Below, piece by piece: positions 1 to 29,911 of a DNA stretch of 29,911 nucleotides. The DNA is from a virus. Made by a program: the position numbers and the translations under genes. Positions within the stretch are counted from its first letter, which is position 1, and the number at the start of each line of letters is the position of its first letter. Below the pieces are notes generated by a model. It worked only from the letters and a program-made list of their open reading frames with translations. It did not search any database and was not told where the DNA came from. Location of the stretch: the IMG/VR virus record IMGVR_UViG_3300032954_000058, positions 1 to 29,911 of that record; one strand, 5' to 3'.

Positions 1-88
1 TCTTGCATTATCTGCAATAAGGCCGGTTTCACTTCACGTTTTTGCGATGCTAGACGGCCATGTAGACGCTACCGGCGAAATAATAACA

Positions 89-400
89 ATGGCAAAAATC
101 AATACAACGCCATTAGATTTATCCACCGCCTGCTATTGTCTCACGTCTAGTGGCTTTGACCGGCGAATCTTTCACTTTATTTCAAAAAAACTCGCAAACT
201 ATCAAGGCGGCTGGCCAAGAGACTATGGCTACGATTCTGCGAAACAGAACAAATATTTAGCCGCCCTACCCTTAAGACTCGGCTTTGAACCAAAAGACAC
301 ACTTTTAATCAAACCGGCCTATATTGGCGACACAATGCTTCAGAATCCTATTTCATGGATTAATCAACAAATACAGAATTTTCGCCAAGATTCAGACTAA
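89..400 (+). CDS. Hypothetical small phage protein (103 aa)
   Basis: I do not recognise this protein. It is soluble-looking and rich in aromatic residues (for example YQGGWPRDYGY), with no membrane segment and no clear motif. The frame is open back to an ATG at 47, but I prefer the ATG at 89: the first 14 codons from 47 lie in leader-like sequence, and the residues from MAKINTTPLDL onward look like a normal N-terminus. Neither start has a strong Shine-Dalgarno. The next gene follows after 24 bp in the same direction, so the two are probably co-transcribed. Confidence 0.55.
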   Translation: MAKINTTPLDLSTACYCLTSSGFDRRIFHFISKKLANYQGGWPRDYGYDSAKQNKYLAALPLRLGFEPKDTLLIKPAYIGDTMLQNPISWINQQIQNFRQDSD

Positions 401-424
401 ACCTCAAAACAAGGACTCAATACC

Positions 425-679
425 ATGACCTACGACTCACAATACCCCCACCGCAAAAGCGACGCGCTAGTCGCAATAATCAAAGAACACGGCAAAACAC
501 AAATCTTTTACCGTGCCAAGAGAGTCGGCAAGAATTGTCCACTATCCTCCGCCGAACGTCACATTTACGTGACTCAAGGTCCAGTTCGCGCCGTCAGAAT
601 CATAAAAGCAGCACGGTCTATTTCCCTGAGCGAAGCTATTGCCTTACTCAATTCTGCTCGATTCCCTACTCTCGCCTAA
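425..679 (+). CDS. Hypothetical small basic phage protein (84 aa)
   Basis: Not recognised. The 84-residue product is basic, with Arg/Lys clusters (FYRAKRVGK) and a C-terminal stretch that looks helical (SLSEAIALLNSARF). The start is well placed: an AAGGA Shine-Dalgarno lies about 9 bases upstream in the leader AAGGACTCAATACC. Variants of this leader (GGACTCAAT or AGGANCAA before ATG) recur at many genes here. An intrinsic terminator follows immediately. Confidence 0.6.
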   Translation: MTYDSQYPHRKSDALVAIIKEHGKTQIFYRAKRVGKNCPLSSAERHIYVTQGPVRAVRIIKAARSISLSEAIALLNSARFPTLA

Positions 680-697
680 AAAATAACTCTAATAAAG

Positions 698-728
698 CGG
701 AAAGCCTGAAAATCTTTCCGTTTTATTT
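698..728 (+). terminator. Intrinsic terminator
   Basis: A 7-bp stem CGGAAAG (698-704) / CTTTCCG (714-720) with a 9-base loop is followed directly by TTTTATTT. The flanking AAA/TTT can lengthen the stem. It lies just downstream of the gene ending at 679 and so likely ends that transcript. Confidence 0.7.
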
Positions 729-773
729 GAACTATTTTCCAAGTCTCAATTACTTTAACTCAGGACCAAAACA

Positions 774-1217
774 ATGCAACAAGATGAGTTTACGGACAAA
801 GTAACGACAATTCTAAAAAATCAGACTGCAACTGATTCTCAAACCCAGCCTCTAAATCTTAGCCTAACCCTAACGCTCGGCCTTTTTGGCGATACAATCC
901 TATGCGACAATGGCGAGCACACCATCGAACTCGCGCCTGACGGCGCAACAGGCCAGTTTCTTTTAGCTGCGCTCCATTCTCTTGACTCAAAAGCTAAGGC
1001 CCGAATCTACCATGCCCGCGAAGCAGCCAAAACCAAAAAGCCCAAACTACACCACACCACCCAACGCGAAGCAGCAAAGCCCCTGCCGAGTCTCGTAATC
1101 TCTAAATACATCCGAGACCCTTCGGGCAACGGCAAGACTCTAATTCCAGTCAAAACACTGGAACAAAAACAACGCAAACCAGAGCGCAAGATTCTGAATC
1201 TAGACCTAGAACTCTGA
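774..1217 (+). CDS. Hypothetical phage protein with charged C-terminal tail (147 aa)
   Basis: Not recognised. The N-terminal half (about residues 25-75) has alternating hydrophobic segments suggesting a small beta-rich domain (LNLSLTLTLGLFGD). The second half is a Lys/Arg/Ala-rich, probably disordered tail ending in KILNLDLEL. A similar ending (VLNLDDLL after an AEKRAAKAK-type tail) occurs in the protein at 16241-16606, so the two may share a C-terminal linear motif. The start follows the leader CTCAGGACCAAAACA with an AGGA Shine-Dalgarno. Confidence 0.6.
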   Translation: MQQDEFTDKVTTILKNQTATDSQTQPLNLSLTLTLGLFGDTILCDNGEHTIELAPDGATGQFLLAALHSLDSKAKARIYHAREAAKTKKPKLHHTTQREAAKPLPSLVISKYIRDPSGNGKTLIPVKTLEQKQRKPERKILNLDLEL

Positions 1218-1390
1218 GCGCAGCCTATAGGGCCGGACCCTGCCAACGAGTCCTTATATACTATGGACTCGCCACCCCCATGCTTAGCGGCAAGCCCCTG
1301 CACCTACGGCGCAGCCTATGCTTACCGCCAAGCCCCCTCACGCCTCACGCCTACGGCGTGATCTTCAACCTCTAACTACTGGACTCAATC
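1218..1390. other. Non-coding spacer with hairpins and a repeated 19-bp motif
   Basis: No gene is supported in these 173 bases. They hold a perfect hairpin CACGCC-TAC-GGCGTG (1346-1360), an inverted repeat CGAGTCC (1247-1253) / GGACTCG (1265-1271), and two copies of the motif ATGCTTANCGNCAAGCCCC (1280-1298 and 1318-1336), each preceded within 15-70 bases by GCGCAGCCTAT. Related copies occur at 2715 and 5727. There is no T-run typical of a terminator. Confidence 0.55.
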
Positions 1391-1789
1391 ATGTCTGCAT
1401 CTTCTATCATTTCAGATTGTTCTTCTCCTACAGTAGAACAATTCATCCTCAATTGCAAGAGCACCAAATCCCGAATCACCAAATCCCTTTGGTGCCAATG
1501 GCAAGATCATACTGTTGTTTATCTTCGCGTTTCTCGCAAACTAATCAATAATAAAATTGTTGATACAGTAGATATTGCCAACATCCAAACCGAGCCGCAA
1601 GCGCGTGGTAAAGGAAGTTTCTGGGCTTTAGTCTCCTACCTCCAAAACCAATACCCCTATCGCTTCATTTTCGTTGAAAACGTCTTCAATGAAAAACTCG
1701 AAGCCAGTCTCGACCTTCGCGCAAAGCGACTTTACGCTCACGGAATTGCAGTAGTTCCCCCCTGCTTCTACTTTGAACCTCTAGTCTGA
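1391..1789 (+). CDS. GNAT-like N-acetyltransferase fold protein
   Basis: A 132-residue protein. Its middle resembles the acetyl-CoA-binding region of GNAT enzymes: a beta strand (DTVDIANIQT), then QARGKGSFWALVSYL about residues 70-84, matching the R/Q-x-x-G-x-G/A loop and following helix, then FIFVENVFNEKL, which fits the next strand and an Asn-containing segment seen in phage GNAT-like proteins. It is short for a full GNAT fold (usually 140-170 aa), so it may be a minimal or divergent member. The leader CTGGACTCAATC carries a GGA Shine-Dalgarno. Substrate unknown. Confidence 0.5.
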   Translation: MSASSIISDCSSPTVEQFILNCKSTKSRITKSLWCQWQDHTVVYLRVSRKLINNKIVDTVDIANIQTEPQARGKGSFWALVSYLQNQYPYRFIFVENVFNEKLEASLDLRAKRLYAHGIAVVPPCFYFEPLV

Positions 1790-1801
1790 AAGCCAAACCA
1801 A

Positions 1802-2023
1802 ATGAAAGAAACCTTTATCCCTCTAATCGCAACTGATTTTCCCAAAAATCACATTGGCCGACTTCTTCTCTCTCTAAGACAAGGAGAATCTTCCCAAGAC
1901 TTTTCTTTGGAAAGCTGCACACTACTCGTAGAAACTATCAAAACAATCGAAAAACACAACCCCGGATGGGAATTTGAACTACAAAGTTATGCCACTTTCT
2001 ACACAGTAAAGCGACTGACGTAA
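1802..2023 (+). CDS. Hypothetical small phage protein (73 aa)
   Basis: Not recognised. A 73-aa acidic to neutral protein with a helical centre (SLESCTLLVETIKTIEKH) and a hydrophobic, aromatic C-terminus (WEFELQSYATFYTVKRL). It starts 12 bp after the preceding stop, so translation may be coupled. Confidence 0.55.
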   Translation: MKETFIPLIATDFPKNHIGRLLLSLRQGESSQDFSLESCTLLVETIKTIEKHNPGWEFELQSYATFYTVKRLT

Positions 2024-2086
2024 CCCAAACCTCAAACCCCTATGCTTGCCGCCAAAGACCAGGCACTAACCCTGAAAGTCAAACAA

Positions 2087-2341
2087 ATGATTCATCCTAC
2101 AATTCACCTCAACGGCACAAGCCGCGAAACTCTTATCTCCGAGTATCGCGAAGCCTACGATGCCCTAAACCTCGCACAACAAGCACTGTCTAAAGTAACA
2201 GTGCACGCGCGTGACTACTATCCACAAGGCGATGAGGCTTTTAAACAGGCAAAAGACGAACATATAGCGCGAGTTCTCAAACTTGCCGAAGTAAACAGTG
2301 ATCTCATTGACCTTATTCTCAAACTCGTTGAACCAACATGA
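2087..2341 (+). CDS. Conserved phage protein, HLNGTS...DYYPQG type (84 aa)
   Basis: The product begins MIHPTIHLNGTSRETL and has RDYYPQGDEAFKQAKDEH in the middle and a helical, Leu-rich C-terminus. This combination is one I recognise from many phage and prophage genomes as a conserved protein of unknown function, probably a helical bundle. The frame is open from an ATG at 2042, but the family normally begins at the MIHPT sequence, so I choose 2087. The 15 extra codons at 2042 overlap a recurring non-coding motif (ATGCTTGCCGCCAAAG). Confidence 0.65.
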   Translation: MIHPTIHLNGTSRETLISEYREAYDALNLAQQALSKVTVHARDYYPQGDEAFKQAKDEHIARVLKLAEVNSDLIDLILKLVEPT

Positions 2342-2352
2342 AAGCCAAAACT

Positions 2353-2502
2353 ATGAATCAAAATCTTTACCTCTGCATTTACAAAACAAAGAAGCTCGAA
2401 ATCAGAGCATCTTCTGCACTGCAAGCCCGACAACTTGCAGCACAAATCTTCAAGGCCAATTCCCTTGACGAAGTAACAGCTTCACTCAAAACCACAGGAT
2501 AA
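2353..2502 (+). CDS. Small conserved phage protein, YKxKxxEixAxSAxxA type (49 aa)
   Basis: A 49-residue ORF from ATG 2353 to TAA 2502. Its sequence, with YLCIYKTKKLEIRA, then ALQARQLAAQIFKA and a C-terminal DEVTASLK, matches a pattern I know from very small phage proteins: a beta hairpin, a helix and a final strand. It fills the gap exactly between its neighbours, with 11 bp upstream and 6 bp downstream. Function unknown. Confidence 0.6.
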   Translation: MNQNLYLCIYKTKKLEIRASSALQARQLAAQIFKANSLDEVTASLKTTG

Positions 2503-2508
2503 ACTCTC

Positions 2509-2709
2509 ATGACCGAACCTTCTATCTCCTGCCACAGATTCCAGAGCATGATTCGATCTTTCCATTGCATCGAAGGATTTGAAATCCCGTGCCTCAGCCC
2601 TGAGCAACAAAGCCAATTCGTGCGTGATCCCATCAACTTCTTCCTTAAATGCGAAGATCAAACTGCTGAATTTATCTTCTCCATAATCAAAAGTCGTCAA
2701 AACACTTAA
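2509..2709 (+). CDS. Hypothetical small phage protein (66 aa)
   Basis: A 66-aa protein with a C-terminal half reading FVRDPINFFLKCEDQTAEFIF. This resembles small phage proteins carrying a 'dPi.Ff...d.t...If' pattern, though I cannot attach a family name. It starts 6 bp after the previous stop. No membrane segment. Confidence 0.55.
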   Translation: MTEPSISCHRFQSMIRSFHCIEGFEIPCLSPEQQSQFVRDPINFFLKCEDQTAEFIFSIIKSRQNT

Positions 2710-2754
2710 TCCCCATGCTTACCGGCAACCACCCCTAACTACAGGAACAAACCA

Positions 2755-3015
2755 ATGCCCGAATCCGAAACTCAATTCGAATCCAAAAACAAACTCGCAG
2801 TAGGTGATAAAATTGTTTTCGTTGGCCCCTGACAATTTGGCATCAGCTTTATTCAACCCGGCGACAAAGGAGTAATCACCGAACTTCTCGAAATTAGTCC
2901 CACTTGCGGCCAGATATTCAAATTTAATTTTCTCGAACGTGGCCATATCGAAATTCACTACAATCTAAACGACTGGAATGGCTGCGAAAAATACTGGCTC
3001 AAAATCAAAGACTAG
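2755..3015 (+). pseudogene. SH3/KOW-like single-domain protein interrupted by in-frame TGA
   Basis: From ATG 2755 (leader ACAGGAACAAACCA) the frame encodes one copy of the domain that appears three times in the next gene: VGDKIVFVGP, then a TGA at 2830-2832, then QFGISFIQPGDKGVI and on to a TAG at 3013-3015. The frame beyond the TGA is intact for 60 codons and keeps the domain pattern, including the final aromatic YWLKI. Either this is a young nonsense mutation or the stop is read through; the context TGA-CAA-TTT is of the leaky UGA-C type. TGA is an ordinary stop elsewhere here, so wholesale recoding is unlikely. Confidence 0.6.
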
Positions 3016-3122
3016 GAATTAATACAATACCAGAAACAATTCACAACTTCTAGCGCAACTTCTCGCGCAACTTCTAGCGCAGCCCCTTGCGCAGCGAATT
3101 GTTTCTGGCGTTGCCTTAATTC
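3016..3122. repeat. Long imperfect hairpin with triplicated 12-bp loop repeat
   Basis: Left arm GAATTAA (3016-3022) plus CCAGAAACAATTC (3030-3042) pairs with GAATTGTTTCTGG (3096-3108) plus TTAATTC (3116-3122). Inside are three tandem 12-mers, AACTTCTAGCGC (3045-3056), AACTTCTCGCGC (3057-3068) and AACTTCTAGCGC (3069-3080). It fills the spacer between two related SH3/KOW-like genes. There is no T-run, so it is not an obvious terminator. Confidence 0.7.
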
Positions 3123-3159
3123 TTACTTCAAGCCCAAACTCAAACCTGGACTCAAACCA

Positions 3160-3999
3160 ATGCCCAAATTCAAAGTAGGCGACAAAATCCAATACATCGG
3201 CCCAGAACCTTGTTCAGTCTCCCTTATGGAAGAAGGCGATATTGCCGAAGTAATAAACATCGACCCAATAGAAAACTACTACCATGGCTATTTTAACTTT
3301 GAATTCAAATTCATCTTCACTCAAAATGAACTTCTTTGCAAAGCTGAATTTACCTGGCGCGGTGTTGAAAACTCTTGGCGACTTGTTCCTTCTGATACCA
3401 AATTCAGAGTCGGCGATATAATCAAATACGTCGGCCCGAAATCCATGGGAATAAATGGTCTAACAATCGGCGACACTGCTAAAGTAACAATCGCCTATCC
3501 TCCAGATTCTTTTTCAACCAAATTCGAAATAATTCAATTCAGATTTATTTCCACAAAAAGCGAATTTCTTAACGACGCAAATAATACTTGGAATTGTTAC
3601 GCCGACTCTTGGAGATTAGTCGAAATCTCAGACCAAATCCCAGACCAACAAATTGAACTCGAAAAAGCAATTGAAGCAATAAAAACCATTGAACTCGAAA
3701 AAGACCTCAAATCAAAGTACGAATCCAAATTCTTTCCTGGCGACATAATCAAATGGAAAGGCGGCAATCGTCTAGGTATAAATTTCCTAACAATTGGTGA
3801 TCTTGCAGAAGTAATCACCAACGACAAAAGCACTGGACTAATTTTCAAATTCTTCAACCCAAAACAAGGAGCTATAAATAATCATTGGCATGGAAATCAA
3901 AATGACTGGGAATTAGTCCCTGGACAAATCGCACCAAAAAAGACTCCAGACTTAACCAAACTAAAACCACAAACCATCATCCTCGACAGTTTAGACTAA
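3160..3999 (+). CDS. Three-repeat SH3/KOW-like domain protein (279 aa)
   Basis: Three homologous domains of about 70 residues begin near residues 5, 81 and 191. Each opens with F(K/R/F)xGDxIxYxG and has GDxAEV about 20 residues later, and each closes with a Trp-containing WRLV/WELV. The spacing and beta-rich character suggest small SH3-like barrels. The second and third are joined by a charged helical linker (residues about 155-185, ELEKAIEAIKTIELEKDL). The gene at 2755 is a one-domain relative, and the protein at 16933 has a similar VGDRIESIG start. Function unknown; tandem barrels of this kind often bind nucleic acid or protein, but that is only a possibility here. Confidence 0.6.
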   Translation: MPKFKVGDKIQYIGPEPCSVSLMEEGDIAEVINIDPIENYYHGYFNFEFKFIFTQNELLCKAEFTWRGVENSWRLVPSDTKFRVGDIIKYVGPKSMGINGLTIGDTAKVTIAYPPDSFSTKFEIIQFRFISTKSEFLNDANNTWNCYADSWRLVEISDQIPDQQIELEKAIEAIKTIELEKDLKSKYESKFFPGDIIKWKGGNRLGINFLTIGDLAEVITNDKSTGLIFKFFNPKQGAINNHWHGNQNDWELVPGQIAPKKTPDLTKLKPQTIILDSLD

Positions 4000-4021
4000 A
4001 CGAAAGGAAAAGGAAAACTCA

Positions 4022-4195
4022 ATGTCAGTTAAAGACTACATCCTCTTGGCAGAAGCGGTTCGTGAAGCAAATCTCGACCAAGAAAGTCGCGTAAAAATAA
4101 TCAAATCTCTTGTTGTAAAACTCCAAGAAGATAATCGCAACTTCAACCCAAATCTTTTCACTCAACTCTGCCTGCACGACAACCTACAGGATTAA
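4022..4195 (+). CDS. Small conserved phage protein ending EDNxNFxxxxF (57 aa)
   Basis: A 57-residue ORF with a good Shine-Dalgarno (AAAGGAAAAGGAAAACTCA before ATG 4022). It begins MSVKDYILLAEAVREA and ends with LQEDNRNFNPNLFTQL. The pattern 'Y..lA..l......v...l...L..DNpnFd...F' is familiar from tiny phage proteins of unknown function, probably two or three helices. It fits tightly between its neighbours (4 bp to the next ATG). Confidence 0.65.
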   Translation: MSVKDYILLAEAVREANLDQESRVKIIKSLVVKLQEDNRNFNPNLFTQLCLHDNLQD

Positions 4196-4199
4196 ACCA

Positions 4200-4556
4200 A
4201 TGCTCAAAACAAAAAATACTCTCAAAACCCAAACCAAGCGCGAAGCACAAACTTTAAGCTATCGCTTCAAAGATGCAATCTTCTTCGACAAGTGCGATCT
4301 CAAACCCGGAACAAAACTTTATCACTCCGGGCGCCGAATCGCCACCGAAGTTTGGGAAGTACTCTACATCTCTTCCCTATTTCGCGAAAAGCCTGAAGGA
4401 AAGAAAAACTACTCTGCCAAGGACAAAAAGAAAATCCTGCGCAAAGTAAACGAAGTTCGCCACCTCACTGATCGAATTGTACTTGCCAACTCTTTTGGCC
4501 AGCGCAAATCCCTTTCCTTTTCTTATCTCTGCTATTCCGCACTCTGGAGGCTTTAA
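4200..4556 (+). CDS. Hypothetical basic phage protein (118 aa)
   Basis: Not recognised. A Lys/Arg-rich 118-aa protein: a basic N-terminus (KTKNTLKTQTKREAQ), a central segment GTKLYHSGRRIATEVWEVLYI that looks like beta strands, and a Lys-rich helix (YSAKDKKKILRKVNEV). Binding to nucleic acid would fit the charge, but no motif proves it. It ends 2 bp before the next ATG. Confidence 0.55.
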   Translation: MLKTKNTLKTQTKREAQTLSYRFKDAIFFDKCDLKPGTKLYHSGRRIATEVWEVLYISSLFREKPEGKKNYSAKDKKKILRKVNEVRHLTDRIVLANSFGQRKSLSFSYLCYSALWRL

Positions 4557-4558
4557 TC

Positions 4559-4951
4559 ATGGAACTGCAACTCATCTACGACACCGTTACCAATCATCTT
4601 CTAACTCAAAAATCCAGAAGCATACTCGGGTCTGGCTACGGTGATACAAATATATGTGCCTATCGTGGAAAAGACAATCTCAAATGCGCCGTCGGAATTT
4701 TAATCCCTGACGAAATCTATACCCCACAGATGGAAGGTAAAGGATTAAGGGAGCTCATTGACGAATTTAATTCCATCGACAATCTTTTCCCAACTCAGGA
4801 CGAGCAAAGTCTTCTTTCTATGCTCCAAATAATTCACGACAATTCTTCCAACTGGGATGAAAACGGCCTTGCACCTTGGGCAAAAACAGAACTCAAAGCC
4901 ATACCTGATCTTTATCCCTGCTTCAACCTCAAACCAAATCCCAAACTTTAG
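4559..4951 (+). CDS. Conserved phage protein, CAYRGxxxLKCAVGxLIPDExY type
   Basis: A 130-aa protein whose core, CAYRGKDNLKCAVGILIPDE followed by Y-x-PQMEGKGL, is a pattern I recognise from phage and bacterial proteins of unknown function. The paired Cys in CAYRG...KCAVG recall the Cys motifs of its DUF6197-like neighbours, though the rest differs. It precedes the first DUF6197-like gene by 10 bp, so the two are likely co-expressed. Confidence 0.6.
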   Translation: MELQLIYDTVTNHLLTQKSRSILGSGYGDTNICAYRGKDNLKCAVGILIPDEIYTPQMEGKGLRELIDEFNSIDNLFPTQDEQSLLSMLQIIHDNSSNWDENGLAPWAKTELKAIPDLYPCFNLKPNPKL

Positions 4952-4961
4952 GACCAATCCA

Positions 4962-5429
4962 ATGTCTGAATCCGCAAAACTTACCATAAATCCCGTATCC
5001 AACTACATCCCTATAACCACCAACCAAGTCATCGAAATCTTCAAACTTGCCCGCGGCAAAATCTATCGCAAGAAGAACTGGATTCAACAAGTCCACGCCC
5101 GAAATGCCGGAGGCTATAGACTAACTCTGCCAGAAATGACCGCCTATTATCGTGGCCTGAATCCAAACTTCAAACCCACTTGTTTCTGCGCTCTCGGAGC
5201 ACTATATGCAGCAACTTGGGAATACAGCAAAAAACATCCCGAACTCAGCATTACCAACGTCTATTACGACGTTCGCAGGATCTTCCACACAAGTACCTAC
5301 AAAATCCGCAAAGGCGAAGACATAGCCATCATCAACGACAGTACAAATCACAAAACAATAATCAAAATCTACAACACTGCAATCAAAGCCTTAACCGAAA
5401 CCCTAACCGAAAGTCAAACCAATGCTTAA
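4962..5429 (+). CDS. DUF6197-like protein, copy 1 (155 aa)
   Basis: The first of three paralogues in this window. The family pattern is ARGKIYRKKNWIQ, then ARN-x-GG, a CFCALGAL motif (CWCALGAL in other copies), and a C-terminal region with ND, then HKTIIKIYNTAIKAL. The frame is open upstream to 4857, but the ATG at 4962 follows TTAGGACCAATCCA, a good Shine-Dalgarno. It carries an insertion before the CxCALGA motif relative to copies 2 and 3. Function unknown for the family. Confidence 0.65.
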   Translation: MSESAKLTINPVSNYIPITTNQVIEIFKLARGKIYRKKNWIQQVHARNAGGYRLTLPEMTAYYRGLNPNFKPTCFCALGALYAATWEYSKKHPELSITNVYYDVRRIFHTSTYKIRKGEDIAIINDSTNHKTIIKIYNTAIKALTETLTESQTNA

Positions 5430-5715
5430 ACCCAACGACGAACATCTTCGCCAAATCACTCCGGGCTTTTCTCTTCGCAATCTCGGCGTGCTCTGCTACA
5501 ACGCAGGCTTTACCGTCTGGTACTACAACGGAAGTTCTGACGAACTTTCTACAATCCTTGAACCCAACTTCTTCAAACCGGCGGCTGATCTCATCTGCGA
5601 ACTCGACGTAGTTCTTGTTACCTCAAAGGAAAAAACAACCTCCAGCTTCTATTTCGCTAATGGCCCGAAGGGCGAAGTGCTGCTAAAAACAGTAAACGAT
5701 ACAATTTTCCTCTAA
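5422..5715 (+). CDS. Hypothetical phage protein (97 aa)
   Basis: Not recognised. A 97-aa protein starting inside the end of the previous gene (ATGCTTAA overlap of 8 bp), so it is probably translationally coupled. Content is beta-rich (VWYYNGSS, CELDVVLVTSKEKTTSSFYFA, GEVLLKTVND), with no membrane segment. It is followed by a structured non-coding element. Confidence 0.55.
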   Translation: MLKPNDEHLRQITPGFSLRNLGVLCYNAGFTVWYYNGSSDELSTILEPNFFKPAADLICELDVVLVTSKEKTTSSFYFANGPKGEVLLKTVNDTIFL

Positions 5716-5720
5716 TCCAA

Positions 5721-5798
5721 TCCTTAATGCTTATCGGCAAGGGGTAGGGCGAAAGCCCTACCCGCAGAGCACAAACTCTGCCAGCTATTTGTTAAGGA
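5721..5798. repeat. Structured intergenic element with two hairpins in an outer stem
   Basis: An outer pair TCCTTAA (5721-5727) / TTAAGGA (5792-5798) encloses a perfect 9-bp GNRA hairpin, GGGTAGGGC-GAAA-GCCCTACCC (5742-5763), and a second hairpin, GCAGAG-CACAAA-CTCTGC (5764-5781). The 5' arm also holds the recurring ATGCTTANCGGCAAG motif (5727). The arrangement resembles the 3016-3122 element: an AT-rich outer stem ending in TTAA around GC-rich material. Could be an RNA element or an inert insertion. Confidence 0.65.
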
Positions 5799-5806
5799 AT
5801 TAAACC

Positions 5807-6043
5807 ATGACCAACTTTTCCCTCGTTCTTGTAATTTTATTCCCACACTACATTTTTACCTGGCAATTGCCAGAAGAAACTAGTCTCAAAACTTGCCAAT
5901 TTTTAGGTGAGTTTGTAAGAAAAATTCCAACCGCTAACGCTTTAAGTTTCACCTGCATTTCTGGCCCAAAAATTAACTCTACCGGGCCGCAACTAAAAGC
6001 CTACCAAAATATCTGGACCAATACCCGCAAGTTTGACCAATGA
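5807..6043 (+). CDS. Hypothetical small protein with hydrophobic N-terminus (78 aa)
   Basis: The 78-aa product starts MTNFSLVLVILFPHYIF, a hydrophobic stretch that could be a signal peptide or membrane anchor but lacks a positive n-region. Two later Cys (TCQFL and FTCIS) might form a disulphide if it is exported. The start follows TTAAGGAATTAAACC (AAGGA Shine-Dalgarno). It overlaps the next gene by 4 bp (ATGA). No family recognised. Confidence 0.55.
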   Translation: MTNFSLVLVILFPHYIFTWQLPEETSLKTCQFLGEFVRKIPTANALSFTCISGPKINSTGPQLKAYQNIWTNTRKFDQ

Positions 6044-6357
6044 CTCAACTCAAACCTGGAATCACGACAATGCAAAAACGAATCTGGACAGAAGCACAAG
6101 AACAATACATTCGCCGCAGGCTCGAAACAGACAGAATAAAACTCTACATCTTATCGCAGGAACTTCACATCGACTACTCGACCCTGCGAATGAAAGTCAA
6201 ATCTATGGGCATAAACTATCGCTTCCACGATTCAGTGGAAGAACTCAATGGCCAAAACACAGCCCGCAGCGATAGTGCTTTACCCCCTGGCCATCCTCTG
6301 ACTTGGGGCCTTATCTGCCCCGGCGTTGAATTTCCCGACAAATACAAATTCTGCTAA
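6040..6357 (+). CDS. Putative HTH DNA-binding phage protein (105 aa)
   Basis: Residues about 12-55 read RIWTEAQEQYIRRRL, then ILSQELHIDYSTLRMKVKSMG, the layout of a Myb/GcrA-like helix-turn-helix: a Trp-containing first helix, then a recognition unit. The C-terminus LPPGHPLTWGLICPG resembles a tail I associate with small phage HTH proteins of this sort. The start at 6040 overlaps the previous stop (ATGA); an internal ATG at 6070 (MQKRIW) is an alternative. It could regulate these early genes, which is inference only. Confidence 0.6.
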   Translation: MTQLKPGITTMQKRIWTEAQEQYIRRRLETDRIKLYILSQELHIDYSTLRMKVKSMGINYRFHDSVEELNGQNTARSDSALPPGHPLTWGLICPGVEFPDKYKFC

Positions 6358-6388
6358 TCGCCGCGAAGCGGCAAAAGGAATAAACTCA

Positions 6389-6757
6389 ATGTCTGACTTA
6401 AAATCCAATCTCTCTCACCAGCTCGAACTTCTAACCCAAATTAAAGCCAAAATCGAAAACCCAAAACACTGGACTCAATACTCATCAGCCAAAAATAAAT
6501 CTGGCAAACCGTGCAATGCTACTTCCGAAGACGCAGTATGCTGGTGTATCCTCGGTGCAATGGATGCAGTTATTCTTCCATTAAATCTTGACATTGATTT
6601 TAACTATCTCATCTACAAGCGTCTGAAAGCACAAATGCCTGACGGCTGCGTTTCTTCTTTCAATGACAAACACACTCACGAAGAAGTAATGGAACTACTC
6701 TCAAAAACCATTACCGAACTTAACCGCGAAATCAAACTACAAGGGACGCGGCCCTAA
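6389..6757 (+). CDS. DUF6197-like protein, copy 2 (122 aa)
   Basis: The second paralogue: HWTQYSSAKNKSG, then CWCILGAMDA, then SSFNDKHTHEEVMELLSKTI. The last segment (FND...T.EEVMELL) is the most typical form of the family in this window. The ATG at 6389 follows AAAGGAATAAACTCA; the open frame upstream to 6326 overlaps the HTH gene and is unlikely to be used. The two Cys of CWC and the later Asn-Asp are shared by all three copies except that copy 1 has CFC. Confidence 0.7.
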   Translation: MSDLKSNLSHQLELLTQIKAKIENPKHWTQYSSAKNKSGKPCNATSEDAVCWCILGAMDAVILPLNLDIDFNYLIYKRLKAQMPDGCVSSFNDKHTHEEVMELLSKTITELNREIKLQGTRP

Positions 6758-6843
6758 GAGGGGCCGCTACCCACAGGCACAGGGAAAAATCCACCGGCGG
6801 CGAGCAGACTTCACCTTAATGCAACAACTCAGCGGAGCGATCC

Positions 6844-6936
6844 ATGACCGGCCATGAACTCTATCTTGCAGGCGCAATATTCGTAATCATCTTGTGCCTG
6901 ATCTGCGCAATCGACTATCTTTACCACAGAAAATAG
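6844..6936 (+). CDS. Small single-pass membrane peptide (30 aa)
   Basis: A 30-residue ORF from ATG 6844 to TAG 6934-6936, preceded by AGCGGAGCGATCC (GGAG Shine-Dalgarno about 7 bases away). Residues 7-25 are strongly hydrophobic (YLAGAIFVIILCLICAIDY) and the C-terminus is basic (HRK), fitting a single membrane helix with the C-terminus inside. It sits alone in an otherwise empty 189-bp gap. A phage membrane micro-protein is likely; function unknown. Confidence 0.5.
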   Translation: MTGHELYLAGAIFVIILCLICAIDYLYHRK

Positions 6937-6946
6937 GAACAAACCA

Positions 6947-7360
6947 ATGACCAAAGAAACACAAGAACTGATTAATCTCTTCAAGCAAGCCAGAGGCAAA
7001 ATCTACTACAAAAAGAACTGGACACAATACGTATTTGCCAGAGACAAAGATGGCAATACTATTGATGCAACTTCTCCGGCAGCAACATGCTGGTGTGCGT
7101 TGGGCGCACTTCAAGTTATAGCAGACAAAAATCGCCAATATTCCTTTGAAGAACTTCGGGATACGCTCTACGATTTGGCTCATATTTGCGGCGTTACAAA
7201 CGTAAATGATGCAAACAATCTCAATAAAGCCCACAAAGAAGTAATCCGAATCTTCAACCGGGCAATCAAAAATCTCACCCTTCGACTTGAGAGAGAGGAA
7301 CAGCTCTTCGATCTTGCAATCGCGCTTGCCGAAGAACAAGACGGAGAAAAGAATGTCTGA
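6947..7360 (+). CDS. DUF6197-like protein, copy 3 (137 aa)
   Basis: The third paralogue, closest to copy 1 in its N-terminus (ARGKIYYKKNWTQYVFARD versus ARGKIYRKKNWIQQVHARN). It has CWCALGAL and ends its domain with AHKEVIRIFNRAIKNLTL, followed by an acidic helical tail. The leader AATAGGAACAAACCA gives a clear Shine-Dalgarno. It overlaps the next gene by 8 bp. Three divergent copies within 2.4 kb argue for local duplication followed by long divergence. Confidence 0.7.
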   Translation: MTKETQELINLFKQARGKIYYKKNWTQYVFARDKDGNTIDATSPAATCWCALGALQVIADKNRQYSFEELRDTLYDLAHICGVTNVNDANNLNKAHKEVIRIFNRAIKNLTLRLEREEQLFDLAIALAEEQDGEKNV

Positions 7361-7574
7361 CGAAAAACAGAAACCAGATTTCATTGCCAACGACTTTGCG
7401 GCGATAAACAGAGCTTTGAAAGAATTAAAACCCGAGACTAAAGCCAAGAAACAACCCTGTCCTGTCTGCAATGACGCAGGCTGGGTAGAAGTCTATTACA
7501 GCGGCTATCCCGTTGCTGTAACATGCCCTGAATGTCAGGAATCAACAGAGTATTTCAGCCATGATGGAATTTAA
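7353..7574 (+). CDS. Zinc-ribbon-type small protein (73 aa)
   Basis: A 73-aa protein with two CxxC knuckles, CPVCNDAGW and CPEC, separated by a short aromatic hairpin, the layout of a DnaJ-like or rubredoxin-like zinc ribbon. The start at 7353 lies within the end of the previous gene (ACGGAGAAAAGAATG gives a GGAG Shine-Dalgarno). Its end overlaps the macro-domain gene by 14 bp, so the three genes form a translationally coupled run. Confidence 0.6.
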   Translation: MSDEKQKPDFIANDFAAINRALKELKPETKAKKQPCPVCNDAGWVEVYYSGYPVAVTCPECQESTEYFSHDGI

Positions 7575-8025
7575 ATCAGGAAACATCCTCCTAGACAAAA
7601 GCGATGCAATAGTAAATACGGTCAACTGTGAAGGGATTTGCGGCGCAGGTTTGGCGAAAGAATTTAAACTAATGTATGAGGACAATTTTAGGGCCTATGC
7701 TGAGTTCTGCCGACAAAACAGATTGCGGCCCGGAAAAATCTGTCTCTATATTATCGAAAATTCTGCCCTCTATCCACCGCGCGCGATCTTCAATCTCGCA
7801 ACCAAGGCCAATTGGCAACAGCCGAGCAAAATGCAATGGATAAAAGCTGGCATTGCCGAAATCCACCTATTTGTTTTGACGCTCAATTACAAGTCGGTGG
7901 CAATTCCCGCGCTTGGCTGCAATAACGGCGGGCTAGACTGGGACAAAGTAAAATTGCTCTTAATCCAGCAATTCAAATCTGTCCCTTATGCAGTGACTAT
8001 CTACAACCCTCTAACTCAGGACTAA
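7561..8025 (+). CDS. Macro-domain protein (TARG1/DarG-like ADP-ribose hydrolase)
   Basis: A full-length single macro domain of 154 aa. The N-terminus FKSGNILLDKSDAIVNTVNC leads into EGICGAGLAKEFK, the ADP-ribose-binding loop with an invariant Asn and Gly-rich turn, and the C-terminal half has VAIPALGCNNGGLDW, the second ligand loop. Among macro domains the GxGLAxEF pattern and GCNNGGLDW best match the ALC1-like group, which includes TARG1 and DarG and can remove ADP-ribose from proteins or DNA. A phage copy could reverse host ADP-ribosylation defences or recycle ADP-ribose derivatives, which is inference. Two adjacent ATG codons at 7561 and 7564 could both serve. Confidence 0.8.
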   Translation: MMEFKSGNILLDKSDAIVNTVNCEGICGAGLAKEFKLMYEDNFRAYAEFCRQNRLRPGKICLYIIENSALYPPRAIFNLATKANWQQPSKMQWIKAGIAEIHLFVLTLNYKSVAIPALGCNNGGLDWDKVKLLLIQQFKSVPYAVTIYNPLTQD

Positions 8026-8029
8026 TCTT

Positions 8030-8419
8030 ATGCGTGTCGATCGAATTAAAGAAACAGTTAAACTTCTCCGCAATGCTTCAAGCGTACTAAATAGGTTTGA
8101 CTATTCTTGCTGGGGAGAAAGAATCAATAGCTGTGATACTGTCGCTTGCGCTGGCGGGCTGATGACTCTTTATCCGCCATTTAATGCCGGAGGACTTTAT
8201 CATGGCTATGGAAGTTTTGTGCCAATGTATGACATAGAGGATCAAACTTTCCTTGGCGTTGTTGCCTTAGAGGTGTTTCTCGAACTTACGGAGGAACAAG
8301 CAACAACCGCTTTTTGCAGTCTTCACACACATTTGGGCAAATCCATAAGGGCTATAACGGCAGATGATGTTGCCGACTATCTTGAATCTCTTCTAGAGGA
8401 AGAAACCAATGAACATTGA
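8030..8419 (+). CDS. CxTxACAGG-motif phage protein, copy 1 (129 aa)
   Basis: The first of a tandem pair with the next gene, and related to the protein at 15716. It shares RIKETVKLLRNA at the N-terminus, SCDTVACAGGLMTLYPPF in the middle and ITADDVADYLESLLEEE at the end. This kind of phage protein (N-terminal helix, Cys motif C-x-T-x-x-C-A-x-G, C-terminal 'i...DVa..l') is common, but I know of no assigned function. It overlaps the next gene by 11 bp. Confidence 0.65.
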   Translation: MRVDRIKETVKLLRNASSVLNRFDYSCWGERINSCDTVACAGGLMTLYPPFNAGGLYHGYGSFVPMYDIEDQTFLGVVALEVFLELTEEQATTAFCSLHTHLGKSIRAITADDVADYLESLLEEETNEH

Positions 8420-8801
8420 ACGCATGGAAGAAACGATTAAACTTCTCCGAAATGCGAAACTGAAATTCGATTATTCCGAGTGGGGTTCAATTGAAAATTG
8501 TGGAACTACTGCTTGTGCCGGTGGGCTGATGACTTTGTATCCTCCTTTTCGGGCACAAGGACTTTATCACGACGAGCACAATTTACAGCCAAGATATAAA
8601 GACTCAGATGGTTTTATTTGGCGTGGGTCATTCGCGCTAGCAGTGTTTCTTGACATTGACGAAGAAGATGCAGAAAATGCCTTTATCAACCTTGATTGTA
8701 TGTTGGGCAAAAACTGTAATAAAATTACAGCAAACGATGTGGCAGATTTTCTGGAACTTCTTATAAAAGAAGAAGAGGAAAAGGAAAAAGCAAATGACTG
8801 A
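8409..8801 (+). CDS. CGTTACAGG-motif phage protein, copy 2 (130 aa)
   Basis: A tandem duplicate of the preceding gene: MNIERMEETIKLLRNAK, then NCGTTACAGGLMTLYPPF, a hydrophobic ALAVFLDIDEEDA segment and ITANDVADFLELL, followed by an acidic tail. The start is inside the previous gene (GAAACCAATG). The third paralogue at 15716 begins with nearly the same MNIERMEQ and has CGTTCCAIGWA, so copy 2 is the closer relative of it. Confidence 0.65.
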   Translation: MNIERMEETIKLLRNAKLKFDYSEWGSIENCGTTACAGGLMTLYPPFRAQGLYHDEHNLQPRYKDSDGFIWRGSFALAVFLDIDEEDAENAFINLDCMLGKNCNKITANDVADFLELLIKEEEEKEKAND

Positions 8802-9093
8802 GAAAAATCTAATTCCTGTTGAACTGGTAAGACAAATTAAAGACTCTTATTTTGCTTCTCATACAGTTTTTACGGGCTCACACATAGAACCGACAATCGA
8901 AAGCGTATGCTTGTATATGGGAGGTTATTTGGAAGAATATCTTTCCAGACGCTATACCTTTATGCCAAAGACTGAAACACCTGCACCCGAACCACCGGCC
9001 CCGAAAGTTGTCCAGATTGTTGCAATACCATCTGGCCAGATTTTTGGGCTTTTTGACAACGGCGATGTGAGATACGTTTTCCCGAAGGGATAA
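8794..9093 (+). CDS. Hypothetical phage protein with Pro-rich linker (99 aa)
   Basis: Two parts: an N-terminal helical region of about 55 residues, and a C-terminal VVQIVAIPSGQIFGLFDNGDVRYVF joined by a Pro-rich linker (PAPEPPAPK). The C-terminal part resembles a single beta-propeller-like blade or hairpin ('dG.i.aLf.nG.v'), a frequent phage tail-end motif of unknown role. It overlaps the previous gene by 8 bp. Confidence 0.55.
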   Translation: MTEKNLIPVELVRQIKDSYFASHTVFTGSHIEPTIESVCLYMGGYLEEYLSRRYTFMPKTETPAPEPPAPKVVQIVAIPSGQIFGLFDNGDVRYVFPKG

Positions 9094-9097
9094 AACA

Positions 9098-9319
9098 ATG
9101 AATCAGGAAAAACACTCTGCATTTAAGCGTTTGGCCGCCGGGCGGGTGCAGGATATAAAGGATAAGTTTCGCCTGCTCTCGAACCTGGCCTCAAACAATT
9201 ACGAAATGACAGAATCAGAGGTTGAGCAAATATTCAACGACTTAACTCAGCGTCTCGCGCTGGTGCGCAAAGACTTCGATAAACGACTTGCTGTACTTTC
9301 GACGAAGGAAAAAAGCTAA
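9098..9319 (+). CDS. Conserved small phage protein, LLSNLASNNYEMTE type (73 aa)
   Basis: A helical 73-aa protein: FKRLAAGRVQDIKDKFRLLSNLASNNYEMT followed by a helix EVEQIFNDLTQRLALV. The 'R......lrlLsNLa...nYe.t...v..IF..L' pattern is familiar from very widespread small phage proteins of unknown function. It follows the previous stop by 4 bp and shares the A of its TAA with the next ATG. Confidence 0.6.
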   Translation: MNQEKHSAFKRLAAGRVQDIKDKFRLLSNLASNNYEMTESEVEQIFNDLTQRLALVRKDFDKRLAVLSTKEKS

Positions 9320-9660
9320 TGAGAAAAACCTTGAATATTACTCCGCAACAGCAGCAGGAAGTACATGCTATACTCTGCGATTTGAGGGATAAGACTTTTC
9401 ATCTTATTTATGATGCAGGTGCTGAACTTATTCCCTACGGGATTGAACCATCTTCTGCACTCATAAATCTTGTTGCTGGCCTTGGTGTTTATGCTAAGGG
9501 CTATTACGATAAACAGGAAGAAGGTTCGGCAATGAAGGAATTGCTTTTGGCCTCTTTGCGCGCCGCGCTTATGGGTCATGATGAACCAATTGACGAAGAT
9601 GGCGGAAAGTTTAAGGCGGCGAATCTACAGCCTATAATCTTTTCTGTGCGTAAAGAATAA
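9319..9660 (+). CDS. Hypothetical phage protein (113 aa)
   Basis: Not recognised. A 113-aa mostly helical protein (QQQQEVHAILCDLRDKTF near the N-terminus, ALINLVAGLGVYAKGYYD in the middle, a helix MKELLLASLRAALMG late). It starts at the stop of the previous gene (TAATG). No motif that would suggest an activity. Confidence 0.55.
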   Translation: MRKTLNITPQQQQEVHAILCDLRDKTFHLIYDAGAELIPYGIEPSSALINLVAGLGVYAKGYYDKQEEGSAMKELLLASLRAALMGHDEPIDEDGGKFKAANLQPIIFSVRKE

Positions 9661-9752
9661 ACTTTTGCCAGTTTGCGGCCTCGGAGGGACTGGCCCTGTT
9701 GGGTAATCTCTCCCTGTGCCTGTGGTGTTTTTGAAAGCGAAAGTCAAATCCA
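9661..9752. other. Short non-coding spacer with recurring CTCCCTGTGCCTGTG motif
   Basis: No gene. It contains TCTCCCTGTGCCTGTG near 9706-9721. A near copy (TCTCCCTGTGTCTGTG) lies in the spacer before 26182, and its reverse complement (CACAGGCACAGGGA) lies in the spacer near 6773. A weak inverted repeat CCAGT...ACTGG is also present; nothing looks like a terminator. Confidence 0.4.
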
Positions 9753-10121
9753 ATGTCTAATTACAAGAGCAATGTTTTTGTAGGTCAAACCACTGTAGCT
9801 GCTCATTGGGCAATAGGCTACAATGACATTAGAGACAGACTTTATCCCAATTCCTTTAGGCCAGAATATGAGAACTGGGATCAAACAGCACAGATGGACT
9901 ATGAGATCGGCCGGTTGCAGGCGATACTAATCGAATCTTATGGCAAGAGAATTCCATTTCTGCCAATCGACTGTATCACCGGCAAAGGATTAGTACCAAT
10001 CGAATTTAATACTACAATGTATGAAATCGGTCTACCCGTTGGCGAAGTTGTAAGCATTGTTTGTCCAAACTACAGAAGCCATTTGCCATTTGAAAAAGAA
10101 GAAAAAGAATCCAGGAGCTAA
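9753..10121 (+). CDS. Hypothetical phage protein (122 aa)
   Basis: Not recognised. A 122-aa protein with several aromatic residues (WAIGYNDIRDRLYP, YENWDQTAQMDYEIGRLQA) and a hydrophobic C-terminal strand region (GEVVSIVCPNYR). The segment WDQTAQMDYEIGRL looks like a helix. No catalytic pattern. Confidence 0.55.
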   Translation: MSNYKSNVFVGQTTVAAHWAIGYNDIRDRLYPNSFRPEYENWDQTAQMDYEIGRLQAILIESYGKRIPFLPIDCITGKGLVPIEFNTTMYEIGLPVGEVVSIVCPNYRSHLPFEKEEKESRS

Positions 10122-10125
10122 TGCC

Positions 10126-10413
10126 ATGACCAAACTATATCGCGCCAGCTACAGACATTTAATCACAGGACAATACTTTGATTCAGAGGCATACTTTGAA
10201 TCTGATTCTGATGCAAGAACTGGTGCTTTAACTAAATCACAGTTTCCATATGTTATTTCTCGTCTATCAATCATCGACTACAATTCAAATCCTCCGGTTT
10301 TGCTCGATGTTCCTTTAAGTGAAGATGCAAAATCTCTGCCTGATATAACCATTACTGAAAGAGAAATTCCAAACCCAAATTGCCCCACCACCAAGGGCAA
10401 AGATTTTAAGTAA
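10126..10413 (+). CDS. Hypothetical phage protein (95 aa)
   Basis: The ATG at 10126 follows CAGGAGCTAATGCC, an excellent AGGAG Shine-Dalgarno, so I prefer it to the upstream in-frame ATG at 10057, which lies inside the previous gene. The 95-aa product begins MTKLYRASYRHLITGQYF and contains an acidic SDSDARTGALTK segment. Not recognised. Confidence 0.6.
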   Translation: MTKLYRASYRHLITGQYFDSEAYFESDSDARTGALTKSQFPYVISRLSIIDYNSNPPVLLDVPLSEDAKSLPDITITEREIPNPNCPTTKGKDFK

Positions 10414-10423
10414 GGACAAAGAT

Positions 10424-10759
10424 ATGGCCATTACACAAGAGCGAATGGAAGCAATCCTAGACGCGGTAAAAGAGTACGAAGAACTGTTCTCGACGCTGGA
10501 GACATTTCATAAGAAAATTCTTCGAGGCAATCTCACAGAAGATGCAGGACTGCATTTGATCTTGAATTTTATTCAGGATTCAAGAATATCTGCCACATCT
10601 ATTGCCGCAGTTGCAGCCGAAAGGGAAAGGCTAAAAATTCATGGCGTGAAAAATGCCTATGCAAGAAGGTGGAGGAAGAAGCAGAAAAATCCCCTGAATC
10701 TTGACGAAGCACTTGGTGAAAAGATGGCAGAAGATTTTAATCCGGCAGATGATTTTTAA
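10424..10759 (+). CDS. Hypothetical helical phage protein (111 aa)
   Basis: A 111-aa helical protein with a basic C-terminal region (SIAAVAAERERLKIHGVKNAYARRWRKKQ, in which the last ten residues are strongly basic) and an acidic tail ending in FNPADDF. The basic stretch could bind nucleic acid. Leader TAAGGACAAAGAT gives a Shine-Dalgarno. Family not recognised. Confidence 0.55.
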   Translation: MAITQERMEAILDAVKEYEELFSTLETFHKKILRGNLTEDAGLHLILNFIQDSRISATSIAAVAAERERLKIHGVKNAYARRWRKKQKNPLNLDEALGEKMAEDFNPADDF

Positions 10760-10799
10760 AGAAAAGAAAGAAAAGAAGGGAATTGTTGCAACTGAGAAT

Positions 10800-10925
10800 T
10801 TTCGCAGGCAAGGATCGTGCCAGGGAGCTATGCGCCGGGTGCATATCATATATGCAGATAAAAGGATGGCTCACCCGGCCTTACCCCGTTAAGGTACATA
10901 CCTCGGCCAGGGAACCTCTGCGTCC
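10800..10925 (+). other. Structured non-coding region, candidate RNA element
   Basis: This lies in a 265-bp gene-free gap. A long hairpin has an outer stem GCCGGGTG (10834-10841) / CACCCGGC (10872-10879), with an inner perfect TGCATAT-CAT-ATATGCA (10840-10856). A smaller GGCA/TGCC hairpin precedes it (10807-10821), and GGTACATACC and a near-duplicate CTCTGCGTCCG follow. The GC-rich character differs from the surrounding AT-rich DNA. It could be a leader RNA or small RNA; I do not recognise a riboswitch class. The rest of the gap (10760-11024) shows nothing else. Confidence 0.4.
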
Positions 10926-11024
10926 GCCTCTGCGTCCGCCCCTGTGGCTTATCCTTTCCCTTTAAACTAATGTTCAATTAGTTAGCGCATAAAAATCACA
11001 ACCCTCTAATAAGGACTAAATCCA

Positions 11025-11435
11025 ATGTCTGAAAATTCTGTTTCTAATGTCAAAACTTTTCCTATCGTTGGTAGCTATTATAGGCCGCCTGCGAAACTGA
11101 TTCTGGAGCATTTGGCGATCGACACGCCGATGTATTTGGAAGCAGAGCCGACAAATCCCTACGACGTTAATGCCATTGCGGTGTATCTCGAATCGAAAGA
11201 TATTCCAGAAGCTACGCTCAAGGCTCTTGAGCCGCTTCTGCCCGCTTGTGGTCACAGTCTCGAATCACTGGAAGATATGAAGACAATTCATCTTGGATAT
11301 ATTCCGAAGGAATTGGCGAAAATTCTACGGGGCCGGGATTTCCATTCAGCAGATGGAACATTTACTACAAGTTCTTCTGGCGCACCTCAGATCAAATTTA
11401 TTGATCCGTCGAAGCCGATGCCGCAAGATGCGTGA
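11025..11435 (+). CDS. HIRAN-domain protein (136 aa)
   Basis: The pattern of a HIRAN domain is clear: FPIVGSYYRPPAKLILEHL at the start, then LEAEPTNPYDVNAIAVYLE (the EP-x-NPYDxNAIxV signature), then HLGYIPKELAKIL. HIRAN domains recognise DNA ends or unusual DNA and are often fused to helicases or nucleases; here the domain stands alone, as in several phages. It likely acts on phage or host DNA during replication or repair, though the partner is unknown. Leader AAGGACTAAATCCA gives the Shine-Dalgarno. It overlaps the next gene by 8 bp. Confidence 0.8.
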   Translation: MSENSVSNVKTFPIVGSYYRPPAKLILEHLAIDTPMYLEAEPTNPYDVNAIAVYLESKDIPEATLKALEPLLPACGHSLESLEDMKTIHLGYIPKELAKILRGRDFHSADGTFTTSSSGAPQIKFIDPSKPMPQDA

Positions 11436-11691
11436 CACAGAATTTTCAGATGAAGAACTTTATCATCTGGCAGGAATAATTCACGAAACACGAATGACCG
11501 AATGTTATGGCAACTGGAGTTCGTGTTATAGGACGATTTGGCCAAGCTCTTTTAAAGAGTTTAGAGCGCAGCAGCAGGCCGGGCAATCATGGATAGATAT
11601 AGCAATGGCGCAGGCTAGGGCCGTTGCGAAATTTATGCAGCCACCTTTTGAAGGGAAAGTCAAACCCTTCCAGGGACGAAAAATTCTTTAA
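11428..11691 (+). CDS. Hypothetical phage protein (87 aa)
   Basis: The start at 11428 lies in the last codons of the HIRAN gene (ATGCGTGA overlap). The product is a helical 87-aa protein with many Trp and Tyr (ECYGNWSSCYRTIWPSSF) and a C-terminal SWIDIAMAQARAVAKFM helix. I do not recognise it. Coupling to the HIRAN gene suggests a shared function. Confidence 0.55.
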   Translation: MRDTEFSDEELYHLAGIIHETRMTECYGNWSSCYRTIWPSSFKEFRAQQQAGQSWIDIAMAQARAVAKFMQPPFEGKVKPFQGRKIL

Positions 11692-11717
11692 TCTCAATCT
11701 CAAATCAGGACTCAATC

Positions 11718-11948
11718 ATGCCTTCTGGCGATCACAAACACGGGCGGAATAAAGAGCATTGCAAAGCGTATCGTGGGCGCAAACAACGGGAGAAGAACAA
11801 ACTTCTTCGCCTTAAGCGCCATCTGAAGTATCAGGGTTTTAACTCTGTTACCGATTCGCCAAAAGAGGTTCAAATCGCTTGGAAGAAGTTGGAGAGTTGT
11901 TTTTCTCCAGGTGAGTTCAAAAATCTGATCTCTGGAAAGAATAAGTAA
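11718..11948 (+). CDS. Highly basic small protein (76 aa)
   Basis: A strongly basic 76-aa protein (HKHGRNKEHC at the start, then AYRGRKQREKNKLLRLKRHLK), reminiscent of a ribosomal-protein-like or nucleic-acid-binding peptide, but no family is recognisable. Leader CAGGACTCAATC. A CGCCG-CTTG-CGGCG hairpin follows right after its stop (11953-11966). Confidence 0.5.
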   Translation: MPSGDHKHGRNKEHCKAYRGRKQREKNKLLRLKRHLKYQGFNSVTDSPKEVQIAWKKLESCFSPGEFKNLISGKNK

Positions 11949-12090
11949 TTCACGCCGCTTGCGGCGGTGAGAAGCAGGTTTGTGAAACTATAGCAAGTCT
12001 GCGATATTAGCAAAGATACTGTTTTCGATTTAAACTTCCAGCAACTTTAAGCTTCGCTTTTTAGCTTCACAGTTTCGCCGTGGCAGGCGA

Positions 12091-12161
12091 TCTTGAGTAG
12101 CGTAGAGTTCGGTTACTTCTCAGCATGTAAGCAAAACCGGACTCGATTTGATCTCTCAGGA
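12091..12161 (+). ncRNA. Y RNA-like element 1 (no tRNA module)
   Basis: Stem 1 is TCTTGAG (12091-12097) / CTCAGGA (12155-12161), with one G-U. Inside it come the conserved 5' strand TAGCGTAGA, stem 2 (GAGTTCGGTT / AACCGGACTC, 10 bp with one G-U) and the conserved 3' strand CGATTTGATCT. Elements 2, 3 and 4 share this layout, and all four lie upstream of a Ro60 homologue. Ro proteins bind Y RNAs at an end-closing helix with conserved internal-loop bases, so I read these as Y RNAs. Promoter and ends are not visible with confidence. Confidence 0.6.
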
Positions 12162-12169
12162 CTTTGTTT

Positions 12170-12352
12170 TGGTGGATAGCGTTAGAGACGGGTACTTCGT
12201 GTATGGGTTCGAGTCCCATACAAATTTGATGCGAGATTAAGTCAAAGGCGATAAAAAGTCTATTGAACTTGAAATCAAATCTTGTTTGTTCGCCTAATTG
12301 GTAGGGCAAAAGTGGGCCGAAAGGCACACCGTCTTTGTTTTAACTTCCACTA
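12170..12352 (+). ncRNA. Y RNA-like element 2 with permuted tRNA-like module
   Basis: Stem 1 is TGGTGGA (12170-12176) / TCCACTA (12346-12352). Next come TAGCGTTAG and stem 2 AGACGG (12186-12191) / CCGTCT (12329-12334). Inside is a tRNA-like module in permuted order: a canonical T-arm ATGGG-TTCGAGT-CCCAT (12203-12219), an acceptor-like stem ATTTGAT (12224-12230) / ATCAAAT (12274-12280), then a D-arm GCC-TAATTGGTAG-GGC (12292-12307) and a GAAA-capped hairpin. The T-arm precedes the D-arm, so the module opens at the anticodon position, as in bacterial YrlA-type Y RNAs. Confidence 0.7.
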
Positions 12353-12365
12353 CCCAATGGAATAG

Positions 12366-12635
12366 ATGATGACCAGAAACGAAGAAATTGCTAAAGTATT
12401 GCGCGCCGCAGCCGAAGGATATTTGGCGCCATACCAGCCGGTAATGCCGCAAGGATGCAATGGCGGAAGTACAATGTTTAGTGGTGGCGGAGGTGGTGGT
12501 TTTGCCTATATCTCTTACAGCGAAAAAGACTATAATGAAGCAAAATGTGTAGCCAGTGCCTTCAATGCCATTGCAAGAGTGTATGAGGCATTAGCTATGG
12601 CCGAAAAAGAAGAAAGCAAAACAAAAACACTATAA
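12366..12635 (+). CDS. Hypothetical protein with poly-Gly stretch (89 aa)
   Basis: An 89-aa protein between the two pairs of Y RNA-like elements. It has a helical N-terminus (NEEIAKVLRAAAEGYL), a glycine run (GGGGGG around residue 40) followed by FAYISYSEKDYN, and a helical C-terminus (ASAFNAIARVYEALAMAEKEE). No family recognised. Two ATG codons (12366 and 12369) could start it. Its position inside the Y-RNA/Ro locus is the only hint of function. Confidence 0.55.
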   Translation: MMTRNEEIAKVLRAAAEGYLAPYQPVMPQGCNGGSTMFSGGGGGGFAYISYSEKDYNEAKCVASAFNAIARVYEALAMAEKEESKTKTL

Positions 12636-12636
12636 A

Positions 12637-12768
12637 GTGATAGATAGCGTAGGATAGAGTTACTTCATTGCTAATGATGTGGCAAAGGTTCGAATCCTTT
12701 AACTGTCGCAAGCCAGTTTGGTGTAATGGTAGCACACAAAATAACTCTGCCGCTTGATCTTCTATCAC
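12637..12768 (+). ncRNA. Y RNA-like element 3 with permuted tRNA-like module
   Basis: Stem 1 is perfect: GTGATAGA (12637-12644) / TCTATCAC (12761-12768). Next is TAGCGTAGG, then stem 2 AGAGTTA (12656-12662) / TAACTCT (12742-12748), with 3' loop CTTGATCT. Within stem 2, in order: a small hairpin TCATT-GCT-AATGA, a canonical T-arm AAAGG-TTCGAAT-CCTTT (12684-12700), an acceptor-like hairpin AACTG (12701-12705) / CAGTT (12714-12718), and a textbook D-arm GTGTAATGGTAGCAC (12721-12735). That is exactly a tRNA opened at the anticodon stem. It starts 2 bp after the previous gene. Confidence 0.75.
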
Positions 12769-12783
12769 CCGTGCCGCAGACAA

Positions 12784-12801
12784 TCTCCGCAGGCGCGGAG
12801 A
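12784..12801 (+). other. Perfect hairpin between Y RNA-like elements
   Basis: TCTCCGC (12784-12790), loop AGGC, GCGGAGA (12795-12801). It lies between elements 3 and 4. The following GTTAAATTT is only weakly T-rich, so it could be a poor terminator or a processing signal. Confidence 0.45.
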
Positions 12802-12809
12802 GTTAAATT

Positions 12810-12877
12810 TGCCAGATAGCGTTAGATACGGTTACTTCTTATGGAGAATCAGTCCGTGTCGATTTGATCTTCTGGCA
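12810..12877 (+). ncRNA. Y RNA-like element 4 (minimal, no tRNA module)
   Basis: Stem 1 is TGCCAGA (12810-12816) / TCTGGCA (12871-12877). The 5' loop TAGCGTTA, stem 2 GATACGG / CCGTGTC (7 bp, one G-U) with a short apical hairpin, and the 3' loop CGATTTGATCT complete the element. At about 68 nt it is the minimal Ro-binding form, without a tRNA-like insert. It ends 30 bp before the Ro60 gene, so it may lie in that gene's leader. Confidence 0.65.
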
Positions 12878-12907
12878 GATTTAAATCTTAAATAAAGCAG
12901 GAAAACC

Positions 12908-14266
12908 ATGAAACTCAATATCACTCGGAAGTCTGACCCGATTTTTACTGCCGAAGGTGGTAAGGCTGTGCATATTACTCCGACGCAGCAATTGCGTCGT
13001 TCTGTTATGTCCTGCCTGCTGTGGGAGGATGAATTTTATGAATCAGGAGAAGATATTACCACCCGAATCAAAAATCTGGTGCAAGTTGTGCCGCCGGTTG
13101 AAGTTGCCCGTATGGCAATCGAAGCACGTACTTCGCAGCACCTTCGCCATGTTCCTTTACTTCTTATGGCTTCTCTCGCCGGAGTTGCCGGTGGTACTTC
13201 TCTTGTGTCTGATACTCTGGCTCAGGTAATTCAGCGCGCTGATGAACTGGCCGAGTTTCTTGCAATCTATGCAAAGGTTAATGGCGTTGAGCCAAAAAAT
13301 CTAAAATCCAAACTTTCGAATCAGGTCCGCAAGGGCCTAGCGAAAGCATTTGTCAAATTCAATGCCTATAGTTTGGCAAAGTACAATCGCGATGGAGTAA
13401 TTACTCTGCGCGACGTGCTGTTTCTTTGCCACGCAAAGCCGCTGAATCCAGAGCAGGCCGCTGTTTGGGCAAAGCTCATCGACAATACTCTGGAATCGCC
13501 GGATACTTGGGAAGTTCAACTGTCTGCCGGTGCAAATAAGAAAGAGACTTTTGAGCGCCTAATCCGCGAAGGCAAGCTGGGATATTTGGCACTGCTGCGC
13601 AATTTGCGCAACATGACTCAGGCAGGTTGTGACTTTCAATTGGTCCGTGATGCAATTATTGCCCGCCAAAACGGTGCGGAAAAGGTTCTGCCTTTCCGTT
13701 ACATTGCCGCTGCAAACGCCGCGCCGCAATTTGCAAACGAACTCAATGTTTCGCTTTTGCAGACAGTTGCTGATTCGCCAGAACTCAAAGGCGAGACCGT
13801 AATTCTTGTCGATAATTCTGGTTCTATGTATCAGAAATTGTCGCAAAAGTCCGATCTCGAACGTATTGACGCTGCCGCTGCACTGGCGTCGATTATTCGC
13901 GGAAATCGTCGCGTCTTTAGCTTTGCCTGGGGTATGCAAGAAGTTGCACCGTATCCAGGGCTTGCAGGTGTTACTGCGATCAAGAACACACCGTCCGGTG
14001 GGACGCGGCTATTTGAGTCGATTGAACAGATTAATAGCACAATCCCGTATGAACGTATTATTGTGATTACGGACGAACAGGCTTTTGGCTATGGCCAGAG
14101 CGGTTGTCCGAAGCCGCTGCCGGGAACTAAAGGCTATATGATTAACGTCGCTAGTGCCAAAAATGGCGTCGGCTATGGCGAATGGAATCATATTGACGGA
14201 TTTTCGGAAAACGTCATCCGTTGGATTCTGGCTCTCGAAGAAGAAACTGCTGGCGGGACTGTTTAA
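12908..14266 (+). CDS. rsr: Ro60/Rsr homologue (TROVE + vWA domain)
   Basis: A 452-aa protein with the architecture of Ro60. The N-terminal TROVE/HEAT-repeat region (about 1-290) begins with QQLRRSVMSCLLWEDEFYE and includes EARTSQHLRHVPLLLM, typical of the family. It is followed by a von Willebrand A domain with an intact MIDAS, DNSGS at residues 302-306, and an ITDEQ segment. Ro binds Y RNAs and misfolded RNA ends; bacterial Rsr works with PNPase or other nucleases in RNA decay and maturation. It is slightly shorter than vertebrate Ro60 (about 540 aa). Start supported by GCAGGAAAACC. The four Y RNA-like elements lie directly upstream. Confidence 0.9.
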   Translation: MKLNITRKSDPIFTAEGGKAVHITPTQQLRRSVMSCLLWEDEFYESGEDITTRIKNLVQVVPPVEVARMAIEARTSQHLRHVPLLLMASLAGVAGGTSLVSDTLAQVIQRADELAEFLAIYAKVNGVEPKNLKSKLSNQVRKGLAKAFVKFNAYSLAKYNRDGVITLRDVLFLCHAKPLNPEQAAVWAKLIDNTLESPDTWEVQLSAGANKKETFERLIREGKLGYLALLRNLRNMTQAGCDFQLVRDAIIARQNGAEKVLPFRYIAAANAAPQFANELNVSLLQTVADSPELKGETVILVDNSGSMYQKLSQKSDLERIDAAAALASIIRGNRRVFSFAWGMQEVAPYPGLAGVTAIKNTPSGGTRLFESIEQINSTIPYERIIVITDEQAFGYGQSGCPKPLPGTKGYMINVASAKNGVGYGEWNHIDGFSENVIRWILALEEETAGGTV

Positions 14267-14268
14267 TT

Positions 14269-14499
14269 ATGCTTGGACTTCTGGCCCTACTAGGAATTTT
14301 AATCCTGGTAGGGTTTCTTGCGTGTTTAGTTCTGCGGGCTCTTGCGTTTCTTGCAGGCATTGCCTTTTCAATTATTTGTTACATCCTTTTGGGCTGGTTT
14401 TTGATCTTTCTTTTGCATGTGATCTTAAGCCCACACTTTCAGGTTTTGCTTTCTCAATCTGAGAGTTATTTCAACAACTTTATTTTATGGCAACAATAA
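14269..14499 (+). CDS. Small membrane protein, two hydrophobic segments (76 aa)
   Basis: ATG 14269 lies 2 bp after the Ro60 stop. The product is almost entirely hydrophobic up to about residue 50 (LGLLALLGILILVGFLACLV, then LAFLAGIAFSIICYILLGWF), giving two or three membrane helices, then a polar tail. It could be a phage membrane protein co-expressed with Ro60, but I do not recognise it. The frame is open upstream through the Ro60 gene. It overlaps the next gene by 13 bp. Confidence 0.6.
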   Translation: MLGLLALLGILILVGFLACLVLRALAFLAGIAFSIICYILLGWFLIFLLHVILSPHFQVLLSQSESYFNNFILWQQ

Positions 14500-14846
14500 C
14501 ACTAAGTTCTCTGACCTTTTCTGCACCGGATAGATTTAAGGCCGGAGACAAACTTTCTGTTTCAGATGCAAAAGTTTTGAATTTTCTCTGGCGAGAGAAG
14601 GCGGAAAAAGAACTAAAGAAATATGTTAGTCTTTTTCCTTTTGCATCTAAAGCAGATTTAGAAATGCAGCTCGAATTTGTGACCCTGGATTCAGGGCCTT
14701 CGGTTTGGGAACTGCAATTAGAAATGATAAAGAGAATGAAGGAAAAACATCTTCCTCCCACCGAGGCCGCAATCGAGGCCGACAAATATCTCCACGCAAA
14801 GCATGTTGTTGTTATACAAATTCTTTCGCGATTTAACAAATCCTGA
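14487..14846 (+). CDS. Conserved phage protein, GxxLxxxxAxxLN...E type (119 aa)
   Basis: A 119-aa protein beginning with beta residues, then FKAGDKLSVSDAKVLNFLWREKAEKELKK. The 'G..l...eA..LN....E' region matches a recurrent small phage protein family of unknown function. The rest is helical and charged (LEMIKRMKEKHLPPTEAAIEADKYL). It starts inside the previous gene, so it may be coupled to it. Confidence 0.6.
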   Translation: MATITLSSLTFSAPDRFKAGDKLSVSDAKVLNFLWREKAEKELKKYVSLFPFASKADLEMQLEFVTLDSGPSVWELQLEMIKRMKEKHLPPTEAAIEADKYLHAKHVVVIQILSRFNKS

Positions 14847-14879
14847 ATCAGGGAGACTGGACAATATCAGTATGAAATA

Positions 14880-15173
14880 ATGAGTCTACTTTCCGACCAA
14901 GCAAGTCTAATTCTCCATTCCGCCGTTGAGGCGAAGATTGGAATCATTGTCCAGTTTGAATTTGCTGAAGGACAAAAATTGTCACTTTACCAGGTGACAA
15001 GATACTTATACAAAATGCGGAAAGAACTGAACCTGCCGTTTATTACCATGCGAGCAAGTCCAGACAATCCAGACACCGAACTGTGGCTTTTTAAAACTCA
15101 GAGGGATGATACTGACGAAGACAAATACAGTGTCTCACATCGTCAAGCCCCAGAAGCAGGGGAGATTGATTGA
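14880..15173 (+). CDS. Hypothetical phage protein (97 aa)
   Basis: Not recognised. A 97-aa protein with an N-terminal helix (SDQASLILHSAVEAKIG), beta segments (IGIIVQFEFAEGQK) and a helix around LYQVTRYLYKMRKELN. It overlaps the next gene by 4 bp (ATGA), suggesting coupled expression with an RHH-like protein. Confidence 0.55.
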   Translation: MSLLSDQASLILHSAVEAKIGIIVQFEFAEGQKLSLYQVTRYLYKMRKELNLPFITMRASPDNPDTELWLFKTQRDDTDEDKYSVSHRQAPEAGEID

Positions 15174-15355
15174 TGCCAAGACTCAGCGACGAACCACTTT
15201 TGCGTATGCAGGTTAGAATTTATCGCAAAGATCATGCAAGACTTTCTGCATTGTTTGGCGATAACATTGGCTTAAATGAAGGAATTAGAAAGATCATTCG
15301 TTTGTTTCTTGACCAGGCCGAATCCAAAATCGAAAACGAAGTTAAAAAACAATAA
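15170..15355 (+). CDS. Ribbon-helix-helix-like DNA-binding protein (61 aa)
   Basis: A 61-aa protein: MQVRIYRKDHARLSALFG (N-terminal strand and helix), then NIGLNEGIRKIIRLFLDQAE (second helix with an Asn at its cap). Size and pattern fit the ribbon-helix-helix fold (Arc/MetJ/CopG-like), which binds DNA as a dimer. It may be an early transcription regulator. It overlaps the previous gene at ATGA. Confidence 0.6.
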   Translation: MMPRLSDEPLLRMQVRIYRKDHARLSALFGDNIGLNEGIRKIIRLFLDQAESKIENEVKKQ

Positions 15356-15414
15356 ACTCTGTTCAAAGAACGCCAGTCTTATTTCAACGCACCGCTTCCT
15401 GAGAAGGTTAAAAT

Positions 15415-15651
15415 ATGTCATCAAGCTCTGCGCTCGGTCCTACGGCCTTGCAAAAGAATATTCAATATATCCTTGCCTGCAAGCATCAGAGACTTGCTTT
15501 AGAAATCTTCTGTAAGACTCCGAAATGGCAAATAAAGAAACGCGATCGTCGCTATTCCCTCTGGCAGAGTAAAGCCGCCAAAGCACATCAACTAGAAGTT
15601 ATGTATATTCTTTTTGATGAAGAAAAACCTACCTTACAGGTACAGGCTTAA
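15415..15651 (+). CDS. Hypothetical basic phage protein (78 aa)
   Basis: Not recognised. A basic 78-aa protein (KTPKWQIKKRDRRYSLWQSKAA in the middle), without a membrane segment. Its leader GAGAAGGTTAAAAT has a modest GAGAAGG Shine-Dalgarno. The frame is clean but support is only length and spacing. Confidence 0.45.
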   Translation: MSSSSALGPTALQKNIQYILACKHQRLALEIFCKTPKWQIKKRDRRYSLWQSKAAKAHQLEVMYILFDEEKPTLQVQA

Positions 15652-15665
15652 ACCAAAAATTAAAC

Positions 15666-15705
15666 GCAGAGACTAATTTCTTTCTGCAGAGACTAATTTC
15701 TTTCT
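15666..15705. repeat. Perfect tandem 20-bp duplication
   Basis: Two identical 20-mers, GCAGAGACTAATTTCTTTCT, at 15666-15685 and 15686-15705, in the leader of the next gene. Being identical they look recent, and slippage here could alter the spacing of the leader. Confidence 0.85.
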
Positions 15706-15715
15706 GGAGCTAACT

Positions 15716-16219
15716 ATGAACATCGAACGTATGGAACAAATAGTCCGGGTTTTGCATGAAGTCAGTGCAAAGCACAAACGCTTTAGCCTTTCCACATGGC
15801 ATATGGATGGACCGTGTGGAACAACTTGTTGTGCTATCGGTTGGGCAGCCGAAGACTCTTGGCATCAGGCGCAGGGACTTGGCAATTGCTTTGTTGCCGA
15901 CTATCATACTTTTCCTGTCGGTATGCCAGTCTTTACTAACGCCGAAGGAATTGAACTTTCCGGCTTTGCAGCCGCTGCCGAATACCTGGACATTACTTAC
16001 GAAATGACGCAGGAACTATTCTCGGTCGTTTACTACAAACCGGCTTATGGATTTTCGGAAATCCGGCCCGAAGACGTAATCGCCAAGATCAATAAATATC
16101 TTCTGGCCGAAAAGGCCAAGGCAAAAGCAAAGCCAGAGCCGAAAAACGAAGATATTTTTATCTTTCCCCGAGCCGAAATCGTCCCACAACCGCCGATTTA
16201 TGTGGATGAATTGGTTTAA
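15716..16219 (+). CDS. CGTTCCAIG-motif phage protein, copy 3 (167 aa)
   Basis: A dispersed paralogue of the pair at 8030-8801. It starts MNIERMEQIVRVL like copy 2 and has CGTTCCAIGWAAEDS in the Cys region, a form (CGTxxCxIGWA) common in phages. It is longer because of a C-terminal extension rich in KAKAK and PQPP. ATG 15716 follows CTGGAGCTAACT, a strong GGAG Shine-Dalgarno. Function unknown. Confidence 0.65.
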   Translation: MNIERMEQIVRVLHEVSAKHKRFSLSTWHMDGPCGTTCCAIGWAAEDSWHQAQGLGNCFVADYHTFPVGMPVFTNAEGIELSGFAAAAEYLDITYEMTQELFSVVYYKPAYGFSEIRPEDVIAKINKYLLAEKAKAKAKPEPKNEDIFIFPRAEIVPQPPIYVDELV

Positions 16220-16240
16220 CTTCAAATCTAGGACATGATT

Positions 16241-16606
16241 ATGCCAGAAGAAAAACAAGAACCTGTCCCGCATGGACAGGAATTAGACTTGGATTTGGGG
16301 TCTGAGATTAAATTCGAGGATGACGAAATTCTTCTGGAAAACTCGCCTCTTGCACAGGCCGATCCCAAGGCTTTAGATGAACTATTTTCGCGAATAGACT
16401 CAAGTCTCAAGCTCGATCAAGTGCCTGATATGCGAGACGTGAGTCTGGTTGTTTTAACTCTCCGGCGACAGAGGCAGAAGTTTCTTTCCGAAGAGGCAAA
16501 TCGGCCAGTCAAAACCCCAGCCGAAAAACGAGCTGCAAAGGCAAAAGATTCGAACAAGCCTATCAAGTCAGTGAAACAAGTCCTAAATCTGGACGATCTA
16601 CTTTAG
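16241..16606 (+). CDS. Conserved phage protein with KxxLNLDDLL tail (121 aa)
   Basis: An acidic N-terminus (LDLDLGSEIKFEDDEI), then LDELFSRIDSSLK and VSLVVLTLRRQRQKFLSEEA, a helix pair that recalls a widespread small phage family ('LF.ri......D...iV...R.qR..f'). A Lys/Ala-rich tail follows, ending in VLNLDDLL, similar to the end of the protein at 774-1217. The alternative ATG at 16235 would add two residues. Function unknown. Confidence 0.6.
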   Translation: MPEEKQEPVPHGQELDLDLGSEIKFEDDEILLENSPLAQADPKALDELFSRIDSSLKLDQVPDMRDVSLVVLTLRRQRQKFLSEEANRPVKTPAEKRAAKAKDSNKPIKSVKQVLNLDDLL

Positions 16607-16616
16607 GAAAACCCCC

Positions 16617-16943
16617 GTGTCTGAATCTGCTACTGAACCGAAATACAGGAAAATCCTTTCAACCATCGCTAATGAGCCAGACGGCCAACTCGATGAATCA
16701 ATTCGACAGCGGCTTCGCATTTTAGCGGAAAAAGAAACATTCAAATCAGACGAATTGCTGGCCATTATGGACGATAGTGTCTATGGCGCGCTCTGCACGG
16801 ATATGGCATTATCTTTTATGCACGCAGTTTGGCTGCTGATTCTGAATGATGAAAATCTTCTTCCACGAGACGCCTTAAACCAAAGGGATTTGTCTTTGCG
16901 TCAATGCAAAATCCAGCCGCCGAGCCAAAGTCATGGCGAATAA
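16617..16943 (+). CDS. Hypothetical phage protein, GTG start (108 aa)
   Basis: Starts at GTG 16617, 10 bp after the previous stop, with TTTAGGAAAA as a Shine-Dalgarno about 7 bases away. A 108-aa helical protein (IRQRLRILAEKETF, LCTDMALSFMHAVWLLIL). Not recognised. It overlaps the next gene by 11 bp. Confidence 0.55.
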   Translation: MSESATEPKYRKILSTIANEPDGQLDESIRQRLRILAEKETFKSDELLAIMDDSVYGALCTDMALSFMHAVWLLILNDENLLPRDALNQRDLSLRQCKIQPPSQSHGE

Positions 16944-17190
16944 TGAAATAACACTTTTTAAACTCTATCCCAGAAAACCTCAAGTTGGCGATAGAATAGA
17001 ATCAATTGGCAACAGTAATTCTGAATTTTCCTTCTTTGAAGGTGATTCGTTCTGTTTTGGTAAGACGTTTGTAATTTCTTTCAAAGAAATTCACTACAAT
17101 CCCGAAGACAACAGTTTTAGCATCGCCATGGAAAAGTCTTGCGTTGAATCTTGGTGGCGTAAAATAGCAGCCCTAATTTTGCAATGGTAA
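16933..17190 (+). CDS. Hypothetical SH3/KOW-like small protein (85 aa)
   Basis: The N-terminal KPQVGDRIESIGNSNSEFSF and central GKTFVISFKEIHY resemble the domain repeated in the 3160 gene (VGDxIxYxG), although the later GDxAEV is missing. It ends in WWRKIAALILQW, a hydrophobic tail. It overlaps both neighbours by a few bases, as part of a coupled run into the nuclease gene. Confidence 0.5.
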   Translation: MANNEITLFKLYPRKPQVGDRIESIGNSNSEFSFFEGDSFCFGKTFVISFKEIHYNPEDNSFSIAMEKSCVESWWRKIAALILQW

Positions 17191-18155
17191 AATCTGTGAC
17201 CGAATCCCAAGTTGTTACTGCAAATAACAAATCTTTCTCGAAGTTTGTGCCAATGCTGCAACTGGCATGGGATTCTACGTCTTTAGGGGCACTTAAAACC
17301 TGCCCTAGATATTATCTCTATAACATAATCTATGGCTACAGCACAAAGGCTGAGAATGTTCATTTAGTCTTTGGTTCGTATCTTCATTCAGCGGTTGAGC
17401 ACTACTATCATTGCAGAGCGAATGGCTTCGACCACAAAACTGCGGTAGAATCTACAACTCTGGCAATGCTTGAAGTAACTTTTGATAAAGTTCTCAAGCG
17501 CCCTTGGTTTAGCGATGAACCTACAAAAAACCGTATGAGTCTGATTCGTGCAGTTGTTTGGTATTTGGACAAACACGAACACGATAACATGACCACGGTG
17601 ATTTTGAAGAATGGCAAGCCTGCTGTTGAATTAAGTTTCCGGCACGAGACTGGCCTAACGACTGATTTAACTGATGAAGAATATTTGCTTTGCGGACATT
17701 TAGATCGCGTAGTTGAGTGGAACGAATCAATCTACGGCATGGACCACAAAACAACTAAGTCCGCAATTTATGACGATTTCTTTCAGAAGTTTTCTCCCGA
17801 CAATCAAATCAGTTTGTATATGCTCTCCGGGCAAGTTGTACTTGATATACCGATGAAGGGTTTTATCATTGATGGGATTCAGGTCGGTGCGACTTTCGCC
17901 AGATTCCAGCGTGGCGTTGTAACAAGAACTAAAAACCAGTTGAACGAGTGGTTTAAGGATTTGCAATTCTGGTTACGCCAGGCCGAAACCTTTGCAGAGC
18001 AAGAGTATTATCCGATGAATGAAAAATCTTGCTCTAATTACGGCGGCTGCCCATATCGACAAGTCTGCGGGGCATCGCCGGAGGCTAGGCCGCAGTTGTT
18101 GCAACACCTATATCATCGCCGAGTTTGGGATCCATTAACCACGCGAGGTGTTTGA
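17184..18155 (+). CDS. PD-(D/E)XK nuclease, RecB/Cas4-like (323 aa)
   Basis: A 323-aa protein with the core of the PD-(D/E)XK superfamily: an N-terminal TCPRYYLYNIIYGY (Cys and Arg/Tyr), FGSYLHSAVEHYY, then GHLD (residues 171-174) and MDHKTTK (D187, K189), which supply the metal-binding acidic residues and the Lys. The C-terminus has C-x6-CPYRQVC, which with the N-terminal Cys matches the iron-sulphur-binding pattern of Cas4/AddB-type nucleases. It likely acts as an exonuclease in phage recombination together with the downstream Sak4-like ATPase and SSB. The start overlaps the previous gene by 7 bp. Confidence 0.8.
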   Translation: MVKSVTESQVVTANNKSFSKFVPMLQLAWDSTSLGALKTCPRYYLYNIIYGYSTKAENVHLVFGSYLHSAVEHYYHCRANGFDHKTAVESTTLAMLEVTFDKVLKRPWFSDEPTKNRMSLIRAVVWYLDKHEHDNMTTVILKNGKPAVELSFRHETGLTTDLTDEEYLLCGHLDRVVEWNESIYGMDHKTTKSAIYDDFFQKFSPDNQISLYMLSGQVVLDIPMKGFIIDGIQVGATFARFQRGVVTRTKNQLNEWFKDLQFWLRQAETFAEQEYYPMNEKSCSNYGGCPYRQVCGASPEARPQLLQHLYHRRVWDPLTTRGV

Positions 18156-18358
18156 TGCTCGAAACTACAATTGTTTTCCAGCACAAAGTCAGACCAGACT
18201 ATTGTTTTACTCCTGGCGACAGACTACTGATTAACTCAGAGCTTGTCGAAATAGTAAGCGCAAACTACAATTCGGAAAAGAACGAAACTGTGATTTCAGT
18301 GAAAACCGTTACCAAAAGAACCGCACCAATACGCATGGGCGAGGTAGATGATGTTTAG
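18155..18358 (+). CDS. Hypothetical small protein, KOW-like (67 aa)
   Basis: ATG 18155 overlaps the nuclease stop (TGATG). A 67-aa beta-rich protein: CFTPGDRLLINSELVEIVSA resembles a small barrel beginning (PGDxLxI), followed by ETVISVKTVTKR. It overlaps the next gene by 8 bp. Function unknown. Confidence 0.5.
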   Translation: MLETTIVFQHKVRPDYCFTPGDRLLINSELVEIVSANYNSEKNETVISVKTVTKRTAPIRMGEVDDV

Positions 18359-18515
18359 ACTTTTCCGATGGCTAATTACTGGCGATGGCCACAGGCACAG
18401 GTATGAAATCATAAGCCATGTCAAAGAATGTGAAAGTAAAAACAGTTTGCCTTTGTCAGTAAAATATGTTCTTCAATGCAAAGTCTGCGGCAAAATCAAA
18501 ATAACAAAACTTTAA
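18351..18515 (+). CDS. Small zinc-knuckle-type phage protein (54 aa)
   Basis: A 54-residue ORF with start inside the previous gene (ATGATGTTTAG). It begins MFRLFRWLITGDGHRHRYEI and ends LQCKVCGKIKITKL; the final CxxCGK knuckle plus upstream His and Cys could bind one zinc. This layout (Trp/His-rich start, CxxCG near the end) is familiar from tiny phage proteins. Next ATG is 9 bp downstream behind AAGGAAATCC. Confidence 0.55.
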   Translation: MFRLFRWLITGDGHRHRYEIISHVKECESKNSLPLSVKYVLQCKVCGKIKITKL

Positions 18516-18524
18516 GGAAATCCA

Positions 18525-18818
18525 ATGCCCTATGTTACCCAAACGTTAAGGGACGAAATCGACGAAGAAATAATTCACCTCGTTCGTAGGCTTAAAGTCC
18601 TGGCCCAAGATAAACAACGTGCCGGAGTTCTGAACTATACCATCACTCAGATTTTAACCACGTTCTATCAACTGCCGCATAAACAAAGTTACGCGGTTTA
18701 TAACGAACTTGTTGGTGTTCTTGAATCCTGCAAATTGGAATTTTATTCGACATTCGTTTCGGCCTATGAAGAATTGAAATCGCAAGAAAACGGGCCAATC
18801 GTGGGCCTAAATCTTTAA
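18525..18818 (+). CDS. Hypothetical helical phage protein (97 aa)
   Basis: A 97-aa helical protein (TLRDEIDEEIIHLVRRLKVL, then NYTITQILTTFYQL). The spacing 'g.lNYtiT.i......' is one I associate with small conserved phage proteins in replication modules, but no function is known. Shine-Dalgarno AAGGAAATCC precedes the ATG. Confidence 0.6.
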   Translation: MPYVTQTLRDEIDEEIIHLVRRLKVLAQDKQRAGVLNYTITQILTTFYQLPHKQSYAVYNELVGVLESCKLEFYSTFVSAYEELKSQENGPIVGLNL

Positions 18819-18828
18819 GGAAAAGATT

Positions 18829-19083
18829 ATGCACAAACGCTGGACCAAACCCCGCCGCGCCCGGAACTCGAAGAAGGTTAATTCTGGCTTTGTCATAGAT
18901 GCAAAATCTGGGCGCTATGCTTTGGTTATGCGCTACGCGAGCTTTGCATCTTTTAGAGAATTTGCCACAGTTGAAGAAGCTAGAAAATTTGCAGTTAAAC
19001 GCTACGAGAAGGTTCAGGGCTTAATGTCTGCCTGGCATATCAAAGATATGCGGAAAAATACTATAGTCTGGAGTAATGGCTGA
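18829..19083 (+). CDS. Hypothetical basic phage protein (84 aa)
   Basis: A basic 84-aa protein starting MHKRWTKPRRARNSKK, then beta strands (GRYALVMRYASFASF) and a helix (VEEARKFAVKRYEKVQ). It could bind nucleic acid. Leader TAAGGAAAAGATT. It overlaps the Sak4-like gene by one base (TGATGGG junction), consistent with one operon. Confidence 0.55.
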   Translation: MHKRWTKPRRARNSKKVNSGFVIDAKSGRYALVMRYASFASFREFATVEEARKFAVKRYEKVQGLMSAWHIKDMRKNTIVWSNG

Positions 19084-20030
19084 TGGGTTTTCTCGATGAA
19101 GTAACTGATGAACCAGTCAAGGCTCTGATTCTGGGCGATAGCGGAGCAGGTAAATCTGGCTCTTTGGCGTCTTTGGTTTTGGCAGGCTACAAACTTCATA
19201 TTTTGGATTTGGATAAAGGCGTTGCGATTTTGCGCAATTTGCTTTCATCGCCAAATTCGCCTTATGCCAAATATGCAAAAGAACATAATATCAATGTCAA
19301 TGAATTGGTTTATTCAATTCCGCTGACTGAGAAGTTTAAGATGGTTGGCGGACGTGCTGTTCCATTGACCGCGCAAGCGTGGAGCAAGGCAACAGGGGCG
19401 CTGGAAAAGTTTAAGATAGGCGAACTAGATTTAGGGAATATAGGCAATTGGGGACTAGATACGGTCCTAGTAATCGATTCTCTGACCATGCTAGGCTTTG
19501 CGGCACTGTGGAACGTACAGGCCCTAAACAACCGCCTGGGCGCTGACTTTTCCGGCTACGACTGGCAAAGAGACGTAGGTTTGGCTCAAAGCTCGATGGA
19601 AAGACTTTTGCAACTTCTTCAATCTAATAACGTAAATTGTCACGTTGTTGTGATTTCGCATATTACCTTTGTTGATGACTCGAAAGGCGTTGCTGTTGCA
19701 CCGAGCCGTGATCCCGAAGCGCCAAACATTCAGGTCAGAGGTTATCCCTCTGCTATTGGCCGTTCTCTGTCACAACGCCTCGGGCGCTACTTCAACAATT
19801 CATTTCAGGTGGATATTCAGGGTTCTGGGACAGGAGCTAGAAGATATATCTATACCTTCCCGCCGAGCAATATCTTGGTCAAGTCGTCAGCGCCCTATGC
19901 GCTTAAGCAGAAATATTCGATCGAAACCGGACTTGCGGAAATCTTTGCGGCGCTCAGAGGGCAGAATCCACCGCAAGAAATGATTAACAAATCAACAGCA
20001 GAAAATTGGGCTAAGGTTGTAAAACTGTGA
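19083..20030 (+). CDS. Sak4-like RecA-fold ATPase (315 aa)
   Basis: A 315-aa RecA-like NTPase. Walker A is GDSGAGKS (residues 18-25), Walker B is TVLVIDSLT (about 119-127), and HVVVISHI fits the strand that follows. Size and motifs match the AAA_24/Sak4 group of phage single-strand annealing and recombination ATPases, which act on ssDNA with an SSB. The SSB-like gene lies two genes downstream and a nuclease four genes upstream, which supports a recombination/replication role. It overlaps the next gene (GTGA). Confidence 0.8.
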   Translation: MGFLDEVTDEPVKALILGDSGAGKSGSLASLVLAGYKLHILDLDKGVAILRNLLSSPNSPYAKYAKEHNINVNELVYSIPLTEKFKMVGGRAVPLTAQAWSKATGALEKFKIGELDLGNIGNWGLDTVLVIDSLTMLGFAALWNVQALNNRLGADFSGYDWQRDVGLAQSSMERLLQLLQSNNVNCHVVVISHITFVDDSKGVAVAPSRDPEAPNIQVRGYPSAIGRSLSQRLGRYFNNSFQVDIQGSGTGARRYIYTFPPSNILVKSSAPYALKQKYSIETGLAEIFAALRGQNPPQEMINKSTAENWAKVVKL

Positions 20031-20251
20031 CCAACCCTGAAACAATTATAGAAGAAGTTCCTGAACCTAAATACTTGGGCGACGGAGTTTATGCAGTATT
20101 CGATGGATTTCAGATTTGGGTCAAAACCCAGAGGGAAATTCATTCTACTGAATCAGTTGCGCTTGAACCAAATGTTTTTGCGGAACTGTTAGCATATGCC
20201 GAAAGTGTTTGGCATATAAAAATTACTGTAACCAAGGAGCCAACTGAATGA
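20027..20251 (+). CDS. Conserved phage protein, YLGDGVYAxxDGxxI type (74 aa)
   Basis: GTG start at 20027 overlaps the ATPase stop (GTGA). The 74-aa product has YLGDGVYAVFDGFQIWVKTQ and VALEPNVFAELLAYA, the hallmark of a very common small phage protein of unknown function ('YlgDgvya..Dg..i.L.......i.Lep.v...L'). Confidence 0.7.
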   Translation: MTNPETIIEEVPEPKYLGDGVYAVFDGFQIWVKTQREIHSTESVALEPNVFAELLAYAESVWHIKITVTKEPTE

Positions 20252-20325
20252 AGACCTAAAAATTTTTCCTCTCCCTCTTTCTCAACACATAATATACGTC
20301 TTTTCTTGAAAGAAAAATCTACATC
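20252..20325. other. Short AT-rich spacer, possible promoter
   Basis: A 74-bp gap before the SSB-like gene, AT-rich, with CATAATATAC (about 20287-20296), which resembles a -10 box. No matching -35 at good spacing is clear, so the promoter is only a possibility. Confidence 0.25.
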
Positions 20326-20754
20326 ATGGCAACAGTTAATGTGCGCGAACTTCTTTCTCGTCCATCAAACACTGTGGAACGTCCCCCGGTTCTCCCGGCA
20401 GGACATTTTGAAGGTTCTGTTTTGCGCTTTGAGTTTGGCAAATCCGGCCAAAAAAAGACTCCGCAGGTGACATTTTTCTTCTCGGTCTCCGGGGCGACAA
20501 GTGACGTGGACGAAGAAGATGTTGTTGGAATTAATTTCCAGCGTGTCGAACTTCGGCAGGTTTTTTACCTGACTGACAAGGCGCTTTATCGGCTGGTGGA
20601 TTTTCTGGATGCAGTCCAGGGTGAATCTACGGAAAACATCGACGACCGGATTAATGAACTTCCGGGCACTGCTGTTATCATTGGCGTTCGTCAGCGGCTT
20701 AACGACGACGGTGAAGCTACTGGCAACGACGTGACAACTGTCACAATGGGCTAA
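20326..20754 (+). CDS. Single-stranded DNA-binding protein-like (142 aa)
   Basis: A 142-aa beta-rich protein with LPAGHFEGSVLRFEFGKSGQ, then TPQVTFFFSVSG, then VFYLTDKALYRLVDFLDAV and a final hydrophobic strand region. This is the pattern of the phage SSB-like proteins encoded next to Sak4-type ATPases (OB-fold). It would coat ssDNA and help load the ATPase. A terminator follows, so this may be the last gene of its operon. Confidence 0.7.
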   Translation: MATVNVRELLSRPSNTVERPPVLPAGHFEGSVLRFEFGKSGQKKTPQVTFFFSVSGATSDVDEEDVVGINFQRVELRQVFYLTDKALYRLVDFLDAVQGESTENIDDRINELPGTAVIIGVRQRLNDDGEATGNDVTTVTMG

Positions 20755-20813
20755 CTTTAGCGAAGCTGCTAAAGCCTAATCTTAGGGGAAAGATTCAGTT
20801 CTTTCCCCTTTTT
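20755..20813 (+). terminator. Intrinsic terminator preceded by a second hairpin
   Basis: GGGGAAAGA (20785-20793) / TCTTTCCCC (20800-20808), a perfect 9-bp stem with loop TTCAGT, runs into TTTTT (20809-20813). Just upstream is another perfect hairpin CTTTAGC-GAAGCT-GCTAAAG (20755-20774). Together they separate the SSB operon from the HTH/IS110-like/array region. Confidence 0.85.
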
Positions 20814-20829
20814 ATATAGGAGAGAAGTA

Positions 20830-21147
20830 ATGACTGTTTCTGACAAATATCAATACATTTCTTCTCTTCCTTGGAAAGAAAGAGTAAAAGAGTACGAGAA
20901 AATCCACCAAGAGTTCAAAGCAAAGGACTCTTCCTGGGCGGTTGTGGATACGGCACGAGAAATTGGACTAAGCAGTTTTTACTTAGGAAAAATCCTCTAT
21001 ATTGCCAACAATCTAACAAAGCCTGAACTACAGACTGCCAAAAATATAAATCACGCCTGGGTAAAACTTGAAAAAATGCGAAAAGTTGTCGCAGAAAAGA
21101 TGAACAAAAAGATCAAAACGATTACCGAAACCCTCTTAGACAATTAG
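20830..21147 (+). CDS. HTH protein, ParB/KorB-like (105 aa)
   Basis: A small basic protein. Residues about 36-62 read WAVVDTAREIGLSSFYLGKILYIANNL, a helix-turn-helix as in the KorB/ParB DNA-binding domain (D-T-A-x-E-I-G-x-S at helix one/turn). The C-terminus is Lys-rich (EKMRKVVAEKMNKKIKTI). It has its own Shine-Dalgarno (TAGGAGAGAAGTA) and lies right after a terminator, so it starts a new unit with the IS110-like gene 10 bp on. It is a candidate to bind the repeat array beyond that gene, which is an inference from position only. Confidence 0.6.
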   Translation: MTVSDKYQYISSLPWKERVKEYEKIHQEFKAKDSSWAVVDTAREIGLSSFYLGKILYIANNLTKPELQTAKNINHAWVKLEKMRKVVAEKMNKKIKTITETLLDN

Positions 21148-21157
21148 GAAAATCTCA

Positions 21158-21985
21158 ATGACTTCCGACACACTTGACCTGAATCCGATTCAGAAGCTGA
21201 ACAAAGACCTCAAAACTGCATCGGTGATGCTTTCCGACCATGAAGCAAGATTTTTGGTCGATGCCTACTATATTATGCAGGAAGATCGCAAGCGCAGCTA
21301 TAATCAGGAGCGCAGTCTTTCAACGGCTGGCGAACCGAATCAGGTAATCTCTTGGCTGGCTGCACAGAGTGCAGACCTGGAGAAGCAAATTCAAAAAGCC
21401 CTGGATACTTATACCAAGAATCATGTTATGGGTTCTTGGCTGAGGGAGATTTCTGGTATCGGGCCGGTTATTGCTGCTGGACTGTTGGCCCATATTGACA
21501 TTACAAAAGCGCCGACTGCAGGGCATATTTGGTCCTATGCCGGTATTGCAGGCACAAATCAGAAGAAGTGGGAAAAGGGTCAAAAGCGACCCTTTAACGC
21601 AGGGCTCAAAGTTTTGTGCTGGAAGGCCGGGCAGAGTTTTATGAAACTCTCGAACAATGACAAGTGCTTTTACGGCAAGGTTTACCGCGCCCGCAAAGAA
21701 TTGGAAGTTGCAAGAAATGAAGCCGGAGCCTTTGCGGAGCAGGCCGCCGAACGACTTTTGAAAGTCGGCAAAACTACCGAAGCCTATAAGTATTATTCTG
21801 TGGGCAAACTTCCGCCTGCACACATTGATGCCAGGGCAAGAAGGTATGCCGTGAAGCTGTTTCTTTCGCATTTTCATGGTGAATGGTATTTGCGGCATTA
21901 TGGCAAGCCTGCGCCGCTGCCGTACCCGATTGCGTTTCTGGACCATGCCCACTTCATTCCTGCACCTGGCAAACCCGTAACCTAA
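21158..21985 (+). CDS. IS110/IS116-type transposase C-terminal domain protein (275 aa)
   Basis: A 275-aa protein. An N-terminal helical region (1-92) is followed by a helix-hairpin-helix, LREISGIGPVIAAGLLAHID (95-114), then HIWSYAGIAG and KRPFNAGLKVLCWKAGQSF, the layout of the Transposase_20 domain of IS110/IS116/IS902 elements. The usual N-terminal DEDD (RuvC-like) domain is absent, and the serine expected after the YAG strand is not visible (TNQKKWEKG stands there). The C-terminus, ARARRYAVKLFLSHFHGEW then FIPAP, is shared with stand-alone phage proteins of this kind. Probably a domesticated nucleic-acid-binding protein rather than an active transposase. The repeat array begins 17 bp after its stop. 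Confidence 0.75.
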   Translation: MTSDTLDLNPIQKLNKDLKTASVMLSDHEARFLVDAYYIMQEDRKRSYNQERSLSTAGEPNQVISWLAAQSADLEKQIQKALDTYTKNHVMGSWLREISGIGPVIAAGLLAHIDITKAPTAGHIWSYAGIAGTNQKKWEKGQKRPFNAGLKVLCWKAGQSFMKLSNNDKCFYGKVYRARKELEVARNEAGAFAEQAAERLLKVGKTTEAYKYYSVGKLPPAHIDARARRYAVKLFLSHFHGEWYLRHYGKPAPLPYPIAFLDHAHFIPAPGKPVT

Positions 21986-22002
21986 TCTAAAGCTTTAAGC
22001 CA

Positions 22003-24313
22003 AAAGGCAAAATAGTACCACTACTTTGCGAGCGAGCCAAAATCACCGATAGAATCAACCTCTCTAAACGAATCAAATAGGGTGAAAGTACCAAATTCTA
22101 TGAATGAATCAAAACCTCCAAAAGTATCGTGCCACATGACTGAACCTAGAAATGCGATAGTATCTTGCAACGAGAGTGAGCCAAAACATGAGATAGCATC
22201 AGACATCCGGAGCGAGCCATATACACCGAAAGTACCAAACGTCAAGAGTGAGCCATATACAAGAGATAGAACCATGTATTGCGGGCGAACCAGAGTAACA
22301 GACAGAATCAGTGTAAGAGAGTGAACCAAATTTGAAGACAGCACCAGACCATTAGAGTGAACCAAACTTCCAGACAGAATCTTATCATAAGAGTGAATCA
22401 CAGGACTAAACAGCATCAGACAGAAAGAATGAATCATATTCTGCGACAGGATCATACCCTTAGACTGAATCAGAACTAGAAATAGAACCAATTCTTCAGA
22501 ATGAGTCTTGCTGGTGGAAAGTATCATATCTGCTAAACGAATCTAATCCAGCGACAGTACCAGTTCCCACGAATGAATCAAACAATCAGACAGTACCAGA
22601 CCCTCAGAATGAATCAAAAGATAAGACAGAATCATGTTGCGAGAATGAATCAAATGTTCGGACAGTATCACATTCCGAGAATGAATCAGAAGTTCAGACA
22701 GTACCTATACACACGAATGAATCATAGGATAAGACAGTGCCAAAAGCTTAGAATGAGTCAGCCTGAAGGATAGTATCCGACCGATAGAACGAATTAAAGC
22801 ACGAATCAAACCACGAAACAGTGCCAGAAATCGCGAATGAACCAGAACATGCGAAAGAATCTATAGAATTGAGTGAATCGAAACAAAAGATAGTATCACT
22901 GGTCATGAATGAGCCAAACTAAGAGATAGAATCAGGTGCTCAGGTCGAATCAAAACTTATGATAGTACCATCCCCGGTGAATGAACCAAAATTAAAGATA
23001 GAATCAAGGCTTGATGAGTGAACCACATGAAAAGACAGAATCACACCACCCATATAAGCCACTTAACAAGACAGAATCACATCGTTAGTGCGAGCCATTT
23101 AGCAAGATAGTATCACGCCACGAGTGCGAACCATATTTGCGGACAGAATCACTTCCTCCGTGTGAGCCATGTTTGACGAAAGAATCGTTTCTTCTGTGCG
23201 AGTCAGACAAGATAATAGAATCATTACGTCAGAACGAACCAACCGAAAGGATAGAATCACATTGCTCAAGTGAGTCAAACATGAAGATAGAATCTCTAGA
23301 TTAGAACGAGTCATAGAGAAAGATAGAATCAAGACATATGATCGAATCAACCTTCCAGACAGTATCAAGGCATATGAATGAATCAGACCACGAGATAGAA
23401 CCACTCCATATGACTGAATCTAGCCTTTGGACAGAACCAAATTTCAAGAATGAGTCAAATGATTTGACAGAATCATTGATAAGGAACGAATCAAGCCTCT
23501 AGATAGAACCAAATTCAGCAAATGAGCCAAACCAAAAGACAGCATCAGCGCACACGAGCGAATCAAATCCTTTAAATGAGCCAGACCAAAAAACAGTACC
23601 AATCACTCTGGGCGAGTCAAGCCACCCGATAGAATCTTTCCTAATGGACGAATCAAGCTTTAAGAAAGTACCACGTCTCTTGAATGAGTCAAGTCAAATG
23701 ACAGAACCAAGTTTAAAGAACGAACCATAAAGTGTGACAGAACCGTGTCATATAAGTGAATCAGGTAAAGCGATAGGACCACGGTATCCAAATGAATCAG
23801 ATCAATGGATAGTATCATCCGCTCAGAATGAATCAGGTCAAGAAACAGTACCATAGCTACCGAATGAATCAGATCTACTGAAAGTACCACCCAATCAGAA
23901 TGAATCAACTCAGAGGACAGAACCAATATTAGCAAATGAATCAAACGTTATGACAGTACCAGTAGAAGTGAATGAATCAATTTGAAGGATAGAACCATGA
24001 AACCTGACTGAATCAATATAAGAGACAGAACCAAATCTCCTGACTGAATCAGTTAAAAGGACAGTACCAAAACCTCCGACTGAATCGCAATGAATCAGTG
24101 CAAAGGATAGAATCATATCATCCGACTGAGCCCAAATGACAAATAGCATCAATTGGTTAGTGCGAATCAGATACTGCGACAGAATCATAAGAAATGAATG
24201 AATCAGAGCCACAGACAGAATCATGTGGAGTAAATGAACCAGAAGACAAGATAGAACCATCATCCGCGAGTGAGCCAAGGATTGCAAGAGTACCAACATC
24301 CCAAGAGCCTGAA
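22003..24313 (+). repeat. About 128 alternating 18-bp units (36-bp period), 8 variable + 10 conserved bases
   Basis: A head-to-tail, single-orientation array fills the whole gap between two genes. Each unit is 8 variable bases plus a conserved 10-mer. Type A core is GARYGARYCA (e.g. GAATGAATCA, 22571-22580); type B core is GAYAGWAYCA (e.g. GACAGTACCA, 22589-22598). A and B alternate from 22003 to the end. Exceptions found by hand: AA neighbours at 22779-22808 (second unit cut to 12 bases), 23548-23583, and 24070-24097 (second cut to 10); 19-base units at 22021, 22256 and 23007. Position 9 of the core is C in nearly every unit. Octamers are almost all different. No gene is supported: stops break all frames and the 19-mers shift phase. 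Confidence 0.95.
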
Positions 24314-24330
24314 TCTGAAAGCAAGACTAA

Positions 24331-25461
24331 ATGAAAATTCTATTCGTTGGTGAAGCATACGGCGTTTCAGAAGACATGTTTAAATCCCCATTCGTCGGCG
24401 CTGCCGGGCGCGAACTGGCGAATATGCTTTCAGATGCAGAAATTGTATCAAAACCCTACAAACCGTTTATGACTGAACTCGATATGATTAGATTTTGGAA
24501 AAATGCTGCGCAAGAGAATCAGATTCAGTTGACAAATGTGTTCTCTGAGCAGCCGCCCGACAATAATGTCGAGTTCTTTTTTGACGCCCGCAGCGCAGAT
24601 GTATGTAAGGAGATTCTGCCGCTAAAGCCAGGAAAGTACCTAAAGAAAAACTATGAATATTATTACAAAGCTTTGCATGATTTGATCTTACAGTCAAAAC
24701 CGAATCTAGTAGTCGCTCTCGGAGTTACTGCCGGGTGGGCTTTGACTGAAAGAGGAAATATATCTGAAATCCGAGGTACAGTTTTTTGGTCAGAAAAATT
24801 GAAGGCCAAAATCCTTTGCACCTGGCATCCTGCTGCTGTATTAAGGCAGTGGTCACTTCGCTCGATTACAATTGCAGACTTTATCAAGGCCCGGAGAGAG
24901 TGTGAGTTTCCTGAAATCCGAAAAATTACCCGCCGGATTTTGGTCGATCCGACACTGCAAGAAATCGAAGAATGGCTTGAAGTCCCTGCCACTGCCTACG
25001 CAGTAGATATTGAAACAGGTTATGCACTTTTCTCAAAGACAGAAATTGCTCGTCTCGCAAAGCAGGCGCCAGATATGCTGCGGCTTTTGGCAGGCCAAAT
25101 TTCGATGGTCGGCTTCGCTCGTAGTGCAACAGAGGCAATGGTTATACCGTTTATGGCGCGAAATGCGCCCGGAATGAACTATTGGCCGCACGTGCAAGAT
25201 GAAATCAGAGCGATGAAGCTACTGCAAAAGGGCTTGGCCTCGCCAATACCTAAGATTTTCCAGAATGGCCTTTTCGACATGAATCGACTTCTGTGTGCAG
25301 GACTTAGAACATATTGCGCCCGTGAGGATACGATGCTCAAGCATCATAGTTTGTTCCCCGAACTGCAAAAAGGTCTCGGGTTTTTGGGCAGTCTTTATAC
25401 TGATGAAACATCTTGGAAAGGAATGTTGAAGGAAGGCGAAAGCTTGAAGAAAGACAACTGA
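24331..25461 (+). CDS. Uracil-DNA glycosylase-like + 3'-5' exonuclease (first half of split DNA polymerase)
   Basis: Residues 1 to about 190 form a UDG-superfamily domain: VGEAYG at 6-11 (motif A), the strand VVALGVTAG, and TWHPAAVLRQ (motif B with HPA). It is followed by an exonuclease domain with ExoI YAVDIETG (D226, E228) and ExoII FQNGLFDMNRL (D316), then HSLFPELQKGLGFLGSLYTD leading toward ExoIII. The protein stops shortly after, at ...SLKKDN. The missing ExoIII (YNAMD) is at the start of the polymerase gene at 27458. UDG fused to a family A polymerase exonuclease occurs in phages; the split here is unusual. The start follows the repeat array by 17 bp with no strong Shine-Dalgarno. Confidence 0.8.
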   Translation: MKILFVGEAYGVSEDMFKSPFVGAAGRELANMLSDAEIVSKPYKPFMTELDMIRFWKNAAQENQIQLTNVFSEQPPDNNVEFFFDARSADVCKEILPLKPGKYLKKNYEYYYKALHDLILQSKPNLVVALGVTAGWALTERGNISEIRGTVFWSEKLKAKILCTWHPAAVLRQWSLRSITIADFIKARRECEFPEIRKITRRILVDPTLQEIEEWLEVPATAYAVDIETGYALFSKTEIARLAKQAPDMLRLLAGQISMVGFARSATEAMVIPFMARNAPGMNYWPHVQDEIRAMKLLQKGLASPIPKIFQNGLFDMNRLLCAGLRTYCAREDTMLKHHSLFPELQKGLGFLGSLYTDETSWKGMLKEGESLKKDN

Positions 25462-25471
25462 AAGAAAAACC

Positions 25472-25579
25472 ATGTTCACAGAATTTATGAGCCAGTACGG
25501 AGATTTGGTAGATATCTTCTTCTTTGTAGGTTTTTACCTGGTCTTTGTTTTTTGGCTATACTATTTACGAAAACACTGA
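25472..25579 (+). CDS. Small single-pass membrane protein (35 aa)
   Basis: ATG 25472 to TGA 25577-25579. After a short polar start (MFTEFMSQYGDLVD) comes a hydrophobic segment IFFFVGFYLVFVFWLYYL, then RKH. A single membrane helix with a basic C-terminal end inside the cell is likely. It lies 10 bp after the previous stop, with GAAAGAAAAACC as a weak Shine-Dalgarno. Not recognised. Confidence 0.5.
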   Translation: MFTEFMSQYGDLVDIFFFVGFYLVFVFWLYYLRKH

Positions 25580-25587
25580 GGAAAATT

Positions 25588-25641
25588 ATGGAAAGAACAC
25601 AAAAACAAAGTCTTCCGCCTACGCCGCAAGCACATTTTTGA
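25588..25641 (+). CDS. Possible micro-peptide (17 aa)
   Basis: A 17-codon ORF with a good Shine-Dalgarno (TGAGGAAAATT) before ATG 25588: a Lys/Gln start and a PPTPQAHF end. It is well placed between two small genes with similar leaders. It is too short to judge by sequence, so the call rests on spacing alone. Confidence 0.3.
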   Translation: MERTQKQSLPPTPQAHF

Positions 25642-25651
25642 AGGAAAAACT

Positions 25652-25822
25652 ATGTCTTATCGTTGGACGAGAGTGCAGCAACCACGCTGGAGCAACAATG
25701 GAAAGAAGTCGAAACTTATCGGTTTCGGGCGAGATTTTCTCGTCGATGAAGGAAAATACACCAAACCCTGCCAGGGCCACCGCGAAATGGCGCGCCGGAT
25801 GAGGCAAAGGAACAAGCAATGA
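25652..25822 (+). CDS. Hypothetical small basic phage protein (56 aa)
   Basis: ATG 25652 to TGA 25820-25822, with GAAGGAAAAACT as a Shine-Dalgarno and an ATGA overlap with the next gene. The product is very basic: MSYRWTRVQQPRWSNNGKKS, then GFGRDFLVDEGKYTKPC and a tail REMARRMRQRNKQ. It is too short for a clear family. Consistent leader and overlap support it as real. Confidence 0.55.
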   Translation: MSYRWTRVQQPRWSNNGKKSKLIGFGRDFLVDEGKYTKPCQGHREMARRMRQRNKQ

Positions 25823-26136
25823 AAGACGTTTTTATGCAGTGCCTGATTGGCATGGATGTCTTTAATATCTGCCGCGAAGTGAATAGAGGCTTAATGCCTG
25901 AGAAGGCAATTAAGTTTGAGTTTGAGAATCCTCTGAAATCTCCGAATGATAAGCTGGGCGAGCCAAAAATAAACACTATGTTTTTCAGTGTTAATCTGCC
26001 TGTGGCAAAGCTCTTAGCGGTGCGGATGACACAGATTGTGCTTGATTTGCAAGCTGAGGAAGAAAAACTTATTGCCGCAGGCTTTTTGAAGCCATATTCT
26101 GGCGATCAGGATGAAGTCTCAGAAACGTCACCGTAA
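25819..26136 (+). CDS. Hypothetical phage protein (105 aa)
   Basis: A 105-aa protein starting at an ATGA overlap. It contains an amphipathic segment FNICREVNRGLMPEKAIKFEF, a beta strand (NTMFFSVNLPVAKLLAV) and a helix (QIVLDLQAEEEKLIAAGFL). Not recognised. Confidence 0.55.
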   Translation: MKDVFMQCLIGMDVFNICREVNRGLMPEKAIKFEFENPLKSPNDKLGEPKINTMFFSVNLPVAKLLAVRMTQIVLDLQAEEEKLIAAGFLKPYSGDQDEVSETSP

Positions 26137-26181
26137 CCATTTTTCTCCCTGTGTCTGTGTGAATCTGAATCTGGAGTCAAA

Positions 26182-26436
26182 ATGTTCTATCTTTCAAGTA
26201 CAAATGCAAGTGTAATCTTTGTCGAACAAGAGGCAAAGAACGTAAAACCTATTGCCTTGGTTAGTCTCTCTTTTCAGGACTTCGATATTGATGCCGACAA
26301 TTCTTCCGGTGAATTGAAGAAAATCGAATTCGCCGCCGATGAGGATAATGTTGAGGTTCTGGCCAATTTCTTTAGTTCTCTGCTGGAAGAAGTAATCAAA
26401 CGCAGAAATCCAACACTTCTTTTGCCGGAGGATTGA
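26182..26436 (+). CDS. Hypothetical phage protein (84 aa)
   Basis: Not recognised. An acidic 84-aa protein with alternating strands (MFYLSSTNASVIFVEQE, KPIALVSLSFQDFDID) and a helix at the end (VEVLANFFSSLLEEVIKR). Leader TCTGGAGTCAAA gives a GGAG Shine-Dalgarno. The next protein (26440) has the same outline of strands and a late helix, so the two may be very distant relatives. Confidence 0.55.
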   Translation: MFYLSSTNASVIFVEQEAKNVKPIALVSLSFQDFDIDADNSSGELKKIEFAADEDNVEVLANFFSSLLEEVIKRRNPTLLLPED

Positions 26437-26439
26437 TTC

Positions 26440-26733
26440 GTGTATACACTGAAAGTTATTTATGCCCATCCAATGATTGGATTCAAGGGCGATAACAGTC
26501 CTGAACCGGCACAAATCGTTACAATGGAATTGTGTGATAAACTCTCCGATACCGAAGGCAATAGATTAATTACTGATCTTGAGCCGATACGGCTGATTTT
26601 TACTTTGAGGGAAATCGACACAACTCTGGACTTTCTCCAGGCCGCGAAGATCGAACTAATTCGACTCGAAGAGAAAATCAAAGCCTCTGGACTTGACGTT
26701 TCAGATTTACACAACTATTCAATAAAGGATTAA
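26440..26733 (+). CDS. Hypothetical phage protein, GTG start (97 aa)
   Basis: GTG 26440, 3 bp after the previous stop, with GCCGGAGGATT as an AGGA-type Shine-Dalgarno. A 97-aa protein: a beta N-terminus (YTLKVIYAHPMIG) and a helical C-terminal half (EIDTTLDFLQAAKIELIRLEEKI). Not recognised. Confidence 0.55.
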   Translation: MYTLKVIYAHPMIGFKGDNSPEPAQIVTMELCDKLSDTEGNRLITDLEPIRLIFTLREIDTTLDFLQAAKIELIRLEEKIKASGLDVSDLHNYSIKD

Positions 26734-26736
26734 ATC

Positions 26737-27183
26737 ATGCGCGAAATTAAAACTCATCTTTCCCGTGAATCTGCAAACAACTATATGAATGCTTTGCAGA
26801 AGTATAAAGAAGAACTGTTTACCGTCGTTGGAGAAGGCATTGACACCTGTTGCGATCTATCGCACAACAACTCTAACTCACGGGGCTGGTGGCACAAAGA
26901 TGGCCAGCCATTGGAGCGGAATATAGGCGAATTGATTTGCCTTATGCACTCGGAACTTAGCGAAGCTATGGAAGGGGCCAGAAAAGACCTTGTTTCAGAC
27001 CATATCCCTGGATTTTCCATGCTGGAAGAGGAATTGGCCGATACTTTGGTCCGAATCTTCGATCTCGCCGGGGCCTTAAAGCTGAATTTGTCTGGTGCAT
27101 TTAAGGCCAAGACGCTGTATAATATGGTCCGCGAAGATCATTCTGACGCTTCAAGAGCCGCAGACGGCGGCAAAAAATTCTAG
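26737..27183 (+). CDS. MazG-like nucleotide pyrophosphohydrolase (148 aa)
   Basis: The pattern is that of phage MazG-like proteins: RGWWHKDGQPLERNIGELIC, then LMHSELSEAMEGARKDL (the E-x-x-E helix), then LEEELADTLVRIFDLAGAL (E-E-L-A-D), which together give the EXXE and EXXD metal-binding pairs. It ends with KTLYNMVREDHSDASR and GGKKF, typical of the single-domain phage group. These hydrolyse (d)NTPs to (d)NMPs plus PPi or lower ppGpp, and would adjust nucleotide pools for replication. Located between the two halves of the DNA polymerase. Confidence 0.8.
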   Translation: MREIKTHLSRESANNYMNALQKYKEELFTVVGEGIDTCCDLSHNNSNSRGWWHKDGQPLERNIGELICLMHSELSEAMEGARKDLVSDHIPGFSMLEEELADTLVRIFDLAGALKLNLSGAFKAKTLYNMVREDHSDASRAADGGKKF

Positions 27184-27193
27184 GAGAAAATCT

Positions 27194-27433
27194 GTGTTTA
27201 AAGTTTCGGTTGGTGGTGGGAAATATACCGTAATTGTACCAGAAACTCCTGCCGATTATGAGGAAGGAATCCATCTTTCAGCACTGAGATACGGTGAATC
27301 ATGGAGAGATATGACAGGCGACAATTTGGTTCAGTGTCTGGCCGCAGAACTACATGAAGCCAGACAAGAATTGGCAAAGCTGAATCAACCCCGTGAACCT
27401 GTTACCCCAATTCCGGGTTCTGGAACTTACTAA
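27194..27433 (+). CDS. Hypothetical phage protein, GTG start (79 aa)
   Basis: GTG 27194 is preceded by TAGGAGAAAATCT, a strong AGGAG Shine-Dalgarno, so this start is better than the upstream ATG at 27095 inside the MazG-like gene. A 79-aa protein: FKVSVGGGKYTVIVPETPAD, then an ESWRDMTGDNLVQCLAAELHEAR helix and a Pro-rich tail. Not recognised. Confidence 0.55.
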   Translation: MFKVSVGGGKYTVIVPETPADYEEGIHLSALRYGESWRDMTGDNLVQCLAAELHEARQELAKLNQPREPVTPIPGSGTY

Positions 27434-27457
27434 CTTTAAGCGCGTTCGGAGTATCAA

Positions 27458-29911
27458 ATGCCGTATATCGAAACTACTGATGAATCTAGTGCATTGGAAC
27501 ATAGCCAAATCCAGATTTATAATGCAATGGATTGTCTTTTAACGTTCGAGATTCTGAGCGCGCTTAATGATTTACCAGATGCAAATAAGAATCTGATCTA
27601 TGACTTCGAGCGGGCACTTCAAGCCCCTGTGCTTGAAATGACACTTCGCGGCTTTGCAGTAGATATGAACGCAAGACGTGAGGCAATTTCTAAGGTCAAA
27701 AACCGCCTCCAAATCATAGACCAAATTCTGCAAAAATTCGCCAACGCCGTTTGGGGCAAAAATATAAACCCCAATTCTGGACCACAACTGAAATCACTGC
27801 TATATTCATATCTGCATGTCAAACCTATTGCATCGTACAAGGGCGGTGAAGAAAAATTCCCAATGGATAGGAAGACGCTGGAGAAACTCGATTCTCAGCT
27901 TTGGGCAAGACCGTTTGTTTCGACTGTTTTGGCCTCGCGTGATTTGTTGCGTCAATTGCAGGTTCTGGAAACAGAAATAGATTCAGATAACCGTTTTCGG
28001 TCAAGTTTTAATATTGCTGGCACAACCACCGGGCGCTGGTGTTTAAGCGGGGATACCGAAATTTTAACTAAACAGGGTTGGATAAAACTCTCTTCTATAA
28101 CAGGAGAAACTGTGGAAGCTGCTGTGTGGGCTTCCAACAGAAGTATAAAATTTAGCCCATGTAAGGTCTTGAGATTCGATAATTCTGAGCCTATGATACA
28201 TTTTGTGGGCAACGATAGAATTAAAGCTACTATGACAAAAGATCATAAAATTCCAGCTTTTACAACAAAGGGACATTTACATGTCCACAAAGCAGGAGAT
28301 AAAAAGAATCTACATGCTGTTCCCTTGTGCGGTATTTTAACGTCTTCTTCTTTTGAAGAAGACACGAAGACCCGCGTTTGTGTTATGACACAAGCAGATG
28401 GTTCCGTTATAAATAATAATCTTATTAGGTTTCATTTTAAAAAACAACGAAAGATTGAACGTTGCGTAAAAAATCTGGACAAAGCTGGAATAGAATTTAA
28501 TCAAAACTCCGATCTTAAAGATGGTACTACGTATATTTATGTTTACAATCCTCCAGCCTGGATGATTGAAAGCAAAAAGTTCGATACTTGGGTATTAACT
28601 CATAATCCACAAATTTTTATTAACGAAATAAAATATTGGGATGGTACAATCGATTCTCGTTCTGGTTCAGTTGAATATTATACTTCGATTGAATCTAATG
28701 CTGAGTGGGTAAAAACTATAGCACATTTGGCTGGTTATACAGCTTCTATTCGCGTAAGAGATCCCGGCTATAATCCTTGGAATGTAGGTTTTAAAGTCTG
28801 GATTTCTTCATACCAAGAAACGCGGGTATTTTCTTCTCATTATGAAGATGCACCAACTGAATCAGAAGTTTTCTGCTTAGAAACCGAAACTGGATTTTTC
28901 ATGATTCGTTCTGGCGGTCGAATTTCGATTACTGGAAATTCGAGTTCTAAATCGTCAACTGGCACCGGCGGCAATGCACAGAATATTGACCCCGAACTGC
29001 GCCATGTCTTTATCCCCGATCCTGGCTATGATCTTTATGGCTACGATCTTGAACAGGCCGAAAGCCGGGAAGTTGGATTCTTGTGTGGGATACTTTTCAA
29101 CGATTGGACTTATCTCGATTCTTGTGAAAAGGGCGATCTGCATACAACGGTTTGCAGGCTTATCTGGCCGAATTTAGGCTGGAACGGCGACGACAAACAC
29201 GATCGAAAAATTGCAGATCAGAAGTATTATCGGCATATGTCATATCGTGACTTGGCAAAGCGCGGTGGCCATGGCTGTTTGACCGAAGACCATGAAGTAT
29301 TGACGCCTTCTGGCTGGGTAAATATTGCCACTAAGCCAGAACTGATTCTTCAATGGGACAGAGAAAAATCCAACTTTGCAAAAGTTGAGTCTTGGACCGA
29401 TAAAGAATATACCGGCAAATTCCATGAATGGGAAAATCCCAACCTCTCGATTCATATGACCGACGATCATAGGGTCTACTTTTTGCGGCCGAAAGACTGC
29501 GATATAAAGAAAGAAAATTGCCGCATCTATTACAAACTGCATGACAAATACATCGTTGAAGTGGCAAATCCTTCAAACGTTCCTGCTGATGCACTAATTC
29601 CGTGTTCAAATCTCAACGTCTATAGCTTGTTTGCGCCGCTAGACGAGAAGACACAAAAAACAGTAACCGTATCTACTCGCAGAGTTTTCTGTCCTACTGT
29701 CCCGTCAGGGGCCTTCTACATTCGCCGCAAAGGCATCGTTTCTGTAACCGGAAATAGCAATTATCTGTTGAAGCCAAAAACTGCTGCTGAACATCTGAAA
29801 ATTCCAGTTGATCTAGCAGAAGAGTTTCAGGACAAGTATTATGGTGCGTTTCCTGCAATTCCACAGTTTCACACTTGGGTCGCGGTACAACTACAGACAA
29901 AGATGTATCTG
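27458..29911 (+). CDS. polA: Family A DNA polymerase, second half, with two inteins (3'-truncated by window)
   Basis: The frame from ATG 27458 is open for 818 codons to the window's end. It begins with ExoIII, YNAMD (Y21, D25), completing the exonuclease begun in the gene at 24331. The polymerase domain follows: RSSFNIAGTTTGRW, intein 1, then SSSKSSTGTGGNAQNIDPEL, motif A GYDLEQAESR (D530), then motif B RDLAKRGGHG, intein 2, SNYLLKPKTAAEHL. In motif B, position 9 after the Arg is His where E. coli Pol I has Phe762. Motif C lies beyond the window. Shine-Dalgarno is weak (CGGAGTATCAA). It replicates phage DNA together with the UDG/exonuclease half. Confidence 0.85.
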   Translation, partial: MPYIETTDESSALEHSQIQIYNAMDCLLTFEILSALNDLPDANKNLIYDFERALQAPVLEMTLRGFAVDMNARREAISKVKNRLQIIDQILQKFANAVWGKNINPNSGPQLKSLLYSYLHVKPIASYKGGEEKFPMDRKTLEKLDSQLWARPFVSTVLASRDLLRQLQVLETEIDSDNRFRSSFNIAGTTTGRWCLSGDTEILTKQGWIKLSSITGETVEAAVWASNRSIKFSPCKVLRFDNSEPMIHFVGNDRIKATMTKDHKIPAFTTKGHLHVHKAGDKKNLHAVPLCGILTSSSFEEDTKTRVCVMTQADGSVINNNLIRFHFKKQRKIERCVKNLDKAGIEFNQNSDLKDGTTYIYVYNPPAWMIESKKFDTWVLTHNPQIFINEIKYWDGTIDSRSGSVEYYTSIESNAEWVKTIAHLAGYTASIRVRDPGYNPWNVGFKVWISSYQETRVFSSHYEDAPTESEVFCLETETGFFMIRSGGRISITGNSSSKSSTGTGGNAQNIDPELRHVFIPDPGYDLYGYDLEQAESREVGFLCGILFNDWTYLDSCEKGDLHTTVCRLIWPNLGWNGDDKHDRKIADQKYYRHMSYRDLAKRGGHGCLTEDHEVLTPSGWVNIATKPELILQWDREKSNFAKVESWTDKEYTGKFHEWENPNLSIHMTDDHRVYFLRPKDCDIKKENCRIYYKLHDKYIVEVANPSNVPADALIPCSNLNVYSLFAPLDEKTQKTVTVSTRRVFCPTVPSGAFYIRRKGIVSVTGNSNYLLKPKTAAEHLKIPVDLAEEFQDKYYGAFPAIPQFHTWVAVQLQTKMYL
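28040..28939 (+). other. Intein 1 (300 aa) with LAGLIDADG-type endonuclease region
   Basis: In-frame protein element at precursor residues 195-494. Block A: CLSGDTEILTKQGWIKL (Cys1). Block B: IKATMTKDHKIPAF. The middle, QADGSVINNNLIRFHFKKQR then WDGTIDSRSGSVEYYTS and VKTIAHLAGY, resembles a degenerate LAGLIDADG homing endonuclease. Blocks F/G: VFCLETETGFFMIRS, then ISITGN followed by Ser. The usual penultimate His is Gly, as in many phage inteins. Inserted between TTTGRW and SSS, upstream of motif A. It has many A/T-ending codons, in contrast to the flanking exteins. Confidence 0.85.
29276..29755 (+). other. Intein 2 (160 aa), mini-intein in polymerase motif B
   Basis: In-frame element at precursor residues 607-766. 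Block A: CLTEDHEVLTPSGWVNI. Block B: LSIHMTDDHRVYF. Blocks F/G: FCPTVPSGAFYIRRKG, then VSVTGN followed by Ser. At 160 aa there is room for the splicing domain but no full endonuclease. Inserted within the catalytic O-helix motif, between KRGGHG and SNYLL. Ends (TGN/S) match intein 1, so both are the same type. Confidence 0.85.

What the first reader, a model, noticed from the sequence alone, without database searches (positions are those of the whole stretch)
12170..12768. Two Y RNA-like elements contain circularly permuted tRNA mimics
Elements 2 and 3 contain a perfect T-arm (7-base TTCGA(G/A)T loop), an acceptor-like hairpin and then a D-arm (TAATTGGTAG and TAATGGTAG loops), in T-acceptor-D order. 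The chain opens where the anticodon stem would be, and that stem continues into the Ro-binding helix. YrlA-type bacterial Y RNAs are known tRNA mimics with this logic. Element 3's D-arm equals that of real tRNAs of the GTGTAATGGTAGCAC type. The acceptor is closed by a loop, so no CCA end and no aminoacylation are expected.
Basis: partly seen in the sequence, partly recalled or inferred. Interest (0 to 1): 0.7.

Follow-up and report, generated by a model that had tools for sequence, protein, structure and literature searches.

The report
Phage Y RNA carrying permuted tRNA mimic
Next to its Ro-like RNA-binding protein gene, this uncultured phage encodes a cluster of small Y RNAs, at least one of which contains a tRNA copied in rearranged order; this is a known kind of RNA, but here, as in dozens of relatives, the mimic also keeps an anticodon arm that the standard description lacks.

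Summary
Both sit in a cluster of four Y RNA-like elements just upstream of a TROVE/Rsr (Ro60-like) gene (12908-14266) on a phage contig. A covariance model built from 42 relatives, with the window left out, hits element 3 at 80.7 bits (E 1.3e-19), short elements 1 and 4 at 36 and 34 bits, and divergent element 2 at 27 bits. The T-acceptor-D order is the Rfam YrlA layout, and a YrlA crystal structure is already described as a circular permutation of tRNA. Two points are added. (1) Element 3 and about 40 relatives also keep an anticodon hairpin with a tRNA-like 7-nt loop (U33 39/40, purine 37 39/40). Its lower stem is closed by the strand after the D-arm, with strong covariation: the Ro-binding stem enters inside the anticodon stem. 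This makes ARAGORN, and depositors of at least three cultured phages, call false tRNAs. (2) Three distant phages carry the mimic cut elsewhere: acceptor-D-anticodon-T, or an unpermuted cloverleaf. Expression, Rsr binding and function are untested.

The parts
12091..12164 (+). Element 1: short Y RNA-like element without a tRNA module (Ro-type stem with apical loop)
   Evidence: R1 36.3 bits, E 2e-9 in 1 kb with filters off; not found by the default-filter whole-window search; shares UAGCGUAG...GGUUACUUC...UUUGAUCU with the others
12170..12352 (+). Element 2: divergent Y RNA-like element with a T-arm (12201-12221), a long hairpin in the acceptor place, a D-arm-like motif (12292-12307) and Ro-type stem 12171-12176/12346-12351 plus 12186-12191/12329-12334
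   Evidence: R1 26.9 bits at 12177-12345; fold z -3.2; T-arm and stems probability about 1, D-arm 0.02
12638..12770 (+). Element 3: YrlA-type Y RNA with permuted tRNA mimic
   Evidence: R1 80.7 bits, E 1.3e-19, full length
12666..12679 (+). Anticodon hairpin of element 3: upper stem CA/UG, loop UUGCUAA (anticodon GCU), 3' strand of lower stem AUG that can pair 2 of 3 with CAA at 12737-12739
   Evidence: direct reading plus family statistics
12684..12700 (+). T-arm of element 3, AAAGG-UUCGAAU-CCUUU
12701..12718 (+). Acceptor hairpin of element 3, AACUG...CAGUU, closed by a loop (no CCA end)
   Evidence: pairing probability only about 0.12 without comparative support
12721..12735 (+). D-arm of element 3, GUGU-AAUGGUA-GCAC
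   Evidence: the same 15-mer occurs in a Y RNA of L099
12810..12880 (+). Element 4: short Y RNA-like element without a tRNA module
   Evidence: R1 33.6 bits, E 3.2e-7; fold z -4.3
12908..14266 (+). rsr: TROVE/Ro60-like protein, 452 aa, with a weak VWA match
   Evidence: Pfam PF05731 E 2.6e-16; PDB profile hits include Ro60 and Rsr; residues aligned with Ro60 K170/H187 are K158 (19/19) and H175 (17/19)

Best explanation
Elements 1-4 are the Y RNA partners of the phage-encoded Rsr. Shown by sequence and comparison: a common Ro-type stem, linkage to rsr, and in element 3 a circularly permuted tRNA body (T-arm, loop-closed acceptor, D-arm) that also keeps a split anticodon arm, with the Ro stem entering through the 5' strand of the anticodon stem. 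Inferred: the stem docks on the outer face of the Rsr ring. The short RNAs (1, 4) gate the ring. The tRNA body of element 3, and perhaps element 2, is folded and modified like tRNA by host enzymes and serves as a handle that brings a tRNA- or RNA-binding effector, most likely host PNPase or another tRNA-processing enzyme, to the ring, forming an RNA-decay or RNA quality-control particle during infection. Likelihoods: identity as Y RNAs of the YrlA kind about 0.9 (element 3) and 0.65 (element 2); split anticodon arm in the family about 0.8; the scaffold mechanism about 0.5.
For: The TROVE gene is adjacent and residues aligned with the Y RNA-contacting K170/H187 of Ro60 are conserved (the role of those residues is from memory). 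A model built without the window hits all four elements. There are 202 + 248 matches in phage and bacterial rsr loci, all on the rsr strand, and 57 of 80 phage loci have a full-length match of at least 60 bits (some loci are near-duplicates or cut short). 26 of 29 consensus pairs have compensatory changes. A full-length Rfam YrlA match of 41.2 bits in L015 has the same arm order. Anticodon arm: 28 of 42 selected elements have all three lower-stem pairs against 8.0 expected and at most 15 in 5000 shuffles; 18 elements have a complete open anticodon stem against 2.2 expected. Without selection on pairing, lower-stem covariation is 0.855 against 0.223 shuffled, and at most 0.452 for slid versions. 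Loops chosen by pairing alone have U33 39/40, purine 37 39/40 and A38 34/40. The scaffold role follows the published Deinococcus Rsr-Y RNA-PNPase particle and DusA/TruB modification of YrlA, as reviewed in PMC8394870.
Against: No transcript data exist for this phage, and no sigma70-type promoter was found upstream. In element 3, energy-based folding prefers a hairpin that breaks the acceptor arm by 1.8 kcal/mol, and the split anticodon stem has only 2 of 3 lower pairs. Element 2 lacks a well-supported D-arm and has degenerate Ro-site letters. Rfam's YrlA model does not recognise the window at all, and L015 is under its gathering score. Phage Rsr is distant from the characterised Ro60 and Rsr structures, so the tethering partner cannot be deduced.
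Confidence: 0.8

Rival explanations
1. The tRNA-like Y RNAs are decoys: by showing a complete tRNA outline with a real anticodon loop, they absorb or inhibit host anticodon nucleases or other tRNA-targeting defences, with Rsr stabilising them.
For: A complete anticodon arm with U33/R37 and 18 different anticodon triplets is kept in about 40 elements. PMC7790460 proposes that YrlA could competitively inhibit an anticodon nuclease in Salmonella. Phages gain from protecting tRNAs.
Against: The same RNAs occur in many of the 80 loci taken from bacterial genomes, though some may be prophages. Anticodons are broad and not centred on known nuclease targets. Many family members have only an open anticodon stem or no tRNA module. 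No functional data.
Confidence: 0.2
2. The T-arm-containing part of element 3 is a decayed or genuine tRNA-Ser(GCU) gene in normal order, as ARAGORN and Rfam call it.
For: ARAGORN calls tRNA-Ser(gct) at 12639-12709; Rfam tRNA scores 29.6 bits, just over its threshold.
Against: The call uses the 5' strand of the Ro stem as acceptor, with mismatches, and a poor D-arm. The whole 133-nt element matches the Y RNA model at 80.7 bits. 22 loci give the same kind of false call from the same signature, and three cultured phage records carry it as an annotated tRNA overlapping a Y RNA match.
Confidence: 0.02
3. The T-, D- and anticodon-like pieces are inert remains of tRNA genes captured into Y RNA loci; only the Ro stem matters.
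For: Anticodon loops look like those of many different tRNAs, which suggests repeated capture. Short elements 1 and 4 lack the module. Element 2's module looks eroded. Adjacent tRNA genes naturally create the T-acceptor-D order, and the model picks up such tandem junctions.
Against: Compensatory changes run through T, acceptor and anticodon helices at 96% pairing across diverse loci, and most relative loci have at least one module. Inert remains would lose pairing.
Confidence: 0.1

Closest known systems
YrlA, bacterial Y RNA (Rfam RF02553; Salmonella structure 6CU1)
   Same: Ro/Rsr-linked, Ro-type stem, T-arm then loop-closed acceptor hairpin then D-arm, circular permutation of tRNA
   Different: The window is not detected by the Rfam model. 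The Rfam consensus has a 4-bp anticodon-position stem directly continuing to the Ro stem and no anticodon loop, whereas element 3 and about 40 relatives keep an anticodon hairpin, with the Ro stem entering inside its 5' strand.
Short bacterial and animal Y RNAs without tRNA module (Deinococcus Y RNA, YrlB-type, vertebrate Y RNAs)
   Same: Ro-type stem beside an Rsr gene (elements 1 and 4)
   Different: No sequence-level family match was obtained. The 5' letters UAGCGUUAG and 3' UUUGAUCU are a divergent form of the usual site (comparison with the published consensus is from memory).
Phage Rsr/Y RNA loci already reported (jumbo phages, PMC7824862; Listeria phage CKA15, PMC12282133; Chen et al. 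2014, cited there for mycobacteriophages)
   Same: Phage TROVE protein with proposed tRNA-like or Y RNA partner
   Different: These reports name the protein or suspect the RNA; the arms, their permutation and the anticodon arm in this lineage are not described in the passages read. The 2014 and 2018 primary papers are not held and could not be checked.
tmRNA and viral tRNA-like structures
   Same: tRNA mimicry with a T-arm
   Different: No alanine acceptor or CCA end, no reading frame, and circular permutation instead of a split or pseudoknotted acceptor

Membership tests
YrlA-type bacterial Y RNA | Encoded next to an rsr/Ro60 (TROVE) gene | tested here: met
   TROVE E 2.6e-16 at 12908-14266, about 28 bases downstream of element 4
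YrlA-type bacterial Y RNA | Ro-binding type stem shared with relatives | tested here: met
   Elements 1, 3 and 4 match R1 at 34-81 bits; element 2 is weaker and its 3' letters are degenerate
YrlA-type bacterial Y RNA | tRNA-like domain in the order T-arm, acceptor hairpin, D-arm (element 3) | tested here: met
   End-to-end model match, all module helices paired; same order in Rfam RF02553 consensus
YrlA-type bacterial Y RNA | tRNA-like domain in the order T-arm, acceptor hairpin, D-arm (element 2) | tested here: inconclusive
   T-arm certain; D-arm probability 0.02; about 60 extra bases in the acceptor place
YrlA-type bacterial Y RNA | Score over Rfam RF02553 gathering threshold (a detection limit, not a biological feature) | tested here: not met
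   No match in the window even at E up to 5; relative L015 41.2 bits against 69
YrlA-type bacterial Y RNA | Transcribed as a separate small RNA and bound by Rsr | not testable with these tools
   Needs RNA-seq and pull-down
YrlA-type bacterial Y RNA | Modified by TruB (pseudouridine) and DusA (dihydrouridine) | not testable with these tools
   Reported for YrlA (PMC8394870); target loops UUCGAAU and AAUGGUA are present
tRNA gene (rival) | Canonical order with 7-bp acceptor and free 3' end | tested here: not met
   The only call uses a mismatched Ro-stem strand as acceptor; the real acceptor is a closed hairpin after the T-arm

The most novel reading that the evidence does not exclude
Phage and bacterial Y RNAs include a class of complete four-arm tRNA mimics that keep a tRNA-like anticodon loop, with the Ro-binding stem inserted between positions 29 and 30 of the anticodon stem; element 3 is one. 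The family is so tolerant of where the tRNA circle is cut that some phages carry acceptor-D-anticodon-T (L009, L013) or an unpermuted initiator-tRNA-like cloverleaf (L100). This implies selection on the whole tRNA shape, anticodon included, for example as decoys for anticodon-reading enzymes.
Probability: 0.45. Interest if true: 0.65.

Novelty: new variant of a known kind. Interest (0 to 1): 0.42.

Why it matters
The core finding is a further member of a known class, useful mainly because Rfam misses it and tRNA finders misname it: ARAGORN makes the same false call in 22 of the loci studied, and three deposited cultured phages carry it as a tRNA. The refinement matters more. If the anticodon arm is really kept in phage Y RNAs, it points to a partner that reads the anticodon end of tRNA (nuclease, modification enzyme or ribosome), which the PNPase-tether model does not require. 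It also makes the question of why Y RNAs mimic tRNA testable in cultured Caulobacter, Brevundimonas and Xanthomonas phages.

Tried and rejected
Rfam at gathering and relaxed thresholds gave only a marginal tRNA match and a chance sRNA match in the window. A fifth element at 11974-12088 was suspected from letters but folds no better than shuffles. A first permutation test that let the anticodon stem lie anywhere gave only a weak excess (3.86 against 3.63); the position-specific test replaced it, and alignment-based counts on sequences not chosen for pairing were added as a control. My regular-expression Y RNA finder had about 11% background on the opposite strand (27 against 235), so counts in the report come from the covariance model. 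Several apparent D-anticodon-T orders were artefacts (most of them Ro-stem letters read as a D-arm); only L009, L013 and L100 survived inspection. Partial model matches (such as positions 28-109) fall in tandem tRNA arrays, not Y RNAs. The 89-aa ORF between elements 2 and 3 has no relative in the loci. The primary YrlA papers (Chen 2014, Wang 2018, reviews) are not held, so statements about their content beyond the citing papers are from memory.

Full report
WHAT WAS CHECKED. The window is a whole IMG/VR virus record of 29,911 bases. The finding points to 12170-12768. On the plus strand, four elements precede a 452-aa TROVE/Rsr gene at 12908-14266 (E 2.6e-16). Elements 1 (12091-12164) and 4 (12810-12880) are short. 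Elements 2 (12170-12352) and 3 (12638-12770) carry the reported tRNA-like parts. All four share 5' UAGCGUUAG or UAGCGUAG, then an inner helix and UACUUC, and (except element 2) 3' UUUGAUCU or CUUGAUCU.

INDEPENDENT MODEL. Relatives of the Rsr protein were fetched from viral contigs (20, then 80 loci) and bacterial genomes (80 loci). Nearly all loci with enough upstream sequence hold arrays of elements of the form GGUGGCGUAGG-inner helix-UUACUUC ... CGCUUGUUCCC. 42 tRNA-like ones, excluding the window and L023 (its best-matching viral locus, whose elements share its AGCG...UGAUC letters), were aligned. The consensus fold has 29 pairs, 26 of them with changes on both sides. The resulting model R1 hits element 3 at 80.7 bits, E 1.3e-19, and element 4 at 33.6 bits in the whole window. 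With filters off it hits element 1 at 36.3 bits and element 2 at 26.9 bits with the full T-acceptor-D layout and a 60-base insert. Across 160 relative loci plus the window the model gives 450 matches at E up to 0.01, every one on the rsr strand. In the phage set 57 of 80 loci have a full-length match of at least 60 bits (a few loci are near-duplicates or cut short). This settles that the feature is real and belongs with rsr.

COMPARISON WITH YrlA. Rfam's YrlA family (RF02553) aligns end to end with the element upstream of rsr in L015 (41.2 bits, below the gathering score of 69), in the order T-arm, acceptor hairpin, D-arm, all enclosed by a short stem at the anticodon position and then the Ro stem. 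A held methods paper reports that the bacterial Y RNA structure 6CU1 superposes on tRNAs by circular permutation (PMC11472068). A held review reports DusA and TruB modification of YrlA and its role in tethering Rsr to PNPase (PMC8394870). Reports of phage Rsr or suspected phage Y RNAs exist (PMC7824862, PMC12282133); from memory, the 2014 survey already covered phages.

WHAT IS DIFFERENT: THE ANTICODON ARM. In many relatives the stretch between UACUUC and the T-arm is 18-20 nt and reads like the end of a tRNA anticodon arm, for example GCCUUGUAAGCGGGAGGUC. If the Ro stem simply replaced the anticodon arm this would be unexplained. Parsing 80 strict elements in 67 loci shows two classes. In 18, a complete 5-bp anticodon stem (27-31 with 39-43) forms between the strands flanking the module, leaving the loop open (2.2 expected by shuffling). 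In 42, selected for upper pairs and U33, positions 30-31 pair with 39-40 as a local hairpin with a 7-nt loop, and positions 41-43 pair with the three bases after the D-arm (positions 27-29). All three lower pairs form in 28 of the 42, against 8.0 expected and at most 15 in 5000 shuffles. The two classes overlap slightly at the margins. Loops picked by pairing alone have U33 in 39 of 40, a purine at 37 in 39 of 40, and 18 different anticodon triplets. On 28 sequences chosen by the length of this stretch and not by pairing, the lower stem has covariation 0.855 against 0.223 for shuffles, and at most 0.452 for slid versions; the whole module is 96% paired. Shuffles ignore relatedness, so these are not probabilities, but the slid controls agree. 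Element 3 belongs to this class: CA/UG, loop UUGCUAA, and two of three lower pairs. This is why ARAGORN calls it tRNA-Ser(GCU). The same false call occurs in 22 of the loci scanned, and Y RNA matches overlap annotated tRNAs in CcrColossus, Kikimora and 10KY502B.

OTHER CUTS OF THE SAME CIRCLE. Three loci with Rsr proteins only 48-56% identical to each other hold Y RNAs with other orders. L013 (4797-4946) and L009 (4622-4768) have an acceptor-like hairpin, D-arm, anticodon arm, then T-arm. L100 (2855-2996) holds an initiator-tRNA-like cloverleaf in normal order, whose acceptor continues into the Ro stem. The minimum-energy folds of L013 (z -5.0) and L100 show exactly these arms; L009's is less clear, and L100's overall energy is not better than shuffles.

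WEAK POINTS. Element 2 has a perfect T-arm, but its D-arm is not favoured (probability 0.02), its acceptor region is long, and its 3' Ro-site is degenerate. It may be an eroded or differently built member. Element 3's acceptor arm is disfavoured by 1.8 kcal/mol in energy-only folding and rests on comparison. No promoter was recognised. Nothing here shows expression.

MECHANISM. The best-supported reading is a phage Ro ribonucleoprotein. Rsr keeps the residues aligned with Ro60 K170 and H187 (their role is from memory). Short Y RNAs would occupy the ring; tRNA-like ones would tether a host enzyme. That the anticodon end is also conserved makes a partner that reads the anticodon arm, or a decoy role, more likely than the bare PNPase-tether model would suggest; the decoy idea was already raised for Salmonella YrlA (PMC7790460).

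VERDICT. Real, correctly interpreted in outline, known kind; the retained anticodon arm and the alternative cuts are, as far as the held literature allows one to say, a new variant.

Noticed in passing
window 21990-24330: About 2.3 kb of degenerate array: roughly 100 copies of a 9-base core (RAYAGHAYC or NNYGARYC type, usually followed by A) at 18-base spacing, often alternating to give a 36-base period, directly upstream of the UDG-domain ORF at 24331; no obvious single reading frame.
   Followed up: partly
L183 2128-2195, L184 2790-2864, L185 2831-2898: Annotated tRNA-Gln, tRNA-Ser and tRNA-Thr of cultured phages CcrColossus, Kikimora and 10KY502B overlap Y RNA model matches just upstream of rsr and are probably mis-annotated.
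   Followed up: yes
L100 2855-2996: Y RNA whose interior is an initiator-tRNA-like cloverleaf in normal order (D-arm GAGCAGUGUGGUAGCUC, anticodon loop UUCAUAC) continuing into the Ro stem.
   Followed up: partly
L013 4797-4946 and L009 4622-4768: Y RNAs with order acceptor-like hairpin, D-arm, anticodon arm, T-arm: a different cut of the tRNA circle.
   Followed up: partly
window 12366-12635: 89-aa ORF lying between elements 2 and 3, with no Pfam match and no relative in the fetched loci.
   Followed up: partly
window 7561-8025 and 11025-11435: Macro-domain and HIRAN-domain proteins upstream of the Y RNA cluster; macro domains occur in RNA-repair contexts.
   Followed up: no
L004 1980-4505: A phage rsr locus with a dense tRNA array and a permuted alphaproteobacterial-type tmRNA (3156-3447) close to the Y RNAs.
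   Followed up: no
window 8030-8801 and 15716-16219: Several short ORFs beginning with similar N-termini (MRVDRIKETVKLLRNA, MNIERMEETIKLLRNA, MNIERMEQIVRVLHE), probably a duplicated unknown family.
   Followed up: no

What the first reader, a model, noticed from the sequence alone, without database searches (positions are those of the whole stretch)
22003..24313. Large non-coding array of two alternating 18-bp units with variable octamers
About 128 units of 18 bp run without a break over 2.3 kb. Each is an 8-base variable segment plus a 10-base conserved core, and two core types, GARYGARYCA and GAYAGWAYCA, alternate so strictly that I found only three A-A neighbours. Octamers are nearly all different, so the cores have been kept while the rest drifted or was replaced: strong selection on the core and on 18-base phasing. 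It is not CRISPR (10-base cores, 8-base spacers, two repeat types), not satellite (units too diverged), not coding. I know of no described phage element like it.
Basis: seen in the sequence. Interest (0 to 1): 0.96.

Follow-up and report, generated by a model that had tools for sequence, protein, structure and literature searches.

The report
Giant TIGR guide-RNA array with TasA
The repeats are a very long array of 63 paired guide sequences belonging to TIGR-Tas, an RNA-guided DNA-targeting system described in 2025, and the guide-binding protein (TasA) is encoded right next to it in this phage.

Summary
The gene scores 212 bits against NCBIfam "TIGR-Tas system RNA-guided endonuclease" (cut-off 100). 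The only solved structures it matches are TasH and TasR, then IS110 transposases.

RNA-level proof: the 3' half of each edge repeat pairs with the 5' half of the next (position 7 with 4: 61 Watson-Crick + 1 G-U of 62), with no such signal within one repeat or at other lags. Relatives carry the same layout.

The array is non-coding RNA under selection, not a satellite or CRISPR, but a described kind of element. Targets were sought and not found. Relatives show whole-unit duplication, internal gain and loss, and half-unit swaps, which bears on how TIGR arrays grow.

The parts
20784..20809 (+). intrinsic-terminator-like hairpin upstream of the tasA gene pair; probable upstream border of the transcription unit
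   Evidence: 10-bp stem followed by T-run; consensus match only
20830..21147 (+). 105-aa ORF just upstream of tasA, function unknown
   Evidence: ORF list; no Pfam or NCBIfam family above cut-off
21158..21985 (+). tasA: solo Nop-domain TIGR-associated protein, 275 aa, no nuclease domain recognised
   Evidence: NCBIfam NF052498 TIGR_Tas_endo 212.3 bits, cut-off 100; PDB sequence match TasR 9mty E=1e-18 and TasH E=2.8e-12; AF2 model pLDDT 84.1 whose top 11 Foldseek hits are all TasH/TasR; Pfam Transposase_20
21997..24308 (+). dual-repeat TIGR array, 63 edge-loop-edge units: edge repeat (GARYGARYCA) - spacer A (8 nt) - loop repeat (GAYAGWAYCA) - spacer B (8 nt)
   Evidence: parse, cross-edge covariation, same layout beside tasA in relatives
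21997..22002 (+). 5'-truncated edge repeat AAGCCA opening the first tigRNA
   Evidence: sequence; its GC pairs with GC of the next edge at 22030
24305..24308 (+). 3'-truncated edge repeat GAGC closing the last tigRNA
   Evidence: sequence; read by hand; pairs with GC of edge 24268. The automatic parse had placed this edge at 24307
22787..22808 (+). irregular joint: two edge repeats 12 bp apart
23556..23583 (+). irregular joint: two edge repeats 18 bp apart, loop repeat missing
24078..24097 (+). irregular joint: two edge repeats 10 bp apart, no spacer
24331..25461 (+). ORF beginning 22 bp after the array: family-4-like uracil-DNA glycosylase domain, with a match to phage DNA polymerase family phrog_17
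   Evidence: Pfam UDG 2e-11, phrog_17, TIGR00758 63 bits, below its cut-off. No terminator-like site between array and gene

Best explanation
This is a TIGR-TasA system. The array is transcribed on the + strand, probably together with tasA, as one long precursor. Each 36-nt unit runs from the middle of one edge repeat to the middle of the next (6 nt edge 3' half + 8 nt spacer A + 10 nt loop + 8 nt spacer B + 4 nt edge 5' half). Its ends are clamped by a two-base-pair stem formed between successive edge repeats. By the published mechanism the units are cut to tigRNAs, probably by a host RNase and in the presence of the Tas protein, and each is held by a Tas dimer. Spacer A then pairs with one DNA strand and spacer B with the other, adjacent, strand of a target (16 paired bases here). 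TasA has no nuclease, so I infer that it works as a multiplexed DNA-binding blocker or bender with 63 addresses, most likely against competing mobile elements or the host. Shown here: protein homology and fold, array anatomy, cross-edge RNA covariation, recurrence in relatives. Taken from published homologues: processing, DNA pairing rule. Inferred: transcription here, and the biological role (about 0.4 for blocking competing mobile elements, 0.3 for host loci). The confidence given is for the identification as TIGR-TasA.
For: NCBIfam TIGR-Tas equivalog model at twice its cut-off. Sequence profile hits TasR 9mty (1e-18) and TasH (2.8e-12), then IS621. AF2 model (pLDDT 84.1, pTM 0.82) finds only TasH/TasR structures at E<1e-3. 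tblastn finds Salicola phage CGphi29, the published SpTIGR/TasH phage, whose array parses as AAGCGAGCCA / AAGACAACCA with 8-nt spacers, the same layout. Covariation in the window: edge k position 7 with edge k+1 position 4 is 61 WC + 1 GU of 62, against 35.2 +- 3.4 shuffled; lags -1, 0 and +2 give no signal. Position 8 with 3 is 51 of 62. On 56 aligned 36-mers, AU 39, GC 17, none unpaired. Period-36 dual-repeat arrays lie beside tasA in nearly all of about 85 relatives. The array begins and ends with half edge repeats, as the paper describes.
Against: No RNA data, so expression and processing are not shown here. No rho-independent terminator follows the array, unlike the typical published array. 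Loop repeats lack the position 3-8 (box C/D) pair seen in many relatives (5 of 63 pair). No target was found in the own contig or in about 2.5 Mb of relatives' contigs.
Confidence: 0.95

Rival explanations
1. Functional rival: the TIGR-TasA RNP acts on the phage's own DNA (an aid to recombination, replication or genome organisation) rather than on other elements. It sits among Sak4-like annealing protein, Cas4-like nuclease and UDG/polymerase-like genes.
For: Neighbourhood: PDDEXK/Cas4-like 17184, Sak4-like 19083, UDG/polymerase-like 24331. The paper suggests DNA bending could aid integrases.
Against: No A+rc(B) site with fewer than 2 mismatches in the rest of the contig; cognate near-matches are not in excess (9/14/16 at up to 3 mismatches against 18/19/19 non-cognate). 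Neighbours of tasA are not conserved among relatives. The record is only 29.9 kb and may be a fragment.
Confidence: 0.12
2. Functional rival: the array is aimed at host chromosomal genes (host take-over by RNA-guided silencing).
For: Nuclease-free Tas; 63 guides would suit many loci; TasA loci also occur in bacterial contigs.
Against: Host unknown; not tested. No direct evidence.
Confidence: 0.3
3. A protein- or DNA-level repeat: array of DNA binding sites (partition or decoy sites) or a decaying 36-bp satellite, not guide RNA.
For: Exact phase and conserved cores; adjacent spacers are slightly more alike than distant ones (0.34-0.375 against 0.28-0.315).
Against: Two-sided base changes link different repeats only at lag +1 across 36 nt, which neither DNA sites nor decay predict; 122 of 123 octamers distinct; TIGR-Tas protein next door.
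Confidence: 0.02
4. Coding repeats on the minus strand (ORFs of 94-168 aa with ILS..LIHS repeats).
For: Open frames 22021-22527, 23099-23404, 23660-23944, 23910-24299 on the minus strand.
Against: The frames follow from stop-poor repeats and are not one continuous frame; arrays in relatives give equally accidental ORFs (cluster 1); RNA covariation.
Confidence: 0.01

Closest known systems
TIGR-Tas, dual-repeat type (Faure et al. 2025, PMC12045711), especially SpTIGR-TasH of Salicola phage CGphi29
   Same: Two alternating 10-nt repeats, 8-nt spacers, 36-nt unit, half edge repeats at both ends, array next to a Nop-domain protein gene, edge-stem covariation, phage host
   Different: No HNH domain (TasA, not TasH); 63 units instead of usually 5-15; strongly degenerate repeats with several edge-stem types mixed in one array; loop repeats mostly without the position 3-8 pair; no terminator after the array; UDG-like ORF follows at once
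IS110/IS621 bridge-RNA transposases
   Same: Nop-like RNA-binding domain (Pfam Transposase_20; Foldseek E about 0.02)
   Different: No DEDD catalytic domain recognised, long array instead of one bridge RNA; IS110 NCBIfam score 31 against a cut-off of 140
CRISPR arrays
   Same: Regular repeats with unique spacers adjacent to an RNA-binding protein gene
   Different: Two repeat types of 10 nt, 8-nt spacers, no cas genes with the array, turnover inside the array rather than at one end
Box C/D snoRNA / Nop5 RNPs
   Same: Nop-fold protein and box C/D-like anchors (family relation, from the paper)
   Different: Tandem array of very compact units, DNA targets in published TIGR systems; no kink-turn, L7 or fibrillarin partner (from the paper, not tested here)

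Membership tests
TIGR-Tas dual-repeat system | Nop-domain Tas protein adjacent to the array | tested here: met
   NF052498 212 bits, cut-off 100; PDB TasR/TasH; fold; gene ends 11 bp before the array
TIGR-Tas dual-repeat system | Two distinct alternating 8-12-nt repeats with about 8-9-nt spacers | tested here: met
   10-nt repeats, 8-nt spacers, strict alternation with three exceptions
TIGR-Tas dual-repeat system | 36-nt unit bounded in the middle of edge repeats, with covarying edge pair(s) between successive edges | tested here: met
TIGR-Tas dual-repeat system | Array begins with 5'-truncated and ends with 3'-truncated edge repeat | tested here: met
   AAGCCA at 21997-22002, GAGC at 24305-24308 (read by hand)
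TIGR-Tas dual-repeat system | Rho-independent terminator after the array (typical in the paper, not a defining requirement) | tested here: not met
   No terminator-like site between 24308 and the ORF at 24331
TIGR-Tas dual-repeat system | Box C (CCA-like) and box D motifs matched in edge and loop repeats | tested here: met
   Both repeats start GA and end YCA; the position 3-8 pair is present in edges but absent in most loops (5 of 63)
TIGR-Tas dual-repeat system | Transcription and processing to 36-nt tigRNAs | not testable with these tools
   No RNA data
TIGR-Tas dual-repeat system | Tandem-spacer DNA targeting | tested here: inconclusive
   Exact A+rc(B) sites in relatives not clearly above non-cognate pairs; none in the own contig
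TasA subtype | No HNH or RuvC nuclease domain | tested here: met
   275 aa, all-helical Nop-like model, no nuclease family in Pfam; NCBIfam gives only TIGR-Tas and IS110 models
IS110 transposon | DEDD transposase domain and IS110 family score | tested here: not met
   NF033542 31 bits against a cut-off of 140; only the C-terminal domain matches
CRISPR | One repeat type of 25-36 nt with spacers of similar size, cas genes | tested here: not met
   Array anatomy. Of six proteins scanned, the only Cas-like match is a weak Cas4-type nuclease at 17184, 4 kb away

The most novel reading that the evidence does not exclude
TIGR arrays grow without any adaptation machinery, by duplication of 36-bp units and by recombination inside the repeats that shuffles spacer A against spacer B. 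The 63-unit array here would be an extreme product: a nuclease-free, phage-borne guide library that silences or blocks dozens of sites in competitors or host.
Probability: 0.3. Interest if true: 0.7.

Novelty: new member of a known kind. Interest (0 to 1): 0.42.

Why it matters
TIGR-Tas is new (2025), and its natural targets and the way its arrays grow are stated open questions. This is the longest array among 76 parsed here. Its mixed edge-stem types give an unusually clean demonstration, from sequence alone, that the functional unit runs from mid-edge to mid-edge. The relatives collected here show whole-unit duplication, internal gain and loss, point drift and half-unit swaps, which makes the array-growth question testable.

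Tried and rejected
Targets: 871 distinct spacer pairs from the arrays were searched as A+rc(B), gap 0-2, in 1.6 Mb of relatives and then 0.9 Mb of new contigs. Pooled exact matches were 7 against about 3.5 for non-cognate pairs; with one mismatch there was no excess. Three exact gap-2 hits (L021 guides in L006 and in Salicola phage CGphi29; L035-group guide in L050) looked promising but were not replicated. A scan of all virus contigs for TGACTTACN{0,4}CCGRAAAC gave 23/8/10/10/11 hits for gaps 0-4, but 11/8/6/9/9 distinct contexts (counted by eye), so the gap-0 excess was clonal copies, and no other guide of that array matched those phages.

Codon-period test on substitutions between homologous guides: too few pairs.

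Conserved gene neighbours of tasA: none found; the commonest cluster was spurious ORFs inside arrays.

Close relatives of this phage through its UDG-like gene: only one locus at 37% identity.

Rfam has no match to the array.

Self-avoidance of targets in the own genome (39 near-matches against about 56 non-cognate over three gaps) is about 2 s.d. and not claimed.

The repeat parser over-extended into flanking genes in a few relatives (for example L034, L094), so pooled counts from that call are rough.

Full report
What was checked. The stretch 22003-24313 was read and parsed with position weight matrices and a chain model. It holds 128 full repeats, 65 of core A (GARYGARYCA) and 63 of core B (GAYAGWAYCA), alternating, with 8-base variable segments. 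122 of 123 octamers are distinct. Autocorrelation at 36 bp is high over the whole stretch and not elsewhere in the window.

What it is. The ORF directly upstream (21158-21985, 275 aa) matches NCBIfam NF052498, 'TIGR-Tas system RNA-guided endonuclease', at 212 bits with a cut-off of 100. A profile of seven relatives finds TasR (9mty, 1e-18) and TasH (2.8e-12) in the PDB, then IS621 at 6e-4. An AlphaFold2 model (pLDDT 84.1) has TasH and TasR chains as its top eleven Foldseek hits and IS110-family recombinases next. tblastn finds Salicola phage CGphi29, the phage of the published SpTIGR-TasH locus (PMC12045711). No nuclease domain was recognised, so the protein is of the TasA type. PMC12045711 describes arrays of two alternating 8-12-nt repeats with spacers of about 9 nt (8 in SpTIGR), units of 36 nt and half edge repeats at the ends. 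All of this is met here.

Which repeat is which. The array opens with AAGCCA (21997-22002) and closes with GAGC (24305-24308), the two halves of core A, so A is the edge repeat and B the loop repeat. The array therefore holds 63 edge-loop-edge units (the parser had put the last edge at 24307, corrected by eye).

RNA-level proof. If a tigRNA runs from mid-edge to mid-edge, the 3' half of edge k and the 5' half of edge k+1 should pair. Position 7 of edge k and position 4 of edge k+1 form 61 Watson-Crick and one G-U pair in 62 cases, against 35.2 +- 3.4 when shuffled. The same positions at lag -1, 0 and +2 give 35/62, 37/66 and 35/58. Positions 8 and 3 pair in 51 of 62 cases at lag +1. On 56 aligned 36-mers the first pair is A-U in 39 and G-C in 17, with no unpaired case; 33 cells have changes on both sides against 10.7 in shuffles. 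The half-stems AT/AT, AC/GT, GC/GC and GT/AC are mixed along the array. Neither a decaying satellite, nor DNA binding sites, nor coding repeats predict this. The paper reports an edge pair supported by covariation in TasR arrays; here two pairs are seen within one array. Aligned to TasR repeats (UG....CCA), positions 3-8 would be the box C/D pair and 4-7 the extra edge pair (my reading). Loop repeats here have the 3-8 pair in only 5 of 63 cases.

Relatives. 8 loci were found with the single protein and 80 with the alignment, out of 214 matches; 11 were found in bacterial and archaeal contigs, among them Halomonas sp. NO4 and Acidobacteriaceae bacterium KBS 96. Nearly all virus loci have a period-35-39 dual-repeat array beside tasA, most with edge GAGCGAGCCA or a compensated variant (GAGTGAACCA, GAATGAATCA, GATCGAGACA, GTGCGAGCCA) and 8-nt spacers. 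With a strict filter the window array has 53 units, the largest of 76; the next has 46 and the median is 13. Some arrays are cut by contig ends.

How arrays change. Related arrays share guides as whole A-loop-B units in nearly every comparison. In the group L029/L033/L036/L039 the first unit is shared by all four and the last by the three long ones, order is mostly kept, and units come and go in the middle, unlike the one-ended growth of CRISPR. Shared guides often carry one to three substitutions. Within arrays there are five exact whole-unit duplicates (L047, L071, L074, L078, L088), several diverged ones, and more than ten cases where one spacer recurs with a different partner. Chance would give about 0.35 of the last kind (2 x 11500 / 65536; my arithmetic). 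I infer unit duplication plus recombination in the repeats. The window array itself shows no duplicated unit.

Targets. The published rule implies a top strand of spacer A + reverse complement of spacer B, gap 0-2; the order was deduced from the stated overhang. No clear excess over non-cognate pairs was found in 1.6 Mb or in a further 0.9 Mb, nor in the own contig, where the best match has two mismatches. The target, and so the biological role, remains open; the host and co-sampled viromes were not available.

Mechanism, with status. Tas gene and array as one system: shown by homology and covariation. Common transcription from downstream of the terminator at 20784-20809, with no terminator after the array: inferred. 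Processing to 36-nt RNAs and pairing of the two spacers with opposite DNA strands: published for homologues, not tested here. Blocking or bending of target DNA without cleavage: inferred from the missing nuclease and suggested in the paper.

Verdict. It is a new, unusually large member of the TIGR-TasA kind.

Noticed in passing
window 12639-12709 and 12908-14266: A weak tRNA-Ser call (Rfam 29.6 bits, gathering 29) lies 200 bp upstream of a TROVE + VWA (Ro60-like) gene. It could be a tRNA-like Y RNA partner instead of a tRNA.
   Followed up: partly
window 7561-8025: Macro-domain protein matching DarG (the antitoxin of DarTG) at E=1e-51 over the macro domain only; no DarT was looked for.
   Followed up: no
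window 15666-15706: Perfect 20-bp tandem duplication GCAGAGACTAATTTCTTTCT just upstream of an ORF at 15716.
   Followed up: no
L074 11050-11200: One complete TIGR unit is duplicated exactly within the array (mid-edge to mid-edge), direct evidence of unit duplication.
   Followed up: yes
L071 array 2326-4009: 46-unit array in which several spacers recur with a different partner spacer, pointing to recombination within repeats.
   Followed up: partly
G008, G009, G011, G041 (L018, L021, L023, L087): tasA matches run across one or two stop codons of different kinds (TAG, TAA, TGA); they may be ends of the frame or broken genes.
   Followed up: no
cluster 3 (for example L035 3082-3519): A 145-aa protein family recurs near tasA in 17 loci at varied distance; not identified.
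   Followed up: no
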